Source: Caldovatus sediminis (GTDB taxonomy: Bacteria > Pseudomonadota > Alphaproteobacteria > Acetobacterales > Acetobacteraceae). From it: 64,000 nt of DNA. The notes under the pieces were generated by a model. The model had not been told where the DNA came from. It did no database searches and was given only the letters and a program-made list of their open reading frames with translations. Every line of letters begins with the position of its first letter. The first letter of the stretch is position 1. Below are positions 1 through 64,000 of the stretch, piece by piece. Where the stretch lies: positions 1 to 64,000 of the forward strand of contig NZ_BMKS01000018.1 of the NCBI RefSeq assembly GCF_014644455.1, in the 5' to 3' direction. The position numbers and the translations under genes were made by a program.

Positions 1-136
1 CAACCGCGTCTTCGACAGCTACGACGCCATCCTCGACGCCTGCGGCGACGCCTGGAACTGGCTCGCCGATCAGCCCGAGCGCAGCACCGCCATCGCCTCA
101 CCCGCCTACGCACAGGTCAACTTCTGATGCCGCGCG
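1..136 (+). mobile_element. Right end of an IS630-type insertion sequence (cut by window edge)
   Basis: The window opens inside a transposase reading frame that stops at 127. A TA dinucleotide lies at 137-138. IS630/Tc1-mariner elements duplicate a TA target, so the element boundary may be at about 136, which is inference. The next gene, an M48 protease on the other strand, has its stop codon at 139-141, immediately outside. The terminal inverted repeat cannot be confirmed without the left end. Confidence 0.55.
2..127 (+). CDS. IS630 family transposase, C-terminal fragment
   Basis: This is the last 41 codons of a transposase cut by the window edge. The frame starting at base 2 reads NRVFDSYDAILDACGDAWNW and ends in a TGA at 125-127. 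This tail, with 'LADQPERS' and a final 'YAQVNF', resembles the conserved C-terminus of DDE transposases of the IS630 group common in alphaproteobacteria. The catalytic DDE residues lie upstream, outside the window, so it cannot be said whether the element is intact or active. Confidence 0.75.
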   Translation, partial: NRVFDSYDAILDACGDAWNWLADQPERSTAIASPAYAQVNF

Positions 137-138
137 TA

Positions 139-1143
139 TCAGAGGAGCCAGCGGCCGGCCACGCGCTGACCCAGGCGGCCGCGCCACGGCCCGACGCCGC
201 CGCCCCAGCCTGGCGGCCCCCCGGCTGGCAGCCAGCCGTCCCGGACCTCGGTGGGCCATTCGGGCACCGAGGGGACGAGGGCGATCGTCTCCGACAGGCG
301 CGCGATCCGCTCGCGGATCGTGGGGTGGGTGCGGAACCACCGCAGCCAGCGCGCGCCGCTGCGGCTGGCCAGGCGCTCCCAGTCGTCGCCCTGAATGCGC
401 TCGAGCCGCATCAGCGCCGCGGCCAGGCCGCCGGGGTCGCCGGTCAGCTCGACGGCGCCGGCATCGGCCAGGAGCTCGCGCCGGCGCGAGAGCGAGAGGA
501 TGAGCAGGTCGCCGAGCACCGGCGCTGCCATCAGCAGCAGGAAGGCGATCGGCGAGGGCGCCTCGCCGGCGGCGAGCAGCAACGGGAACCAGAGCACCAG
601 CATCAGCGCCCCGAAGGTGCCCATGATCCGGGTCAGCGAGGACGCCGCGGCCGCGAGCCGCATCACCCGTACGTCGCCGTGCCGGAGATGCGCGATCTCG
701 TGCGCGAGGATCGCGGCGACCTCGCGCGGCGGCAGGGCGCGCAGCAGGGCGAGGGTGAGGGCGATGGCCGGACGCGCGCGGTCGCCAGCGGCCATCGCCT
801 GCAGCACGGGCGAGGGCAGCAGGTAGAGGGCGGGAGCGCGCAGCAGGCCCGCCCGGCGGGCCAGGGTCCGGGCCACCGCGTGGAGTTCGGGCGCCGCCTC
901 GGGCGGCAGCGGCACGCCGCCGAGAAGCTGGCGGAACACCGCGCTGCCCGGCTCCGGGTCGAACAGCAGCAGCGCCAGCGCGACGCCGGCCGCCACCAGC
1001 AGCCCCGGCAGGCCGGCGACGATCAGTCCCGAGAGCGCGGCCAGCGCGGTGAGCCCGAGCAGCAGCAGCGCCGACTGCAGGCGGTTCAGCCGCGCCTGCC
1101 GGGCCAGCGCGGCGGTGTCGAGCGCGAGGCGGTAGGCGGCCAC
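139..1143 (-). CDS. M48 family zinc metalloprotease (HtpX-like)
   Basis: The 334-residue product is a membrane-bound zinc endopeptidase. Two hydrophobic segments lie near residues 25-65. A zinc-binding HEIAH motif is at residues 148-152 and a downstream 'RRRELLADAGAVE' segment supplies the likely third ligand, as in M48/HtpX proteases. Two more hydrophobic stretches near 175-215 would anchor the domain. In this family such enzymes degrade misfolded membrane or periplasmic proteins. The neighbouring co-chaperone genes on the same strand, 7 bases upstream, fit a protein-quality-control group. The C-terminus ends 12 bases from the IS630 transposase stop, so the last residues could be altered by that insertion. 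Confidence 0.85.
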   Translation of the reverse strand: MAAYRLALDTAALARQARLNRLQSALLLLGLTALAALSGLIVAGLPGLLVAAGVALALLLFDPEPGSAVFRQLLGGVPLPPEAAPELHAVARTLARRAGLLRAPALYLLPSPVLQAMAAGDRARPAIALTLALLRALPPREVAAILAHEIAHLRHGDVRVMRLAAAASSLTRIMGTFGALMLVLWFPLLLAAGEAPSPIAFLLLMAAPVLGDLLILSLSRRRELLADAGAVELTGDPGGLAAALMRLERIQGDDWERLASRSGARWLRWFRTHPTIRERIARLSETIALVPSVPEWPTEVRDGWLPAGGPPGWGGGVGPWRGRLGQRVAGRWLL

Positions 1144-1150
1144 GCCGCGC

Positions 1151-1483
1151 TCAGCCCGGCGCGGGACCGTCGCGGCCCTCGGCCGCGGCGCGGAGCGCCG
1201 CGAGCGCCTCCGTGCGCAGCGGCTCGGGCAGGCGGTCGAGCGCCGCGCTCACCTGCCGCAGCGCGCGGCGCAGGCCGTGGATCTGGTCGATCAGGGCGAG
1301 CGCGACGGCCACCCCCTCGGCGTTCACGCCGAGCCGCTCGGTGAGGTCGCGGATCAGGGCGGCGCGCGCCAGTTCGGCCTCGGACAGGTCCGGCCCGCCG
1401 CAGATCCAGCCCTCCGCGACCCAGGCATCGAAGGTCTGCTCGCTGATCTCGGCGCGCAGCAGGAACTCGGCGCGGGCGATCAT
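1151..1483 (-). CDS. cbpM: Chaperone modulator CbpM family protein
   Basis: A 110-residue cytoplasmic protein rich in helix, with '[17 protein letters not shown]' near the N-terminus and a leucine/arginine-rich helical C-terminus. The length and this MerR-like N-terminal helical pattern match CbpM, which binds the J domain of CbpA and restrains its co-chaperone activity. The start overlaps the cbpA stop by four bases, so the two are translationally coupled, which is the arrangement known for cbpAM. The Pro-Ala-rich C-terminal end is poorly conserved. Assignment rests mainly on context plus length and fold pattern. Confidence 0.75.
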
Positions 1484-2424
1484 TGCCTCCCCTCCCGCGG
1501 GTTGTGCGCGCGACCGGCCTGCCAGCCGCGCACGAAGGCCTCGAGCTCGGGATCGGGCTTGTCGGGCAGGAACACGCGCAGCTCGGCATAGGCGTCGCCG
1601 CGGGTGCCGTCCCGGCGCGGCACGCCGCGCCCGCGCAGGCGGAGCACCGTGCCCGTGTTGCTGCCGGGGGGCACCGTGACCATCACGGGGCCGGCCGGGG
1701 TGGGCACTTCGACCTTGGCGCCGAGCACCGCCTCGACGAGGCTCACCGGCAGTTCCAGGTGAATGTCGTCGCCGCGGCGGGTGAAGCGGTGATGCCCGCC
1801 GACCTCCAGCTCGACCAGCAAATCGCCCGGCGGGCCGCCGCCGACGCCCGGCAGGCCCTTGCCGCGCAGCCGCAGCACCTGCCCGTCGTGCGCGCCCGGC
1901 GGGACCTGCACGTCCACCACCGAGCCGTCGGGCAGGGTGAGGCGCTTGGTGGCGCCGTTGATCGCCTCCAGGAACTCGAGGTGGAGCCGGCCGCGCAGGT
2001 CGCCGCCGCGCATCCGGATGCCGGCGCCCTCGAACGTCTCGCCGGGTCGCCGGCCCGGGCCGCCGCGGCCGAAGATCGCGGCGAGCAGGTCGTCGGCGTC
2101 GAGGATGTCGGCGAAGCCGGCGTCGGTGGCATAGGCGTCGCCGGCCGCGCCGGCGTGCTCGCGCCAGAAGCGGCGGGCCTGCGGCCGTTCCGCCCCGGTC
2201 GCGTCGATCTCGCCGCGGTCGAAGCGCGCGCGCTTCTCGGGGTCGCCCAGCAGCTCGTAGGCGGCCGTGACCTTCTTGAAACGCTCCTCCGCCGCCTTGT
2301 CGCCCGGGTTGAGGTCCGGGTGCAGCTTGCGCGCGAGCTTGCGGTAGGCGCTCCGGATCTCCTCGGCCGAGGCGTCGCGCTTGACGCCGAGCAGCGCGTA
2401 GGGGTCGTCGGACGCCTCGCTCAT
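1480..2424 (-). CDS. cbpA: J-domain co-chaperone CbpA (DnaJ class B)
   Basis: 314 residues. An N-terminal J domain (about residues 7-70) carries the HPD signature at 35-37, which stimulates DnaK ATPase. No CXXCXGXG zinc-finger repeats are present, so this is CbpA-type rather than DnaJ itself. A short linker leads into two C-terminal beta-sandwich substrate-binding domains, with the characteristic 'RLRGKGLP' and 'LRLRGRGVP' segments. It is followed by cbpM with a 4-base overlap. The start codon has only a weak ribosome-binding site; a strong one serves a short upstream reading frame that overlaps this start. DNA binding, known for E. coli CbpA, cannot be judged here. Confidence 0.9.
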
Positions 2425-2507
2425 CGCACCGTTCGCCCCCGGGAACCGGCGCGACCCTGGGCCGCTCGGGGTCGCGGACGGGTCGGTCGCCGGTCGTGTT
2501 CGACCAT
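2421..2507 (-). CDS. Possible 28-residue leader ORF coupled to cbpA
   Basis: An ATG at 2507 is preceded by a consensus AAGGAG seven bases upstream. It opens a 28-codon frame ([20 protein letters not shown]...) whose TGA overlaps the cbpA ATG (ATGA). The peptide is Arg/Pro-rich and not recognised. Because cbpA has no good ribosome-binding site of its own, ribosomes finishing this frame could re-initiate on cbpA. That is inference from spacing; the ORF may also be fortuitous. Confidence 0.35.
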
Positions 2508-2569
2508 GCCTGCTCTCCTTGTCGCGAGGGCCGGACGCAGCCGGCCGCCACGGCCCCCGTGGCGCGGGC

Positions 2570-2599
2570 GTAAGACGGCATCGTGGCGCGCGGCGTCAA
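2570..2599 (-). promoter_or_regulatory. Candidate promoter of cbpA-cbpM
   Basis: Reading the minus strand, TTGACG (2599-2594) is followed after 18 bases by TCTTAC (2575-2570), within the longer string CACCTTGACG. A leading C before TTGA is typical of alphaproteobacterial heat-shock (RpoH) promoters, which would suit a co-chaperone operon, but the -10 is not a clear RpoH match. The leader before the cbpA ATG would be about 140 bases and would include the 28-codon upstream frame. Confidence 0.35.
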
Positions 2600-2646
2600 G
2601 GTGCCGCGGGCGACTCGGGGAACGGCGTCGCCCGCACGCGCGCCGT

Positions 2647-3660
2647 TCAGCTGCTGGCCTCGCCGATCCGGGCCAGGCGCTGCATCACCGCCTCGCCCAC
2701 CAGCGGGTTGCCGAGGCGTGCCCAGACCGGGCGCATCGCCTCGCGCCACTCGGCACGCTGCTCCGGCGTCAGCGTGTGCACCGTGGCGCCGAGCGAGGCG
2801 ATGCGCCGGTAGGCCTCCTCGTTGATCCGCTCCGTGTTGGCCCAGTTCCACTCGGTCGCCTTGGCGAGGTTGCGGCGGACCGCGTCGCGCCGCTCCGCCG
2901 GCAGGCGGTCCCACCAGGCCTTGTTGGTGCAGACGACGTAGAAGTCCAGGATGTAGCCGATGCGGGTGATGTGGTCGGCGATCTCGTAGAGCTTGCTGGC
3001 GAGCCAGGCGTTCGCCACCGGCTCCACCGCGTCGATCACGCCCTGCGCGAGCGCGGTCGGCACCTCGCCCCAGTTGATCGTCACCACGTTGGCGCCGAGC
3101 TCGCGGAAGGCCTCGACGTAGTTGGCGCCCGAGGGGACGCGGATCTTCACCCCGCGCATGTCGGCGGGGCGCAGAATCGGCGTGCCGCGACGACCGACGT
3201 CGCGGTAGCCGTTGAGCCAGAAGGCGACCGGCTCCATCGCCTTGGCGCGCAGCTCGTCGAACAGGGCGCGGGACAGCTCCTCGTCCTCGATCACCGCCTG
3301 CAGGGCGCGCGGCGTCGGCAGCAGGTAGGGCAGGCCGAGCACGGCGAGCTTCGGCGCGGTGGCGGCGTAGATGCCCGCGACCGGCGCGATGAACTGGATG
3401 GCACCGAGCTGCAGCGCCTGCACCTGGCCGCGCTGGTCGTAGAGCGTGCCGGAATGGTGGAGCTGCACCTGCACCCGCGGGCCGAGATCGGACTCGATCT
3501 CGCGCTTGAACAGCTCCCAGGTCTGGCCCTTGAGCGAGGTGGCCTGGGTGTCGTTGTTGATGACGATGCGCGTCGCCGCCTGGGCGCGCGCGGCGCCGGG
3601 CGGCGTGCCGAGGGCGATCGCGGCGAGGCCGCCGAACGCGGCGCGGCGGGGGACGGTCAT
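2647..3660 (-). CDS. TRAP transporter substrate-binding protein (DctP family)
   Basis: The 337-residue periplasmic receptor binds the transported acid and delivers it to the DctQ/DctM membrane pair. An N-terminal signal with an Arg pair (residues 5-6, 'PRRAAFGGLAAIALG') ends near an AQA motif. The family landmarks are visible: 'LQLGAIQFIAP', the 'GVKIRVPSG' segment whose Arg normally salt-bridges the substrate carboxylate, and 'EVPTALAQGVIDAVE'. I chose ATG 3660 over one 39 bases upstream because it has an AGGGAGG ribosome-binding site and starts the signal peptide directly. The dctM gene begins upstream on the same strand. The ligand is unknown, but an organic acid is likely. Confidence 0.9.
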   Translation of the reverse strand: MTVPRRAAFGGLAAIALGTPPGAARAQAATRIVINNDTQATSLKGQTWELFKREIESDLGPRVQVQLHHSGTLYDQRGQVQALQLGAIQFIAPVAGIYAATAPKLAVLGLPYLLPTPRALQAVIEDEELSRALFDELRAKAMEPVAFWLNGYRDVGRRGTPILRPADMRGVKIRVPSGANYVEAFRELGANVVTINWGEVPTALAQGVIDAVEPVANAWLASKLYEIADHITRIGYILDFYVVCTNKAWWDRLPAERRDAVRRNLAKATEWNWANTERINEEAYRRIASLGATVHTLTPEQRAEWREAMRPVWARLGNPLVGEAVMQRLARIGEASS

Positions 3661-3703
3661 GGCGGGCTCCCTCCCTGTGCGGTCTTCTCGCCGGAGCATC
3701 GCC

Positions 3704-5029
3704 CTAGAACAGGACGCCCGGCAAGAAGGTCGAGAGCCAGGGCACGTAGGTGACGAGCAGCAGCATCAGGAAGGCCACCGCCACCCAGGGCAGCGAGGCG
3801 ATCACCACCTCGTGGATCGGCACGTTGGCGATGGTGGAGGAGACGTAGAGGTTGATGCCGACGGGCGGCGAGATCAGCGCCAGCTCGATGTTCACCACCA
3901 CGATGATGCAGAGGTGCAGCGGGTCCACGCCGAGCTCCATCGCCGCCGGGAACAGGATCGGCATGAACAGCAGGATCATCGGCACCCCGTCCATGAAGAT
4001 GCCGGCGATGATCAAGACGACGTTGACGAGGAGCAGGAACAGCCATTGCGGCATCTGCACCTCGACCATCCACTGGGCGAGCGCCGCCGGCACCCCCTGC
4101 TGAGTGAGGAAGAACGAGAACAGGATCGCCATGGTGGTGATCCAGAAGATCATGCCGATCCGCGGCGTCACCAGGAGCATGGTGCGGACCAGGCCGGGGA
4201 GCGTCGTCTCGCGGTAGACCAGGGTGCCGATCACCGCCGCCAGCGCGGAGCAGACGACCGCCGCCTCGGTCGGGGTGAAGATCGCGCCGCCCTGGAACCG
4301 GTGGCCGAAGATCTCGAAGGCGGGGAAGCCGTAGATGCCGACGATCAGGAAGACCGGAAGGCTCAGCGCCGGCAGCGCGTCGCGGATCGCGGCGCGGCGC
4401 TCGGTCCAGGGCAGCGGCGGCGCGACCGGCACGCGATCGCGCACGGCGAGCACGCGCGCCAGCGCCATCAGCAGCAGCCCGAAGAGGATCCCGGGCAGAA
4501 TGCCGGCGATGAAGAGCTTCGGGATCGAGGTCTCGGTGAGGAAGCCGTAGAGCACCATCGGGATCGAGGGTGGGATCAGGATGCCGAGCGAGCCGGCCGT
4601 CGTCATCGAGCCGACCGCGTAGCGCCTGGAGTATCCGTGCCGGATCATCGCCGGGATCATGATCCCGCCCACCGCCGCGACCGTCGCGCCGGAGGAGCCG
4701 GAGATCGCGGCGAAGAACATGCAGGCGAGCACGCCCGTCATCCCGATGCCGCCGCGCCGGTGCCCGACCAGCGCCTGCGCCACCGCGACCAGCCGGCGCA
4801 CGATACCGCCCGTCTCCATGAAGGCGGCAGCGAGGAAGAAAAACGGCACCGCCATCAGCGTCGTGCTGTCGATGTTCGACAGGATCTTCTGGCCGACCAG
4901 CGGCAGCGGGATCGGGTCGAACAGCAGCAGCGCGACGAGGGTGGAGGCGCCGAGCGTCACCGCGATCGGCGCCCCGAGGACGGCGAGGAGGACGAACAGT
5001 CCGAGGGCGGTGGCGACGGCGGCGGACAC
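3704..5029 (-). CDS. TRAP transporter large permease (DctM family)
   Basis: About 441 residues with a dozen or more hydrophobic segments, the length of DctM proteins. Conserved blocks include 'FFFLAAAFMETGGI', 'SGSSGATVAAVGGIMIPAM', 'GILIPPSIPMVLYG' and 'PPVGINLYV', all typical of the Na+-coupled large TRAP subunit. The proposed start is GTG at 5029, 14 bases after the dctQ stop. An upstream in-frame ATG at 5188 would add an unrelated Arg-rich stretch lying inside dctQ. Gene order on the minus strand is dctQ-dctM-dctP, one transport operon facing away from the catabolic operon at 5.8-11.6 kb. Confidence 0.9.
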   Translation of the reverse strand: MSAAVATALGLFVLLAVLGAPIAVTLGASTLVALLLFDPIPLPLVGQKILSNIDSTTLMAVPFFFLAAAFMETGGIVRRLVAVAQALVGHRRGGIGMTGVLACMFFAAISGSSGATVAAVGGIMIPAMIRHGYSRRYAVGSMTTAGSLGILIPPSIPMVLYGFLTETSIPKLFIAGILPGILFGLLLMALARVLAVRDRVPVAPPLPWTERRAAIRDALPALSLPVFLIVGIYGFPAFEIFGHRFQGGAIFTPTEAAVVCSALAAVIGTLVYRETTLPGLVRTMLLVTPRIGMIFWITTMAILFSFFLTQQGVPAALAQWMVEVQMPQWLFLLLVNVVLIIAGIFMDGVPMILLFMPILFPAAMELGVDPLHLCIIVVVNIELALISPPVGINLYVSSTIANVPIHEVVIASLPWVAVAFLMLLLVTYVPWLSTFLPGVLF

Positions 5030-5043
5030 GGCGGCGCCCCCGC

Positions 5044-5562
5044 TCAGTGCACCGAGGGGGCCGGGGCGCGAGCGCCGGCGGGCTGCCACGGATCGCCGCT
5101 CGGCGACCCGACGGCGGCCGGCACCAGCGCCGCATAGCGCACGCACATCAGCGCGAGGAACAGCGGCGTCACCAGGTAGGCGACCCACTCCGGCATGCCG
5201 GTCTCAACATTGGTGGTGCCCACCACGAACAGGAAGTCGAGATAGCCGAGCGCGGCCCACAGCATCACGCCGCAGAAGGCGAGGTTGATCGCGATGTTCA
5301 GCAGCTCCGCCGCGCGCCGCATCGGCGGGGCCAGATGCTGGAGGACCAGGTCCACGCGCACGTGCAGCCCGTCGCGCACCGCGCGCGCGGCGCCGATCAG
5401 GCACGCCCAGACCGTGAACTTGACGAAGGCCTCTTCCGACCAGACCACGCCCACGTTGAGCACGTAGCGCGCGAAGACCTGAGCGACGCCCACGACCAGG
5501 GCGGCCGAGAAGAAGAACGCCATGCCGAAGGTCTCGAGGCGGTCGATCAGGCGAAGCGGCAT
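5044..5562 (-). CDS. TRAP transporter small permease (DctQ family)
   Basis: 172 residues with four predicted membrane helices and the DctQ landmarks 'FARYVLNVGVVWSEEAFVKF' and 'RDGLHVRVDLVLQ'. It forms the small integral membrane subunit that links the binding protein to DctM. The start at 5562 gives 'MPLRLIDRLETFGMAFF', right before the first helix; longer in-frame extensions encode a basic, non-membrane stretch and are unlikely. It is the first gene of the transport operon. Its start is about 200 bases from the divergent lyase gene, so the two directions probably share a control region. Confidence 0.88.
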   Translation of the reverse strand: MPLRLIDRLETFGMAFFFSAALVVGVAQVFARYVLNVGVVWSEEAFVKFTVWACLIGAARAVRDGLHVRVDLVLQHLAPPMRRAAELLNIAINLAFCGVMLWAALGYLDFLFVVGTTNVETGMPEWVAYLVTPLFLALMCVRYAALVPAAVGSPSGDPWQPAGARAPAPSVH

Positions 5563-5688
5563 CGCGGATGTCCGGCAAGGGGTGGCGCGCGGGAGGGTTC
5601 GGCCGATCCGCCGGGCGATGCCCAGTCCGCCTCCTCCCTTCGCGGCGAGGCTCGCATCAGGCGCGGCGGACCGCAAGGGGATGCGCGA

Positions 5689-5717
5689 TTGACGCGGCCC
5701 GCGGCACGGCCGAGAGT
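5689..5717 (+). promoter_or_regulatory. Candidate promoter of the lyase-aldolase operon
   Basis: TTGACG at 5689-5694 is separated by 17 bases from GAGAGT at 5712-5717, a strong -35 with a weak -10. It would give a leader of about 40 bases to the GTG at 5766. Just downstream lies the inverted repeat CTTGCG-CCG-CGCAAG (5735-5749), well placed for a repressor between the promoter and the start codon. No regulator gene is adjacent. Confidence 0.4.
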
Positions 5718-5765
5718 CCCGGCAGCCGGCGGCCCTTGCGCCGCGCAAGCCGGAGGGCGAGCCCA

Positions 5766-6680
5766 GTGACCCAGGCCATGCCGAGCAAGACCGCGGCGCT
5801 GCGGGCGCTGCTCCGCGCCGGGACCTTCCTGCACATGCCCTCGGTGTACGACCCGCTCGGCGCGCGCCTGGTGGCGCAGGCCGGGTTCGAGGCCGGCTAT
5901 TGCGGCGGCTACGTCAGCGGCGCCTCGCGCTGCGTCACCGAGCCGCTGCTGACCATGACCGAGCAGATCGCCATCGCCGCGGAGGCCGCGGCCGCCGTGC
6001 CGATCCCCTTCTTGGCGGACGCCGGCGCCGGCTTCGGCGACCCGCTGCACACCATGCGCACGGTGCGCGAGTTCATCCGCGCCGGCGTCGCCGGCATCCA
6101 CATCGAGGACCAGCTCTTCCCCAAGCGCGCGCACTACCACAAGTACCAGGTGCACGCCGCGCCGATCGAGGAGTTCGCGCTGAAAATCCGCTACGCCTGT
6201 CGCGAGCGCGACCGCACCGACCCGGACTTCGTGATCATCGCGCGCACCGACACCTGCCGCGAGTTCGGGCTGGAGGAGGCCGCGCGGCGCATCAACCGCG
6301 CCGCCGAGGAGGGCGCTGACATGGGCCTCCTCTTCCCGCGCACCCTCGAGGAGACGGAGCGCGCGCCGCGCGAGTGCCGACTGCCGCTCGTCTACGTCAT
6401 GAGCCGCGGCAACCGCGACGGCCGGCCGATTCCCGCCGTCCCCGAGCTGAAGGCGATGGGCTGGGCCGCCTGCATCGACGCGCAGGTGATGCTGCTGACC
6501 GCCTTCGAGGCGAACCGGCGCGCGCTGGCCGAGCTGCGCGCGACCGGCGCCTTCACCGGCATGGGCGAGGAGGACTGCCGGCGCGCGCGCAAGGCGATCG
6601 AGGATCTGATCGGCCTCGACGAATACTACGCGATCGAGCAGGAGACGGTGGAGGGCCGGCCCGATGGCGGTGCGCATTGA
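5766..6680 (+). CDS. Isocitrate lyase/PEP mutase superfamily enzyme
   Basis: 304 residues of a (beta/alpha)8 barrel from the superfamily that makes or breaks C-C or C-P bonds next to a carboxylate (2-methylisocitrate lyase, oxaloacetate decarboxylase, PEP mutase). Seen here: 'GGYVSGASRC', 'PFLADAGAGFGDP' with metal-ligand acidic residues, 'GIHIEDQLFPKR', and 'IIARTDTCREFGLEEA'. The lyase-type catalytic KKCGH loop is absent; the matching position reads 'EDQLFPKRAHYHK', so substrate cannot be named. GTG 5766 has a GGAGG nine bases upstream and is preferred; ATG 5778 is the alternative. It overlaps the next gene by 17 bases and heads the operon. Confidence 0.85.
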   Translation: MTQAMPSKTAALRALLRAGTFLHMPSVYDPLGARLVAQAGFEAGYCGGYVSGASRCVTEPLLTMTEQIAIAAEAAAAVPIPFLADAGAGFGDPLHTMRTVREFIRAGVAGIHIEDQLFPKRAHYHKYQVHAAPIEEFALKIRYACRERDRTDPDFVIIARTDTCREFGLEEAARRINRAAEEGADMGLLFPRTLEETERAPRECRLPLVYVMSRGNRDGRPIPAVPELKAMGWAACIDAQVMLLTAFEANRRALAELRATGAFTGMGEEDCRRARKAIEDLIGLDEYYAIEQETVEGRPDGGAH

Positions 6681-7269
6681 CGAGGCGGGGCTGCGGCGCC
6701 TGTTCCCGAAGATCGACCGGATCAAGGACGCGGCGCTGCGGCGCGGCGTGGCCGCGATCTGGCTCGAGGTCGCGGCGGAATGCGCCTGGGAGCGCTTCGA
6801 GGACGTCCCGAAGAACCTCGAGGCCGAGCGCCACCGCCGGCTGACCGACCACATCCGCGGCGTCACGCGCATGGCGCTGGCGCTCGCCGAGGTGGCGAAG
6901 GCGGAGCACGGCACGGCCTACGATCGCGACCACCTGATCGCGATGTGCCTGCTGCACGACGTGAGCAAGCCGCTGGAGTGCGAGCCGGATCCGGAGGGCC
7001 GGCCCTCCGGCGGCCCGATGCCGCCGGCGCGGAAGAGCGAAATGGGGAGGCTGATCCAGCACGCCGTGTACGCCACGCACAAGTGCTTCGTGCACGGCCT
7101 GCCGCTCGCGGTCGCGCACGCCGTGAACACGCACACGCACCAGAGCGCCCACCGCTCGCTCACGGTGGAGGCAGCCTACCTGTTCTACGCCGACTACGCC
7201 GACAGCGATTCCGCCCTGATCCCCGCCGGCGGCCGCGGCTTTCTCGCACGGTGGGAGCTGGGGCGATGA
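6664..7269 (+). CDS. HD domain-containing protein
   Basis: 201 residues. The HD metal-binding signature appears as 'RHRRLTDHIRGVTRMALAL', then 'CLLHDVSKPLE' and later paired His residues ('HAVYATHKCF', 'HTHTHQSAH'), consistent with a metal-dependent phosphohydrolase fold. It starts inside the lyase gene (17-base overlap), and its stop overlaps the next start by ATGA, so it is firmly within the operon. HD proteins usually hydrolyse phosphate esters or nucleotides. Its role in an acid-catabolic operon is not known to me and I do not assign one. Confidence 0.75.
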   Translation: MAVRIDEAGLRRLFPKIDRIKDAALRRGVAAIWLEVAAECAWERFEDVPKNLEAERHRRLTDHIRGVTRMALALAEVAKAEHGTAYDRDHLIAMCLLHDVSKPLECEPDPEGRPSGGPMPPARKSEMGRLIQHAVYATHKCFVHGLPLAVAHAVNTHTHQSAHRSLTVEAAYLFYADYADSDSALIPAGGRGFLARWELGR

Positions 7270-8642
7270 CGGCCGAGGTCCGCGTCCTCTCCGCCACGGG
7301 CATGCTCGGATCGGGCTTCCTCGAATCCTCGCTCGAGCGCGGCGTGGCGCTGGCGCCGCACGTGATCGCCGCCGATGCGGGCTCGACCGACGGCGGCCCC
7401 GCCTATCTCGGCAGCGGCACGCCGTTCTTCTCGCGCGAGGCGACGGCGCGCGACCTGCGGCTGATGCTGCGCGCGCGGGCGCGGCTCGGCGTGCCGATGA
7501 TCGTCGGCTCCTGCGGCTTCGGCGGCGGCGACGCCGGCGTGGACTGGACGCGCGACATCGTGCTCGCGATCGCGCGCGAGGAGGGGATGCGCTTCCGCCT
7601 CGCCCTGATCCGCAGCGAGCAGGACAGGGACTACCTGAAGCGCCGCCTGCGCGAGGGGCGCATCCTGCCGCTCCACCCCGCGCCGCCGCTCGACGAGGGA
7701 GTGATCGAGCGCAGCGCCCACATCGTCGGCGCCATGGGGCACGAGCCGATCGTCGCGGCGCTCGAGGCCGGCGCGGAGGTCGTGCTGGCCGGGCGCGCGA
7801 CCGACACCTCGCTCTTCGCCGCGGTGCCGCTGATGCGCGGCGCCGGCGCCGGACCCGCCTGGCACGCGGCGAAGACGCTGGAATGCGGCACCGCCGCCGT
7901 GGTGCAGCGCAAGCGCCCGGACTGCCTCTTCGCCTGGGTGCGCGAGGACCACTTCGACGTCGCCCCCTGCGACCCCGAGATGCGCTGCACGCCGCAGAGC
8001 GTCGCCTCGCACACGCTCTACGAGAACGCCGACCCCTTCCTCGTCACCGAGCCCTCCGGCGTGATCGACACGACGGAAGCGGCCTACGAGGCGCTCGACG
8101 CGCGCAGCGTGCGCGTGCGCGGCTCCCGCTTCCGCCCGTCCGGGCAGGTGACGATCAAGCTGGAGGGCGCCGAACTCGCGGGCTACCAGTCCGTCATCGT
8201 CGCCGGCGTGCGCGAGCCCTACATCCTGCGCCAGCTCGACGCCTGGCTCGGCGGGATGCAGGCGCGCTTCGCCGAGCGGGCGCGGGAGGCGTTCGGCTTC
8301 GGCCCGGGCCCGGGCGGCTACGACCTGCGCATCCGCGTCTACGGCCGCGACGGCGTGATGGGCAGGCTGGAGCCGCGCGCCGGCGAACTCGGCCACGAGG
8401 TCTGCCTGCTGATCACCGTCACCGCCGCGCGGCAGGAGACCGCGCGCGCCGTGGCGAAGTCCTTCGCGCACTTCGCGCTGCACTACCCGATCCCGGAATG
8501 GGGCGGGCTGATCAGCGGCCTCGCCTTCCCCTTCACCCCGGCGGAGATGGACCGCGGGCCGGTCTACCGCTTCACCCTGCACCACGTCGTCCGGCCCGAC
8601 GACCCGCTGGAGATGTTCCGCACCGAGATGCTGGAGGTCTGA
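7266..8642 (+). CDS. AtuA family protein (DUF1446)
   Basis: 458 residues matching the acyclic-terpene-utilisation AtuA / DUF1446 family throughout: 'SATGMLGSGFLESSLERG', 'ADAGSTDGGP', 'GSCGFGGGDAGVDWT', 'AGRATDTSLFAAVPL' and the C-terminal 'FALHYPIPEWGGLISGLAFPF'. AtuA belongs to the citronellol/geranyl-CoA degradation locus of Pseudomonas, but family members occur in many other acid-degradation clusters and the biochemical activity is unsettled. No geranyl-CoA carboxylase is present here, so terpene use is not implied. The start overlaps the HD gene stop by four bases; a DUF4387 gene follows after six bases, a recurrent pairing. Confidence 0.85.
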   Translation: MTAEVRVLSATGMLGSGFLESSLERGVALAPHVIAADAGSTDGGPAYLGSGTPFFSREATARDLRLMLRARARLGVPMIVGSCGFGGGDAGVDWTRDIVLAIAREEGMRFRLALIRSEQDRDYLKRRLREGRILPLHPAPPLDEGVIERSAHIVGAMGHEPIVAALEAGAEVVLAGRATDTSLFAAVPLMRGAGAGPAWHAAKTLECGTAAVVQRKRPDCLFAWVREDHFDVAPCDPEMRCTPQSVASHTLYENADPFLVTEPSGVIDTTEAAYEALDARSVRVRGSRFRPSGQVTIKLEGAELAGYQSVIVAGVREPYILRQLDAWLGGMQARFAERAREAFGFGPGPGGYDLRIRVYGRDGVMGRLEPRAGELGHEVCLLITVTAARQETARAVAKSFAHFALHYPIPEWGGLISGLAFPFTPAEMDRGPVYRFTLHHVVRPDDPLEMFRTEMLEV

Positions 8643-8648
8643 CCGGCC

Positions 8649-8960
8649 ATGGCGACGCTCGGCGAGCTGGCGAGGCTGATCCGCTCCAAGAACGCGGGCC
8701 CGTTCCTCCTCACCTTCGACGTGATGTTCGGCGACGAGGCGACCTACCGCCGCGTGATCGCGAGCGGCGCGCTGACCCGCGCGCGCTTCGCGGCGCTCTA
8801 CCGGCTGCCCGAATCGGAGGTGATGCTCTTCCATCACGACGCCGCGCGCGCGATCAAGATCTCCATCCCCCGCCCCTGCGTCCAGTGCGACCCCGACGAC
8901 GGCGACGCCTATGGCGGCCAGCAGCACGCGCCGCTGGTCGAGCTGGTGGTGCCGAACTGA
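8649..8960 (+). CDS. DUF4387 domain-containing protein
   Basis: 103 residues covering a whole DUF4387 domain: 'LIRSKNAGPFLLTFDVMFGD' near the N-terminus, then 'SEVMLFHHDAARAIKISIPR' and a closing 'YGGQQHAPLVELVVPN'. The family is small, of unknown function, and typically follows an AtuA-like gene, as it does here. Its invariant 'FD' and 'H-D-A' residues hint at a partner or subunit of the AtuA-like enzyme rather than a stand-alone protein; that is inference from conserved adjacency. Forty bases separate it from the acyl-CoA dehydrogenase. Confidence 0.8.
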   Translation: MATLGELARLIRSKNAGPFLLTFDVMFGDEATYRRVIASGALTRARFAALYRLPESEVMLFHHDAARAIKISIPRPCVQCDPDDGDAYGGQQHAPLVELVVPN

Positions 8961-9000
8961 GGCCGCGCCGGCAGGGAAGGACCGCAAGGACGACGGCAGC

Positions 9001-10728
9001 ATGCACATCCGCCCCCTCGCCCCGCCCAGCGGGGCCGCCGCGGTGCCCGACAGCCGCGGAATCAACCTCTACCGCGCCGATCCGACGATGCGGCGGCTGC
9101 TCGACCTCTACCTGCCCGCCGACCTCGTCGCGCACATCGAGCCGCATCTCGACCGCCTCGGCGGCCTCGCCGGCGGCGCGCTGGACGAGCTGGCCGCGAC
9201 CGCCGACCGCAACCCGCCGGTGCTGCGCCACCGCACCCGCACCGGCGAGGAGGCGCAGGGCATCGAGTACCATCCCGCCTACCGCGAGATGGAGCGCATC
9301 GCCTTCGCCGAATACGGCCTCGCCGCCATGTCGCACCGCGGCGGCGTGCTCGGCTGGCCGGAGCCGATGCCGCCCGCGGTGAAGTACGCGATCACCTACC
9401 TCTTCGTGCAGGCGGAGTTCGGCCTGTGCTGCCCGGTCAGCATGACCGACAGCCTGGCGCGCACGCTGCGCAGGTTCGGCGATCCCGCCCTCGTCGCCCG
9501 CTACCTGCCGGCGCTGACCAGCCAGGACCTCGACGCGCTGCACCAGGGCGCGATGTTCATGACGGAACAGGGCGCCGGCTCCGACATCGCCGCCACCGCC
9601 GTGCGCGCGGCGCCGCTGCCGGACGGCACCTGGGCGCTTTCCGGCGACAAGTGGTTCTGCTCCAACCCGGATGCCGAGCTCGCCATGGTGCTGGCGCGGC
9701 GCGAGGGCGGGCCGCCGGGCCTCAAGGGCGTGTCGCTGTTCCTGCTGCCGCGCACCCTGCCCGACGGCGCGCCGAACCGCTACCGGATCGTGCGCCTGAA
9801 GGACAAGCTCGGCACGCGCTCCATGGCGAGCGGCGAGATCCGCCTGGAAGGCGCCATCGCCTGGCTGGTCGGCGAGCCCGAGGCCGGCTTCAAGCAGATG
9901 GCGGACATGGTCAACAACTCGCGCCTCTCCAACGGCGTGCGCGCGGCGGGGCTGATGCGCCGCGCCGTCGCCGAGGCGCTGTTCGTCGCCCGCCGCCGCG
10001 TCGCCTTCGGCCGGCGCCTGATCGAGCTGCCCCTGATGCGCCGCCAGCTCGGCAAGATGCTGGTCCGGGCCGAGCAGGCGCGCAGCATGATGTTCCAGAC
10101 CGCCGAGGCGCTTCGCCGCAGCGACGCCGGGGAGCCGGGCGCCTACCCGCTGCTGCGCATCCTGACGCCGCTGATCAAGTTCCGCGCCTGCCGCGACGCG
10201 CGCCAGGTGACGGGCGACGCGATGGAGGTGCGCGGCGGCTGCGGCTACATCGAGGAGTGGCCCGACCCGCGCCTGCTGCGCGACGCCCATCTCGGCTCGA
10301 TCTGGGAGGGCACGAGCAACATCGTCGCGCTCGACGTGCTGCGCGCCGCCGCGCGCGAGGGCGCGCTGCCGGTGCTGGCGGCGCATGTGCGCGGCCTGCT
10401 CGGCAACGGCGAGGCGCTGCCGGAGGCGCTCCCCGCGCTGGACCGCGCCGTGGCGCTGGCCGAGGCGGCGCAGCGGGACCACGCCCTCGCCCGCCAGGCG
10501 GCCTCCGCGCTCTACCACGTGACCAGCGCCGCGGCGATGGCGTGGGAGGCGGCGCGGCTGCGCGACGGGCAGCGCCTCGCCCTCGCCCGCATGGCGCTGC
10601 GCCACCGCGCGCTGCCGCGCGACCCGCTGGCGGCGGAGGACGCGGACGCGCCGGCCCTCGCCGCGATCCTGGCGGGGGACGACCGCGACGCGGAGGGCGC
10701 ATCCGTGCCGCGCCCGCCGGGAGGATGA
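9001..10728 (+). CDS. Acyl-CoA dehydrogenase, AidB-like subgroup
   Basis: 575 residues with the three-part acyl-CoA dehydrogenase fold and an extended C-terminus. FAD/substrate motifs include 'MTEQGAGSDIAATAVRA', 'GDKWFCSNPDAELAMV' and 'VTGDAMEVRGGCGYIEEW'. The late segment 'LGSIWEGTSNIVALDVLRA' is the signature of the AidB branch rather than short-chain FadE types. The start at 9001 is preceded by AAGGA; a frame extension to 8911 lies inside DUF4387 and is rejected. In the operon it would oxidise an acyl-CoA intermediate, yet no CoA ligase or CoA-transferase gene is in the cluster, so the substrate supply is unclear. Confidence 0.88.
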   Translation: MHIRPLAPPSGAAAVPDSRGINLYRADPTMRRLLDLYLPADLVAHIEPHLDRLGGLAGGALDELAATADRNPPVLRHRTRTGEEAQGIEYHPAYREMERIAFAEYGLAAMSHRGGVLGWPEPMPPAVKYAITYLFVQAEFGLCCPVSMTDSLARTLRRFGDPALVARYLPALTSQDLDALHQGAMFMTEQGAGSDIAATAVRAAPLPDGTWALSGDKWFCSNPDAELAMVLARREGGPPGLKGVSLFLLPRTLPDGAPNRYRIVRLKDKLGTRSMASGEIRLEGAIAWLVGEPEAGFKQMADMVNNSRLSNGVRAAGLMRRAVAEALFVARRRVAFGRRLIELPLMRRQLGKMLVRAEQARSMMFQTAEALRRSDAGEPGAYPLLRILTPLIKFRACRDARQVTGDAMEVRGGCGYIEEWPDPRLLRDAHLGSIWEGTSNIVALDVLRAAAREGALPVLAAHVRGLLGNGEALPEALPALDRAVALAEAAQRDHALARQAASALYHVTSAAAMAWEAARLRDGQRLALARMALRHRALPRDPLAAEDADAPALAAILAGDDRDAEGASVPRPPGG

Positions 10729-10736
10729 CGCCCCGC

Positions 10737-11555
10737 ATGGCCGACGAATCCCTGGACAGCGTCGTCCGCAACGCCGTGGCCGAGCGGCTCGCGGCGGGCG
10801 AGGTCGCCGTCTCGATGACGGTGCGCCTGGTCGAGAGCGTCGAGATCGCCCAGATCGCCAGGACCTGCGGCTACGACTCGCTCTACATCGACCTCGAGCA
10901 CTGCCCGATGTCGCTCCGCCAGGCCGGGCAGATCTGCGTTGCCGCGCTCGGCGCCGGGATCACGCCCTTCGTGCGCGTGCCGAGCCACGCGCCGGAGTGG
11001 GTCTCGCGCGTGCTCGACGCGGGCGCGATGGGCGTGATCGCCCCGCACGTGCGCTCCGCCGAGGAGGCGCGCGCGGTCGTCGCCGCGGCGAAGTTCCCGC
11101 CCTTCGGCCACCGCTCCGTCGGCGGCGGCCTGCCGCAGCTCCGCTTCCGCGGCTACCCTCCCGTCGAATCCCGCCGGCTGCTGAACGAGCGGACGACGGT
11201 GCTGGCGATGATCGAGGGCCCGGAGGGCCTCGATCGCGTCGAGGAGATCGCCGCCGTGGACGGGGTGGACATCCTGTTCATCGGCACCAACGACCTCTGC
11301 GCCGAGCTCGGCATCGGCGGCCAGTTCGACCACCCCCTCGTGCGCGAGGCCTACGCGCGCACCATCGCCGCGGCGCGGCGCCACGGCAAGCATGTCGGCA
11401 TCGGCGGCCTCGCCGGGCGGCCGAAGCTGCTCGCCGAGTTCGTCGCCCTCGGCGCGCGCTACGTCTCGGCCGGCAGCGACCTCTCCTACCTGATGGCGGC
11501 GGCGGAGGAGCGCTGCAGGCTGGTGCGCGGGTTCCTGGCGCGACCGCCAGGCTGA
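10737..11555 (+). CDS. HpcH/HpaI aldolase/citrate lyase family protein
   Basis: 272 residues of a TIM-barrel class II pyruvate-type aldolase: 'CGYDSLYIDLEHCPMSL' with the metal-ligand Glu region, 'FVRVPSHAPEWVSRVLDAGAMGVIAPHV', and 'VDILFIGTNDLCAELG' near the C-terminal metal/phosphate site. Family members cleave 4-hydroxy-2-oxo acids to pyruvate plus an aldehyde. Two starts are possible. ATG 10725 overlaps the dehydrogenase stop but has its purine-rich site touching the codon; ATG 10737 has GGGAGG 12 bases upstream and is preferred. It is the last gene of the operon that starts at 5766, so cleavage may be the terminal step. Confidence 0.85.
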   Translation: MADESLDSVVRNAVAERLAAGEVAVSMTVRLVESVEIAQIARTCGYDSLYIDLEHCPMSLRQAGQICVAALGAGITPFVRVPSHAPEWVSRVLDAGAMGVIAPHVRSAEEARAVVAAAKFPPFGHRSVGGGLPQLRFRGYPPVESRRLLNERTTVLAMIEGPEGLDRVEEIAAVDGVDILFIGTNDLCAELGIGGQFDHPLVREAYARTIAAARRHGKHVGIGGLAGRPKLLAEFVALGARYVSAGSDLSYLMAAAEERCRLVRGFLARPPG

Positions 11556-11576
11556 GCCGCGGCGGCACCGGCGGTC

Positions 11577-12566
11577 CTAGTCGAGCCGCACGCCGGACGC
11601 CTCGACCACCGGAAGCCACAGGTCGAGCTGGGCCTGCCAGAACGCCCTGAACTCGGCGGCGGTGGTGCCGGCGGGCTCGGAGCCCGTCTCGCGCAGGCGC
11701 CGCGCCACGGCCTCGTCGCGCACGGCGGCCCGCACCGCCTGCTCGAGCCGCGCGATCACCGCCGGCGGCGTCGCGGCCGGCGCGTAGATCCCCATGAAGT
11801 TGATGATCTGGAAGCCGGAGAGGCCCTGCTCGATCGCCGTCGGCACCTCCGGCAGCAGCGGGCTCCGCTCCGGCGCGAGCACGGCGATGGCACGCAGCTG
11901 GGCGTTGCGGACATAGGGCGCCTGGGACGGGATGCCCTCGATCAGCATGTCCACGTTGCCCGCGATCATGTCCGCGAAGACCAGGCCCGAGCCGCGGTAG
12001 GGCACGTGTACCGCCTGCGTCCCGGTGCGCTGGTTCAGCAGGTGCCCGCCGAGGTGGTTGATGCTGCCGGGGCCGGCCGAGCCGTAGGTCATGCGCCCCG
12101 GGCGGGTCCGCATCAGGGCGATCAGCTCCTGCAGGTTCTGCGCCGGCACGTGCTTGCCGACGGTGAGCACCATGGGCAGCGTCGCCACCAGGGAGACCGG
12201 CTGGAAGTCCCGGCGCGGATCCACGCGCGCGTTCGGCTGCAGCCCGACCATCAGCACCGAGTTGGTGATGGTGAGGATGATGATGGTGTGGCCGTCCGGC
12301 GGCGCGGCGGCGACGGCCTCGGCGCCGATCAGGCCGGCGGCGCCGCCGCGGTTCTCGACCACCACCGGCCGGCCGCCGAGGGCCTGCTGCATGCCCGGCG
12401 CCAGGATGCGCGCGACGATGTCCGTCGCCCCACCGGGGGCGAAGGGCACGATGAGGCGCACCGGCTGGCGCGGGAAGTCCGAAGCGTCCTGGCTGCGCGC
12501 GGCCTGCGGATAGAGGGGGGCGGCGACGGCGGCGGCGAGCAGCGGGCGGCGGGCGAATGCGCGCAT
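11577..12566 (-). CDS. Bug/TctC family solute-binding protein
   Basis: 329 residues. A signal peptide ('MRAFARRPLLAAAVAAPLYP') precedes the Bug-fold signature 'PVRLIVPFAPGGATDIVAR' and 'VVVENRGGAAGLIGAEAVAAAPPDG', then 'VPYRGSGLVFADMIAGNVDML'. These periplasmic proteins bind carboxylates for tripartite tricarboxylate transporters, but no TctA/TctB membrane genes are in the window, so it is an orphan receptor. It ends convergently 22 bases after the aldolase gene. Start 12566 is chosen for its GAGGA site; 12572 is an in-frame alternative two codons longer. Confidence 0.88.
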   Translation of the reverse strand: MRAFARRPLLAAAVAAPLYPQAARSQDASDFPRQPVRLIVPFAPGGATDIVARILAPGMQQALGGRPVVVENRGGAAGLIGAEAVAAAPPDGHTIIILTITNSVLMVGLQPNARVDPRRDFQPVSLVATLPMVLTVGKHVPAQNLQELIALMRTRPGRMTYGSAGPGSINHLGGHLLNQRTGTQAVHVPYRGSGLVFADMIAGNVDMLIEGIPSQAPYVRNAQLRAIAVLAPERSPLLPEVPTAIEQGLSGFQIINFMGIYAPAATPPAVIARLEQAVRAAVRDEAVARRLRETGSEPAGTTAAEFRAFWQAQLDLWLPVVEASGVRLD

Positions 12567-13055
12567 GGTCATCCTCGTGCTGTTCGGTTGCGCGATGGAC
12601 GGAAGGGCGCCGGGGGCGGACACGGCCGCGGCGCGCCGGGCGCCGCGGTCGCGCAGCGGCGCCCCTGTCGGGATCGCGTGCCTCCGCCCCCGCGCCGGTC
12701 GCGGCCTCGACACGCCGCCCGGACGGTCCGGGCCAGCAGCGGCGCGTCGCGCGCCTCCCGTCCGGCATCCGCGAATCCTCCCCGCCGCCAGTCGCGTCCT
12801 TGCCGCGCGGCCCGCTCGCGAGCCTGCGCAGCCACCTCGGCCCGGTCAAATGGAAAATCACGGGCGCGCGATGCCGGCGACGCTCGCGGCGGCGAACCGC
12901 CGATCGGCACCACGGCGCAAGACGCCGGGGGCAGGCGGGCGCAGGATGCCCATGCCCCGTCATTGACCGTTGCAGCGCTCCGTCCTGCCCTGCAAAGCTC
13001 GCCGCACAACGCGACGACCGGGCCGAGGGGCCAGGCGACCAGGGAGGGAATGGAC
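12567..13055 (+). other. Divergent intergenic region, 489 bp
   Basis: Lies between the orphan Bug gene (minus) and the sugar ABC operon (plus). No coding signal is convincing. TTGACC at 12963-12968 is a possible -35 for the ABC operon, but no fair -10 follows at 16-18 bases. AGGGAGGG at 13041-13048 is the ribosome-binding site for the start at 13056. Nothing else is recognised. Confidence 0.5.
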
Positions 13056-14360
13056 ATGAAGCGACGCGAGCTTCTCGCGGCCGGCCTGCTTGGCGGGTTC
13101 GGCCTCGCCGCGGGCGGCGCCCGACCGGCGCGGGCGCAGGCGCAGGCCACGATCCGCTTCCTCACGCCGGAGACGGACCCGAGCCAGGTGCGGGTGTGGC
13201 AGGAGCTGATCCAGGGCTTCGCCGGCGTCAACCGCACCGTGACGATCCGCCCCGAATACGCCTCCTGGGACGACCTCGTCCGCAAGATCTCCGCCGACCT
13301 GATCGCCGGCGCGCCGCCCGAGATCGTCGCCGGATCGAGCCGCACCGGCTTCATGGCGAGCGCGGCGCGGCGCAACCTGCTCGTGGACCTCGCGCCGCTG
13401 GTGGACGAGCTCGGCCGCGACGACTTCCACAAGCCCAGTCTCGAGGCCTGGCACTACAACGGCATCCAGGCCGCCATCCCCTACGGCATGCAGTGGCCCG
13501 TCCTGTGGTGCCGCACCGACCTGTTCCAGGAGGCCGGCCTCGCGCTGCCCACCACCTGGGACGAGTACCGCGCCGCGGCCGAGCGGCTGACCAACCCCTC
13601 CCGCGGCATCTACGGCGCCTGCTTCCCCGCCGGACGCACCTGGAACACGGAGATCCAGTCGAGCATCACCATCTGGGCCGCCGGCGGCCACATCTTCGAC
13701 GAGCGGCTGAACGTCTCGCTCGACACGCCGGAGGTGCGGCGGGCGATGACCTACTACGCGGAGATGTGCCGCTTCTCGCCGCCGGACATCGGCCAGTACG
13801 GCTTCCGCGAGGCCTCCGCCGCGTACACCTCCGGCAAGTCGGCGACGACCTTCTACTGGGGCCGGGTGCTCTCGCACCTCTACCAGCAGGCGCCGGACCT
13901 GCTGCAGAAGACGAAGACCGTGCACATCCCGCACGGCGGCAAGCGCGCCACCTCGCTCGGCTGGGACGAGTTCGTGGTCTACCGCGGCCGCAACAGCCGC
14001 GCGGCGCTGGAGTACGTGAAGTACCTGATGCAGCCGCGGCAGGTGTACATGATGATGGAGCCGGTGATCGCGCACGTCGTGCCGACGCGGAACTCCGTGC
14101 TGCCGATGCTGCGGCAGCACGAATGGGTGCAGAAGAACCCCGACATCGTGACGACGCTGATCGAGCCGATCGACTTCGGCATCTCCGCGACGAAGGAGAG
14201 CCCGAACCATCCCTTCAACTACAAGTGGGACGCCTTCCAGGCCCGCAACATCCTGCCGGACATGGTCCAGCGCATCGTGCTGGGCCGCGAGCCGGTCGCG
14301 CTCGCCGTGGAGAAGGCGCACAAGGAGGCGGTCGAGGCCACCAGGGACATCCGCCAGTAG
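13056..14360 (+). CDS. Sugar ABC transporter substrate-binding protein (CUT1 type)
   Basis: 434 residues. A Tat-like signal peptide 'MKRRELLAAGLLGGFGLAAG' ends near ARAQA, followed by an extracellular solute-binding family 1 fold: 'TIRPEYASWDDLVRKISADL', 'NGIQAAIPYGMQWPVLWCRTDLF', 'GLALPTTWDEYRAAAERL', and 'YTSGKSATTFYWG'. It would capture a sugar or polyol and deliver it to the two permeases downstream. ATG 13056 is used because AGGGAGGG lies seven bases upstream; ATG 13050 is within that site. Twelve bases separate it from the first permease. The sugar cannot be named; no sugar-metabolic gene is in the operon. Confidence 0.9.
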   Translation: MKRRELLAAGLLGGFGLAAGGARPARAQAQATIRFLTPETDPSQVRVWQELIQGFAGVNRTVTIRPEYASWDDLVRKISADLIAGAPPEIVAGSSRTGFMASAARRNLLVDLAPLVDELGRDDFHKPSLEAWHYNGIQAAIPYGMQWPVLWCRTDLFQEAGLALPTTWDEYRAAAERLTNPSRGIYGACFPAGRTWNTEIQSSITIWAAGGHIFDERLNVSLDTPEVRRAMTYYAEMCRFSPPDIGQYGFREASAAYTSGKSATTFYWGRVLSHLYQQAPDLLQKTKTVHIPHGGKRATSLGWDEFVVYRGRNSRAALEYVKYLMQPRQVYMMMEPVIAHVVPTRNSVLPMLRQHEWVQKNPDIVTTLIEPIDFGISATKESPNHPFNYKWDAFQARNILPDMVQRIVLGREPVALAVEKAHKEAVEATRDIRQ

Positions 14361-14372
14361 GACGGCCGCCGC

Positions 14373-15329
14373 ATGGCACCCAACGAGGCGGAGGCCGCCC
14401 TCGCGCGGGAGGGCGGCGCGTCGTGGCGGGCGGCCCGCCGCGCCGGCGGCCTGCTCGCCGCGCTGCGCGACCAGCACCTCGGCGTCATCCTGCTGCTGCC
14501 GAGCGCGCTCACCTTCCTGGTGCTGCTCGTCTTCCCGCTCGGCTACGGCATCTGGACCAGCTTCTTCCAGCGCCACGTGCTGGACCCGGAGGGTGTCTGG
14601 GTCGGCCTCGGCAACTACGTCTGGCTGTTCGGCAACCGGGAGTTCTGGCACTCCCTCACCATCTCGACCTTCTGGGCCGGAGCGACGGTCGGGCTGCAGA
14701 TCGTGCTCGGCACGGCGGTCGCGCTGCTGCTGCACCAGCCCTTCAAGGGACGCTCCCTCGTGCGGGGGCTGGTGCTGTTCCCCTACATGATGCCGGTCGT
14801 CTCGGTCGTGCTGGTGTGGATGCTGCTCTACAACGCGCTCTACGGCGTCATCAACTACCTACTGGTCGCGTCCGGCATCGTCGGCGCGCCGATCGCCTGG
14901 CTCTCGGACCCCGACAGCGCCTTCTGGGGCGTCGTCTTCGTCGGCGTCTGGAAGTACTTGCCCTTCGTCGTCGTCATCGTGCTGGCGCGCCTGCAGGTGA
15001 TCCCGCAGGACCTCTACGAGGCGGCGCGGATCGACGGCGCCGGCGCCGTCGCCCGCTTCCTCGACATCACGCTGCACCAGATCAAGGACGTGCTGCTGGT
15101 GGTGGCGCTGCTGCGCACGATCTTCATGTTCAACAACTTCGAGATCGTGTTCCTGCTCACCGGCGGCGGCCCGCTGCGCGCCACCATGACGCTGCCGATC
15201 CTCGTCTACGAGCAGGCCTTCGGCACCTACGAGCTCGGCCGCGGCTCCGCCATCGCCGTCGTGATGTTCTTCCTGCTGATCGCCGTCATGTCGGTCTACT
15301 TCGCCTTCCTCCGCAAGGAGCCGGACTGA
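14373..15329 (+). CDS. Sugar ABC transporter permease 1 (MalF/UgpA type)
   Basis: 318 residues with six membrane helices after a polar N-terminal tail of about 35 residues. The cytoplasmic EAA coupling loop reads 'EAARIDGAGAVARFLDITL', which docks on the ATPase, and 'FNNFEIVFLLTGGGPLRAT' is the periplasmic-side signature of the MalF/UgpA class. Its stop overlaps the next permease start (TGATG), indicating coupled translation and a heterodimeric channel. Confidence 0.9.
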   Translation: MAPNEAEAALAREGGASWRAARRAGGLLAALRDQHLGVILLLPSALTFLVLLVFPLGYGIWTSFFQRHVLDPEGVWVGLGNYVWLFGNREFWHSLTISTFWAGATVGLQIVLGTAVALLLHQPFKGRSLVRGLVLFPYMMPVVSVVLVWMLLYNALYGVINYLLVASGIVGAPIAWLSDPDSAFWGVVFVGVWKYLPFVVVIVLARLQVIPQDLYEAARIDGAGAVARFLDITLHQIKDVLLVVALLRTIFMFNNFEIVFLLTGGGPLRATMTLPILVYEQAFGTYELGRGSAIAVVMFFLLIAVMSVYFAFLRKEPD

Positions 15330-16153
15330 TGCCGCCGCGCAACGCCGCCCGCCTCTACCCGCTGGTCCTGCTGCTGCTCGCCTTCGTCGCCTTCCCGCTC
15401 TACTGGATGGCCTCGACCTCGCTGAAGCCGCAGACCGAGGTGTTCCGCGTCCCGCCGACCTTCGTGCCGGAGACCTGGACGCTGCGGCACTACGTCGAGC
15501 TGTTCTGGCTGACCGACTTCGGCCTGCTGTTCGTGAACAGCCTGAAGGTCTGCCTGGTCTCGACCGGCCTCGCGCTGGTGGTGGGCAGCCTCGGCGCCTA
15601 CGCCCTCGCCCGCTTCCGCGTGCGCGGGAAGGAGGCGTACGGCCGCCTGGTGCTGCTCGCCTACATGTTCCCGGGCGCGCTGCTGGTGATCCCGCTGCTG
15701 CTGCTGTTCCGCCAGCTCGGCCTCACCAACAGCCATCTCGGCTTGTCGCTCGCCTACCTGACCTTCGCGGTGCCCTTCGTGATGTGGGTGATGCGCGACT
15801 TCTTCGCCTCCGTCCCCGTGGACCTAGAGGAGGCGGCGCTGATCGACGGCGCGAGCCGCCTCGGCGCGCTGTGGGACGTGGTGCTGCCGCAGGCGGTGCC
15901 GGGCCTGATCGCCACCGGCATCTTCGCCTTCCTCTTCGCGTGGAACGAGTACCTGTTCGCGCTGATCCTGATCTCGGACGAGAGCCTGCGCACCCTGCCG
16001 CCCGGCATGATGCGCTTCGTCTCGACCACCGACACGAACTGGGGCCTGATCATGGCGGCGTCCACCCTCGCGACCCTGCCGATGGCGCTCGCCTTCGGCC
16101 TGATCCAGCGCTACCTCGTGACCGGCCTCGGCGCCGGCGGCGTGAAGGGCTGA
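15329..16153 (+). CDS. Sugar ABC transporter permease 2 (MalG/UgpE type)
   Basis: 274 residues, six membrane helices. It starts 'MPPRNAARLYPLVLLLLAF', shows 'YWMASTSLKPQTEVF' after the first helix (a MalG/UgpE hallmark), and has an EAA loop 'EEAALIDGASRLGALWDVVL'. It pairs with the preceding permease, whose stop it overlaps. The ATPase gene follows after seven bases. Confidence 0.9.
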   Translation: MPPRNAARLYPLVLLLLAFVAFPLYWMASTSLKPQTEVFRVPPTFVPETWTLRHYVELFWLTDFGLLFVNSLKVCLVSTGLALVVGSLGAYALARFRVRGKEAYGRLVLLAYMFPGALLVIPLLLLFRQLGLTNSHLGLSLAYLTFAVPFVMWVMRDFFASVPVDLEEAALIDGASRLGALWDVVLPQAVPGLIATGIFAFLFAWNEYLFALILISDESLRTLPPGMMRFVSTTDTNWGLIMAASTLATLPMALAFGLIQRYLVTGLGAGGVKG

Positions 16154-16160
16154 GCGGCCC

Positions 16161-17261
16161 ATGGCGAACGTCCGGATCGAGCGCCTGCACAAGGAATTCC
16201 GCGGCGCCGGCGGCATCGTGCACGCCCTCGCCGACCTCACCCTCGACATCGCCGACGGCGAGTTCATCTCCCTCGTCGGCCCCTCCGGCTGCGGCAAGAC
16301 CACCGCGCTCCGCATCATCGCCGGGCTGGAGACGCCCACCTCCGGCCGCATCCTGTTCGACGGGCGCGACATCACCCGGCTCGAGCCGCGCGACCGCAAC
16401 ATCGCCATGGTGTTCCAGAGCTACGCGCTCTACCCCCACATGACGGTGCGGCAGAACCTGGAATACGGCCTGAGGAAGCGCGGCGCGCCGAGGGATGAGC
16501 GCGCGCGCAAGGTTGCCGCCATCGCCGCCATGCTGCGGATCGAGCCGATGCTCGACCGGCGGCCGCTCCAGCTCTCCGGCGGCCAGCGGCAGCGCGTGGC
16601 GCTCGGCCGCGCGCTGATCCGCGACCCGGAGGTTTTCCTGCTCGACGAGCCGCTCTCCAACCTCGACGCCAAGCTGCGCGTGCACATGCGCGCCGAGCTC
16701 GCCGCGCTGCACCAGAAGGTGCGCACCACGATGGTCTACGTCACCCACGACCAGCTCGAGGCGATGACGCTCTCCGACCGCATCGTGGTGATGAACCACG
16801 GCGTGATGCAGCAGGTCGGGCGGCCGGAGGAGATCTACTCCCGCCCGGCCAACCGCTTCGTCGCGGAGTTCATCGGCACGCCCTCGATGAACATGATCGA
16901 GGGCCAGGTGCGCACCGAGGCGGGCCGCCCCCTGTTCACCGGCCCCGGCATCACCGTCGTGCTGCCGCGGGACGCGCCCCAGGCCCTCCCCTCCTCGGGC
17001 CGCGCGACGCTCGGCATCCGGCCGGAGCACGTGAGCCTCGTCGCGCCGGACGCGCCCGGCGCCATCCCGGCCCGGGTCACCGTCTCCGAGCTGGCGGGGC
17101 CGGAACGCTTCCACTTCGTCGCGGTCGAGGGCGGCTCGATCATCGTCCGCACGCCGGCGGCGACCGTCCTGCATCCGGGCGAGACGGTCGCGCTCGGCTT
17201 CGACCCGGACCGGCTGCACCTGTTCGACGGCACCGGCGAGGACGCCCCGGCGCTGCGCTGA
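16161..17261 (+). CDS. ugpC: Sugar ABC transporter ATPase (UgpC/MsmK type)
   Basis: 366 residues. The N-terminal nucleotide-binding domain carries Walker A 'GPSGCGKTT', signature 'LSGGQRQRVALGRAL', Walker B 'VFLLDEPLSNLDA' and the H-loop 'THDQLEAM'. The C-terminal 120 residues form the TOBE/regulatory domain ('LGIRPEHVSL'), the layout of MalK/UgpC proteins. It energises the two permeases and completes a four-gene operon 13056-17261. The symbol reflects the subfamily, since glycerol-3-phosphate specificity is not shown. It converges with the monooxygenase gene after 27 bases. Confidence 0.9.
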   Translation: MANVRIERLHKEFRGAGGIVHALADLTLDIADGEFISLVGPSGCGKTTALRIIAGLETPTSGRILFDGRDITRLEPRDRNIAMVFQSYALYPHMTVRQNLEYGLRKRGAPRDERARKVAAIAAMLRIEPMLDRRPLQLSGGQRQRVALGRALIRDPEVFLLDEPLSNLDAKLRVHMRAELAALHQKVRTTMVYVTHDQLEAMTLSDRIVVMNHGVMQQVGRPEEIYSRPANRFVAEFIGTPSMNMIEGQVRTEAGRPLFTGPGITVVLPRDAPQALPSSGRATLGIRPEHVSLVAPDAPGAIPARVTVSELAGPERFHFVAVEGGSIIVRTPAATVLHPGETVALGFDPDRLHLFDGTGEDAPALR

Positions 17262-17288
17262 CGACGCCCCGCCGGACCTCCGGATCCG

Positions 17289-18431
17289 CTACGCGACCGG
17301 CCGGCGGAGTCCCAGGCGCTCCAGGCGCGGCAGCACCTCCTGGACGAAGTACGGGATCTCCTTGAGGTAGTCGAGGAACGCGACCGAGGTGCCGGCGAGC
17401 CCCGCCTCGCTCATCCGCGCCATCTCGGCCGCGATGTCGTCGGGCGTGCCGACCAGCGGATAGGCCCCGGGATAGGCGCCGGCGAAGCGCTTGCCGGTCG
17501 CGCGGGTGAAGCGCGTCTCGAAGGGGCGCCCGATCTCGCGCCCCTCCGCGTCCTTCACCGTCACGCCGCGGGTACGGCGGTAGTAGTCCTGCCCCTCCTC
17601 GTCCGCCATCTCCTCGGCGAAGTAGTGGTAGAACGCCTCCGCTTCCGCCCGCGTCGGGCGGCACACCACATGGGCCATGGTGAAGACCGAGACGCGCCGG
17701 CCGTGGCGCGCCATGTGCGCCGCGAGGCTCGACAGCATCGCCGGCGCCTGGTCGAGCTCGGTCATGTTGGTGAACAGCACGTCGGCGGCCTGCGCGGCGA
17801 AGTCGCGCCCCTTCGGCGAGAAGCCGGCCGACATCACCGCCGGCCAGGGCCGCTGCACCGAGACCGGGTTGGTGTGCACGCGCCTGAGCTTGAAGAACTC
17901 GCCGTCCCAGTCGAACTCCGGCCCGCCCTGCAGCATCCTCGACCACACCCGGAACCATTCGAGCCCGTGGTCGTAGCGCCGCTCCTGGTCTATGGTGACG
18001 CCGTGGAGGTCGAACTCCTCCTGGTTCCAGCCGCAGACGATGTTGAGGCCCGCCCGCCCGTGGGTCACGTGGTCCACCGTGGCGATCGCCTTAGCCGCGA
18101 AGGCCGGCGTCACCAGCGGCGTGTGCACGGTGCAGAAGATCGCGATCCGCTTCGTCAGCGCGCCGAGCGCCGCGCCGTGCGTCAGCGTCTCGAAGGAGCG
18201 GCCGTAGATGTTCGCCTTGCCCTGGTAGCCGCGCCACTTCGCGACCGGCAGGATGAACTCCAGCCCGGCCTCGTCGGCGATGCGCGTCATCGCCGCGATG
18301 TCGTCCCACTCCGCCCGCCAGCGCTCGGGGGCGAGGCTCATCGTCAGGCCGCCGTCGCAATTGGCGCTGAAGACGCCGAGCTTGAAGCGGTTCGGGCCGA
18401 ACAGCGGGTTGGACCGGCGGTCCGTCTCCAT
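17289..18431 (-). CDS. LLM class flavin-dependent monooxygenase
   Basis: 380 residues of a luciferase-like TIM barrel using FMNH2 and O2. Motifs: 'FKLGVFSANCDGGLTMS', 'WDDIAAMTRIADEAGLEFIL', 'HGRAGLNIVCGWNQEEFDLHG' and 'LVGTPDDIAAEMARM'. Overall it resembles the RutA/SfnG/alkanesulfonate group that oxidises pyrimidines, sulfones or sulfonates. No flavin reductase is adjacent, so reduced FMN must come from elsewhere. It is the last gene of an operon read MmgE/PrpD, SDR, monooxygenase, with 44 bases to the SDR. Substrate is not assigned. Confidence 0.85.
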   Translation of the reverse strand: METDRRSNPLFGPNRFKLGVFSANCDGGLTMSLAPERWRAEWDDIAAMTRIADEAGLEFILPVAKWRGYQGKANIYGRSFETLTHGAALGALTKRIAIFCTVHTPLVTPAFAAKAIATVDHVTHGRAGLNIVCGWNQEEFDLHGVTIDQERRYDHGLEWFRVWSRMLQGGPEFDWDGEFFKLRRVHTNPVSVQRPWPAVMSAGFSPKGRDFAAQAADVLFTNMTELDQAPAMLSSLAAHMARHGRRVSVFTMAHVVCRPTRAEAEAFYHYFAEEMADEEGQDYYRRTRGVTVKDAEGREIGRPFETRFTRATGKRFAGAYPGAYPLVGTPDDIAAEMARMSEAGLAGTSVAFLDYLKEIPYFVQEVLPRLERLGLRRPVA

Positions 18432-18475
18432 GGGCCGTCTCCCTCGGGGCCGCGGCGGCGGTCGGGGGCGCCGTT

Positions 18476-19246
18476 TCAGCGCCAGCCGCCGCCGCCGTTC
18501 ACGTACACCGTGTCGGCCGTCATGTAGGGACAGGCGTCGGAGCAGAGGAACAGCACCAGCTCGCCGATCTCCTCGGGCTCCGCCATCCGCTTCATCGGCA
18601 CGTCCTCGACGAAGCGGCGGATCAGCTCCGGCGGGGTGTTGGCCGCCCGCGCGAAGGGCGTGTTCACCGGCCCCGGCGAGATCGAGATCGCGCGGATGCC
18701 GCGGTCGGCGAACTCCCGCGCCACGCCGAGGGTCATGGTCAGCACCGCCCCCTTGGCCGAGGCGTAGTGCACCGAGGCGCCCGGGCCGCCGCGCTTGTGC
18801 GACATGCTGGCCATGTTGACGATCACGCCGGCGCCGTTCTCCAGCATGTGCGGCAGCACCGCCTGCATGGCGTAGAAGGTGCCCTTGACGTTGAGGTCGA
18901 AGGTCCGCTCCAGCAGCTCGTCGTCGATCTCGAGGAACCCGCACCGCCGCCCCGCCGCGCCGGCGGAGTTGAACAGGAAGTCCACCCGGCCGAATTCCTC
19001 GATGGCGCGGCGGATCAGTGCGTTGACCTGGGCGCGCGAGGTCACGTCCGTCGCCACGCCGAGCCCCTTCGCGCCGAGCTGCGCCACCCCTTCCGCCGTC
19101 CGGCGCGCGCCCTCGGCGTCCACGTCGGCGCAGACGACGTTGGCGCCCTCGCGCGCGAAGATCAGTGCGGTGGCGCGGCCGATGCCGCTCGCCGCGCCGG
19201 TGATGACGATGGTGCGGCCGTGGAAGTAGTCCGGCGTCCTGGGCAT
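18476..19246 (-). CDS. SDR family oxidoreductase
   Basis: 256 residues. The NAD(P)-binding TGAASGIG motif is at residues 16-23, and the catalytic Ser, Tyr-x-x-x-Lys appears as 'MASMSHKRGGPG' then 'YASAKG'. The usual NNAG motif reads NSAG here, a tolerated variation. An acidic residue after the second strand ('CADVDAEG') suggests NAD(H). The start at 19246 (MPRTPDYF) is chosen because the longer form adds a poorly conserved 17-residue tail. It sits in the middle of the MmgE/PrpD-SDR-monooxygenase operon and probably oxidises or reduces a hydroxyl/keto group of the same substrate. Confidence 0.88.
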   Translation of the reverse strand: MPRTPDYFHGRTIVITGAASGIGRATALIFAREGANVVCADVDAEGARRTAEGVAQLGAKGLGVATDVTSRAQVNALIRRAIEEFGRVDFLFNSAGAAGRRCGFLEIDDELLERTFDLNVKGTFYAMQAVLPHMLENGAGVIVNMASMSHKRGGPGASVHYASAKGAVLTMTLGVAREFADRGIRAISISPGPVNTPFARAANTPPELIRRFVEDVPMKRMAEPEEIGELVLFLCSDACPYMTADTVYVNGGGGWR

Positions 19247-19339
19247 GGCGAGGGCGTCCTCCGCTGCGTCATGGTCCGGCGGCGGGCACGCCGCCAAGGC
19301 CGGCGCGTCCGCCGCCTATAGGCGCGGCGCCGCGCTTCC

Positions 19340-20746
19340 TCAAGCACGCGAAGACGGCCGAGCGCCCTGGCCGCCGCCCACCGCGCCCCGTCCCGACATC
19401 AGTGCCATCAGCGGCCCGACGCCGCCCGCCTCGTCGAGCCGCCAGACCTCCTCGATCAGCCGCGCCGTGTCGCCCGCGAAGCCGCCGAGGCGGGCGTTCT
19501 CCGCGAATTTCGCCTCCAGCTCCCGATCGGAGAGCGGCCGCTCGCGGCTGCCGCGGGCGTGCATCACGACCGAGCGCAGCGTCCCGCCGCCCGCCGTCTC
19601 GACCTCGACCGCCGCCGCGCCGACCGGGAGCGACCCGTCCGCCTCCGCCCGCACCTTCCGCCGCAGCGCCGCCACCGCCGGGTCCGCGACGACGGGGGGA
19701 GAGAACTCGCGCACCCCCGCCGCCCCGAAGGCGAAGGCGACGGCCGCGCTGTGGTGGATGCTCACCCGCGCGTCGCGCTCGTTCCCCACCGGCCGGTCGC
19801 CGCGGGCGAGCAGCAAGGGGTGTCCCCGCACCACCACCCCCGCGATGTCGGCCGCCGACAGCCCGTGCCGCGCGCGCAGGTCCAGGCAGGCATCAATGAC
19901 CGCGTGGAGGACGATGCCGCACGGGTAGGGCTTGTAGGTGTTCTTCATGATCTCCCAGCGCTCGCCCAGCCCCTCGGCGATGGCGGCGAGCCGCGGCGCG
20001 TCGCCCGCCGCGCGCGCCCAGCCGAGCGGCCCCTCGATCGCCGCCGGCGCGGCCGCGTAGCCCTGCTGCGCCAGCAGGGCCGCGAACAGCCCGTTCCGCG
20101 CCGCGTTGCCGACGCCGACGTTCTTCGCCGCGCTCGGCAGGTTCTCGACCACCCCGGCCGCCTGGCTCGCGGCGATGCCGAGCGCGTGCCAGGTCTGCGC
20201 GCCGTCCAGGCCGAGCAGCCGCGCGCACGCCGCCGCCGCACCGAACACGCCGCAGGTCGCCGTGATGTGCCAGCCGCGCGCGTAGTGGCCGGGCGAGACG
20301 GCGTTGCCGACGCGGCACTCCACCTCGGCGCCGAGCAGGAAGGCGTGCAGCACCTCGGCGCCCGGCAGCCCGCGCCGCTCGGCGAGCGCGAGGACCGGCG
20401 GCGCCACGGGCGCGGTCGGGTGGATCACGGTCTCCAGATGCGTGTCGTCGTAATCGAGCAGGTTCGCCGCCACCGCGTTGACGAAGGACGCCGCCATGGC
20501 GTCGAGCCGCTCCGCCCGCCCGATCAGGCTCGCCTCGCCGGGCCCGGAGAAGGGCCGCAGGACCCGGATCGCCGTCTCCACCGCCGGGTCGCGCGCGACG
20601 CCGAGGGCGCAGCCGAAGAAGTTCAGCAGCGACCGCTTCGCCTCGTGGCGCAGCGCCGCCGGCGCCTCCTGCCGCGGGAAGCGCGCCACGAAGTCGCCGA
20701 GCATCGCGCCGGCGAAGGTCTTGTCGCCCCGGACCTGCGTATCCAT
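19340..20746 (-). CDS. MmgE/PrpD family protein
   Basis: 468 residues spanning the full MmgE/PrpD fold: 'KRSLLNFFGCALG', 'NAVAANLLDYDDTHLETVIHPTAP' with the family's D-D-T-H signature, 'GWHITATCGVFGAAAA' and 'MKNTYKPYPCGIVLHAVIDA'. Known members are 2-methylcitrate dehydratase (PrpD) and itaconate decarboxylase. No methylcitrate synthase or lyase adjoins, so the substrate is open; an anti-dehydration of a tricarboxylate-like acid is the likely chemistry. It is the first gene of its operon, with a good promoter 19 bases upstream. Confidence 0.88.
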   Translation of the reverse strand: MDTQVRGDKTFAGAMLGDFVARFPRQEAPAALRHEAKRSLLNFFGCALGVARDPAVETAIRVLRPFSGPGEASLIGRAERLDAMAASFVNAVAANLLDYDDTHLETVIHPTAPVAPPVLALAERRGLPGAEVLHAFLLGAEVECRVGNAVSPGHYARGWHITATCGVFGAAAACARLLGLDGAQTWHALGIAASQAAGVVENLPSAAKNVGVGNAARNGLFAALLAQQGYAAAPAAIEGPLGWARAAGDAPRLAAIAEGLGERWEIMKNTYKPYPCGIVLHAVIDACLDLRARHGLSAADIAGVVVRGHPLLLARGDRPVGNERDARVSIHHSAAVAFAFGAAGVREFSPPVVADPAVAALRRKVRAEADGSLPVGAAAVEVETAGGGTLRSVVMHARGSRERPLSDRELEAKFAENARLGGFAGDTARLIEEVWRLDEAGGVGPLMALMSGRGAVGGGQGARPSSRA

Positions 20747-20764
20747 CCCGTCCTCCCGACGCGG

Positions 20765-20793
20765 ATGCTAGGACTCCGCACCGCGCGCGGCAA
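20765..20793 (-). promoter_or_regulatory. Promoter of the MmgE/PrpD operon
   Basis: On the minus strand TTGCCG (20793-20788), a 17-base spacer and TAGCAT (20770-20765) form a good sigma-70-type promoter. Transcription would start near 20758, leaving a short leader that still contains GGGAGG before the ATG at 20746. Confidence 0.55.
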
Positions 20794-20914
20794 CGCGCCC
20801 GGCGCCATGCCGGTTGACCTTCACCGAAGCGAGGGCGAGGCTCGCCCCGTCGCCGAGGAAGGATGCGCGCGGCTGCTGCCACCCTGGCCGCGCCGCATCG
20901 AGGGAGGATGCGCC

Positions 20915-21901
20915 ATGTCCCTGCGCCTCCGCCGCCGCCTGGTCGGCGCCGCCGCCGCGCTGGCCGCCATGCTTGCCGGACGATCGCGCGCCGCGCACGC
21001 CGCGTTCCCGGACCGGCCGGTGCGCATCGTCGTCCCCTGGCCGCCAGGCGCCTTCACCGACGTCTCGGCCCGCGCGCTCGCGCAGGTCATGACCGCATCG
21101 CTCGGCCAGCCCGTGGTGGTCGAGAACCGCCCCGGCGCGACCGGCGCGATCGGCGCCGAGGCCGTCGCGCGCGCCGCACCCGACGGCTACACGCTCTACG
21201 TCGCGAGCGCCGAGACCCATGCGATCAACCCGCTGGTCCGCCGCAACCTGCCCTACGACCCGGAGGCGGACTTCGCGCCGATCAGCCTCTACGCGCGCGT
21301 CCCCGCCACGCTGGTCGTCGGGCCCAGCCTGCGCGACGTCCCGGACTTCGCCGGCTTCCTCGCCGCCGCCCGCGCCGCGCCCGGCCGGCTCACCTTCGCC
21401 TCCTGGGGGATCGCCAGCGTCTCCCACCTGACGATGGAGAAGCTGATCCAGGCCACGGGGGCGGAGTTGCTGCACGTCCCCTTCACCGGCGCGGCGCCGG
21501 CCGTCACCGCGGTCGCCGGCGGCCAGGTGGATGCGATGTTCCTCCTCGCCGGCACCGCGATGGGCGCGGCGCGCAGCGGCCGCGTGCGCATCCTCGCCCT
21601 CGCCGCCGACCGGCGCGCGGACCCGATGCCCGATGTGCCGACCCTGCGCGAACACGGGGTCGGCGTCGAGGGCGGCAACTGGTTCGCCCTCGCCGGTCCG
21701 GCGCGCATGCCGGCGGAAGTGGTGCGGCGGCTGGCCCGGGCGACGGCCGAGGCCGTGCACGCGCCGCCGGTGCAGGAGCTGTTCCGCGCCCAGGCCGCCG
21801 AGCCGAGCGCGACCACGCCCGAGGCGCTGCGCGACTTCATCGCCGCCGACCGCGCGCGCTGGGCGGAGCTGATCCGTCGCCTGAACATCCAGATCGAGTG
21901 A
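20915..21901 (+). CDS. Bug/TctC family solute-binding protein
   Basis: 328 residues. The signal region 'RRRLVGAAAALAAMLAG' ends near AHAA, followed by 'PVRIVVPWPPGAFTDVSAR', 'VVVENRPGATGAIGAEAVAR' and the late 'MPDVPTLREHGV', all Bug-fold landmarks. It binds an organic acid in the periplasm. No TctAB permease is present, so it is the second orphan receptor of the window. ATG 20915 has AGGGAGG seven bases upstream. It faces away from the MmgE/PrpD operon, sharing a 168-bp divergent control region with it, which suggests a common substrate. Confidence 0.88.
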   Translation: MSLRLRRRLVGAAAALAAMLAGRSRAAHAAFPDRPVRIVVPWPPGAFTDVSARALAQVMTASLGQPVVVENRPGATGAIGAEAVARAAPDGYTLYVASAETHAINPLVRRNLPYDPEADFAPISLYARVPATLVVGPSLRDVPDFAGFLAAARAAPGRLTFASWGIASVSHLTMEKLIQATGAELLHVPFTGAAPAVTAVAGGQVDAMFLLAGTAMGAARSGRVRILALAADRRADPMPDVPTLREHGVGVEGGNWFALAGPARMPAEVVRRLARATAEAVHAPPVQELFRAQAAEPSATTPEALRDFIAADRARWAELIRRLNIQIE

Positions 21902-21935
21902 TGCCGCACCGCCTCCGAGGACGCGCGGCGCCGCC

Positions 21936-22874
21936 TCAGACCGGCTGCTCGAGCGTCGGCAAGACGTCCTCCAGCGTGACGCGGCGCATGTCGCGCGGGT
22001 AGCGCTTGCCCTCGTAGCGCCGGCCGCGGTGCATGGTGCAGCGGTTGTCCCAAATGGCGAGGTCGCCCACGGCCAAGACGTGGCGGTAGACGAGCTCGCG
22101 CCGGGTCGCGTGCTCGGTCAGGTCGCGGATCAGCGCCATCCCCTCGGCACCGGCCAGCCGCGGACGCGCCCGATGTGCGCCGAGAGGAACAGCGACAGCC
22201 GTCCCGACCCCGGGTGCCGGCGCACCAGGCGCTGCGGCACCGGCGCGCAGCGCGCCTTCTGCTCCTTGGTGAGGTCGTCGAAGCCGAGCTGGGCGCGGGA
22301 GAAGATCAGCGAGTGCTCGCAGACCAGGCGGCGCACCGTCTCCTTCATCGCTTCCGGCAGCGTGTCCCAGGCGGCGCGCATGTCGGCGAACTCGGTCTCG
22401 CCGCCCGCGGGCGGGATCACCCGCGCGTGCAGCATGGAGTACTTGGCGGGCGCCGGCTTGAAGCTCGAGTCGCTGTGCCAGAGCAGGTTGCCGAGGTTGT
22501 ACATCCGCCGCCGGGTCGTCGGCCGGCAGGATCTTCCCGTCCACGCCGAGATTGGAGACGTCGTTGATCCGGTTGTCCGGCAGCCGGCGCCGCCCCTGCT
22601 CCACCGGGGTGGGCGTCTCCTCCACCTCGCCGAAGTTGCGGCCGAAGGCGAGCTGCCGCTCGTCGTCGAGGCGCTGCTGGCCCGGGAAGACCAGCACGGC
22701 GTGGCGGTCCATCGCCGCCTCGATCGCCCGCACCGCCTCCGGCGCGAGCGGGCGGGAGAGGTCGAGGCCCTCCGCGCGCGCGGCGAACACCGGGGGCAGG
22801 GGCGTCAGGCGCAATCCCCCGCCACGCCCGGTTTCCGTCGTCGCAGCGGCCGTGCCGACCCGCCCGTCGGGCAT
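21936..22874 (-). pseudogene. TauD/TfdA family dioxygenase with two compensating frameshifts
   Basis: A Fe(II)/2-oxoglutarate dioxygenase gene read from ATG 22874 (AGGAGG upstream). The N-terminal part ('VFAARAEGLDLSRPLAPEAV', 'HAVLVFPGQQRL') is in one frame, the middle ('MYNLGNLLWHSDSSFKPAPA', containing the iron-binding H-x-D) is in another, and the C-terminus ('DLAIWDNRCTMHRGRRY') returns to the first. One extra base in the GGG run at 22513-22515 and one missing base near 22145 explain this. As sequenced, about 120 central residues including the iron site would be mistranslated. Either the gene is decaying or the reads are wrong; it otherwise looks well conserved. Confidence 0.8.
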
Positions 22875-23004
22875 CGCCGCTCCTCCTCTCCCACGCGGGC
22901 GCCCGGACCCCTCGCGCGAGGCCCGGGACCGATCCCGACCGGCATGGCGGCCGTCCCGGCGGAGGGCCACAAGCGCCCCGCGCGCGCCCGCATCCCGCGC
23001 GCGC

Positions 23005-23041
23005 TTGTCCCGCCGCGCACGCGCCGGTATGTGACCGGCGC
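23005..23041 (+). promoter_or_regulatory. Promoter with overlapping palindromic operator, upstream of SDR
   Basis: TTGTCC (23005-23010), a 17-base spacer and TATGTG (23028-23033) form a promoter 33 bases before the SDR start. A perfect inverted repeat with 8-base arms, GCGCCGGT (23021-23028) and ACCGGCGC (23034-23041) around ATGTG, covers the -10. A bound dimer there would block transcription. Confidence 0.5.
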
Positions 23042-23065
23042 CATGGCCGATCCGCGCCCGCCGGC

Positions 23066-23872
23066 ATGAGCCCGCCGCCGCTGAAGGGCCGTCGCGCCCT
23101 CGTCACCGGCTCGACCGGCGGGCTCGGTCTCGCCATCGCCGCGCGCCTCGCCGCGGAGGGCTGCGGCGTCATGCTCCACGGCCTCGCCGACCCCGAGGAG
23201 GCCGAACCCGCGCGTCGCGCCCTCGCCGAGCGGCACGGCGCGCCGGTCCTCTACTGCCGCGCCGACCTCGCCGACCGGACGGAGATCGAGGCGCTGGTGT
23301 GCGCGACCGAGCGGGGCCTCGGCGGCGGCGTGGACATCCTGGTCAACAACGCCGTGACGCGGCACTTCGGCCCGGTGGACGCGCTCGCGCCCGCGGACTG
23401 GGACGCCGACATCGCCGTCAATCTCACCGCCGCCTTCCACGCCATCCGCCTGACGCTGCCCGGCATGCGCGCCCGCGGCTGGGGCCGCATCCTCAACATG
23501 TCCTCGGTCTACGGCCTGATCGGCGCGGCCGGGCGGGCCGGCTACGTCACCACCAAGACCGCGCTGATCGGCCTGACGCGCGCCGTGGCGCTGGAGACGG
23601 CGCGCGAGGACATCACTTGCAACGCGCTCTGCCCCGGCTCCACCCTGACCCCGGCGATCGAGACGCGCCTCGCGCCCCAGCTCGCGGCCGCGGGCGACGA
23701 CCCGGCCGCGCGCGCGGCGGTGGAGGCCGCCTTCCTCGCCGACCGCCAGCCGAGCCGCCGCTTCATCGCCGCCGACCGGGTCGCCGCCATGGCTGCCTTC
23801 CTCTGCGGCCCCGCGGGCGCGGACATCACCGGCGCGGCGATCCCGATCGACGGCGGCTGGTCGGCGAGCTGA
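23066..23872 (+). CDS. SDR family oxidoreductase (3-hydroxybutyrate dehydrogenase-like)
   Basis: 268 residues with cofactor motif 'TGSTGGLG', 'ILVNNAVTRHFGPVD', catalytic Ser in 'NMSSVYGLIG', and Tyr-x-x-x-Lys as 'YVTTKTA'. The 'HGLADPEEAE' stretch after the second strand and the C-terminal 'GPAGADITGAAIPIDGGWSAS' are typical of D-3-hydroxybutyrate dehydrogenases, though relatives act on other hydroxy acids. The frame is intact although the genes on both sides are frameshifted. It has its own promoter with an overlapping palindrome and converges with the deacetylase pseudogene after 26 bases. Confidence 0.85.
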   Translation: MSPPPLKGRRALVTGSTGGLGLAIAARLAAEGCGVMLHGLADPEEAEPARRALAERHGAPVLYCRADLADRTEIEALVCATERGLGGGVDILVNNAVTRHFGPVDALAPADWDADIAVNLTAAFHAIRLTLPGMRARGWGRILNMSSVYGLIGAAGRAGYVTTKTALIGLTRAVALETAREDITCNALCPGSTLTPAIETRLAPQLAAAGDDPAARAAVEAAFLADRQPSRRFIAADRVAAMAAFLCGPAGADITGAAIPIDGGWSAS

Positions 23873-23898
23873 GCGGCCCGCGGCCGGGCGCGTCTCCC

Positions 23899-25031
23899 TC
23901 ACCCCTCCGGCGCCCGCGCGAAGACCTGCCGCACCTCCGCCCGCACCGGCCCGGCCGCGGCGCATCGCGCAGCGTCGTGAACCGGCGTTCGGGCGGCGCG
24001 CGACCTGCCGCGCGATGCCAGGCGAGGCCCCGCAGCACCGCCTCGGCCACCTCCGGCAGCCGCTCCTGGCTGGCATGCCCGTTCAGCGTCGCCCACACGC
24101 CCGCCCAGCAGCGCGCCACGGACCACGGATTGTACCCGCCCCCGCCGAGCACGATGAGCCGCTGCCCCCCGAGACCGGTCAGCGCCCCCCACCGCCCGGT
24201 GCGCGGTGTTGGAGAGCGACGGCCGCGCCAGCGGATCGTCCTCCAGCGCATCGGTGCCGCGCTGCGGCATGATCGTCTTGGGCCGCAGACGCCGGGCGAT
24301 CGGCAGGATCGCGTGATGCAGCACGTGGTCCGTCTCGCTGTCGTTGAACCAGGGCGGGACCGGGATATCGCGCGCGGCCCGCCCTCTTCCCGCGCGGTCC
24401 TCCGCCGCCCCGCTGAAGAGCCAGCGCCCGGCCTCGCGCACCGACAGCGTGAAGACCCGCGGATCGTCGTGGAATGCGTCCTGCACGCCGTCGCCGCGAT
24501 GCGCGTCAGTGTCCAGGTAGAGGACGTCCGAGAGGCCCGCATCCCGCCGTCGAGCAGCTCGAGCACCGCGTCGTTCAGGCAGCAGAAGCCGCTCGCCCGG
24601 TCCGCGCGGCCGTGATGGGTGCCGCCGCCCGGCGCGTGCACGACGCCGCTCCGCGACGCGGTGAGCCGCGCCACCAGGATGGTGCCCCCGGCGCCGGTCG
24701 CGGGCCGGCGGAACATCTCGCGGAACACCGGGTTGCCGTTCGCCCCGAGGCCGTGACGCGCCCGCTCTGCCTCGCCCACCGACCGCGTCGCCTCCGCCCG
24801 CATCAGCGCAGCGACGTATTCGGGCGTGTGGAAGCGGGCGAGCTCCTCCGGCGCCGCGCAGGGGCTCTCGCGATAGGCGGCGTCGGGCAGCCAGGCGAGC
24901 GCGCGGCACAGGTCCGTCGTCGTCGAGACCCGCGGGATCGCCAGCGGATGCTTCCGCCCGCAGGACGAGCCGCGATAGATCTCCGCGCCGACGTAGATCG
25001 GACGCGCCGCGGGCGGATCGGGCGGGGGCAT
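23899..25031 (-). pseudogene. Histone deacetylase/AcuC family gene with three frameshifts
   Basis: Conserved pieces appear in order across two frames: 'APGGGTHHGRADRASGFCCL' with the catalytic HH pair, then (other frame) 'VLYLDTDAHRGDGVQ' with zinc ligands Asp and His, 'PWFNDSETDHVL', and back in the first frame 'GGGGYNPWSVARCWAGVWA' with the catalytic Tyr region. Single-base changes near 24536, in the C-run 24185-24190 and near 23950 account for the shifts. The family motif DAHHGDG is altered to DAHRGDG. The repaired length, about 377 residues, is normal for AcuC-like deacetylases. It is probably nonfunctional as sequenced. Confidence 0.8.
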
Positions 25032-25060
25032 CGGCGCGAGAGAGCCCGGCCGGGCGGCAC

Positions 25061-25089
25061 TTGCAAGACGGCGCCGCCCGGCCCATACG
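25061..25089 (+). promoter_or_regulatory. Promoter of the thiZXY riboswitch transcript
   Basis: TTGCAA (25061-25066), exactly 17 bases, then CATACG (25084-25089). The predicted transcription start near 25096 falls just before the first base of the riboswitch closing helix, which supports both calls. Confidence 0.55.
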
Positions 25090-25095
25090 GGATGG

Positions 25096-25191
25096 CGTCA
25101 TCGGGGGGAGCCCCCTTTCGGGCTGAGAGGCGGGCATGGGGCCCGCGACCCCTGGAACCTGATCCGGTTAGGACCGGCGAAGGGATCGATG
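25096..25191 (+). promoter_or_regulatory. TPP riboswitch (THI element)
   Basis: All core elements of the thiamine-pyrophosphate aptamer are present: the CTGAGA box at 25123-25128, the ACCTGAT box at 25157-25163 followed by CCGGTTAGGACCGGCG, and the terminal GAAGGGA at 25179-25185. CATCG (25099-25103) can pair with CGATG (25187-25191). That helix would include the thiZ ATG (25189-25191) and adjoin the AAGGGA ribosome-binding site. Ligand binding would therefore hide the start codon itself, making this a translational switch with no separate expression platform. It controls the thiZ-thiX-thiY operon. Confidence 0.93.
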
Positions 25192-25947
25192 GACCGCGAC
25201 CGCCCTCCTTCCTCCCCTGGCCTCTCGCTACGCGTCCCCGGCTTCGCCTTCGCCGGCGTGCCGGTGCTCGGCGGCTTCGCGCTGGAGCTGCGGGGCGGCG
25301 AGACGACGGCGCTGCTCGGCCCTTCCGGCTCGGGGAAATCCACCCTCCTGCGCATGGTCGCCGGCCTGCTGCCGGCGCCGGAGGGCACGCGCATCGCCGC
25401 CTCGGACGGCGGGCCGGTCGCCGGGCGGCTCGCCTGGATGGCGCAGCAGGACCTGCTGCTGCCCTGGCTCGACCTGATCGGCAACGTGATGCTCGGCGCG
25501 CGGCTGCGCGGCGAGGCGCCGGACCGGGCGCGCGCGCTGCGGCTGATCGAGGCCGTGGGCCTCGCGGGGCGCGAGCGCGCGCGGCCGACGGAACTCTCCG
25601 GCGGCATGCGCCAGCGCGCCGCGCTCGCGCGCACCCTGATGGAGGACCGGCCCTTCGTCCTGATGGACGAGCCCTTCAGCGCCGTGGACGCGCCGACGCG
25701 CCACCGCCTGCAGGGCCTCGCCGCGCGCCTCCTCGCCGGCCGCACCGTGCTGCTGGTCACGCACGAGCCGCTGGAGGCGATGCGCCTCGCCCACCGCGTG
25801 CTCGTCCTGCGCGGCACGCCGGCGGTGCCGGTGGAGGTCGCGGTGCCCGCCGCCACTCCGCCGCGCGAGGCGCATGACGTCGCGGTGCTGTCGGCCCAGG
25901 CCGCGCTGCTCGAGAGCCTCGCCGAGGCCACGGCGGAGGCAGCATGA
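25189..25947 (+). CDS. thiZ: Thiamine-precursor (HMP) ABC transporter ATPase ThiZ
   Basis: 252 residues of an ABC nucleotide-binding subunit: Walker A 'GPSGSGKST' at 44-52, 'LAWMAQQDLLLPWL' as Q-loop region, signature 'LSGGMRQRAALART', Walker B 'FVLMDEPFSAVDA', and His-loop 'VTHEPLEAM'. The sequence type (nitrate/taurine-like) fits, and placement directly behind a TPP riboswitch with a THI5-like receptor in the operon identifies it as ThiZ of the hydroxymethylpyrimidine uptake system. Its start codon is part of the riboswitch closing helix. It overlaps thiX by four bases. Confidence 0.88.
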   Translation: MDRDRPPSSPGLSLRVPGFAFAGVPVLGGFALELRGGETTALLGPSGSGKSTLLRMVAGLLPAPEGTRIAASDGGPVAGRLAWMAQQDLLLPWLDLIGNVMLGARLRGEAPDRARALRLIEAVGLAGRERARPTELSGGMRQRAALARTLMEDRPFVLMDEPFSAVDAPTRHRLQGLAARLLAGRTVLLVTHEPLEAMRLAHRVLVLRGTPAVPVEVAVPAATPPREAHDVAVLSAQAALLESLAEATAEAA

Positions 25948-26795
25948 GCGGCCTCGCCGAGGCCGCGGCGTCCCGGCGAGCGGGCGCCGCGCCGCTCCCC
26001 GCCCGCCGCGCCTGGCCGCGTCCCGCCGCCGCCGCGGCGCGCGCCCTCGTCTCCGGCATCGGCCTGATCGCCCTCTGGTGGCTGTTCGTCTGGGCGACGG
26101 ACCAGCCGCACTTCATCCTCCCCTCGCCCGCCCGCGTCGCGACCGCGCTGGTGGACCGCTGGGACATCATCCTCGGCCACGCCTGGATCACGCTGCAGGA
26201 GATCCTGCTCGGCCTCGTGCTCGGCACCGTGCTCGGCGCGGCGGTGGCGCTGCTGCTGATGGCCTTCCCGCCGGCGCGGCGCTGGCTGCTGCCGGTGCTG
26301 CTCGCCTCGCAGGCGGTGCCGGTGTTCGCCATCGCGCCGCTGCTCACCCTGTGGATGGGCTTCGGCATGGCGAGCAAGATCGCCATGGCGACGATCATCA
26401 TCTTCTTCCCCGTCGCCTCCGCCTTCTACGACGGGCTGCGCCGCACCGAACCCGGCTGGCTCGACCTCGCCGCCGCCATGGGCGCCCCGCGCCGCGCGGT
26501 GCTGCTCCGCATCCGCCTGCCGGCGGCGCTGCCCGCCCTCGCCTCCGGCCTGCGCGTCGCCGCCGCCTTCGCGCCGATCGGCGCGGTGGTGGGCGAGTGG
26601 GTCGGGGCCTCGGCCGGCCTCGGCTACCTGATGCTGCACGCCAACGGGCGCAGCCAGACCGACCTGATGTTCGCCGCGCTGTTCGTGCTCGCGGCCATGG
26701 CGCTCGCGCTGTGGTTCGCGCTCGACGCGCTGCTGCGCGCCGTCCTGCCCTGGCAACCGGACCGCATCTCCGAGGGGGAGACCACCACGCCATGA
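25944..26795 (+). CDS. thiX: HMP ABC transporter permease ThiX
   Basis: 283 residues. A basic N-terminal tail of about 35 residues precedes six membrane helices. The coupling loop 'LDLAAAMGAPRRAVLLRIRL' contacts ThiZ. 'PHFILPSPARVATAL' after the first helix is typical of the SsuC/TauC/ThiX permeases. Both ends overlap neighbours by ATGA, so the three genes are translated as a unit under the TPP riboswitch. Confidence 0.88.
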   Translation: MSGLAEAAASRRAGAAPLPARRAWPRPAAAAARALVSGIGLIALWWLFVWATDQPHFILPSPARVATALVDRWDIILGHAWITLQEILLGLVLGTVLGAAVALLLMAFPPARRWLLPVLLASQAVPVFAIAPLLTLWMGFGMASKIAMATIIIFFPVASAFYDGLRRTEPGWLDLAAAMGAPRRAVLLRIRLPAALPALASGLRVAAAFAPIGAVVGEWVGASAGLGYLMLHANGRSQTDLMFAALFVLAAMALALWFALDALLRAVLPWQPDRISEGETTTP

Positions 26796-27799
26796 CCGCC
26801 GAGATCCCGCGCCGCGCCCTGCCCGCGCTCGCCGCCTCGTCGCTGCTGCTGCCCGCCGCCGCCGCGGCGCAGCAGCCCGCCGCGCAGCCCCGGCCCGCGC
26901 CGCCGCCGACCGCGCGCCTCACCCTGCTGCTCGACTGGTTCGTCAACCCGGACCACGCGCCGATCATCGTCGCGCAGGAGGGCGGGCACTTCGCGCGCCA
27001 GGGTCTCGAGGTGCGCATCGTCGCCCCCGCCGACCCCTCCGACCCGCCGAAGCTGGTCGCCGCGAGGCAGGGCGACATCGCGGTGTACTACCAGAAGAAC
27101 CTCCCGCTCGCGATCGAGCAGGGCCTGCCGCTGGTGCGCATCGGCACGCTGGTCCCGACGGTGCTCAACACGCTCACCGTGCTGCGCGACGGACCGGTCC
27201 GCACCCTCGCCGACCTGCGCGGCAAACGCATCGGCTTCTCCGTCGCCGGGTTCGAGGAGATCTTCGTCGGCACGATGCTGGAAAGCGTCGGCCTCTCGGC
27301 GCGCGACGTGCGCTTCGTCAACGTGAACTTCGGACTCTCCACCGCGCTCATGTCGGGCCAGGTGGACGCCATCATCGGCGGCTTCCGCAACTTCGAGCTG
27401 AACCAGCTCGACATCGAGAACCGTCCCGGCCGCCCCTTCTTCCCGGAGCAGCACGGGCTGCCCGTCTGGGACGAGCTGATCTACGTCGCCCACCGCGACC
27501 GCGCGCGCGATCCCGTGATGCGCCGCTTCGTGGACGCGGTCGACGCGGCGACCCACTTCCTCGTCAACGATCCCGAGGAGTCGTGGCGCATGTTCATCGC
27601 CGGCCCGCGGCGCGAGCTGGACAACGAGCTGAACCGCCGCGCCTGGCGCGACACGCTGACGCGCTTCTCCCTCTCCCCCGGCGCGCTCGACCGCAACCGC
27701 TACGAGCGCTTCACGCGCTTCCTGCACGAGCGGCGCATGATCCGCGCCGTCCCGCCGCTCGACAGCTACGCCGTCGAGCCGGTGCCGGCCGCGGCCTAG
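26792..27799 (+). CDS. thiY: HMP-binding periplasmic protein ThiY (NMT1/THI5-like)
   Basis: 335 residues. A signal peptide with an Arg pair and a long hydrophobic Ala/Leu core ends in a Pro-rich linker near residue 45. The mature part matches NMT1/THI5-like receptors: 'LLDWFVNPDHAPIIVAQEGG', 'KLVAARQGDIAVYYQKNLPL', 'GKRIGFSVAGFEEI', 'MSGQVDAIIGGFRNFEL'. It captures the thiamine pyrimidine moiety (HMP or formylamino-HMP). Together with TenA at 41.1 kb this supports salvage of thiamine degradation products, since TenA of the salvage type acts on aminopyrimidines imported by ThiXYZ. Confidence 0.9.
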   Translation: MTAEIPRRALPALAASSLLLPAAAAAQQPAAQPRPAPPPTARLTLLLDWFVNPDHAPIIVAQEGGHFARQGLEVRIVAPADPSDPPKLVAARQGDIAVYYQKNLPLAIEQGLPLVRIGTLVPTVLNTLTVLRDGPVRTLADLRGKRIGFSVAGFEEIFVGTMLESVGLSARDVRFVNVNFGLSTALMSGQVDAIIGGFRNFELNQLDIENRPGRPFFPEQHGLPVWDELIYVAHRDRARDPVMRRFVDAVDAATHFLVNDPEESWRMFIAGPRRELDNELNRRAWRDTLTRFSLSPGALDRNRYERFTRFLHERRMIRAVPPLDSYAVEPVPAAA

Positions 27800-27816
27800 C
27801 GCGGGGAGACGCCGCC

Positions 27817-28602
27817 ATGCCCGGCCGCGTGCAGGACAAGGTCGCCCTCGTCACCGGCGCCGCCTCCGGCATCGGCGCCGCCACCGCGAGGCTGCTCGCG
27901 CGGGAGGGCGCGCGCGTCGCGCTCACCGACCTCGACGCCGCGCAGGGCGAGGCGGTCGCCGCCGCGATCCGCGCCGACGGCGCCGAGGCGCTGTTCCTCG
28001 CGCACGACGTCACCGACGAGGCGGCGTGGGAGCGGGTGATCGCCGCCACCCTCGCCCGCTTCGGCCGGCTCGACGTGCTGGTCAACAACGCCGGCATCGG
28101 CGGGCCGGCGCGCCCGCCCGACGAGCAGGGCCTGGAGGACTGGCGCCGGGTGATGGCGGTCAACCTCGACGGCGTCTTCCTCGGCACCAAGCACGCGATC
28201 CGCGCCATGAAGCGCAACCGGCCGAGGCCGGGCGGCTCGATCGTGAACCTCTCCTCGATCCTCGGCCTGGTCGGCGGCACGCGGAGCGGGGCCTACACCG
28301 CCTCGAAGGGCGGCGTGCGGCTCTACACCAAGTCCGCCGCGCTGGCCTGCGCGCGCGAGGGCAACGGCGTCCGCGTCAACTCCGTCCACCCCGGCTACAT
28401 CTGGACGCCGCTCGTCGAGCACGCCTTCGCCCAGCTCGAGGACCCGGAGGAGGCGCGCCGCAGGACCGAGGCGCTGCACCCGATCGGCCGCCTCGGCGAG
28501 CCGGAGGACATCGCCTACGGCATCCTCTACCTCGCCTCCGACGAGGCGAAATTCGTCACCGGCGCCGAGCTGGTGATAGACGGCGGCTACACGGCGCAGT
28601 AG
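27817..28602 (+). CDS. SDR family oxidoreductase
   Basis: 261 residues: cofactor motif 'TGAASGIG', 'VLVNNAGIGGPARPP', catalytic Ser in 'NLSSILGLVGG' and Tyr-x-x-x-Lys in 'YTASKGG'. 'LTDLDAAQGEAVAA' after strand two indicates NAD preference. The C-terminal 'GAELVIDGGYTAQ' is typical of 3-alpha/20-beta-hydroxysteroid or cyclopentanol dehydrogenase-like SDRs; the substrate is unassigned. It follows thiY after 17 bases and could be co-transcribed, though a link to thiamine is not obvious. Its 3' flank is one copy of the interspersed repeat. Confidence 0.85.
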   Translation: MPGRVQDKVALVTGAASGIGAATARLLAREGARVALTDLDAAQGEAVAAAIRADGAEALFLAHDVTDEAAWERVIAATLARFGRLDVLVNNAGIGGPARPPDEQGLEDWRRVMAVNLDGVFLGTKHAIRAMKRNRPRPGGSIVNLSSILGLVGGTRSGAYTASKGGVRLYTKSAALACAREGNGVRVNSVHPGYIWTPLVEHAFAQLEDPEEARRRTEALHPIGRLGEPEDIAYGILYLASDEAKFVTGAELVIDGGYTAQ

Positions 28603-28606
28603 CCCG

Positions 28607-28709
28607 CCGGAGCCGTCTTCGCCCGGCTGTGCGCGCTGCAACGGCTCCCGCTCGTCGTCGGTCGAGCCGATTCACGCTCCCGGCCGTTTCCAGCCGTCCG
28701 CGATCGGCC
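28607..28709 (+). repeat. Interspersed hairpin repeat, copy 1
   Basis: About 103 bp filling the whole gap between the convergent SDR and 4-TM genes. Over its central 95 bases it differs from the inverted copy at 46.4 kb at only about eight positions. It contains a hairpin CGGCCG-TTTC-CAGCCG at 28681-28696 and long-range arms GAGCCGT (28610-28616) and ACGGCTC (28641-28647). The last bases abut the TAG stop of the 4-TM gene. The position suggests a bidirectional 3'-end element or a REP-like sequence. Confidence 0.8.
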
Positions 28710-29135
28710 CTACTCCGCCGGCATCGGCAGGACCGGCGCCGGCGCCGCCTCCGTCGCCTCCTCGCGCGTCGTCAGCGCGAGCCGCGCCAGCTTGCCGAGG
28801 AAGGTCAGCACCCCGCCGAGCCAGAGGAAGGAGGCGACGATCGCCAGCATCGGCTGCTCCTGCGCAATCGAGAGATAGATGCCGAGCGGGAAGAGCACCG
28901 CCGCCGGCGCGCTGAGCACGAAGTGCAGCCGCGCCGACCAGCCATCGCGCAGGCCGGGCCAGGCGCGGTAGGTGAGCCCGAACAGCCCGAGCGAGGCCCA
29001 GCCCACCAGGTTCGCGTGCGCGTGCACAGGCGCCAGGCTGAAATCGTGCAGGATGCCCATGGCGATGCCCATCGAGACGCCCGCCGTCAGGCAGACCGCC
29101 GCCAGGAGGAGGAACCAGATGTCGATGCGAGCCAT
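28710..29135 (-). CDS. Small 4-TM membrane protein, cytochrome oxidase subunit I-like
   Basis: 141 residues, four hydrophobic helices, starting 'MARIDIWFLLLAAVCLTAGV'. The motif 'APVHAHANLVGWASLGLFGLTYRAWPGL', with two His residues in the second helix, occurs in a family of short proteins resembling a fragment of cbb3-type cytochrome oxidase subunit I or NnrS; these His could bind haem. The function is not established. A GAGAGA site precedes the start. The last 25 residues are charged and Pro-rich. Upstream is a kilobase without a clear gene, so it is probably monocistronic. Confidence 0.7.
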   Translation of the reverse strand: MARIDIWFLLLAAVCLTAGVSMGIAMGILHDFSLAPVHAHANLVGWASLGLFGLTYRAWPGLRDGWSARLHFVLSAPAAVLFPLGIYLSIAQEQPMLAIVASFLWLGGVLTFLGKLARLALTTREEATEAAPAPVLPMPAE

Positions 29136-30164
29136 GGTGGGTCTCTCTCCGTGCGCGAGGGTGGCCGGAAGCGCCGACAGCGCGGGAGCGGGCTGCGCGC
29201 GGCCGGGCGGCGGGATCGCCTTCAGCCGGGACACGGGGGACAGCCGGGCGCGGCGCCGGCGCACCCCGCCGCGTCGCCGCGCCGCGGGTCGCGGTCGCCC
29301 GCGCCGGCGCGGCGCCGGCCGAGGCGCGGGCCGGCGCCGCCGCGGCGGCCCGCCGCGGTCGCCGCCCCGAGCCAGGCATCGCTCACGCGCAGCCACAAGG
29401 CCGCGGCGCCGCCGCTCAGCGTCTGGCCGCCGTCCCTGCTCATGCGCGCTCCCGATCCGTTCGCCTTGGCGGCTTCGTTCCTAGCGGGGCGATGTTTCGC
29501 CATGATGCCGCGATGCCGGCGACCGTGTTTCGCGTGTTTCGCGGCCCCGGCCCTCGCCTGCGGCCGGCTGCGCCGGGCGCGGGCCGCCCGGCCTGGCGCT
29601 CGCCCCGCGATCCGCACCTCCGGACCCTGTTCCTCGCCGGCGCGCCGCGGCCCCGTCGCTCCATGGCCGGCGGCACGAGGACGGGCGCATCGCGACGGAC
29701 CGCATCCGCGGCCGCCGGACGCGCACCGGGCGAGCCGCGGCCCCCGCCCGCCTCGTCGGCTTCCCGCCCGAGGCGCTCGGCTTCCTGCGCGCCGTCGCCT
29801 GCCATCAGGAGCGCGCCCGGTTCGCCGCGAACCGCGCGATCCGCGAGGGGCCGTGCGCCCCCTTCGCCGCGCCGGTCCGACCTCGCGGCCGAGCTCGCCC
29901 GGCGCCGACTGCCGCTCACCGGCGACCCCGCGCGGGCGCTGCTCCAGCGGCGGCGCTGCGCCACCGCAGCCTCATCCTCATCCTCCGCCGCCGCTGGCCG
30001 GCCCGACAGGGCCTCGTCGCGCCTGGTCGCGCGCGCCGCCGAGGTCCTGCCGCCCCTCCGCTGGGGCTGGACGGCGCCCGCCGCCACCCGCCCGGGGCGC
30101 TGACCGCCAGGGCCGCGCGTGGCCCTTGCCCCGCCTCGCCCGCCGTGGAACATCCGCCGTGCCG
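29136..30164. other. Gene-poor region, about 1 kb
   Basis: Open frames exist on both strands but are Arg/Pro/Ala-rich shadows of GC bias. The only recognised content is a DUF2461-like relic at 29.75-29.95 kb. A 73-codon minus-strand frame (29443-29222, MSRDGGQTLSGGAAALWLRV...) has a GGGAG site and cannot be excluded. The run CCTCATCCTCATCCTCC at 29969-29985 is a short repeat. Confidence 0.5.
29752..29955 (+). pseudogene. Relic of a DUF2461 (TIGR02453) family gene
   Basis: From 29752 one frame reads LVGFPPEALGFLRAVACHQE and continues 'RARFAANRAI', resembling the family N-terminus 'F-P-E-A-L-x-F-L-..-N-..-W-F-..-N-R'. At 29876 the similarity moves one frame to 'SDLAAELARRRLPLTGDPAR' and 'ALLQRR', as in the following family segment, and then stops. 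No start codon or downstream domain is seen. This is a broken remnant, recognised from motif order only. Confidence 0.45.
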
Positions 30165-31322
30165 ATGCGCCTCGCCGACGCCGTCCCGGCGGAACCCGCA
30201 CCCCTGACCGCGCCCTCGCCGCCCGGCCTCGTCCCGCCGCGGCTGTCCGTGATCGTCCCCTGCTACCAGGAGGCGGCCAACGTCATCCCCATGGTCGAGC
30301 GGCTGGCCGCGGCGCTCGAGGGCACGCCCTGGGAGGTCATCTTCGTCGACGACGACAGCCCCGACGGCACCGCCGCCATCGCCAAGCAGATCGCCGCGCG
30401 CGATCCTCGGGTGCGCTGCATCCGCCGCGTCGGCCGCCGCGGCCTCGCCTCCGCCTGCCTCGAGGGCATGCTCGCCTCCGCCGCCCCCTACGTCGCCGTG
30501 ATCGACGGCGACGGCCAGCATGACGAGACGGTGCTGCCGCGCATGCTCGAGGCGCTGGAACAGGGCCGCGCCGAGATCGCCGTCGGCAGCCGCCATGTCG
30601 CGGGCGGCGACGCGGCGGCAGGACTCTCCCCGCTGCGCTGCGGGGTCTCGCGGGCCGGCGCGGCGCTGGCCCGCGCGCTGCTGCCGGTGCGCGTCGCCGA
30701 TCCGATGAGCGGCTTCTTCATGCTGCCCCGGCCGCTCGCCGAGGAGCTGGCGCCGCGGCTGAGCGCCACGGGCTTCAAGATCCTGCTCGACCTGCTGCTG
30801 TCCGCGCCGCGGCCTCTGCGCGTGCTGGAGCTGCCCTACCGCTTCCGCGCCCGCGCCGCCGGGGAGAGCAAGCTCGACGCGCTGGTGCTCGTGGAGTACC
30901 TCGGCCTGCTGCTGCACAAGGCGCTGGGCGGCGCGGTGCCGCTGCGCTTCCTCGCCTTCGCCGCCGTCGGCGCGGTCGGACTGGTGGTGCACCTCGCGGT
31001 GCTGTCGCTGGCGCACGGCGCGCTCGCCATGGGCTTCGGCGCCGCGCAATGGGCCGCGACGCTCGCCGCGATGACGGCGAACTTCCTGCTCAACAACCGC
31101 ATCACCTACCGCGACCAGCGCCTGCGCGGGGCGCGGCTAGTCCGCGGCCTGCTGCTGTTCTACCTCGTCTGCGGCATCGGTGCGGTGGCCAATGTCGGCG
31201 TCGCCAGCCTGCTGCTCCGCGACGGCATCTTCGACTGGGGCGTGGCCGGAGCGGCGGGCGCGCTGCTGACCCTGGTGTGGAACTACGCGGTTTCCTCCAC
31301 GCTGGTCTGGCGCGCGCGATGA
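30165..31322 (+). CDS. Polyprenol-phosphate glycosyltransferase (GT2) fused to GtrA domain
   Basis: 385 residues. The N-terminal GT-A domain of the DPM1 type has 'LSVIVPCYQEAANVIPMVE', 'IFVDDDSPDGTA', the DXD-like 'VIDGDGQHDE' and 'DPMSGFFMLPR'. After about residue 250 comes a GtrA-like four-helix membrane domain ('LRFLAFAAVGAVGLVVHLAV', 'ANFLLNNRITYRDQ', 'NYAVSSTLVWR'). Such fusions transfer a sugar from a nucleotide donor to undecaprenyl or dolichyl phosphate and help flip it. The GT39 gene 13 bases downstream would use that lipid-linked sugar. ATG 30165 is chosen; GTG 30159 is possible. Confidence 0.88.
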   Translation: MRLADAVPAEPAPLTAPSPPGLVPPRLSVIVPCYQEAANVIPMVERLAAALEGTPWEVIFVDDDSPDGTAAIAKQIAARDPRVRCIRRVGRRGLASACLEGMLASAAPYVAVIDGDGQHDETVLPRMLEALEQGRAEIAVGSRHVAGGDAAAGLSPLRCGVSRAGAALARALLPVRVADPMSGFFMLPRPLAEELAPRLSATGFKILLDLLLSAPRPLRVLELPYRFRARAAGESKLDALVLVEYLGLLLHKALGGAVPLRFLAFAAVGAVGLVVHLAVLSLAHGALAMGFGAAQWAATLAAMTANFLLNNRITYRDQRLRGARLVRGLLLFYLVCGIGAVANVGVASLLLRDGIFDWGVAGAAGALLTLVWNYAVSSTLVWRAR

Positions 31323-31335
31323 CGATCCTGCCGGA

Positions 31336-32829
31336 ATGAGCGTCTGGGCCTGGGCGCTGCTCGGCGCGACGGCGCTGCGCCTGGCGCTGGCGGCGGCCGT
31401 GCCGCTGGCGCCGGACGAGGCCTACTACTGGGTCTGGTCGCGCGGCCTGCAGCCCGGCTACCTCGACCACCCGCCGATGGTGGCGCTGTGGATCCGCGCC
31501 GGCACGGCGCTGCTCGGCGAGACGCCGCTCGGCATCCGGCTGCTCGGGCCGCTCTCGGTGGCGCTCGGCTCCGTGCTGCTCGCCCGCGCGGCGGCGGCGC
31601 TGGTGCCGGACCGGCCCGGCTGCGGGCCCTGGGCGGCGGCGCTGCTCAACGCCACCCTGGCGCTCGGCGTCGGCGCGGTGGTGATGACGCCGGACACGCC
31701 GCTGCTGTTCTTCTGGACCCTCGCGCTCTGGGCGCTGGCGCGGCTGCACCGCGACGGCGACGCGAACTGGTGGCTGCTCGTCGGCCTCGCCGCGGGGCTG
31801 GCGCTGGCGAGCAAGTACACCGCCGCGCTGCTCGGCCTCGGCATCCTGCTCTGGCTCCTCGCCTCGCCGCCGGCGCGGCGCTGGTTCCGGTCCTGGCAGC
31901 TCTGGGCCGGCGGGGCGCTGGCGCTCGCCGCCTTCGCCCCCGTGCTGGCGTGGAACGCCGCCCACGACTGGGCAAGCTTCGCCAAGCAGGGCGGCCGCGC
32001 CGGCGACGCCGGGGCCGGCGGCCTCACGCTGCGCTTCCTCGGCGAGCTGGTCGCCGGCCAGTTCGGCCTGGCGACGCCGCTGGTCTTCGTGCTGTGCGTC
32101 GCCGGTTCCGTCGCCGCGCTGCGCCTCGCCCGGCCCGCAACGCGCGGGGAGCGGACGGCCGCCGCCAGCGCGGCGCTGCTCCTCGCCGCCCTCGCCGTGC
32201 CCGGCGCCCTGCTCTTGCTGTGGCAGTCGCTCGGCAGCCGGGTGCAGGGCAACTGGCCCGCCATCCTCTACCCCGCGGCCGGCATCGCCGCGGCCTGCCT
32301 GCTCGGCCCGCGCTGGCAGCGCCTGCGGGCCCCCGCCCTCGCCCTCGGCGCGGCGGCGACCGCCTTCGTCTATCTCCAGGCCGTCGCCGCCCCCCTTCCG
32401 CTGCCGCGGCGCACCGACCCCACCCTGGCGCGGCTCGGCGGCTGGGACGAGTTCGCCGCCGCGGTCGAATCCGCCCGCGTCACCGCCGGCGCCGCCTTCG
32501 TTGCCGCCGAGGAGTACGGCCTGGCGAGCGGGCTTGCCTACCGCCTGCCGCCCGGCGTGCCGGTCGTGGCGATGGACGCGCGCTGGCGGTTCTTCGCGTT
32601 GCCCGCCCCGGCACCGGGCGTGACCGGCGTGCTGGTGCGCAGCGAAAGGCGCGGCGAGGGTCCCCCAATCTGGCCGGGCGCGGTCCCCCTCGGCACCACC
32701 CTGGTCCGCGCCCGGCGCGGCGTGGAGGCGGAACGCTACCGCCTCTGGCGCGTCGAGACCGCGGAGGGGCTGCCGCCGGCCGCGCGACTGCCGCGCCCGG
32801 AGCCGGCGGCGCGGTCGGGAGGAGGCTAA
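31336..32829 (+). CDS. Glycosyltransferase family 39 (ArnT/PMT-type) membrane protein
   Basis: 497 residues with about eleven membrane helices. The first luminal loop carries the GT39 acidic motif 'PLAPDEAYYWVWSRGLQPGY' followed by 'LDHPPMVALWIR', and 'VMTPDTPLLFFWTLALWALA' and 'ALASKYTAALLGLGI' follow, as in ArnT/RgtA-like enzymes. These transfer a sugar from a polyprenyl-phosphate carrier to lipid A, a glycan or a hopanoid. It sits directly after the GT2-GtrA gene, which would make the donor. The C-terminal periplasmic 130 residues are variable. The acceptor is not predicted. Confidence 0.85.
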   Translation: MSVWAWALLGATALRLALAAAVPLAPDEAYYWVWSRGLQPGYLDHPPMVALWIRAGTALLGETPLGIRLLGPLSVALGSVLLARAAAALVPDRPGCGPWAAALLNATLALGVGAVVMTPDTPLLFFWTLALWALARLHRDGDANWWLLVGLAAGLALASKYTAALLGLGILLWLLASPPARRWFRSWQLWAGGALALAAFAPVLAWNAAHDWASFAKQGGRAGDAGAGGLTLRFLGELVAGQFGLATPLVFVLCVAGSVAALRLARPATRGERTAAASAALLLAALAVPGALLLLWQSLGSRVQGNWPAILYPAAGIAAACLLGPRWQRLRAPALALGAAATAFVYLQAVAAPLPLPRRTDPTLARLGGWDEFAAAVESARVTAGAAFVAAEEYGLASGLAYRLPPGVPVVAMDARWRFFALPAPAPGVTGVLVRSERRGEGPPIWPGAVPLGTTLVRARRGVEAERYRLWRVETAEGLPPAARLPRPEPAARSGGG

Positions 32830-32907
32830 GGCGGACGCCACGCTTGACCTTGCGGGGCCCGCCCCGAACTGTGACCGAGCCCTGCCGAGCCCCGAGGGAG
32901 ACCCCAC

Positions 32908-33870
32908 ATGCTGATCCGCATCCGGCGAGGATGGGAGATCCCCGAAAGCCGCGTCACGCCGGAGGCGATCGCGACCAACCGGCGCGCCGTCCTCGGCCTC
33001 GCCGCCGCCGGCCTCGCCGCCGCCCCGCCGGCGCTCGGCCAGACGCGGGACGCGGGCGCCCCGGCAGAGGGCTCGCCCCTGCCGCCCGCGATGCGCAACC
33101 CGCGCTACCGCGTCGAGCGCGCGATCACGCCGGAGCACGAGGCCACCACCTTCAACAACTACTACGAGTTCGGCAGCCACAAGAGCATCTACAGGGCCGC
33201 CCAGCGCCTGCCGATGCGCCCCTGGACCGTGAAGGTCGAGGGCATGGTCGAGCAGCCGCGCGAGTTCGGCATTGACGACCTGATCGCCGCCATGCCGATC
33301 GAGGAGCGGGTCTACCGCCTGCGCTGCGTCGAGGCCTGGTCCATGGTCGTCCCGTGGACCGGATTCCGGCTCTCCGCCCTGCTCGACCGCGTCCGCCCGC
33401 TGTCCTCCGCCCGCTACGTGCGGTTCGAGACCGCGGCGGTCCCGGAGGTGATGCCGGGCCTGCGCCAGAGCTGGTATCCCTGGCCCTACATCGAGGGATG
33501 CACCATCGAGGAGGCGGCGAACGAGCTCGCCTTCCTGGTCGTCGGCGCCTACGGCAGGCCGCTGCCGCCGCAGAACGGCGGGCCGCTGCGCGTGCACTTC
33601 CCGTGGAAGTACGGCTTCAAGTCGGGCAAGTCGCTGGTGCGCATCACCCTGACCGACCGGCGCCCGAAGAGCTTCTGGGAGACCGTCCAGGGCAACGAGT
33701 ACGGCTTCTGGGCCAACGTGAACCCGGAGGTGCCGCACCCGCGCTGGAGCCAGGCGACCGAGCGGGTCCTCGGCACCGGCGAGCGCATCCCGACGCGGAT
33801 CTTCAACGGCTACGGCGAGTTCGTCGCGCACCTCTACGTCAACCTGCAGAATGAACGCCTCTGGGCGTAG
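32908..33870 (+). CDS. msrP: Protein-methionine-sulfoxide reductase catalytic subunit MsrP (YedY)
   Basis: 320 residues, periplasmic molybdoenzyme that repairs oxidised methionines in exported proteins. A Tat signal ('NRRAVLGLAAAGLAAAPPAL', residues 24-43) is preceded by a short N-terminal arm typical of YedY. Cys140 in 'YRLRCVEAWSMVVPWTGF' is the expected molybdenum ligand, and the C-terminal 'EYGFWANVNPEVPHPRWSQA' is diagnostic. Length is normal. The usual haem-containing electron donor MsrQ does not follow; instead a 110-residue membrane protein overlaps its end by 20 bases. Confidence 0.92.
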   Translation: MLIRIRRGWEIPESRVTPEAIATNRRAVLGLAAAGLAAAPPALGQTRDAGAPAEGSPLPPAMRNPRYRVERAITPEHEATTFNNYYEFGSHKSIYRAAQRLPMRPWTVKVEGMVEQPREFGIDDLIAAMPIEERVYRLRCVEAWSMVVPWTGFRLSALLDRVRPLSSARYVRFETAAVPEVMPGLRQSWYPWPYIEGCTIEEAANELAFLVVGAYGRPLPPQNGGPLRVHFPWKYGFKSGKSLVRITLTDRRPKSFWETVQGNEYGFWANVNPEVPHPRWSQATERVLGTGERIPTRIFNGYGEFVAHLYVNLQNERLWA

Positions 33871-34183
33871 CGCGCGGCGGCCGGGCGGAGCGGCAGGCAC
33901 GGCGGCGATCGCGCTCGGCATCGCGTTCCTGCTGCTCGCGGTGCTGCCCGCCGGCCTGCTCGGGCCGTCGGCGCCGCTCGGCGAGGCGATCTATCGCCTC
34001 CACCCGCCCTTCCTGAACACGTTCCAGGCCGGGGTGCAGCGCCACCTCGCGCCCTGGCTGTGGGACGACGTCCTGCTGCCGGTCCTGCTGCTGCCGGGCT
34101 GGCTGCCGTTCGCCGCGATCGGCCTCCTGCTGGTCGCGCTCGGCGGCGCGCGCCGCCGCCAGCGCCGCGCCGCCGCCCGCTGA
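33851..34183 (+). CDS. Small two-helix membrane protein downstream of MsrP
   Basis: 110 residues, overlapping msrP by 20 bases. Two hydrophobic helices (about 16-36 and 74-96) flank a polar segment 'PLGEAIYRLHPPFLNTFQAG', and the C-terminus is Arg-rich, so both ends are probably cytoplasmic. I do not recognise the family. It is too short to be MsrQ (about 200 residues, six helices), but it holds two His in the loop (in 'RLHPPF' and 'VQRHLAPW') and takes MsrQ's genomic place. A role in anchoring or electron delivery to MsrP is conjecture. Confidence 0.65.
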   Translation: MNASGRSARRPGGAAGTAAIALGIAFLLLAVLPAGLLGPSAPLGEAIYRLHPPFLNTFQAGVQRHLAPWLWDDVLLPVLLLPGWLPFAAIGLLLVALGGARRRQRRAAAR

Positions 34184-34190
34184 ACCCGCG

Positions 34191-34276
34191 CGCCGGAGCC
34201 GTCTTCGCCCGGCCGCGCTCGCCGCGACGGCGCCTCCGGTTGCCTGCCCGGCCGCTTCCGGCCGACCGCATCGGCC
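34191..34276 (+). repeat. Interspersed hairpin repeat, copy 2 (shortened)
   Basis: Shares both ends with the 28.6-kb copy (GGAGCCGTCTTCGCCCGGC at the left; ATCGGCCCTAC running into the next stop at the right) but lacks about 17 internal bases and is more diverged. The hairpin is retained as CGGCCG-CTTC-CGGCCG (34249-34264), perfectly paired through changes on both arms relative to the other copies. It fills the gap between two convergent genes. Confidence 0.65.
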
Positions 34277-35263
34277 CTACGCGCCCGCCAGCTCCGGCAC
34301 GATCCAGAGCGGCTTCTCGCCCCGCGCCACGCGCTGGCAGTTGTCGAAGGCGTTGCGGAAGCGCGCGACCTGGTTGTCCCAGGTCGGCCCGGCGTAGTGC
34401 GGCGTCAGCACCACGTTGTCGAGGCCGAACAGCGGGTTGTCCGCCGGCGGCGGCTCCTGGTCGAAGACGTCGAGGCCGGCGCCGGCGATCCTCCCCTCGC
34501 GCAGCGCCTCGCAGAGCGCCGCCTCGTCCACCACCGGCCCGCGGCAGGTGTTGACGAGGTAGGCGCTCGGCTTCATCCGCGCGAGCTCCGCCGCGCCGAT
34601 CATGTGCCGCGTCGCCGGCGTCAGCGGCACGTGCAGCGAGACGATGTCCGACGCCCCGAGCAGCTCGCCGAGCAGGCGGAAGCGCACGCCGAGCGCGTCC
34701 TCCGCGTCCTCCGGCAGCCGCACGATGTCGTGGTAGAGGACGCCCATGCCGAAGGCGTTGGCGAGCCGCGCCACCTTCTTCCCGATCGTGCCGAGCCCGA
34801 CGATGCCGAGCGTCCTGCCCCGCAGCTCGTAGAGCCTGACCTGCGAGGGGTCGTTGCCGCGCCAGCGGCCGGCGACGACGTTCTGGTGCTGCCAGACCAG
34901 GCGGCGGCAGACCGCGAGCATCAGCATCAGCGCGTGCTCGGCGACGGCGGTCGCGTTCGCCCCGCCGTTGTTGCAGATCGGCACCCCGGCGCGCCGCGCC
35001 GCCTCGAGGTCGCAGGTGTCGTAGCCGGCGCTGAGGAGCTGGACCAGGCGGAGCTTCGGCGCGGCGCGGAAGAAGGCGTCGTCCATCGCCGGGCTGCCGA
35101 AGCCGACGAGGTATTCGGCCTCCCGCATCGCCTCGGCGAACTCCGGCGTGCCGAACCGCGCCACCACCATCTCGAACCCGGGCGGCGCCAGTTCGCGCGC
35201 CACCTCCATGGCGCTGAGCGGGCTGTCCATCACCACCATGCGCGGCCGGCGCTGCGTCGCCAT
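34277..35263 (-). CDS. D-2-hydroxyacid dehydrogenase
   Basis: 328 residues. Rossmann motif 'GIVGLGTIGKKVARLANAFG', the catalytic Arg region 'VNTCRGPVVDEAALCEAL', Glu in 'GAGLDVFDQEPPP' and catalytic His in 'LTPHYAGPTWDN' define the family, which interconverts 2-oxo acids and D-2-hydroxy acids with NAD(P)H. It is the last gene of a minus-strand group with the aldo-keto reductase and the monooxygenase (71 bases to the former). The stop codon lies at the edge of the interspersed repeat. Substrate is not predicted; glyoxylate/phosphoglycerate-type activity is possible. Confidence 0.88.
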   Translation of the reverse strand: MATQRRPRMVVMDSPLSAMEVARELAPPGFEMVVARFGTPEFAEAMREAEYLVGFGSPAMDDAFFRAAPKLRLVQLLSAGYDTCDLEAARRAGVPICNNGGANATAVAEHALMLMLAVCRRLVWQHQNVVAGRWRGNDPSQVRLYELRGRTLGIVGLGTIGKKVARLANAFGMGVLYHDIVRLPEDAEDALGVRFRLLGELLGASDIVSLHVPLTPATRHMIGAAELARMKPSAYLVNTCRGPVVDEAALCEALREGRIAGAGLDVFDQEPPPADNPLFGLDNVVLTPHYAGPTWDNQVARFRNAFDNCQRVARGEKPLWIVPELAGA

Positions 35264-35334
35264 CGGCGTCTCCTCCCCCCTGGGCGGGGCCCAGGATAGC
35301 GCGCCGCCGCCCGGCGGCCAGGGGCGCGGCGCGC

Positions 35335-36327
35335 TCAGCCGCCGGCGAGGCCGCGCTGCAGCTCCGCCGCGCGCGCCAGCGCCTCGGCCGGCAACGGCCC
35401 CTTCGCCGCCGCGGCCAGCGCGTGCTCCAGCTGGTCGAGCGTCGCCGTGCCGATCAGCACCGTGCCCATCTCCGGCGCCGCGATGGCGTAGCGCAGCGCC
35501 GCCTCGACCAGGTCGCCCGCGTGGCCCTCGGCGACCAGGGCGCGGAGCCGCCGCGCCCGCTCGACATCCGCGCGGTAGCTCGGGCCGGAGCCGATCGGCG
35601 CCACCTCCGGCTGCGCGACCGGGTGCCGCGCCTCCTCGCCGCTCAGCGCGCCGCCGGCGAGGACGCGGATGCCGATCACGCCCATCCCCGCCGTCGCCGC
35701 GTCGCGCATCGAGCCCTCGAAATCGTGCACGCCAAGCCCTGCCGGCAGCGGCGCGCGGGCGCTCGGGTTGAGCAGGTTGTAGGGGATCTGCGCCGTGTCC
35801 AGCACCCGCGCGCCGATCACCCGGCGCAGCGCCGCCGGCTGGCCGAGCGCGGTGAGGCCGAGGAAGCGCGTCTTGCCCTGCGCGCGCAGCCGCTCGAAGG
35901 CCGGGACCACCTCCTCCAGCACCGCCTGCGGCGTCAGCTCCGCCGGCGCCGGCGTCTCCGAGACCGGGTTGTGCAGCTGGAAGAGGTCCACCTGGTCGCG
36001 GCCGAGCCGGCGCAGGCTGTCCTCGAGCGAGGCGACGACCGCGGCGCCGATCCGCCCGCGCTGCTCCGGCGCGATCCGCACCTTGGTGCCGACGAGCACG
36101 TCCGGCGCGCCGAGCGCCTTCAGCACGCGGCCGAGGTTCCGCTCCGACTCGCCATCGCCGTAGGAGGCGGCGGTGTCGAAGTAGGTGATCCCCGCCTCGA
36201 TGGCGCGCGCGATCGAGCGCTCCTGCTCGGCCGGCGCGCCGCGCACCATCAGCCCGCCGACCGCGCCGCACCCGTAGCCGAGCACCGAGACCATGAGCCC
36301 GGTGCGCCCGAGCCTGCGCTGTTCCAT
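35335..36327 (-). CDS. Aldo/keto reductase
   Basis: 330 residues of a (beta/alpha)8 NADPH-dependent reductase. Catalytic residues are visible: Asp in 'ITYFDTAASYGDGESE', the Tyr in the same segment, Lys in 'VLVGTKVRI' and His in 'VDLFQLHNPV'. The C-terminal cofactor region 'TVLIGTATLDQLEHALAA' fits. It starts 'MEQRRLGRTGLMVSVLGYGC', the usual AKR opening. It lies 120 bases downstream of the monooxygenase and upstream of the hydroxyacid dehydrogenase, so the three probably act on one carbonyl-containing substrate; that is inference. Confidence 0.88.
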   Translation of the reverse strand: MEQRRLGRTGLMVSVLGYGCGAVGGLMVRGAPAEQERSIARAIEAGITYFDTAASYGDGESERNLGRVLKALGAPDVLVGTKVRIAPEQRGRIGAAVVASLEDSLRRLGRDQVDLFQLHNPVSETPAPAELTPQAVLEEVVPAFERLRAQGKTRFLGLTALGQPAALRRVIGARVLDTAQIPYNLLNPSARAPLPAGLGVHDFEGSMRDAATAGMGVIGIRVLAGGALSGEEARHPVAQPEVAPIGSGPSYRADVERARRLRALVAEGHAGDLVEAALRYAIAAPEMGTVLIGTATLDQLEHALAAAAKGPLPAEALARAAELQRGLAGG

Positions 36328-36447
36328 GCGGTGTGCCCTCCCCTCCCCGCGGGCGGCGCGACGGCCGCGGCGTCCCCCTGTTCCGGCCGCGCCAGGCCGC
36401 CCGTGCCCGCCGATGCGGGGGCCGGCCGGCCCGCGCGCGGCCGCGGC

Positions 36448-38088
36448 CTATGCCAGCGTGAGGTCCCGGTACCCTTTCGCCGCCACCTCGTCGCACCACG
36501 CGCGGTAGGTCGGCGCGCTGCCGGTGTAGCGCGCGACGATGCGCTTCTGCCTGCCCTCGACGTTGCGGTTGACGCCGGTCATCCAGGAATCGACCTCCAT
36601 CGAGAGCAGGCCGACGGCGCACTCCATGACGTGCGCCATCCACCGCTCCACCGCCTCGGGCCGCGCCTCCGCGTAGGTCTTCCCATGCGCCTGCATGTGG
36701 CGGAGCAGGGCGGTGACCCACTCGACGTTGTACTCGATGCTGCGCGGGATGTTGCCGAGCGCCGTGTGCGGCCCGAGCAGCATGAACATGTTGGGGAAGT
36801 CGTCGACCAGCATGCCGACCAGCGAGGTCGCGCCGTCGGCCCACTTGTCCTTCAGCTTGATTCCGCCCTTGCCGGTGAAGTCGATGCGGTCGAAGGCGCC
36901 GCGCAGCGCGTCGAAGCCGGTGGCGTAGATGATGATGTCGAATTCGTACTCGGCGTCCGAGGTCCTGATCCCGGTGGGCGTGATGCGCTCGATCGGCGTC
37001 GCCCTGACGTCCACCAGCTTGACGTTGGGCTGGTTGTAGCACTCGTAGTAGTTGGTCTCGAGCGGCACGCGGCGCGTGCCGAAGCCGTGGTCCTTCGGGA
37101 TCAGCATCTCCGCCACCTTCGGGTCCTTCACCCGCTGGCGGATCTTGTTGGCGACGAAGCGGGAGATCTCCTCGTTCGCCGCGCGGTTGGTCAGCATGTC
37201 CTTGAAGTTGCCGACCCAGATGCCGAAGCCGCGCTCGGAATAGAGCTTCTCGAGGAAGGCCTCGCGCTCCTCCGGCGTCACGTCGAAGGTGTTGCGCGGG
37301 TCCGGCGTGTGCAGGAAGCAGGAGAAGGTCTCCCCGCAGCGCTTGAAGATCTCGTCGTAGCGGCTGCGGATCTCCTCCATCTCCTCCGGCGAGATCTTGG
37401 CGTTGTGCAGCGGCGCGCACCAGTTGGGCGTGCGCTGGAACACCGTGAGCTGCGCCGCGGTCTTGGAGACCTCCTGGATCACCTGCACGCCCGAGGCGCC
37501 GGTGCCAATGACGGCGACGCGCTTGCCCGCGAACTCCACCGGCGTCTTCGGCCAGAGGGCGGTGTGGTACGACTCGCCCCTGAACTCGTCCATGCCGGGG
37601 AAGTTCGGCATGGTGGGCGCCGAGAGCGCGCCGATCGCGGTGATCAGGAAGCGGGAGCTGTGCCTGCTGCCGTCTTCCAGCGTCACCGTCCAGCCGCGGC
37701 GGGCCTCGTCCCAGGCGGCCGCCGTCACGCGGGCGCTGAACCGGATGTCGCGCCGCAGGTCGTACTTGTCGGCCACCAGGTTGAGGTAGCGCTCGGTCTC
37801 CGGCTGCGGCGCGAAATGCTCGGTCCAGCTCCACTCCTTGAGCAGATCCTTGTCGAAGGAGTAGCCGTAGGAGTAGCTCTCCGAATCGAAGCGCGCGCCC
37901 GGGTAGCGGTTCCAGTACCAGGTGCCGCCGACGCCGGTGCCGGCCTCGAATACCTGCGTCTTCATGCCGAGCTCGCGCAGGCGGATCAGCTGGAACATGC
38001 CGGACATGCCGGCGCCGATGACGATGGCGTCGTGGTCGAGATCCGACGCCGTACCGGTGAGGACTTGTGCTTCGTGCGACGCAGCCAT
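36448..38088 (-). CDS. Flavin-containing (Baeyer-Villiger type) monooxygenase
   Basis: 546 residues. Two Rossmann motifs flank the signature: FAD-binding GAGMSG at 25-30, the Baeyer-Villiger fingerprint F-x-G-x-x-x-H-x-x-x-W at 169-179 ('FRGESYHTALWP'), and NADPH-binding GTGASG at 195-200. 'GVGGTWYWNRYPGARFD' and 'MLLGPHTALGN' are further class I BVMO hallmarks, matching cyclohexanone/phenylacetone monooxygenase relatives that insert oxygen next to a ketone. It leads a probable operon with an aldo-keto reductase and a hydroxyacid dehydrogenase. The natural ketone is unknown. Confidence 0.9.
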   Translation of the reverse strand: MAASHEAQVLTGTASDLDHDAIVIGAGMSGMFQLIRLRELGMKTQVFEAGTGVGGTWYWNRYPGARFDSESYSYGYSFDKDLLKEWSWTEHFAPQPETERYLNLVADKYDLRRDIRFSARVTAAAWDEARRGWTVTLEDGSRHSSRFLITAIGALSAPTMPNFPGMDEFRGESYHTALWPKTPVEFAGKRVAVIGTGASGVQVIQEVSKTAAQLTVFQRTPNWCAPLHNAKISPEEMEEIRSRYDEIFKRCGETFSCFLHTPDPRNTFDVTPEEREAFLEKLYSERGFGIWVGNFKDMLTNRAANEEISRFVANKIRQRVKDPKVAEMLIPKDHGFGTRRVPLETNYYECYNQPNVKLVDVRATPIERITPTGIRTSDAEYEFDIIIYATGFDALRGAFDRIDFTGKGGIKLKDKWADGATSLVGMLVDDFPNMFMLLGPHTALGNIPRSIEYNVEWVTALLRHMQAHGKTYAEARPEAVERWMAHVMECAVGLLSMEVDSWMTGVNRNVEGRQKRIVARYTGSAPTYRAWCDEVAAKGYRDLTLA

Positions 38089-38651
38089 CCGAGTTCGTCC
38101 CAGCGCGCGGTTGAGCGATCCGGCCCCGTTCCGCGGCCGTCCGGCACCGCGCCACCCGCGGTATGTTCGATCGGCCGCGCTCCCGCCGGCCGCAAGCCGG
38201 CGCGCGGAGCCCGGCTACAGTTTACGCACCGAGTCGGGCAGCCTGCAAACGCGCCTCCGGTGCCGGACGGGCGCGACCGGGTGGCGCGGCGGCGCCGAAG
38301 CCCCCGCCCGGGCCGACCTGCCCCCGCCATCCCCGGCCACCAAGGCCGCCCCGATCGCCCGGGCGAGCGCCGGGGGCTTGCCACGGCGCCCCTACGGCTC
38401 GCCCGTGTCCGGCCGGGCGCAGCGCGTGATCACGGTCACAATGGCGGCGGCGCGTCCTTCGGCATGCCTGCCCGCCGGTCGTCGCCGCCGATCGCGCGAA
38501 GCCCGCGGGCGGCGCCCTCGCGCCACCTCGCCCCGACGATCGGCCGGAGCGCCCCGCCGGCGCGCGGCGCCGTGCCGCCTGCCGGCCATCCGGCTGGCCG
38601 CGCGCGGCATCACCCCGCACGCGGCCGTGAACCGCGGCGTGCCAGGGCGCC
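38089..38651. other. Intergenic region between monooxygenase and integrase
   Basis: No recognisable gene; open frames on both strands are compositional shadows. It includes the monooxygenase upstream region and perhaps a decayed 5' end of the integrase gene. No second copy of the tRNA-Met 3' end was seen here, so the outer boundary of the inserted element is not defined. Confidence 0.45.
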
Positions 38652-39746
38652 ATGCGTGCGGCGCCAGCGGCGCCAATCGCGCCCGCAGCGCGCCCGACCC
38701 GACATGAGCGGCGGCCGCCCGCAACCTGCGCGGCAAGGCGGCAGGATCGCCGCGCGGCTGGAGGAGCCATCCGCATCGGCCGCGAGAGTATCGCGGTCGC
38801 CGAACTCAGCACAGGAGCGCGTGCGCGAGCAGACGCGCAGGCTATCGCGGCGGCCGAGGAAGCCCGCATCCGTGCTGCCCACCTGGACGGTCCTGCCGGG
38901 CGGGCGCGCCACCTGACCATCGCCGAGTGCATCGAGAGCTATCTGGCGCGCCCTGGCGGCGTCGCGCGGCTCGATGCGCTGAAGTTCGGCCGCCTCAACG
39001 ACCTGATCGGCGGCTACACGCTCGCTCGGCTGCGCGAGGCGTGGTCCTCATGGCAGGGAGCACATGCGCGGCACTCGCCGGGGACGGCGACGCGATATCG
39101 AGCGCTGCTGATGGCCGCCGTCCGCGCCGGCTGCGCAGTCCGAGACGTGCCCGCGCCCCCGCCGCCGCCGCCGGTTCGCCGCCGCCGCGAGGAGCGCATC
39201 GCTCACCTGACGGACGATGAACGCCGCCGTCTGCTCGCCGCTTACAACCCGCACGCCGCGTGCCCCGTGCTGCTTCTGGCCTACCAGGGGATGCGGACGC
39301 GCGAGGTGCTGCGGCTCGACTGGCGGGACGTGATCTGGCGGACGGAGACGATCCGCGTCCCGGCGGAACGGGCGAAGGCGCGGCGGGCACGGGCGCTGCC
39401 GATGCACCCGCGCGTGCGGCTGATGCTGTGGGGGCTGTGGCACGCCGCCGGGAAGCCGGGCAAGGGGCCGGTGTTCCTGTCGAGCCGGGGCGAGCCCTAC
39501 CACGACACGCGGGAGATCGGCGGCAATCCGCTGGCGAAGGCGCATTCCACCGCCTGCGGGGCGGCGGGTGTGAAGGGCTTCCGCGTCCACGACTGGCGGC
39601 ACGACTGGGCCTGCCGGATGGTGCTGGCCGGCGTGGATCTGGTGACGCTGATGGAGCTCGGCGGGTGGGCCTCGCTGGAGATGGTGCGGCGCTACGCGAG
39701 CATCCGAGGGGACCACCGGCGCGAGGCGATCACGCGGCTGGCGTGA
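38652..39746 (+). CDS. Tyrosine-type site-specific integrase
   Basis: Up to 364 residues. The catalytic domain is complete: Arg in 'AYQGMRTREVLRLDWRD', the His-x-x-Arg box as 'HDWRHDWACRM', and the nucleophile Tyr in 'GGWASLEMVRRYASI'; the conserved final His position is Trp. The N-terminal SAM-like binding domain covers about residues 85-170. The start is uncertain: residues 1-40 are Arg/Ala-rich, and a similarity-like segment (MSGGRPQPARQGGRIAARLE) sits in another frame just upstream, so the 5' end may be frameshifted. The gene points at the tRNA-Met 3' end 124 bases away, the classical layout of a tRNA-integrating element. Confidence 0.82.
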   Translation: MRAAPAAPIAPAARPTRHERRPPATCAARRQDRRAAGGAIRIGRESIAVAELSTGARARADAQAIAAAEEARIRAAHLDGPAGRARHLTIAECIESYLARPGGVARLDALKFGRLNDLIGGYTLARLREAWSSWQGAHARHSPGTATRYRALLMAAVRAGCAVRDVPAPPPPPPVRRRREERIAHLTDDERRRLLAAYNPHAACPVLLLAYQGMRTREVLRLDWRDVIWRTETIRVPAERAKARRARALPMHPRVRLMLWGLWHAAGKPGKGPVFLSSRGEPYHDTREIGGNPLAKAHSTACGAAGVKGFRVHDWRHDWACRMVLAGVDLVTLMELGGWASLEMVRRYASIRGDHRREAITRLA

Positions 39747-39869
39747 CTGCCGGGGCGCTGCCCAGATTTTGCCCAGTCCGTTGGCCCGGAATCGGCCCCT
39801 GACAGTCCCTGATTGTCCAGATGCGGACCTGTCAATGGGGTTCTAAGTCACGGAAATCGCTGAGTTACC

Positions 39870-39946
39870 TGGTAGCGGCGGGCAGACTTGAACTGCCGAC
39901 CCCGGCATTATGAGTGCCGTGCTCTAACCAGCTGAGCTACGCCGCC
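39870..39946 (-). tRNA. tRNA-Met (anticodon CAT)
   Basis: 77 nt with encoded CCA. The acceptor stem GGCGGCG pairs with CGCCGCU (first pair a G-U wobble). The D arm contains AGCUCAGCUGGUUAGAGC, the anticodon loop is CUCAUAA between CGGCA and UGCCG, and the T arm carries GUUCAAGUC. The first pair argues against the initiator, which has an unpaired first position; a lysidine-modified tRNA-Ile(CAU) cannot be fully excluded by eye. It is the probable attachment site of the adjacent integrase. Confidence 0.93.
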
Positions 39947-39967
39947 AACCGGGAACGGGACGCGCCG

Positions 39968-39996
39968 GAGTTAGGCCCCACCCCTGCGCCTGTCAA
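39968..39996 (-). promoter_or_regulatory. Promoter of tRNA-Met
   Basis: Minus strand: a consensus TTGACA (39996-39991), 17 bases, then TAACTC (39973-39968). The -35 lies within ten bases of the mnmA stop codon, so the tRNA has its own start of transcription rather than depending on the upstream operon. Confidence 0.6.
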
Positions 39997-39999
39997 CCG

Positions 40000-41109
40000 T
40001 CACGCCACTGCGCGCCGCGGCGCCTCCGCCTCCGCCTGCGCCGCACGGATGAAGCCGCCGCCGAGCACCCGGTCGCCGTCGTAGAGCACCGCCGCCTGCC
40101 CGGGCGCCGCGATGCCCGGCGTCTCCAGCACGAGCCGCAGCGCCGCACCGTCCCAGTGGGCCAGCGCCGGCTGCGGCGCCTCCCGCGCGCGCAGCTTCAC
40201 CGTGCAGGGAAGCGGCGCGGCCGGGGGCGCGGCAAGCCAGTTGACCTCGCCCGCCACGACCTCGCGCCGCGGCAGCACGCCGCGCGGCGCCACCAGGATG
40301 CGCCGCCGCCCGGCGTCAATGCCGGCGACGAACAGTCGCTCCTCGCCCTGCCGCGCGGCGCCGCCGAGTCCTCGCCCCTGCCCCACCGTGTAGCGGGCGA
40401 TGCCGCGGTGCGTGCCCAACACACGCCCCTCCAGCGCGTGCACGATCTCGCCCGGCGCGCCGGTCTCCGGCCGCAGCCGCTCGACCAGCTCGTGGTAGGC
40501 GCCGCGCGGCACGAAACAGAGGTCCTGGCTGTCGGGCTTCTCGGCCACCGGCAGGCGAAGCCGCGCCGCCGCCGCCCGCACCGCCGCCTTGGACGGGAAC
40601 GCGCCGAGCGGGAAGCGGCAGAAGGCGAGCTGCGCCCGCGTCGTGGCGAACAGGAAGTAGCTCTGGTCGCGCGCCGGATCGGCGGCGCGGTGCAGCTCGG
40701 CGCCGTCCGGCCCCTCGACGCGGCGCGCGTAGTGCCCCGTCGCCAGCGCCTCGCAGCCGAGGTCGCGGGCGAGCTCCACCAGATCCTGGAACTTCACCGT
40801 CTGGTTGCAGCGCACGCAGGGGATCGGCGTCTCGCCGCGGGCGTAGGTGTCGGCGAAGTCCTCGATCACCGCGCGGCGGAAGCGCGCCTCGCGGTCGAGG
40901 ACGTAGTGGGGGATGCCGAGCGCGTCGGCGACGCGCCGCGCGTCGTGGATGTCCTGGCCGGCGCAGCAGGCGCCCTTGCGCGCGCCGGTCGCGGCGCCGT
41001 GGTCGTAGAGCTGCAGCGTGGCGCCGATCACCTCGTGGCCCTGCTCGGCGAGCAGGCCGGCCGCCACCGAGCTGTCCACGCCGCCCGACATGGCGACGAG
41101 GATGCGCAT
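40000..41109 (-). CDS. mnmA: tRNA-specific 2-thiouridylase MnmA
   Basis: 369 residues. PP-loop 'AMSGGVDSS' binds ATP. Cys98 in the C-x-x-C-N motif 'IPCVRCNQTVKF' and Cys198 in 'DSQDLCFVPRG' are the catalytic pair that carry sulfur to U34 of tRNA-Lys/Glu/Gln. 'TVGQGRGLG' and the C-terminal beta-barrel are normal. It is the last gene of the iscR-led operon, so the sulfur donor (cysteine desulfurase) and acceptor enzyme are co-encoded. The start at 41109 begins exactly at 'MRILVAMSGG'; 37 bases separate it from tenA. Confidence 0.95.
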   Translation of the reverse strand: MRILVAMSGGVDSSVAAGLLAEQGHEVIGATLQLYDHGAATGARKGACCAGQDIHDARRVADALGIPHYVLDREARFRRAVIEDFADTYARGETPIPCVRCNQTVKFQDLVELARDLGCEALATGHYARRVEGPDGAELHRAADPARDQSYFLFATTRAQLAFCRFPLGAFPSKAAVRAAAARLRLPVAEKPDSQDLCFVPRGAYHELVERLRPETGAPGEIVHALEGRVLGTHRGIARYTVGQGRGLGGAARQGEERLFVAGIDAGRRRILVAPRGVLPRREVVAGEVNWLAAPPAAPLPCTVKLRAREAPQPALAHWDGAALRLVLETPGIAAPGQAAVLYDGDRVLGGGFIRAAQAEAEAPRRAVA

Positions 41110-41146
41110 GGCTATCCCCGGCCCGGGCGCGGGCGCGGCGCGCGCA

Positions 41147-41878
41147 TCAGCGGTGGACCTTCTCGTATTCCGGGGTCGCGCCGCGCGCCGCGTCGAGGCC
41201 CATCTGCCAGAACCGCGCCTCGAGCCGCGCCGCCTCGGAGAAGATCGCGGACAGCATCGGGAACCGCGCCTCCCCGCCGTGCGAGGCGCCGAGCGTGTCG
41301 ATCCGCGCCGCGGCGGCCCGCGCCAGCGCCTGGTAGCCGGGCGCGATGTAGGTGGCAATCCAGCTCTCGTAGGGATTGTCCTCGCGCCGCCGCTTCGGGT
41401 CGTTCTCGATGCGCAGCGCCACCTCGGCGTAGCCCACCGTGCAGGGTGCCAGCGCCACCTCGAGGTCGAGGATGTCGCCGGCCAGCCCGCGGTCAATCAC
41501 GTAGCGCGTGTAGCTGACCGTCTCCGCCGCCTCCGGCGTCGCCAGCACCTCGTCCTGCGGGATTCCCCATTCCGCGCAGTAGCGCAGGTGCATCGTCGTC
41601 TCGGACAGGATCGCGGCGATGCCCTCGGTCTTCTCGCGCATCGCCTGGATGCCCTCCGCCTTGAACACGGCGAGCGCCTTGGCGCGGGCGAAGTGGATCA
41701 GGAACAGGTAGTCCTGGATCAGGTAGCGCCGGAAGGCGGCGAGCGGCAGCGTGCCGTCGGCGATCGCGCGCACGAAGGGGTGCCAGGTGTAGGCCTCCCA
41801 GTCGGAGGCGCAGGCGGCGCGCAGGCGGCGGTAGAGGCCGCCCTCGGCGCCGAACTCCGTCTCCCACGGTCGTGCCAC
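41147..41878 (-). CDS. tenA: TenA family thiaminase II / aminopyrimidine aminohydrolase
   Basis: 243 residues, all-helical TenA fold. Cys146 in 'VALAPCTVGYAE' is the expected nucleophile; 'WHPFVRAIADGTLPLAAFRR' and 'YLIQDYLFLIHFARAKALA' are diagnostic. It hydrolyses aminomethylpyrimidines from degraded thiamine to HMP, or thiamine itself. It lies between ferredoxin and mnmA (15 and 37 bases), away from other thiamine genes; the HMP transporter is 14-16 kb to the left. No TPP riboswitch precedes it, so it follows the control of the iscR operon. Confidence 0.92.
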   Translation of the reverse strand: MARPWETEFGAEGGLYRRLRAACASDWEAYTWHPFVRAIADGTLPLAAFRRYLIQDYLFLIHFARAKALAVFKAEGIQAMREKTEGIAAILSETTMHLRYCAEWGIPQDEVLATPEAAETVSYTRYVIDRGLAGDILDLEVALAPCTVGYAEVALRIENDPKRRREDNPYESWIATYIAPGYQALARAAAARIDTLGASHGGEARFPMLSAIFSEAARLEARFWQMGLDAARGATPEYEKVHR

Positions 41879-41893
41879 GGCGCGCCGCTCCCC

Positions 41894-42223
41894 TCAGCCC
41901 ATCGCGTTGCGGGTGCCGGCGGGCAGCTTCACCACCAGCCCGTCGAGCGCCTCCGTCATGATGATCTGGCAGCCGAGCCGGCTCGTCTCCTGCAGGTCGA
42001 AGGCGAGGTCGAGCATGTCCTCCTCGTCCTCCGTCGGCTTGGCGAGCCTGCCGAACCAGGCCGGGTCCACGATCACGTGGCAGGTCGAGCAGGCGAGCGA
42101 GCCCTCGCAGGCGCCCTCGATGTCGATGCCGTGGCGGTGCGCGATCTCCAGCACCGAGAGGCCGAGCGGCGCGTCCACCTCGCGGCGCGTGCCGTCGCGC
42201 TCGATGAAGGTCATCCGGGGCAT
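41894..42223 (-). CDS. fdx: 2Fe-2S ferredoxin (Isc/adrenodoxin type)
   Basis: 109 residues. Cluster ligands Cys39, Cys45, Cys48 ('[14 protein letters not shown]') and Cys85 have the C-x5-C-x2-C-x36-C spacing of vertebrate-type/Isc ferredoxins. '[20 protein letters not shown]' is the acidic interaction helix and '[20 protein letters not shown]' the C-terminal part. It supplies electrons for Fe-S cluster assembly. It starts two bases after the iscS stop, so the two are coupled. Confidence 0.94.
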
Positions 42224-42225
42224 CG

Positions 42226-43419
42226 TCACTCCGCCGCGTCTCGGGAAGCCTCGCTCAGGGCCTGGCGCCAGGCGGCGGCGAGCGCCGCGGCGGCCCGGTC
42301 CACGTCGGCCGGGGAGGTAAAGCGGCCGATCCCGATGCGCAAGGTGGCGCGCGCCCGCTCCTCCGGCAGCCCGATCGCCCTGAGGACGTAGGAGGGCTCG
42401 ACCTCCGCCGAGGAGCAGGCGGAGCCCGTGGAGACGCAGACCGCGGGCGCCGCCGCCATGATCGCCTGCGCGCTGACCGGCCCCGGGAAGGTCAGGTTCA
42501 GGTTCCCGGCCACGCGCCGCTCGGGATGGCCGTTCAGCGCGATCCCCGGCACCTCGGCCCGCAGCGCGGCGAGGAAGCGGTCGCGCTGGCCGGCGATCCG
42601 CCCGGCGTCGAGCATCCCCTCGGCGGCGGCGATCCGCGCCGCCTCCCCGAAGCCCACCGCCAGCGGCGCCGGCAGCGTGCCGGAGCGCAGGCCGCGCTCC
42701 TGCCCGCCGCCCGAGAACAGCGGCGCGAGCCGCACCCGCGGCCGGCGTCGCACGTAGAGGGCGCCGATCCCCTTCGGCCCGTAGATCTTGTGGCCGGAGA
42801 GCGAGAGCAGGTCGGCGCGGATCGCCTCCACCTCGAGCGGGATCCGCCCCGCCGCCTGCGCCGCGTCGGTGTGGAACAGCGCGCCGGCCTCCTTCGCGAT
42901 CGCGCCGATCGCCGCGAGGTCCTGGATGACGCCGATCTCGTTGTTCACCGCCATGACCGAGACCAGCAGCGTCGGCGCCCCGGCGAGCGCCGCGCGCAGC
43001 CGGTCGAGGTCGAGCAGCCCGTCGGCCTGCACCGGCAGCACCACCGGCTCGAAGCCCTCGGCGGCGAGGTCGCGCACGCTCTCGAGGACGCATTTGTGCT
43101 CGGTCGCGAGGGTGATGATCCGCTTCCGCTCGTCCCCCTGCGCCGCGGCGAAGCGCGCCGCGCCCTTGATCGCCAGGTTGTTGGCCTCGGTCGCGCCGGA
43201 GGTGAAGACGATCTCCCGCGCCTCGGCCCCGATCAGCGCGGCGACCTGCGCCCGCGCCTCCTCCACCGCCGCCTCGGCGGCGCGGCCCAGCGCGTGCTCG
43301 ACCGAGGCGGGATTGGCGAAGTTCTCCTCCCACCAGGGGCGCATGGCGGCGAGCACGCGCGGGTCCACCGGCGTGGTCGCGTGGTTGTCGAGATAGACGG
43401 GGCGGTCGGGCGCGGACAT
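42226..43419 (-). CDS. iscS: Cysteine desulfurase IscS-like
   Basis: 397 residues, PLP-dependent fold type I. It opens with '[16 protein letters not shown]'; PLP-binding Lys211 follows His210 ('[12 protein letters not shown]'). The mobile-loop Cys335 in '[17 protein letters not shown]' is the persulfide-forming residue of the group I (IscS/NifS) loop. It provides sulfur for Fe-S clusters and, with MnmA in the same operon, for tRNA thiolation. A second, divergent desulfurase lies 77 bases upstream. No iscU scaffold gene sits between iscS and ferredoxin. Confidence 0.92.
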
Positions 43420-43496
43420 GGGGCGAATGTGGAACTCCCCCCGCTCGGGCGGAAGACGGCGCCGGCGCAGGCCGGCCATGCCGCGCGGCGCCGCCG

Positions 43497-44666
43497 CTAC
43501 GCGGCGCGGCGCCGCGCCCGCTCGCGCAGCGGCGCCCAGGCGGCGAGGAACCGCTCGACGCTCTCGGCCGTCGCGTTCCAGGGCAGCGAGACGCGGATCG
43601 CCTCCCCGGCCGCCGTCTCGCCGAGCCCCATCGCCTCCAGCACCGGGCTGCGCGCCACCTTGCCGGAGGAGCAGGCGGCGCCGGCCGACACCCGCACCCC
43701 GGCGAGGTCGAGGGCGATCACCTGCGTCTCCGCCGGTACGCCGGGCAGCAGGATGCAGCTCGTGTTCGGCAGCCGCGGCGCCGCCGCGCCGATGATCCGC
43801 GCCTCCGGCGCGAGGGCGCGCACCTCCGCCTCGAGCCGGTCGCGCAGCGGCGCCAGCTCGGTCGCGGCGTCCTCCGGCCGCGCCTCCTCCGCCGCGGCGG
43901 CGAGACCGGCGATTGCCGGCAGCGGCTCGGTCCCGCCGCGCCGCCCGCGCTCCTGCCCCCCGCCCGGGATCAGCGGCGTCGGGTCGAGGCCGGGCCGCAG
44001 CAGCAGCGCCCCCGCCCCCTTGGGCCCGCCCAGCTTGTGGCCGGAGATCGCCAGGCTGTCGGCGCCGAGCGCGGCGAGCGAGATCGGCACCCGCCCCGCC
44101 GCCTGCACCGCGTCCACGTGCAGCAGCGCGCCGTGCGCGCGGCACAGCGCCGCCGCCTCGGCGAGCGGGTGCAGCACGCCGGTCTCGTTGTTCGCCGCCA
44201 TCAGGCAGACGAGCGCCGGCGGCCCGCCGCCGGACCCCGCCAGCAGCGCGGCGAGCGCGGCCAGATCCGCCCGGCCGTCGCTCCGCACCGGCACCTTCGC
44301 CGCGGCGTCGCCCGCCACCGCGCGGGCCGCCGCCAGGACCGAGGGGTGCTCGGTCGCGCCGAACAGGATGCGGCGGCCGGCGCCGAACGCGTGGATCGCC
44401 AGCGCGTTCGCCTCCGTTCCGCCGGCGGTGAAGACCACCTCGGCCGGCCGCGCCCCGAAGCGCGCGGCCACCCGCTCCCGCGCGTCCTCGAGCAGCCGCC
44501 GGGCCGCCCGGCCGGCGCCGTGGACCGAGGACGGATTGCCGACCAGGTCGAGGGCGGCGATCGCCGCCTCGCGCGCCGCGCCGCGGATCGGCTCGGTCGC
44601 GTTGGCGTCGAGATAGCATCCGGCGGGCCCGCCCGCCGGCCCGCCGCCGACCGGCCCGCGCGCCAT
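43497..44666 (-). CDS. Second cysteine desulfurase (NifS/IscS family)
   Basis: 389 residues. The same fold as its neighbour but clearly diverged: '[17 protein letters not shown]', Lys211 in '[14 protein letters not shown]', active-site Cys332 in '[20 protein letters not shown]'. All catalytic residues are retained, so it is not decaying. Tandem desulfurase genes behind iscR are a recurrent alphaproteobacterial arrangement. The division of labour (Fe-S clusters versus other sulfur acceptors) is not evident from sequence. Its start is four bases after the iscR stop. Confidence 0.88.
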
Positions 44667-44670
44667 CGCG

Positions 44671-45204
44671 CTAGTCCCCGTTGGCCGCCGCCACGACGGC
44701 CGCGGCCGTCGCGGCCGGCCCTTCGGCGCGCGGCGGCAGCGGCGCGGCGGCGCGGCCGGCCACCCGCTCCCGCACCACGTCCTCCAGCGTCACGCCGGCG
44801 AGGAACAGCCGGATCTGCGCGCCGAGCTCGTGCCAGAGGTCGTGCGTGCGGCAGCGCAGGCCGGCCGCGAGGCAGCCCGGATTCCCGCCTTCGCAGCGCG
44901 TGGTGGTGATCGGCTCCTCGACCGCGTCCACGATGTCCGCGATCGCGATGGCCGCGGGCGGCAGCGCGAGCCGGTATCCCCCGCCGGGGCCGCGCGCGGA
45001 CGCCACCAGTCCGGCACGGCGGAGCTTCGCGAAGAGTTGCTCCAGGTACGCAACCGAGAGTTGCTGGGCCGCGGCGATCTCGGCAAGGCAGGTCGGCGCC
45101 CGCGATCGCACCGCTTCCGGGGCGCGGTCGCGCGCGGCCATTTCCCGCGCCGCCATCTCGGCCAGCGCCATGACCGCATAGCGCCCACGGGTGGACAGCT
45201 TCAT
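44671..45204 (-). CDS. iscR: Rrf2 family transcriptional regulator IscR
   Basis: 177 residues. An N-terminal winged helix ('MKLSTRGRYAVMALAEMAAR', 'LSVAYLEQLFAKLRRAGLV', 'ARGPGGGYRLA') is followed by the Fe-S ligand set Cys104, Cys111, Cys118 and His121 ('RCEGGNPGC...LRCRTHDLW'), which senses cluster status. The Ala-rich C-terminal 35 residues are an extension. The start at 45204 is chosen because MKLSTRGRYA is the conserved N-terminus. It heads the operon running to mnmA and probably represses it when clusters are sufficient. Confidence 0.93.
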   Translation of the reverse strand: MKLSTRGRYAVMALAEMAAREMAARDRAPEAVRSRAPTCLAEIAAAQQLSVAYLEQLFAKLRRAGLVASARGPGGGYRLALPPAAIAIADIVDAVEEPITTTRCEGGNPGCLAAGLRCRTHDLWHELGAQIRLFLAGVTLEDVVRERVAGRAAAPLPPRAEGPAATAAAVVAAANGD

Positions 45205-45723
45205 GCCCCCCCTCCGCCGGCCGGCCGGGGCATTGCTGCCATGCACAGCCAAATGAGCGCCATACCATGAATCCGTTATGAAAGCCGGGCGCCGATCCCT
45301 ATATTTCCGCGGCCCCCGGGACGGGAACCTGACCCGGGGGCGATCTCGGTGCGACCGAAGCGCGCGTGCCCTGGCCGGCGAACCGCGGTGCGACCTGCGC
45401 CGTGGCGGAAATTAGATTTTCCGAGTTGGTCAGTCAACATTGCGGCGGTCGTCTTTGGACCACGCGTGGTCCGGCCCGAAGGGGGCGGTCGGGGCGATCC
45501 CCGATCGGCACCCGAGCGGCGCCGATCTCGGTGGAACGGAGGGGCCGAGCGTCCTTCGGGGCGTGCGGCCGGGCGCACCCGGATCGGCTCCCGGGTTCCC
45601 CAACCAGGCGGCGGTGCGCCTGGACGTCCGGGATTGCGGCAAGGCACGGCGGGCCCCCGCCGGTGCATCGCCGGACTGCCGGGCCGCACCGACGGCGCAG
45701 AGAGAACCGGACGCGACGCGACG
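45205..45723. other. Divergent control region between iscR and hydrolase, 519 bp
   Basis: No gene is seen. Notable elements are a minus-strand promoter at 45409-45437, the inverted-repeat sequence GTTGGTCAGTCAAC covering its -35 (45425-45438), a perfect palindrome GGACCACGCGTGGTCC (45457-45472), and the symmetrical CATACC...TATG segment 45261-45280 nearer iscR. The remainder is GC-rich without recognised signals. Confidence 0.5.
45409..45437 (-). promoter_or_regulatory. Candidate promoter of the iscR operon
   Basis: Minus strand: TTGACT (45437-45432), 17 bases, TAATTT (45414-45409), in an unusually AT-rich patch. The -35 lies inside GTTGACTGACCAAC, an inverted repeat with GTTG/CAAC arms that could be an operator. 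The leader to the iscR ATG would be nearly 200 bases, long enough that a nearer promoter may also exist. Confidence 0.4.
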
Positions 45724-46392
45724 ATGCCAGAAGTGATGTTCGCCGGACCAGACGGCCGGCTCGAGGGCCGCTATCACCACGCCAAGCAGCCCAACGCGCC
45801 GGTAGCGCTCGTCCTGCACCCGCACCCGCTGCACGGCGGGACGATGAACAACCGCGTGGTGCATGCGCTGTTCGAGCGCTTCCGCGACATGGGCTTCTCG
45901 GTGCTGCGCTTCAATTTCCGCGGCGTCGGCCGCAGCCAGGGGCGCTACGACGGCGGCATCGGCGAGATCTCGGACGCCGCCGCCGCGCTCGACTTCCTGC
46001 AGGCGGTCAACCCGAGCGCCTCCGCGCTCTGGGTCGCCGGCTACTCCTTCGGCGCCTATGTCGGCATGCAGCTCCTGATGCGCCGGCCGGAGATGGGCGG
46101 CTTCGTCTCGGTCAGCCTGCCCGCCTCGCACTACGATTTCGGCTTCCTCGCCCCCTGCCCCTGCAACGGCCTCGTCGTGCATGGCGCCGAGGACGAGCTG
46201 GTGCCGGAGGGCAGCGTGCGGAAGCTGGTCGAGAAGCTGAACACGCAGAAGGGCATCAGGCTCGACTACCGCGTGCTGCCGGGCGCCGGCCACGTCTTCA
46301 CGCCGGAGCAGACCGCGAAGGTCGTGGACATGGCGGAGGACCACGTGCGGGCCGCGCTGAACCGCAGCCGCATGCCGCTCGCCGCCGACTGA
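45724..46392 (+). CDS. Alpha/beta hydrolase
   Basis: 222 residues. 'LVLHPHPLHGGTMNNRVVHA' is the oxyanion-hole region, 'VLRFNFRGVGRSQG' precedes the nucleophile elbow, which reads G-Y-S-F-G ('VAGYSFGAYVGMQLL'), and 'VVHGAEDELVPEG' with 'GAGHVFT' supply the Asp and His of the triad. The group (often annotated as alpha/beta hydrolase or dienelactone hydrolase-like) is common in alphaproteobacteria and has no settled substrate. The frame opens further upstream, but MPEVMFAGPDG is the conserved start. Its 3' flank is a copy of the interspersed repeat. Confidence 0.85.
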   Translation: MPEVMFAGPDGRLEGRYHHAKQPNAPVALVLHPHPLHGGTMNNRVVHALFERFRDMGFSVLRFNFRGVGRSQGRYDGGIGEISDAAAALDFLQAVNPSASALWVAGYSFGAYVGMQLLMRRPEMGGFVSVSLPASHYDFGFLAPCPCNGLVVHGAEDELVPEGSVRKLVEKLNTQKGIRLDYRVLPGAGHVFTPEQTAKVVDMAEDHVRAALNRSRMPLAAD

Positions 46393-46394
46393 GA

Positions 46395-46496
46395 GCAGAT
46401 CGCGCACGGCTGGAAACAGCCGGGAGCGTGAATCGGCTCGGCCAACGACGAGCGGGAGCCGTTGCAGCGAGCACGGCCGAGCGAAAACGGCTCGAG
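46395..46496 (-). repeat. Interspersed hairpin repeat, copy 3 (inverted)
   Basis: The reverse complement matches the 28.6-kb copy over about 95 bases with roughly eight differences. The hairpin CGGCTG-GAAA-CAGCCG lies at 46407-46422 with a GNRA-type tetraloop. Arms GAGCCGTT (46456-46463) and AACGGCTC (46486-46493) form an outer inverted repeat. It starts three bases after the hydrolase stop and precedes the convergent anmK gene. Confidence 0.8.
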
Positions 46497-46644
46497 CCGC
46501 GCGGCGCGCGCGACCGCCTCCCCGCCCCTCGCCCGAAGCCGCCGGCCCGTCGCGAGGCCGGCGGTTTCCGTTCCGGGGGGCGCCCGGCAGGTGGCGCGGA
46601 CCGCCCCTCCGACGCGCGCCCGTCCGGCGCCGAGGGGCGGATGC

Positions 46645-47727
46645 TCAGCGCCCCGGCGGCGGCTGGATCCGTCCGCCCGGCAGGGGCCGCGGCGCGCCGG
46701 TCGTCCCCGGGAAGGTGAGCGGCAGCCCGCGCGCCACGCGCGCCGCCAGCACGCCGAAGGCCTGCGCCTCCAGCGCGTCCCCGTCCCAGCCCGCGACCTC
46801 CACCGGCCGCACCGGCTCCGCCAGCGCGCCGGCGAGCGCCCGCATCAGGGCCGGGTTGCGCCGCCCGCCGCCCGTCACCAGCCACTGCCGCGGCGGCGCC
46901 GGGAGGTGCCGCGCCGCGGCGGCGACGCAGACGGCGCAGAACGCCACCAGCGTCGCGGCGCCGTCCTCGGCGGAGAGATGCTCGATGCCCGCCGCCCCCA
47001 GTGCGCGGTGGAAGTCCAGACGGTCGAGGCTCTTGGGCGGCGGCGCGGCGAGATAGGGGTGGCCAAGCAGCCGCGCCAGCACCGCTCCGTCCGGCCGGCC
47101 CGCGGCGGCCAGCGCCCCGTCGCGGTCGAAGGGTCGCCCGGCGCGCCGCTGCGCCCAGTCGTCGAGCGGACCGTTCGCCGGCCCGGTGTCGAAGGCGAGC
47201 AGCGCCCCGTCCTCGCCGATCCAGGTGACGTTGGCGACGCCGCCGAGGTTCAGCACCGCCAGCGGCTTCGGCAGCGCCTCGGCCAGCGCCGCGTGCACCA
47301 CCGGCACGAGCGGCGCCCCCTGCCCGCCCGCCGCGACGTCCGCCGAGCGGAAGTCGAACGCGACCGGCATGCCGGTCAGCCGCGCCAGCAGGGCCGCGTC
47401 GCCGATCTGCCAGGTCCGCCGCTCCGCCGGGCGATGGAGGATGGTCTGCCCGTGGAACCCGATCAGGTCCGCCGGCTCGCCCAGCGCCGCCACCGCCTCC
47501 GCGTGGCGCTCGGTCAGGCGCCGCACGCAGTCGGCCAGTTCCGGCTCGTCGCCGCCGAGCCCGGGCGCCGCGTCGAGCAGCGCGCGCAGGTCGCGCCGCA
47601 GCGCCGGGTCGTAGGGCAGCGTCAGGCGCGGGCCGAGGCGGCCGATGCGCTCCCCGTCCGTTTCCACCCAGGCGGCGTCCACCCCGTCGAGCGAGGTGCC
47701 GCTCATCAGCCCGATGGTTCTCAGCAT
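46645..47727 (-). CDS. anmK: Anhydro-N-acetylmuramic acid kinase
   Basis: 360 residues. The N-terminal phosphate-binding motif '[12 protein letters not shown]' (8-19), '[16 protein letters not shown]', '[20 protein letters not shown]', '[13 protein letters not shown]' and '[17 protein letters not shown]' are all AnmK signatures. The enzyme cleaves and phosphorylates 1,6-anhydro-MurNAc to MurNAc-6-phosphate in cell-wall recycling. It is divergent from tyrS with a 57-bp gap, a common neighbour pair in proteobacteria. Confidence 0.95.
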
Positions 47728-47784
47728 CGCCGCGCCGTGCTAGCCGCTCCGCCCGATTCCCGAGGTCCCCGAGAGCCCTACGCC

Positions 47785-49020
47785 ATGAGCGCCGCCCCGA
47801 CCAGCGACTTCCTGCGAGAGGCCAGGGAGCGCGGCTTCGTCCACCAGATCACCGACGCCGAGGCGCTCGACGCGCGGCTTCGGGCCGGCCCGGTCTCGGC
47901 CTACATCGGCTTCGACTGCACGGCGGACAGCCTGCATGTCGGCCATCTGCTCTCGATCATGCTGCTGCGGCTGTTCCAGCGCACCGGGCACCGGCCGGTG
48001 GTGCTGATCGGCGGCGGCACGACCAAGGTCGGCGACCCCTCCGGCAAGGACGAGACGCGCCAGCTCCTCACCGAGGCGGAGATCGAGGCCAACAAGGCCG
48101 GCATCCGCCGCAGCTTCGACCCCTTCCTCGACTTCGGGCCGGGCGGGGCGCTGATGCTCGACAACGCGGCGTGGCTCGATTCGCTGCTCTACATCCCCTT
48201 CCTGCGCGACATCGGGCGGCACTTCAGCGTCAACCGCATGCTGACGATGGACAGCGTGCGGCTCCGGCTCGAGCGCGACCAGGCGCTCACCTTCCTCGAG
48301 TTCAACTACATGCTGCTCCAGTCCTACGACTTCCTGGAGCTCTACCGCCGCCACGGCGTGATCCTGCAGATGGGCGGCTCCGACCAGTGGGGCAACATCG
48401 TCATGGGCGCCGACCTGGTGCGGCGGATGGAGGGCGCGGAGGCCTTCGGCCTCACCACCCCGCTGATCACCACGGCGAGCGGCGCCAAGATGGGCAAGAC
48501 CGCCGCCGGCGCGGTGTGGCTCAATCCGGACCGCCTCTCGCCCTACGACTACTGGCAGTTCTGGCGCAACGCGGACGACGCCGATGTGGGCCGCTTCCTC
48601 GCCCTGTTCACCGACCTGCCGATGGCGGAGGTGCGCCGCCTCGCCGCGCTGCGCGGCGCCGAGGTGAACGAGGCGAAGAAGCTGCTCGCGACGGAGGCGA
48701 CCGCGCTCCTGCACGGACGCGCCGCGGCGGAGCTCGCCGCCGAGACCGCGCGCCGCACCTTCGAGGAGGGCGTGGCGGCGGAGACGCTGCCGACGATCGC
48801 CGCGGCGCTGCCCGCGCCGGTGGTGGACCTGCTGGCCGCGGCCAGGCTGGTGGCGAGCAAGGGCGAGGCGCGGCGGCTCGTGCGCCAGGGCGGGGTGCGG
48901 CTGAACGACGTGCCGGTGGCGGAGGAGACCCGCGCCGTCACGCCGGACGACCTGCGCGGCGGCGTCGCCAAGCTGTCGGTCGGCCGCAAGCGCCACATCC
49001 TGGTGCGCCCCGCAGGCTGA
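47785..49020 (+). CDS. tyrS: Tyrosyl-tRNA synthetase
   Basis: 411 residues, class I synthetase. The HIGH-type motif is HVGH at 51-54 and the KMSKS-type loop KMGKT at 235-239; '[15 protein letters not shown]' and '[14 protein letters not shown]' bind tyrosine. The C-terminal S4-like domain ('[20 protein letters not shown]') binds tRNA. Length is that of the bacterial TyrS with the short KMGKT form. It converges with the AsmA/YhdP-like gene after 26 bases. Confidence 0.95.
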
Positions 49021-49046
49021 TCGCGCGGCCCGCCGCCGGTCGCCGC

Positions 49047-52000
49047 CTACTGCTGCGCCGGCGCCGGCTGGTCGAACAGCCGGAACAGCCCGCGCAGGAA
49101 GCCCGGCGTCAGCGTCGCCAGGGGGTTCACCATCACCTGCGGATCGTCGAGCGGTCCGCGCAGCCGGAAGGTGGCCGCGAACAGCCCGCCGCCCGTCTCC
49201 GGGCTGAACAGCCGCCCGAGCAGCGGGATGTTGCCGAGGAGCTGGTTGAACACGTAGGCGGGGACGATCGTCCCCTCCATGTCGATCGTGTTGCGCCGCC
49301 GGTCGATGGTCCCGCGCGCCGTCACCCCGAGCGAGGCCGAGAAGGCGCGCGCCCCGTCGTGCACCACGATCGCCTCCGGCGAGAGCGAGAACGGCGCCAC
49401 CAGCCGCGCGAACCCGAGGCCCGGCCCGCGCAGCGCCTCCATCAGCCCGTAGACGGTGAGCGCCTGCAGCAGCCGGCCGATCGCCGGCGCGTCGCGCACC
49501 ACGAAGTCCGACATGTCCGCCGTGCCGCTGAGCGTCGCGCCGGGCCGCGGCTCCGCGTAGGCGGCGTCCACCTGCAGCGTGCCGCCGCCGATGTTGCCGG
49601 CGATGTCGAGCGCGCGCAGCAGCGCCCCGGCGTCCTCCGCCGTCAGGCTGAGCCGGCGCCGGCCATCCGGCTGCGGCGTGAGGCTGAAGGCGACCGCGCC
49701 GCCGGACGGCTGTTCCGCCGTGCGGGCGCGCGCCTGCGCCGCGCGCAGCACGCCCCGGCCGTCCACCCGCGCCCGCGCGACCAGCCCGAGCAGCTGGCGC
49801 CGCTCGCCGAGCACCACGCGCTCGAACTGCGCGGTGACCGCCAGCGCCGGCGCGCCCGGCGCGTCCCGTGGCGTCGCCGGCCGCTGCTGCTGGTCCGGAG
49901 ACGCCTCGCGTTCTGCCGCGAAGGCCTGGCGGAGGTCGAGCACCGGTCCGCGCAGCGCCATCTGCCATTCGCCGCCCTCGCGAGGCGGCTGCACCGTGCC
50001 GGCGAGGCGGGTGCCGCCGATCCGCGACTCCTGGAGTTCGATCCGATCGGGCCAGCCGTTGACGAAGGCCGGGACGCGGGCGCGGAGATTGAGGCCGCCG
50101 GCCTCCACCCGGGCGCCCTCCACGGACTGCAGCGCGCTGCCGCGCAGGCGCAGCTCCGCCTCGGCCAGGCCGGGCTGGCCCCGCGGCTTGCGCCAGCCGA
50201 GCGGGGCCAGCGCCAGCGCCGCGTCGCGCAGATCGGCGCGCACCATCGTCCGGCCCTGCCCGTTGCGGCGGGTCTCGTGCCGCGCCTCCACCGCCACCGT
50301 GCCGCCCTCCAGCACCTCTCCTGGATCGGCGCCGAGCACGGCGAGGCTGCGCGGCCCGACGCGCGGGGCGCTCACCGTCTCGCGGCTGATCACCTGGTCG
50401 GGCGGACCGGCCCGGAAGTCCATCTCGACGCCGAAGCGGACCGGGGTCTCGACGAACTGGCCGGTTCCGGACGCGCGCAGCCCGTCGTTGTCCACCTCGA
50501 GCGCGAGCGTCCCGCGCTCGATGTCGTGCCCGAGCAGCACGCCCGGCAGCCGCACCGCGGTCAGCCGGGCCTCGGCACCGATCCGCAGCTCCTCCACCGG
50601 CAGGGCGGCGACCAGGGGAAAGGCGAGGGAGAGTCGCCCCTCCAGCATGCCGCTCGGGTTCTCGATCCCGACCCGCCGTCGGTCCAGCAGACGCAGCCGC
50701 GAGTGCCGCAGCACCTCCCACAGGTCCTGCACCGGCCCGGCCAGGCGGAACTCGAGATCGGCCCTCTCGGGGGTCGAACCGAGCAGGAAGCGCAGCGCGC
50801 CCTCCCGCGCCTCGAGCCGCGTGCCCTGCTGGCGCCCGCCCCGCGTGCGCAGGACGATCTCCGAGAGGCCGAACTCGGCGGTCGCCGCGACGCCTTCCAC
50901 GGGAGGGATCGGCCGCAGCCAGTGGACCGTCGCGTCGGCCGCCTCGGCGGTGCCGGAGAGCGCGGTGACGACGAGCCCGCCCGGATCGTCCGGCGACGCC
51001 ATCTCGCCTTCGACCCGGAAGCGCCCGTCGCGGACGGTGCCGTCGGTGACGTTGCGCAGCATCCAGTCGCGGGCGCCGGGCGCCACGCCCTCGGGCCAGT
51101 AGGCGCCGAGATCGGCGAAGCGGACGGCGTCCAGCGCCAGCGTCACCGCGCCGCGCCAGGACCCTCCCTCGATGCGATGTGCCTCGGCTTCCGCCGTGAT
51201 CGTCGGTCCGACCAGCGGGTCGGCAGGGGCGGAGGGCGCCTCCGGTCGCGTCTCGCGCCGCGGCGCCGGCCGCTGGCGCGGCAGCGGCGCGGCCGGCGCG
51301 GCCGCCTCGGCCGGCGGCGAGGGCCCGATGGCCGGGGCGAGCCGCAGCACCGCCCGCTCGATGCGCAGCGCCGCAGGCGTGACGGAGCCGTCCACCTCCA
51401 GGCCCGCGATCGGGATGCGCCGGCCGTCGCCGAGGTCCAATGCCCCCGCCCCGGCGCGCAGGCGCCCCTGCACCGCCTCGGGCCGCCAGGTGCGGCCGTC
51501 GAGCGCGGCGTGCAGCGCGACCTCCGCGGTCGCGTCCAGCAGCCCGAGCGGAGCCAGTCCCCGGGCCGCGCGGGCCAGGGCGCCCGGGCGGATCGAGGGC
51601 AGGGCGAGACCGAGCTCGATGCGCGGCGGCTCGCCCCTGGCGCTGCCGCTCAGTCGGATCGGCACCGATTCGGCGCCGAGCCGGAGGGTTGCGGTCCCCG
51701 CCCCCTGCACGCCGCCCTCCGGGCGGCGCCGAAGCACCAGGTTCGGCTCCTGCAGCCACCAGACCCGGCCGATCTGGCGGTCCACGATCAGGAACAGTCC
51801 GCCCTCGACCTCGATCCGCTCCAGCGCCGCGAGCGGCGTCGCCTGGGAGGGCGGGCGCATGAGCTCGGCGAGCAGCCGCGCGGCATGGCCGCCGCCGTCC
51901 GCCGGTGCGCCCTCCTCCTCGGCTGGCAGCGCCGCCGCCTCCTCCGGCGCGGCCGCGGCGAAGCCGAAGCGCAGCGCGCCCTCCGGGGTGCGGACCAGGC

Positions 52001-52403
52001 GCAGCACGGGGCGGCGGAACTCGATGACGCGGGGGGCGATCTCGCCGCGCAGCAGCCAGGGCAGGGAGAGCGAGACCGACGCCGCGGGCAGCACCGCCTG
52101 GACCCGCCCCGAATCGGGCTCGACCAGGCGCACGTCCTCGAGCAGGAAGTCGATCGGCGAGAGGTGGCCGGCGCGCCAGCCTTCCCAGGCGACGCGGGCC
52201 GCGCCGACCTCGAGGCGCGTGTCGGGGGCCCCGGCGTTGACCCGGCGCTCGATCTCGCGCGCCAGGGCGGGCAGCTCCATCGGCCCCTGGGCGAGCCGCC
52301 AGGCGAGCGCGCCGAGCGCCAGCCCGCCCAGGATCGCCAGCGCGAAGAGCGCGCCGAGCAGGCGGCGGGCCCAGCGCCACGCTTGACCGCCCGCCCGGCT
52401 CAC
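49047..52403 (-). CDS. AsmA/YhdP-like large envelope protein (DUF3971)
   Basis: 1118 residues. One N-terminal membrane anchor (about 14-35, 'LLGALFALAILGGLALGALA') is followed by a very long periplasmic region of repeated beta-strand units ('RIELGLALPSIRPGALARAA', 'FRVEGEMASPDDPGGLVVTA', 'VDAAYAEPRPGATLSGTADM', 'TFRLRGPLDDPQVMVNPLAT'), the layout of YhdP/TamB/AsmA bridge proteins that move phospholipids to the outer membrane. A Pro/Arg-rich linker interrupts near residue 375. The start is a GTG at 52403, 17 bases from the divergent glnE start, so both promoters must lie within coding sequence or overlap. Confidence 0.85.
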   Translation of the reverse strand: MSRAGGQAWRWARRLLGALFALAILGGLALGALAWRLAQGPMELPALAREIERRVNAGAPDTRLEVGAARVAWEGWRAGHLSPIDFLLEDVRLVEPDSGRVQAVLPAASVSLSLPWLLRGEIAPRVIEFRRPVLRLVRTPEGALRFGFAAAAPEEAAALPAEEEGAPADGGGHAARLLAELMRPPSQATPLAALERIEVEGGLFLIVDRQIGRVWWLQEPNLVLRRRPEGGVQGAGTATLRLGAESVPIRLSGSARGEPPRIELGLALPSIRPGALARAARGLAPLGLLDATAEVALHAALDGRTWRPEAVQGRLRAGAGALDLGDGRRIPIAGLEVDGSVTPAALRIERAVLRLAPAIGPSPPAEAAAPAAPLPRQRPAPRRETRPEAPSAPADPLVGPTITAEAEAHRIEGGSWRGAVTLALDAVRFADLGAYWPEGVAPGARDWMLRNVTDGTVRDGRFRVEGEMASPDDPGGLVVTALSGTAEAADATVHWLRPIPPVEGVAATAEFGLSEIVLRTRGGRQQGTRLEAREGALRFLLGSTPERADLEFRLAGPVQDLWEVLRHSRLRLLDRRRVGIENPSGMLEGRLSLAFPLVAALPVEELRIGAEARLTAVRLPGVLLGHDIERGTLALEVDNDGLRASGTGQFVETPVRFGVEMDFRAGPPDQVISRETVSAPRVGPRSLAVLGADPGEVLEGGTVAVEARHETRRNGQGRTMVRADLRDAALALAPLGWRKPRGQPGLAEAELRLRGSALQSVEGARVEAGGLNLRARVPAFVNGWPDRIELQESRIGGTRLAGTVQPPREGGEWQMALRGPVLDLRQAFAAEREASPDQQQRPATPRDAPGAPALAVTAQFERVVLGERRQLLGLVARARVDGRGVLRAAQARARTAEQPSGGAVAFSLTPQPDGRRRLSLTAEDAGALLRALDIAGNIGGGTLQVDAAYAEPRPGATLSGTADMSDFVVRDAPAIGRLLQALTVYGLMEALRGPGLGFARLVAPFSLSPEAIVVHDGARAFSASLGVTARGTIDRRRNTIDMEGTIVPAYVFNQLLGNIPLLGRLFSPETGGGLFAATFRLRGPLDDPQVMVNPLATLTPGFLRGLFRLFDQPAPAQQ

Positions 52404-52420
52404 GGCACGCCTCCGCGGTC

Positions 52421-55414
52421 ATGCCGCCGCCATCCCTCAGCCCGGAGCGGCTGCCCCCCACCGCCTTCGACCCGCAGGCCGCGGCGCGGCTGGTCGAGCA
52501 GTTCGCCGAGCGCGGCGCGGCCGAGCGCGGCTTCGCGGCCAGCGCCGCCGGCGCCGCCCTGCTCCGCGCGCTCGGCGGGCACAGCCCGTTCCTCGCCGAG
52601 CTGGCGCTGCGCGAGCCGGCGACCCTGCTGCGCCTCGCCGAGCGCGGACCGGACGAGGCCTTCGCCCTCGCCCTCGACCCGCTCGGCCGGGCCGATCCCG
52701 GGGCCGGCCGCGCCGCGGTCGGCGCGCTGCTCCGCCAGGCCAAGCGGCAGGGGGCGCTGATCGCCGCGGTCGCCGACATCGCCGGGCTGTGGACGCTCGA
52801 CCGGGTGACGGGGGCGCTCTCGGACCTCGCCGACGCGGCGCTCGACTACGCCTGCGCCCATCTGCTGCGCGACGCCGCCCGGCGCGGCGAGCTGCGCCTG
52901 CCGGGCGGCGGCCGCTCCGACCCGCGCGCCATCGCGCGCGGCTCCGGCCTCGTCGTGCTCGGCATGGGCAAGCTGGGCGGGCGCGAGCTGAACTACTCCT
53001 CGGATGTGGATCTCCTGGTCCTTTTCGACCCCGAGGCGGCAGCCTACCACGCCGAACGCGCCCAGGCCTGCTACGTGCGCATCGCGCGCGAACTCGTGCG
53101 GCTCATGGAGGAGCGCACCGCCGAAGGCTACGTCTTCCGCACCGACCTGCGCCTGCGCCCGGACCCCGCGGCGACGCCGCTCGCCGTCTCGATCCCGGCG
53201 GCGATCACCTACTACGAGTCGATGGGCCAGAACTGGGAACGCGCGGCGATGATCAAGGCGCGCCCGGTGGCCGGCGACCGCGCGGCGGGCGAGGCCTTCC
53301 TGCGCGAGCTGCGCCCCTTCGTCTGGCGCCGCCACCTCGACTTCGCCGCGGTCGCCGACATCCACTCGATCAAGCGGCAGATCCACGCCCACAAGGCCGA
53401 GCGCGGCGCCTACCAGCAGATCCAGGTCGCCGGGCTCGACGTCAAGCTCGGCCGCGGGGGGATCCGCGAGATCGAGTTCACCACCCAGGTCCTGCAGCTG
53501 ATCTGGGGCGGGCGCGATCCCGCGCTGCGCGACCCGACCACGCTCGGCGCCCTCGCCGCCCTCGCCGCGGCGGGCAAGCTCGACCGCCGCGCCGCGGCGG
53601 ACCTCGCCGACGCCTACGTGTTCCTGCGCACCGTCGAGCACCGGCTGCAGATGATCGCGGACCGGCAGACGCACCGCCTGCCCGAGGACGCGGAGGGCCT
53701 CGGCCGGATCGCGAGCTTCCTCGGCTACGACGGCGCCGAGGCCTTCGGCGCCGCGCTGACGACCCACCTGATGCGCGTGGAGCGCCACTACGCGCGGCTG
53801 TTCGAGGCCGAGCCGAGCCTCGCCTCCGCCGAGGCCGGCGGCAGCCTCGTCTTCACGGGCGTCGAGGACGACCCCGCCACGATCGAGACGCTGCGCGCGA
53901 TGGGCTACACGAACCCCTCCGGCGTCGCCGCGATGGTGCGCGGCTGGCACCACGGCCGGCCGCGCGCGACGCGCAGCGAGCGGGCGCGCGAGCTGCTGAC
54001 CGCGCTGATGCCGGCCCTGCTCGCCGCCTTCGCCCGCCAGCCGCAGCCCGACGTGGCGCTCGCGCGGTTCGACGCGGTGCTGATGCGGCTCGCCGCCGGC
54101 GTCCAGGTCCTGTCGCTGCTGCACCACAACCCCGCGCTGCTCGACCGGCTCGCCGGCCTGCTCGGCGCGGCGCCGGCCCTCGCCGACCATCTCGCGCGCA
54201 ACGCCGAGGCGCTCGACGGGTTGTTGTCCGGCGCGCTCGCCTCCGTCGTCGCCGGCCCCGGGCCCGCCGCGGCGCTGCCGGCCCTCGTCAAGGACGCGCG
54301 CCACCTGGAGGAGGCGCTGGAGACCGCGCGCCGCCTCGCCAGCGAGCGCAAGTTCGAGATCGACGCGGCCGCGCTCGAGGGGCTGCTCGACGCCGACGCC
54401 GCCGGGGAGGCGCGCAGCGCGCTCGCCGACGCCGCGATCGGCGCGCTGCTGCCCCGCGTCGCGGCGGACTTCGCGACGCGGCACGGCAGGGTCGCGGGCG
54501 GGGCGCTCGCGGTCGTCGCGCTCGGCAAGCTCGGCGGGCGGGAGATGCTGCCGGGCTCGGACCTCGACCTGATCCTGATCTACGACCACCCGCCGGGCGC
54601 CGAGACCAGCACCGGCGGCCCGCGGCCCCTGCCGGCGAGCCAGTACTTCATCCGCCTCGCCCACGCCGTCGTCGCCGCGATCACCGCCCCGGGCGCGGAG
54701 GGCCGGCTCTACGAGGTGGACATGCGGCTGCGGCCGTCCGGCAGCAAGGGGCCGGTCGCCGTCTCGCTCGCCGCCTTCGAGCGCTACCACGCCGAGGACG
54801 CCTGGACCTGGGAGCGCATGGCGCTGACCCGGGCGCGGCCGGTCGCCGGGCCGGCGGCGCTGCGCCGGAAGATCGCGGCCGCGATCCGCGGCGCCCTCAC
54901 CCGCCCCGGCGCGGGCGAGGCGGCGCTGCGCGACGCCGCCGCGATGCGGGCGCGGATGCTGCGCGACCTGCCCCCCGAGGGGCCGTGGGACGTGAAGCTG
55001 ATGCCGGGCGGGCTGGTGGAGGTGGAGTTCGTCGCCCAGGCGCTCCAGCTCGCCCATGCGGCGGAGCGGCCGTCGCTGCTCGCGCCGGCCACGCGCCACG
55101 CCCTCGCGGCGCTCGGCAAGGCGCGGATCCTGCCCGCGGAGGAGGCCGCGGCGCTGATCCGGGCGGACCGGCTGTGGCGCACCATCCTCGGCCTGATCCG
55201 CCTGACCGTCGGCCGCTGGCGCGAGGCTTCCCTGCCCGGCCCGGTCGCGGCGGCGCTGCTGCGCGGCGTCGCGCCGGTGCTGGCGCCCGACCCGCCGGTT
55301 GACCTCGCCGGGCTGCGCGCGCAGATGCAGCGCACGGCCGAAACGGTCCGCGCGGTGTTCGCGCGCCGGATCGGCCCGGTCGAGGTCACGGCAGCGGAGG
55401 AGAACGGCGCATGA
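52421..55414 (+). CDS. glnE: Bifunctional glutamine synthetase adenylyltransferase/deadenylase
   Basis: 997 residues. Two nucleotidyltransferase domains are evident: GKLGGRE at 183-189 with Asp-x-Asp at 195-197 ('YSSDVDLLVLFD') is the deadenylylating half, and a second GKLGGRE near residue 702 followed by 'GSDLDLILIYDH' is the adenylylating half. 'YEVDMRLRPSGSKGPVA' and 'LMPGGLVEVEFVAQALQL' belong to the second domain and linker. It controls glutamine synthetase activity in response to nitrogen. The stop overlaps the peroxiredoxin start by ATGA. Confidence 0.95.
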   Translation: MPPPSLSPERLPPTAFDPQAAARLVEQFAERGAAERGFAASAAGAALLRALGGHSPFLAELALREPATLLRLAERGPDEAFALALDPLGRADPGAGRAAVGALLRQAKRQGALIAAVADIAGLWTLDRVTGALSDLADAALDYACAHLLRDAARRGELRLPGGGRSDPRAIARGSGLVVLGMGKLGGRELNYSSDVDLLVLFDPEAAAYHAERAQACYVRIARELVRLMEERTAEGYVFRTDLRLRPDPAATPLAVSIPAAITYYESMGQNWERAAMIKARPVAGDRAAGEAFLRELRPFVWRRHLDFAAVADIHSIKRQIHAHKAERGAYQQIQVAGLDVKLGRGGIREIEFTTQVLQLIWGGRDPALRDPTTLGALAALAAAGKLDRRAAADLADAYVFLRTVEHRLQMIADRQTHRLPEDAEGLGRIASFLGYDGAEAFGAALTTHLMRVERHYARLFEAEPSLASAEAGGSLVFTGVEDDPATIETLRAMGYTNPSGVAAMVRGWHHGRPRATRSERARELLTALMPALLAAFARQPQPDVALARFDAVLMRLAAGVQVLSLLHHNPALLDRLAGLLGAAPALADHLARNAEALDGLLSGALASVVAGPGPAAALPALVKDARHLEEALETARRLASERKFEIDAAALEGLLDADAAGEARSALADAAIGALLPRVAADFATRHGRVAGGALAVVALGKLGGREMLPGSDLDLILIYDHPPGAETSTGGPRPLPASQYFIRLAHAVVAAITAPGAEGRLYEVDMRLRPSGSKGPVAVSLAAFERYHAEDAWTWERMALTRARPVAGPAALRRKIAAAIRGALTRPGAGEAALRDAAAMRARMLRDLPPEGPWDVKLMPGGLVEVEFVAQALQLAHAAERPSLLAPATRHALAALGKARILPAEEAAALIRADRLWRTILGLIRLTVGRWREASLPGPVAAALLRGVAPVLAPDPPVDLAGLRAQMQRTAETVRAVFARRIGPVEVTAAEENGA

Positions 55415-55905
55415 GCGCGACGACCACGGCAGGGACGACGCCGGCGGAAGGGCAGCCGGCGCCGGACTTCCGCCTGCCGGCGACCGGCGGGCGCGAGGTG
55501 AGCCTCGCGGCGATGAGGGGCCGCCCGTTCGTGCTCTACTTCTATCCCAAGGCCGACACGCCGGGCTGCACCAGGGAGGCCTGCGGCTTCCAGGAGGCGC
55601 TGCCGGCGCTCGGCAAGCTGGGGATCGAGGTCATCGGCGTCTCGCCCGACGGGCTGCCGGCGCTCGAGAAATTCGCGCGGAAATACGGCCTGCAGTTCCC
55701 CCTCGCCTCCGACGCCGACCACAAGGTGGCGCAGGCCTACGGCGTGTGGGTCGAGAAGTCCATGTACGGCCGGACCTACATGGGCATGGAGCGGTCCACC
55801 TTCCTGGTCGGACCCGACGGCCGGATCGCGAGGGCCTGGCACAAGGTGAAGGTGCCGGGCCACGTCGCCGCGGTGGCGGAGGCCGCGCGGGCGCTGGCGC
55901 AGTAG
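55411..55905 (+). CDS. bcp: Thioredoxin-dependent peroxiredoxin (Bcp/PrxQ type)
   Basis: 164 residues. Peroxidatic Cys53 in 'YPKADTPGCTREACGF' with the resolving Cys58 five residues later is the PrxQ/Bcp pattern. 'GVSPDGLPALEKFARKYGLQ' and 'MYGRTYMGMERSTFLVGPDG' complete the fold. It reduces hydroperoxides using thioredoxin. Its four-base overlap with glnE implies coupled translation; a glnE-bcp pair is seen in several alphaproteobacteria. Confidence 0.93.
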   Translation: MSATTTAGTTPAEGQPAPDFRLPATGGREVSLAAMRGRPFVLYFYPKADTPGCTREACGFQEALPALGKLGIEVIGVSPDGLPALEKFARKYGLQFPLASDADHKVAQAYGVWVEKSMYGRTYMGMERSTFLVGPDGRIARAWHKVKVPGHVAAVAEAARALAQ

Positions 55906-56353
55906 GCCGATCGCCCTTGCGGCCCCCGGGGCGGCATCGCTCGCGGCGGGCGCCGCCGCCGTGCCGGGCGACATGACCGCGCGATGCGGCGCAGCCGGCC
56001 AGGCCCGCCGAGCAGGGGCGGCCGTGCTGCCGCCGGATGGTCGGGTCCAGGTCGCGGCGCCGCCCAGGCCCGCGCGGTCCGGTCGGACCACGATCGGCCC
56101 GGCCATCCGGCCCGCCCCGCCTCACCTCGCCCGTGTCGAGGGCGCGAGGCCGCTTCCGGAGGATCGGAGCGCATGCCTGCCGTTCCGCGATCGTCCGGGC
56201 CCCGTCCGGCCTTCCGGGCTTGCCCCCGCCCGCTCCCCATGCTTAACCCCTTTTTCCCCTGCCGGCCGCGCGGAGGCATCGCGCGCCGGCTATGCCCGCT
56301 GGCGCCCCGGGAGCCGGGCGCGCCCCGGGCCGAGACAGCCAGAGGGAACCTCG
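55906..56353 (+). other. rpsF upstream region with candidate promoter and structured leader
   Basis: About 450 bp without a gene. TTGCCC at 56220-56225 and TTAACC at 56243-56248 (17-base spacer) are a possible promoter, followed by a T-run at 56251-56255. The roughly 100-base leader contains an 11-bp stem with one bulged C (56261-56272 with 56280-56290, loop GAGGCAT) and a second hairpin (56306-56318). The AGAGGG before the S6 start is the ribosome-binding site. Confidence 0.45.
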
Positions 56354-56824
56354 ATGCCGCTCTACGAATGCGTATTCCTCGCACGCAGCGAGGTCAGCCC
56401 GCAGCAGGTCGACGCCATCGCCGACCAGGTCGCCTCCGTCCTCGCCGAGCGCGGCGGCCAGGTGCGCAAGCGCGAGTACTGGGGCCTGCGCGGCCTCGCC
56501 TACCGCATCAAGAAGAACCGCAAGGCGCACTACATGCTGCTCGGCGTCGCCGCGGAGCCGGCGGCGATGCAGGAGGTCGAGCGCCAGCTCCGCCTCAACG
56601 AGGACGTGCTGCGCTCCCTCACGCTGCGCGTCGAGGCGATCGAGGAGGCGCCCTCCGCCATCGTCGCCAAGCGCGGCGAGGAGCGCGAGCGGGGCTTCCG
56701 CGGCCCGCGCCCGGCCGGCCGCTTCGGCTCGGGCCGCGCCCCCCGCGCCGACGACCGCGAGGAGTTCCGCGCCCGCTCGCGCGACGAGGTCGAGCCCGCC
56801 GCGCCCGCCGCCACCGACGAATAG
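56354..56824 (+). CDS. rpsF: 30S ribosomal protein S6
   Basis: 156 residues. The core (about 1-95) is canonical S6: 'MPLYECVFLARSEVSPQQVD', 'VRKREYWGLRGLAYRIKKNR', 'AHYMLLGVAAEPAAMQEVER'. The last 60 residues are a charged, disordered Arg/Asp/Glu tail ('EERERGFRGPRPAGRFGSGR'), longer than in E. coli but normal for alphaproteobacteria. S6 binds S18 in the platform of the 30S subunit; rpsR follows after 12 bases. Confidence 0.97.
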   Translation: MPLYECVFLARSEVSPQQVDAIADQVASVLAERGGQVRKREYWGLRGLAYRIKKNRKAHYMLLGVAAEPAAMQEVERQLRLNEDVLRSLTLRVEAIEEAPSAIVAKRGEERERGFRGPRPAGRFGSGRAPRADDREEFRARSRDEVEPAAPAATDE

Positions 56825-56836
56825 GCCTGTCCGCCC

Positions 56837-57115
56837 ATGTCCGAGAGCTTCGACATCACCCCCGCCACCCGCCGTCCCGCCGTCGGCGCCCGGCGGCCTT
56901 TCTACCGGCGCAAGAAGTCCTGCCCCTTCTCCGGGCCCAACGCGCCGCGGATCGACTACAAGGACGTGCGCCTGCTCTCGCGCTTCCTCTCCGAGCGCGG
57001 CAAGATCGTGCCGAGCCGCATCACCGCGGTCAGCGCCAAGAAGCAGCGGGAGCTGGCGCTGGCGATCAAGCGGGCGCGCTTCCTCGCCCTGCTGCCCTAC
57101 GTGATCAGGGACTGA
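56837..57115 (+). CDS. rpsR: 30S ribosomal protein S18
   Basis: 92 residues with an N-terminal extension, then '[20 protein letters not shown]' and '[20 protein letters not shown]', ending '[14 protein letters not shown]'. A single Cys remains in the N-terminal motif, so it is the zinc-free form. It is part of the S6-S18 pair. Confidence 0.97.
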
Positions 57116-57174
57116 CCCGGCCGCGCCGGCCGCAGGACCGGGCGCGCACCGCGGTGACGAGGACGGCGGAGGCC

Positions 57175-58134
57175 ATGAGCGGCAGCGGCGGCGGGAGTGG
57201 CACCGCGCTCAGCGACCCGCGCTGGCTCGCGGCCGGCGCGGGCGGCCTGCTCGCGGCGGTCGCCGCGCTGTGGGCGGTGCGCGGCCTGCCGCTCGGCGGG
57301 CTGACGCTGTGGGCCTCGCCGCTGCCGATCCTGCTCGCCGGGCTCGGCTTCGGCCTCGGCGCCGCGGCCGGGGCGCTCGCCGTGGCATCGGCGGCGATCG
57401 CCCTCGCCGCGTCCACGCTGGCGCTGCTGCTGTTCCTCGCCGGCTTCGGCCTGCCCGCGTTCCTGCTGCTCGCCCTCGGCCTGCGCGGCGGCCGGATCCG
57501 CCCCGCCCTCCCCTTCGCGCTGCTCGGCCTGTGGCCGGCGGGCGTGACCCTGGCCCTGAGCCTCGCCCTCGCGGGCGAGCCCGGCGGGCTCGAGGGGGCG
57601 ATGCGCCGCACGCTCGAACACTCCTTCGCGCACAGCGGGCTCGAGGTGCCGGAGGAGGCGATCGAGGTCGCGGCGCGGCTCAAGCCGGGGATGCTCGGGC
57701 TCGTCTTCGCCGTCGCCATGGCGGCCAACGCCGCGCTCGCGCAGCGTCTGCTGGCCCGCGCCGGCCTCGCCCTCGCGCCCACGCCGCGCTGGAGCGTCGC
57801 GGCGCGGCTGCCGGGCTGGTATCCGGCGCTGCCAGCCCTCGCCTTCCTGTGGTGGGCGGCGGCCGGATCCGAGGGGGTCGGGCTCGGCATCGCGCTCGCG
57901 CTGCTGGTGCCGCTGTTCCTCCAGGGCCTGGCGGCGATCCACGCGGCGCTGCCGGCCGGCCGGCCCGGCCGGCGGGCGATGCTCGGCGCGCTCTACGCCG
58001 CGATCCTGTTTCCCATGACCTCGACCCTGGCCGTGCTGGGCGTCACGGCCTTCGGTCTCTTCGCGCAATGGTGGCGGCATCCCGGCGGCAGCGCCGCCGG
58101 CCCGCCCGGTTCCTCCGGAGGCACTCCGACATGA
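57175..58134 (+). CDS. DUF2232 multi-pass membrane protein
   Basis: 319 residues with about eight hydrophobic helices, extremely Ala/Leu/Gly-rich. Its position between rpsR and rplI and the topology match the DUF2232 membrane protein found at this place in many alphaproteobacteria; '[20 protein letters not shown]' near the C-terminus is a typical last helix. No catalytic motif is visible and the function is unknown. Fifty-nine bases separate it from rpsR, and its stop overlaps the rplI start by ATGA. Confidence 0.82.
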
Positions 58135-58712
58135 TCGAAGTCATCCTGATGCAGCGCATCGAGAAGCTCGGCCAGATGGGCGAGGTGGTGCGGGTGAAGC
58201 CGGGCTACGCCCGGAACTATCTCCTGCCCCGGGGCAAGGCGATCCGCGCCACCAGGGAGAACCTCGAGCGCTTCGAGCGCGAGCGCGCCCAGCTCGAGGC
58301 GCAGAACCTCAAGCGCCGCGAGGAGGCCGAGCGCGTCGCCGAGCGCGTCGCGGGCCTCGCCGTCGTGCTGATCCGCAGCGCCGGCGAGAGCGGCAGCCTC
58401 TACGGCTCGGTCACCGCACGCGACATCGCCGAGGCCTGCAAGGCGGCGGGTCTCACCATCGACCGCCAGCAGGTGCAGCTCGACCAGCCGATCAAGGCGC
58501 TCGGCCTCTGGCAGGTGCGGGTGCAGCTGCACCCGGAGGTCGCGATCACCGTCACGGTGAACGTCGCCCGCAGCGCCGAGGAGGCCGAGCGCCAGGCGCG
58601 CGGCGAGGCGGCGCCGACCGAGGCGGTCGAGGAGGCCGCGAGCCTCGAGGAGCAGCTCGCCGCCGAACTCGCCGGCGAGGGCGGCGGCGCGGCCGAGCGG
58701 CCGCGCGCCTGA
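58131..58712 (+). CDS. rplI: 50S ribosomal protein L9
   Basis: 193 residues. The N-terminal rRNA-binding domain ('[20 protein letters not shown]', '[17 protein letters not shown]') is linked by a long charged helix to the C-terminal domain ('[16 protein letters not shown]'). About 40 extra residues at the C-terminus are acidic and Ala-rich. The overlap with the DUF2232 gene ties its translation to that gene. Confidence 0.97.
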
Positions 58713-59167
58713 CCCGCGCGGCGCGGGCGGCGCCGGCGGACATCGCCCGCATCGTCCCGCCCCTCGCCCTGGCGCCGGCCGGGCCGGTCACCTCCCCTTG
58801 CGGCCTCCGGCGCCGCCGGCATGGCGGCGCCGCGGTCTGTCGCGCGGGCGCCGACGCCGCCCGCCCGCGACGGCGCGCCGGGCTCCGCCGCACCGCGGAA
58901 CGCGGGAGCGGACGAAGCCGGCCCGGCGCCCCTGGCCACTTTGGCTGGCACGGCGTCGAGAGCGTGCCCGCCGCGCCGGCCCCCGCGCCGCATTGCGGCA
59001 TGCAATCAGACGAATGCAGCCGGCCGCGCGAACGCGGCGCGTCCCGCGATCCGCCCGCTCCGCACGCGCCTTTGATCGCCGCAGCCGCGCGCCTTCCCCA
59101 CCGCCCCCTCGCCCCGCTGGACGACACGCGCGCCGCCTCCCAACATCCTGCCCTGGAGAGACGGATC
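58713..59167 (+). other. Intergenic region between rplI and cfa, 455 bp
   Basis: No gene is recognised; open frames here are compositional. It contains one strong hairpin at 58809-58831, and GGAGAGACGG just before the cfa start acts as the ribosome-binding site. No clear promoter was found for cfa. Confidence 0.45.
58809..58831 (+). terminator. Hairpin downstream of rplI, possible terminator
   Basis: A perfect 9-bp inverted repeat GGCGCCGCC / GGCGGCGCC with a five-base loop (GGCAT). No T-run follows, so it would act only as a pause or Rho-assisted terminator, or as an mRNA 3'-end stabiliser of the ribosomal-protein transcript. Confidence 0.35.
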
Positions 59168-60457
59168 ATGCTGCTGCACGCCATCCTCAAACGTCTGGTC
59201 CGCCAGGGCACGCTCGTCGTCCGCTTCCCGGACGGCACGCTGCGCCGCTACCGGGGCGAGCGGCCCGGCCCCGCCGCAGGGATGGAGATCCGCACGCACC
59301 GCGCGGTGCGGCGCCTCATCTTCAATCCCGCCCTCGCCTTCGGCGAGGCCTACATGGACGGCGATCTCGTCCCCCTCGACGGCTCGATCTACGACCTGCT
59401 GGAGCTGGTCTGCCTCAACGTCAACGAGTCGCGCGGCAGCCATCCGGGCGAGGGGCTGATGCAGATGTGGCGCCTCGCGCGGCGGCGCCTCGACCAGCTC
59501 AACCCGGCGCCGCGCGCGCGCCGCAACGCCGCCCACCACTACGACCTCAACGGCCGGCTCTACGCGCTCTTCCTCGACCGCGACCGGCAGTACTCCTGCG
59601 CCTACTTCCCGACCGGCCAGGAGACGCTCGAGGAGGCGCAGGCGCTCAAGAAGCGCCACATCGCCGCCAAGCTGAAGCTCGACCGCCCCGACCTCGAGGT
59701 GCTCGACATCGGCTCCGGCTGGGGCGGCCTCGCCCTCACCCTGGCGCGCGACTGGGGCGCGCGCGTCACCGGCATCACCCTCTCGACCGAGCAGCTCGAG
59801 GTCTCGCGCGCCCGCGCCGCGGAGGCCGGCCTCGCCGACCGCGTGCGCTTCGAGCTGATGGACTACCGCGCCTGGAACCGCCCGGTGGACCGCATCGTCT
59901 CGGTCGGCATGTTCGAGCACGTCGGCATCGACCACTACCGGACCTTCTTCCGCGTGGTGCGCGACTCCCTGCGCGAGGACGGCGTGGCGCTGATCCACGC
60001 CATCGGCCGCTCCGACGGGCCGGGCAGCACCAACCCCTGGCTCGCCAAGTACATCTTCCCCGGCGGCTACTCCCCGGCCCTCTCCGAGGTGCTGCCCGCG
60101 GTCGAGAAGGCCGGGCTGTGGGCGACCGACATCGAGATCCTGCGCCTGCACTACGCCCAGACCCTGGCGCACTGGCGCCGGCGCTTCGCCGCCAACCGCG
60201 ACGCCATCGCCAGCCTCTACGACGAGCGCTTCTGCCGCATGTTCGAGTTCTACCTGGCGGGCTCCGAGCTCGCCTTCCGCATCGGCGGGCACATGAACTG
60301 GCAGCTCCAGCTCGCGCGCCGCCTCGACGCCCTGCCGCTGACGCGCGACTACATGTTCGAGGCGGAGCGCCGCGCCGCCGCCGGAGCCGCCGTGGCGCCC
60401 TCCGCCGCGGCGGCGCCGTCGCCGTCCGACCCGGCGCAGCGGGTCGCGCGGGCGTGA
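59168..60457 (+). CDS. cfa: Cyclopropane-fatty-acyl-phospholipid synthase
   Basis: 429 residues. The SAM-binding motif 'VLDIGSGWGGLALTLARDWG' begins near residue 178, preceded by 'HHYDLNGRLYALFLDRDRQY' and 'SCAYFPTGQETLEEAQALKK', and followed by 'VGMFEHVGIDHYRTFF' and 'LIHAIGRSDG', all Cfa hallmarks. It methylenates unsaturated acyl chains of membrane phospholipids. An Ala-rich tail of about 30 residues ends the protein. It interrupts the usual rplI-dnaB adjacency, with its own ribosome-binding site and 108 bases before dnaB. Confidence 0.93.
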   Translation: MLLHAILKRLVRQGTLVVRFPDGTLRRYRGERPGPAAGMEIRTHRAVRRLIFNPALAFGEAYMDGDLVPLDGSIYDLLELVCLNVNESRGSHPGEGLMQMWRLARRRLDQLNPAPRARRNAAHHYDLNGRLYALFLDRDRQYSCAYFPTGQETLEEAQALKKRHIAAKLKLDRPDLEVLDIGSGWGGLALTLARDWGARVTGITLSTEQLEVSRARAAEAGLADRVRFELMDYRAWNRPVDRIVSVGMFEHVGIDHYRTFFRVVRDSLREDGVALIHAIGRSDGPGSTNPWLAKYIFPGGYSPALSEVLPAVEKAGLWATDIEILRLHYAQTLAHWRRRFAANRDAIASLYDERFCRMFEFYLAGSELAFRIGGHMNWQLQLARRLDALPLTRDYMFEAERRAAAGAAVAPSAAAAPSPSDPAQRVARA

Positions 60458-60482
60458 GGCGCGGGCGCCACAGCGTGGCGCC

Positions 60483-60527
60483 CTCTCCACACCATCCCCG
60501 TTATCCACATATCGCAGCCTGTCCACA
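60483..60527 (+). promoter_or_regulatory. Three DnaA-box-like 9-mers at 18-bp spacing upstream of dnaB
   Basis: CTCTCCACA (60483-60491), TTATCCACA (60501-60509, a perfect consensus DnaA box) and CTGTCCACA (60519-60527) lie in the same orientation with starts exactly 18 bases apart, 38 bases before the dnaB start. The outer two match the consensus at seven of nine positions. This suggests cooperative DnaA binding at the dnaB promoter. It is not an AT-rich origin. Confidence 0.6.
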
Positions 60528-60565
60528 GGAAAGCCGGGGGCCGTCCCGCGCGCTAGCGTCGCACC

Positions 60566-62098
60566 ATGAACACGATCGATCCGCCGAGTCCCGCCGGGGG
60601 GGGTGGCGCCGGCGGGCTGCTCGGCCTCTCGCAGCGCCTGCCGCCGTCGAACCTCGCGGCGGAACAGGCGCTGCTCGGCGCGCTGCTCGCCAACAACAAG
60701 GCCTATGAGCGCGTCTCGGAGTTCCTCGCCCCCGAGCACTTCGCCGACCCCGTCCACGGCCGCATCTACCAGGCGATCCAGCGCCGCATCGAGGCCGGCC
60801 AGCTCGCCGACGTCGTCACCCTGCGCGCGGAGTTCGAGCATTCCGGCCTGCTCGACGAGGTGGGCGGCCCCGCCTACCTGGCGCAGCTCCTCTCCGCCAT
60901 GGTCGGCATCATCAACGCCGGCGAGTACGGCCGCGTCATCTTCGACGCCTATCTGCGCCGCCAGCTCATCGACCTCGGCGAGGTCATCGTCAACCGCGCC
61001 TTCGGCGCCGAGCCCGAGCTCGACGCCGCGATGCAGCTCGAGGCCGCCGAGCAGGCGCTGTTCGAGCTGGCCAAGGACGGCACGACCGAGGGCGGCTTCG
61101 TCGCCTTCGAGCGCGCGCTGACCGTCGCCGTCGAGCACGCGGCCAGGGCCTTCTCCTCGCCCGGCGGCGTCTCCGGCCTCGCCACCGGCCTGCGCGACCT
61201 CGACGCCAAGCTCGGCGGGCTGCACCCCTCCGACCTCATCATCCTCGCCGGCCGCCCGGGCATGGGCAAGACGGCGCTCGCCACCAAGATCGGCTTCGGC
61301 GCCGCGCGCGCCATCCTGCGCGCGGCGCAGGAGGCCGACCCGAACGCCGTCCCGCGCGGCGGCGTCGCCATCTTCTCGCTCGAGATGAGCGCCGACCAGC
61401 TCGCGACGCGCCTGCTCGCCGAGGAATCGCGCATCTCCGGCGACCGCATCCGGCGCGGCGAGATCGGCCAGCGCGACTTCGACCGCTTCGTCGAGGTCAG
61501 CCGCGAGCTCGCCGCCCTGCCGATCTGGATCGACGACACGCCGGCGATCACCATCTCGGCCCTGCGCACGCGCTGCCGGCGCCTCAAGCGCACCAAGGGC
61601 CTCGACCTGGTGATCGTGGACTACCTCCAGCTCATGCGCCCCGCGCCGGGGCAGCGGCCGGAGAACCGGGTGCAGGAGATCAGCCAGATCACCCAGGGCC
61701 TGAAGGCGATCGCCAAGGAGCTGTCGGTGCCGGTCCTCGCCCTCTCGCAGCTCTCCCGCGCCGTGGAGAGCCGCGAGGACAAGCGGCCGCAGCTCGCCGA
61801 CCTGCGCGAATCCGGCTCGATCGAGCAGGACGCGGACGTGGTGATGTTCGTCTACCGCGACGAGTACTACCTGGCGCAGCGCGCCCCGAAGGAGCTCGCC
61901 TTCGACAACCCCGACAAGTTCGCCGAGGCGGTCGAGAAGTGGCAGCGCGACATGGAGCAGGCCCACAACAAGGCCGAGCTGATCATCGCCAAGCAGCGCC
62001 ACGGCCCCACGGGCACGGTGAAGCTGTTCTTCGAGGCCGAATTCACCCGCTTCGGCGACCTCGACACGCGCCACGGCAGCGACGGCTACGGGGACTGA
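60566..62098 (+). CDS. dnaB: Replicative DNA helicase DnaB
   Basis: 510 residues. The N-terminal helical domain ('LPPSNLAAEQALLGALLANN') is joined to a RecA-type ATPase with Walker A GRPGMGKT at 229-236, 'GVAIFSLEMSADQLATRLLA', Walker B 'LVIVDYLQLMRP' and 'ALSQLSRAVESREDKRPQLA'. 'FVYRDEYYL' and the C-terminal 'AELIIAKQRHGPTGTVKLFF' are DnaB-specific. No intein interrupts it. It unwinds the fork as a hexamer loaded with DnaA/DnaC-type help. Confidence 0.97.
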   Translation: MNTIDPPSPAGGGGAGGLLGLSQRLPPSNLAAEQALLGALLANNKAYERVSEFLAPEHFADPVHGRIYQAIQRRIEAGQLADVVTLRAEFEHSGLLDEVGGPAYLAQLLSAMVGIINAGEYGRVIFDAYLRRQLIDLGEVIVNRAFGAEPELDAAMQLEAAEQALFELAKDGTTEGGFVAFERALTVAVEHAARAFSSPGGVSGLATGLRDLDAKLGGLHPSDLIILAGRPGMGKTALATKIGFGAARAILRAAQEADPNAVPRGGVAIFSLEMSADQLATRLLAEESRISGDRIRRGEIGQRDFDRFVEVSRELAALPIWIDDTPAITISALRTRCRRLKRTKGLDLVIVDYLQLMRPAPGQRPENRVQEISQITQGLKAIAKELSVPVLALSQLSRAVESREDKRPQLADLRESGSIEQDADVVMFVYRDEYYLAQRAPKELAFDNPDKFAEAVEKWQRDMEQAHNKAELIIAKQRHGPTGTVKLFFEAEFTRFGDLDTRHGSDGYGD

Positions 62099-62193
62099 GG
62101 ATCGTCCGGCGCCCCCCGGCCACGCCCGACGACGGCCCGCCGCCGCCCGCCCGCTTGCCTTCCCGCCCGCCCGCGGGGCAGGAACGGGCCACG

Positions 62194-63303
62194 ATGGAGA
62201 CCCCCGGAGCCGAGGCCACCCAGGCCGTCCTGACCATCGACCTCGCCGCCGTCGTCGCCAACTGGCGCGCCCTGCGCGCGCGCCATCCCGCCGGCGCCGT
62301 CGCCGCCGTGGTGAAGGCCGACGCCTACGGCCTCGGCGCCGCCCCGGTCGCCCGCGCGCTGCGCGAGGCCGGCTGCGACACCTTCTTCGTCGCCCACCTC
62401 GCCGAGGGCCTGGCGCTGCGCGAGGCCCTCGGCCCCGGCCCCGCCATCGCCGTCCTCAACGGCTTCCCCCCCTGCGCCGAGGCCGACCGCGCCGCCCTGC
62501 TGCCGGTCCTCAACACCCTCGGCGACATCGAATCCCACGCCGCGCACGCCCGCCGCCGCGGCGCGCCGGTCCCCGCCATCCTCCACCTCGACACCGGCAT
62601 GGCCCGGCTCGGCCTCGACGCCCGCGAGCTCGACGCGCTGGCCGCCGACCACGCCCGGCTCGCCGGCCTCGCGCTGCGCTGCGTCATGTCCCACCTCGCC
62701 TGCGCCGACGAGCCGGAGCACCCCCTCAACCGCCTGCAGGCCGAGCGCTTCGCCGCCGCCTGCGCCCGCCTGCCGCCCGGCCTCCCGCGCAGCCTGCCCA
62801 ATTCCTCCGGCCTCTTCCTCGGCGCCGGATTCGCCTCCGACCTCGCGCGCCCCGGCTGCGCGCTCTACGGCATCAACCCCACCCCGGGCCGGCCGAACCC
62901 GATGCGCCAGGTCGTCCGCCTCGAGGCCCCGGTCCTCCAGGTCCGCGAGATTCCCGCCGGCGCCACCATCGGCTACGGCGCCTCGGCGCGGGCGGAGCGG
63001 CCGATGCGGGTCGCCACGGTTGCGGCGGGCTACGCCGACGGCTATCTGAGGTCGCTCTCCAACCGCGGCGTCGTCGGGTCCTTCGCGGGGCGGCCGGTGC
63101 CGCTGCTGGGCCGGGTGTCCATGGACCTGACCACCTTCGACGTCACCGACCTGCCGGAGATCCGCGCCGGCGACCGCATCGCGCTGATCGGCGACGCGCC
63201 CGGGACCACTCCGGACGACCTCGCCGCGCGCGCCGGCACGATCGGCTACGAGATCCTGACCTCGCTCGGCCCGCGCTACCGGCGGGTCCACCGGAACGGC
63301 TGA
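62194..63303 (+). CDS. alr: Alanine racemase
   Basis: 369 residues. PLP-binding Lys41 lies in 'AVVKADAYGLGA'; the second catalytic base, a Tyr, is in the 'ATVAAGYADGYLRSLSNRG' segment near residue 280; 'ILHLDTGMARLGLD' and 'LLGRVSMDLTTFDVTDLP' are further signatures. It makes D-Ala for peptidoglycan. The start at 62194 (METPGAEATQ) is 95 bases after dnaB, without a strong ribosome-binding site apart from GGGGCAGGAA. Confidence 0.95.
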   Translation: METPGAEATQAVLTIDLAAVVANWRALRARHPAGAVAAVVKADAYGLGAAPVARALREAGCDTFFVAHLAEGLALREALGPGPAIAVLNGFPPCAEADRAALLPVLNTLGDIESHAAHARRRGAPVPAILHLDTGMARLGLDARELDALAADHARLAGLALRCVMSHLACADEPEHPLNRLQAERFAAACARLPPGLPRSLPNSSGLFLGAGFASDLARPGCALYGINPTPGRPNPMRQVVRLEAPVLQVREIPAGATIGYGASARAERPMRVATVAAGYADGYLRSLSNRGVVGSFAGRPVPLLGRVSMDLTTFDVTDLPEIRAGDRIALIGDAPGTTPDDLAARAGTIGYEILTSLGPRYRRVHRNG

Positions 63304-63308
63304 GCGCC

Positions 63309-64000
63309 TTGGACCTCCTCCTCGACGCGGTGGCCGCGATCGGCCGCGCCGGCCTCCGGGTCTGCCGGATGGCCGGGGCGGTGGCGCTGTTCGCGCTGGA
63401 GGCGCTCTCCCACCTCGTCCGCCCGCCCTTCTACGGCCGCCTGTTCGCCCGCGCCCTGCTCGAGATCGCCTATTTCAGCCTGCCGGTCGTCGCGCTCACC
63501 GCGCTGTTCACCGGCATGGTCCTCGCGCTGCAGTCCTACACCGGCTTCGCCCGCTTCAACGCCGAGGGCGCGGTGGCCAACGTCGTCGTCCTCTCCATCA
63601 CGCGCGAGCTCGGCCCGGTGCTCGCCGGGCTGATGGTCTCCGGACGCATCGGCGCGGCCTTCGCGGCCGAGATCGGCACCATGCGCGTCACCGACCAGAT
63701 TGACGCGCTGGTGACGCTCTCCACCAACCCGATGAAGTACCTCGTCACGCCGCGGCTGCTCGCCGGCACCATCGCCCTGCCGCTGCTGGTGATCGTGGCG
63801 GACATCCTGGGCGTGATGGGGGGCTGGCTGATCGGCACCCTCCGGCTCGACTTCACCTCCGCCACCTACCTGCGCTCCACCTTCGACTTCCTCCAGGCCG
63901 GCGACGTGATCCACGGCCTGGTGAAGGCCGCCGTGTTCGGCTTCATCCTCACGCTGATGGGCTGCTGGTTCGGCTACACGAGCCGGGGCGGCGCGCAGGG
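63309..64000 (+). CDS. mlaE: MlaE/ABC-type lipid transport permease (truncated by window end)
   Basis: 230 codons are visible before the window ends. Conserved MlaE blocks: 'LTALFTGMVLALQSYTGFAR', 'ITRELGPVLAGLMVSGRIGA', 'AFAAEIGTMRVTDQIDALVT' and 'LVTPRLLAGTIALPLLVIVA'. MlaE is the inner-membrane permease of the phospholipid transport system keeping outer-membrane asymmetry. I propose a TTG start at 63309 (reading LDLLLDAVAAIGRAG), five bases after alr; GTG or ATG further in would remove conserved N-terminal helix residues. An mlaF ATPase gene would be expected to follow. Confidence 0.9.
   Translation, partial: MDLLLDAVAAIGRAGLRVCRMAGAVALFALEALSHLVRPPFYGRLFARALLEIAYFSLPVVALTALFTGMVLALQSYTGFARFNAEGAVANVVVLSITRELGPVLAGLMVSGRIGAAFAAEIGTMRVTDQIDALVTLSTNPMKYLVTPRLLAGTIALPLLVIVADILGVMGGWLIGTLRLDFTSATYLRSTFDFLQAGDVIHGLVKAAVFGFILTLMGCWFGYTSRGGAQ

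Follow-up and report, generated by a model that had tools for sequence, protein, structure and literature searches.

CIR repeats of Alphaproteobacteria are about 110 bp long, consist of two arms and a linker, contain GANTC and have TA termini (Chen and Shapiro, 2003, as summarized in PMC2229807). How repeats of this type move is not known according to the same account. A precedent for a repeat moved by an IS630-type insertion sequence (IS) is RUP of Streptococcus pneumoniae, which is 107 bp long and goes along with IS630-Spn1 (PMC2229807, PMC3049150). MITEPsy1 of Pseudomonas syringae (100 bp) is possibly derived from an IS5-type element and duplicates CTAG or YTAA (PMC3189936). REPs and BIMEs, which are accompanied by a RAYT transposase, carry the tetranucleotide tag GTAG or CGTC before a hairpin; GTAG REPs also supply TAG stops for ORFs and favor convergent and unidirectional gaps (PMC3733652).

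The element studied here is, when intact, a unit of 107 bp that extends from CTAG to CTAG (consensus CTAGAGCCGTTTTCGCTCGGCTGTGCTCGCTGCAACGGCTCTCGCTCGTTGTCTGCCGAGCCGATTCACGCTCCCGGCTGTTTCCAGCCGTCCGCGATCGGCTCTAG). As far as the CIR repeats of Caulobacter and Brucella are described in PMC2229807, it resembles them in its length, its two hairpin arms with a linker, a GANTC site in one arm, its 5'-TA-3' termini, its intergenic and multicopy occurrence and its alphaproteobacterial hosts. In contrast to that description, which places GANTC in the loop, the home genome has it at the base of arm 2; in Belnapia and others it is found in the loop. Furthermore, CIRs are said there to carry stops in all six frames, while by our own reading at least one frame of the element consensus contains no stop. 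Since the comparison with CIR1-4 was made by description only, we call the element CIR-like. With RUP it shares size, copy number, intergenic position, a TA target, a resemblance to the ends of an IS630-family IS (here at the left end) and an excess of convergent locations (PMC2229807, PMC3049150). However, RUP folds end to end as a single unit, whereas the element comprises two separate hairpins and a CTAG border that is used for stops. MITEPsy1 is similar in its length of about 100 bp and its duplicated target, yet it possesses 18-bp inverted repeats similar to those of ISPsy2, and no two-hairpin build is reported for it (PMC3189936). The tag before a hairpin, the supply of TAG stops and the gene context recall REPs and BIMEs (PMC3733652), while the element differs from these in its tag, CTAG, in being a non-modular unit of 107 bp and in lacking a Y1 transposase.

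The element is real, abundant, formerly mobile and non-coding, and new evidence was obtained on its target, its use for stop codons and its probable mover. Taken as a whole, we consider it probable that we are dealing with a CIR-like, non-autonomous MITE of IS630 type that targets CTAG and whose convergent bias would mostly reflect target choice and the purging of harmful insertions.

Copies, gene context and distribution

The window, i.e., the whole stretch of 64,000 nucleotides of Caldovatus sediminis DNA that was analyzed, contains all three copies named in the initial annotation (Table 1), and copies 1 and 2 are 91% identical over 99 bases. Copy 1 is bordered by CCGG, a decayed CTAG, on its left and by CTAC on its right, and the right end of copy 2 reads CTCA and overlaps the TGA stop (46390-46392) of the hydrolase gene. 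For copy 3 the covariance model gave a weak partial match only, at 34193, while a profile HMM recovered 34196-34279. Gene calls place all three copies in convergent gaps, just as had been claimed. The claim that two copies supply the last bases before the TAG stop of a minus-strand gene needs one correction: copies 1 and 3 include the TAG itself in their right ends and not just the bases preceding it. An Rfam scan of the window revealed no family matching the element; the sole matches were a TPP riboswitch (25094-25203, + strand, RF00059, 65 bits) and a tRNA gene (39873-39946, - strand, RF00005).

Table 1. Element copies in the window, their parts and the adjoining genes.
Feature	Position	Strand	Evidence or remark
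Element copy 1, full length	28607..28713	+	80 bits with cmsearch model R2
Hairpin 1 of copy 1	28610..28647	+	covariation-supported structure (alignment A2), placed by model alignment
Linker of copy 1, between the hairpins	28648..28663	+	TTGTT-type motif conserved there in relatives (alignment A2)
Hairpin 2 of copy 1	28664..28710	+	covariation structure (A2) and model alignment
GATTC, a GANTC (CcrM-type) site, in copy 1	28669..28673	+	
TAG stop of minus-strand gene, made by right end of copy 1	28710..28712	-	sequence and gene calls
Short-chain dehydrogenase (SDR) gene left of copy 1	27817..28602	+	Pfam PF13561, 1.7e-67; stop TAG 28600-28602
Gene right of copy 1, without Pfam family	28710..29135	-	gene call and Pfam search
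Element copy 2, inverted	46390..46496	-	95 bits with cmsearch R2
GANTC site in copy 2	46430..46434	-	
Alpha/beta hydrolase gene left of copy 2	45736..46392	+	Pfam PF12146
anmK-like gene right of copy 2	46645..47727	-	Pfam PF03702, 2.8e-82
Element copy 3, eroded and shortened	34191..34279	+	nhmmer 18 bits at 34196-34279; partial BLAST match
TAG stop of 2-hydroxyacid dehydrogenase gene, in right end of copy 3	34277..34279	-	
Small gene left of copy 3, without Pfam family	33851..34183	+	stop TGA 34181-34183
2-hydroxyacid dehydrogenase gene right of copy 3	34277..35263	-	Pfam PF02826, 2.4e-67

The home genome (4.8 Mb in 43 contigs, 98.6% complete) delivered at least 41 matches to copy 1 in a first sequence search. 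Pattern searches across its 4.8 Mb found 66 right and 58 left halves, while reversed-pattern controls gave none, and this abundance is far beyond chance. The genome-wide search for further copies that the initial annotation had suggested was run as a profile HMM on the regions fetched around the pattern matches and yielded at least 81 copies. Some elements are stacked end to end in twos or threes in the home genome and in its sister G001 (L009:3919-4102, L151:1760-2106, L160, L170, L172). A long autonomous version was also sought in the home genome: left-end matches that lacked a listed right end were diverged whole elements where recognizable, and none was seen flanking a transposase.

Of the 74 copies that have called genes as neighbors on either side, 54 are convergent (73%), 17 tandem and 3 divergent. 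The corresponding numbers for 228 control gaps in 13 stretches (260 kb) are 27 (12%), 174 and 27, giving a convergent excess of p ~6e-23 (Fisher); the main weakness of these context statistics is that the genes came from a purpose-written codon-usage caller and not from standard annotation. Thus, the statement that the repeat occurs only between convergent genes holds inside the window and is too strong for the genome, yet the bias is large.

Beyond the home genome, model R2 matches the unit in at least 88 of 150 Acetobacteraceae genomes; a scan of 289 members of the class added at least 16 genomes from other alphaproteobacterial families. Both counts are lower bounds owing to strict filters. 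Carriers recognized by pattern scan include Neoroseomonas, Belnapia, Siccirubricoccus, Roseomonas and Paracraurococcus and, outside the family, Xanthobacter; a pattern scan of the contig collection with the home consensus gave no match. On 200 kb of Sinorhizobium meliloti pSymB, model R2 found no match worth keeping. RIME elements, which Osteras and co-workers reportedly described from Rhizobium in 1995, are said to be about 108 bp long, to consist of two large palindromes and to lie between genes in Alphaproteobacteria. Literature searches on RIME1, on IS1182 with CTAG and on MITEs of Acetobacteraceae returned nothing usable.

Two hairpins and a GANTC site

The hairpin nature proposed at the outset is not evident if a single window copy is folded: compared with shuffled sequences, z was 0.04 and -0.9 on the + strand and -3.3 on the - strand. 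Home copies alone show almost no covariation in the consensus structure either, and the signal appears only across genera, where it is strong. In alignment A2 (32 sequences from nine genomes and eight genera) the two-hairpin structure comprises 84 changes on both sides of a pair against 23.8 in shuffles (reached in 0 of 500) and at most 22 in slid controls; the excess over shuffles may partly reflect relatedness, which the slid controls retain. Both hairpins are kept by compensatory changes while the sequences diverge across genera. Copies from Belnapia (G038) and from G047 fold by themselves at z of about -10 and -9, respectively.

The unit measures 106-108 bp in most copies across genera, while a few variants reach 137-140 bp. 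Such variants (L203, L205, L217) form two very long hairpins with CTAG-like ends and stem from other alphaproteobacterial families. GANTC is present in 41 of 63 good home copies, where 0.08 sites would be expected per 107 bp, and in most relatives as well. Its place varies: the home genus has the site at the base of arm 2 (position 63), and copies of G038, G308, G210 and G242 have it in an arm loop.

CTAG target, stop codons and convergent bias

The terminal TAG of the element serves as stop codon of an adjoining gene in 58 of the 81 copies, and in 7 of these both ends serve. Where an end is used as a stop, TAG/CTA is retained (left 23/25, right 37/40), while at unused ends it is mostly lost (retained left 10/56, right 18/41), a comparison that is partly circular because use as a stop requires TAG. 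Standard annotation points in the same direction in two cases outside the home genome: on a plasmid of Rhodovastum atsumiense a D-aminoacylase gene ends on the right-hand CTA of an element, and the ccoP gene of Rhizobium sp. NLR16a does so on the right-border CTA of a similar element (position counted by eye).

CTAG itself is rare. In 557 kb of sampled DNA from this 75% GC genome, 155 CTAGs were observed against 1213 expected from base composition. Elements account for 59 of the 155, and the remaining 96 comprise 22 stop codons and 53 intergenic sites; these shares are not genome-wide figures, because the sampled DNA was picked around elements. Since CTAG is palindromic, one CTAG can end two convergent genes, and duplications of 2 bp (TA) and of 4 bp cannot be told apart.

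CTAG is found at both ends of intact copies and also at empty sites, with exceptions. At L029 the sister G002 has no element and a single CTAG that is common to the stops of two convergent genes (read by hand); in the home genome an element with CTAG on both sides occupies the gap and both genes end on it. At L037, G002 shows CTAG at the same stop without a recognizable element, and the downstream bases continue like the home sequence past the element. At L060, G002 has a CTAG and likewise no recognizable element. At L013 both sisters, G001 and G002, lack the element and carry GTAG at that stop codon. The protein ends are unchanged in these clean cases, and thus the element went to existing stops and did not truncate genes. 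Two other sites are less clean: at L017 the corresponding codon of G001 is TGA, and L034 shows no recognizable word of this kind. Hence the word present before insertion was not always CTAG.

Mobility is evident from the relative G346, too. Unrelated loci of its genome hold about 20 near-identical copies, almost every one of them bordered by CTAG on either side, and such young copies imply a mobile unit. The convergent gap L053 carries an element in opposite orientation in sister G001 (L111, G001:C96:103300-104100), which requires either two insertions or an inversion. The orthologous gap of a third species holds a different sequence. The early suggestion of a small mobile palindromic element is supported by the empty sites, by dispersed copies that are nearly identical and by the exact boundaries at CTAG.

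We envision that the element would be mobilized in trans by an IS630/Tc1-mariner-type transposase inserting at the TA of 5'-CTAG-3'. With CTAG so scarce, and TAG stops making up about a fifth of those CTAGs of the sampled DNA that lie outside elements, insertions would be steered to stops. An insertion at CTAG would leave CTAG at each end, so that both proteins would keep their ends and the unit would become the whole intergenic gap. Insertions elsewhere would be lost or decay, while ends serving as stops would be kept by coding selection. If so, a mobile element can be directed to stop codons by a target word seldom found in GC-rich genomes, and convergent gene pairs would thereby gain a spacer with neither protein altered.

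Target choice alone does not explain the convergent bias, however: stops on element CTAGs are convergent rather than tandem at 36:4, while free CTAG stops show 12:28 (p ~5e-8). Among the nine G346 copies with classifiable context 3 are convergent, 4 tandem and 2 divergent, so that the bias of these young copies is weaker than that of the older home copies (p = 0.024, from a small sample and the same gene caller). From both comparisons we infer that insertions between co-directional genes were purged. The same pattern would result if the element had a positive function between convergent genes. The preference for convergent ends assumed early on is hence real as a bias, but it is not absolute and requires no active preference.

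Such a function could consist in a bidirectional transcript end: with hairpins that terminate or protect the two transcripts running toward each other, the element would be retained between convergent genes by selection. The surplus over free CTAG stops fits this explanation, as do the compensatory changes that preserve the hairpins across genera and, in relatives, a T-rich linker such as CTCTTTGTTTTGG after hairpin 1, which is like an intrinsic terminator for one direction. However, the linker of the home genome retains little of its T run, shuffled sequences fold as well as the window copy on the + strand, and no T tract follows the hairpin of the opposite direction. Moreover, orthologous gaps of sister species manage without the element, young G346 copies are convergent in 3 of 9 cases (small numbers), and the same bias in pneumococcal repeats has been ascribed to tolerance (PMC3049150). 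We regard selection for a two-way transcript end as rather unlikely, while transcription termination as a side effect of the element is possible. For annotation this is a warning, since a hairpin in a convergent gap may represent an element of this kind and not an evolved terminator.

Candidate movers

An IS630-type transposase is the most likely mover, and we hold this assignment for fairly probable. The title of Tenzen and Ohtsubo (1991), cited in PMC2170065, gives the target preference of IS630 as the TA in CTAG. IS630-family ISs of element-rich relatives start with CTAGAGCGGTTTyC, like the left end of the element, and the left ends of the elements in Belnapia and G047 match such IS ends at a maximum of 11 of the 12 positions that follow CTAG. 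Four IS630-family copies of about 1.04-1.05 kb, for which both ends were found, begin and end with CTAGAGCGGTTTTC, CTAGAGCGGTTTCC or CTAGAGCATTTTCA; several further copies show one such end and several others have different ends. Copies with CTAGAGCGGTTTTC or CTAGAGCGGTTTCC ends occur in Belnapia (G038), G423 and G026. The right end of the element, in contrast, has (CTA)GAGC alone in common with the IS630 ends, and the two ends thus do not match each other as inverted repeats of an IS630 would. Of 7 element-rich genomes tested, 6 contain the transposase family itself (PF13358), while none was found in the home genome, where the roughly 80 copies therefore look like an orphaned, decaying set. 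Filled and empty sites, the CTAG border and matching IS630 ends together offer a specific and testable answer to the question of how CIR repeats move.

Alternatively, the mover might be a different DDE transposase that duplicates the 4 bp CTAG (for instance of IS5 type) or the IS1182-like ISs that repeatedly adjoin the left CTAG of the element. MITEPsy1, with its duplicated CTAG or YTAA, lends some weight to the former, whereas the ends of the IS1182-like ISs (CAGCGTGTCGGATTGG, GCGGCCTGTCGGATTCCC) are unlike those of the element. Altogether we consider these candidates unlikely. A much broader view would see an element that, throughout the class, docks on shared CTAG stops, supplies both stops and a two-way transcript end and is selected as the standard convergent spacer, with CIRs as a whole being IS630-driven and stop-codon-targeting; this strikes us as quite doubtful.

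The REP-like origin entertained in the initial annotation, with a Y1 (RAYT) transposase and CTAG in place of GTAG, is highly improbable: with CTAG ahead of each of its two inverted hairpins, on the respective strand, the element does recall a REP doublet, and GTAG REPs supply stops in similar gaps, but whole 107-bp pairs occur instead of single REPs, and the Y1_Tnp domain (PF01797), searched for in the home genome and 41 relatives, was absent from the home genome, from 12 Acetobacteraceae relatives matching the home model and from 13 of 15 carriers of other families. It was detected in the remaining 2 of those 15 and once in the set of 26 Acetobacteraceae, namely in G035, which carries elements according to R2. 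Since Y1 is absent from most carriers, a RAYT is not required.

The IS1182-like ISs sit against the left-hand CTAG as though they used the element for landing, at L043:2141-4003, L039:1-62, L042, L058 and L063 as well as at the G346 loci L270-L272, L274-L276, L278-L279, L281 and L285-L286. Their ends read CGGCCTGTCGGATTCCC or GTGTCGGATTGG, and from the start of the transposase, MSNFVPFNRDQSFLLPPD, we take them to belong to the IS1182 family. Many draft contigs of G346 (C62, C72, C83, C91 and others) end a fixed 88-89 bases past an element, inside the neighboring IS; these assembly breaks mark IS insertion beside elements. In addition, the G346 flanks L277, L280, L270 and L289 display a further short hairpin repeat, GCGATTCACGCCCTCCGACGATTCCGCCTCGGGCGATCGCGG, which lies beside several elements and also ends at CTAG.
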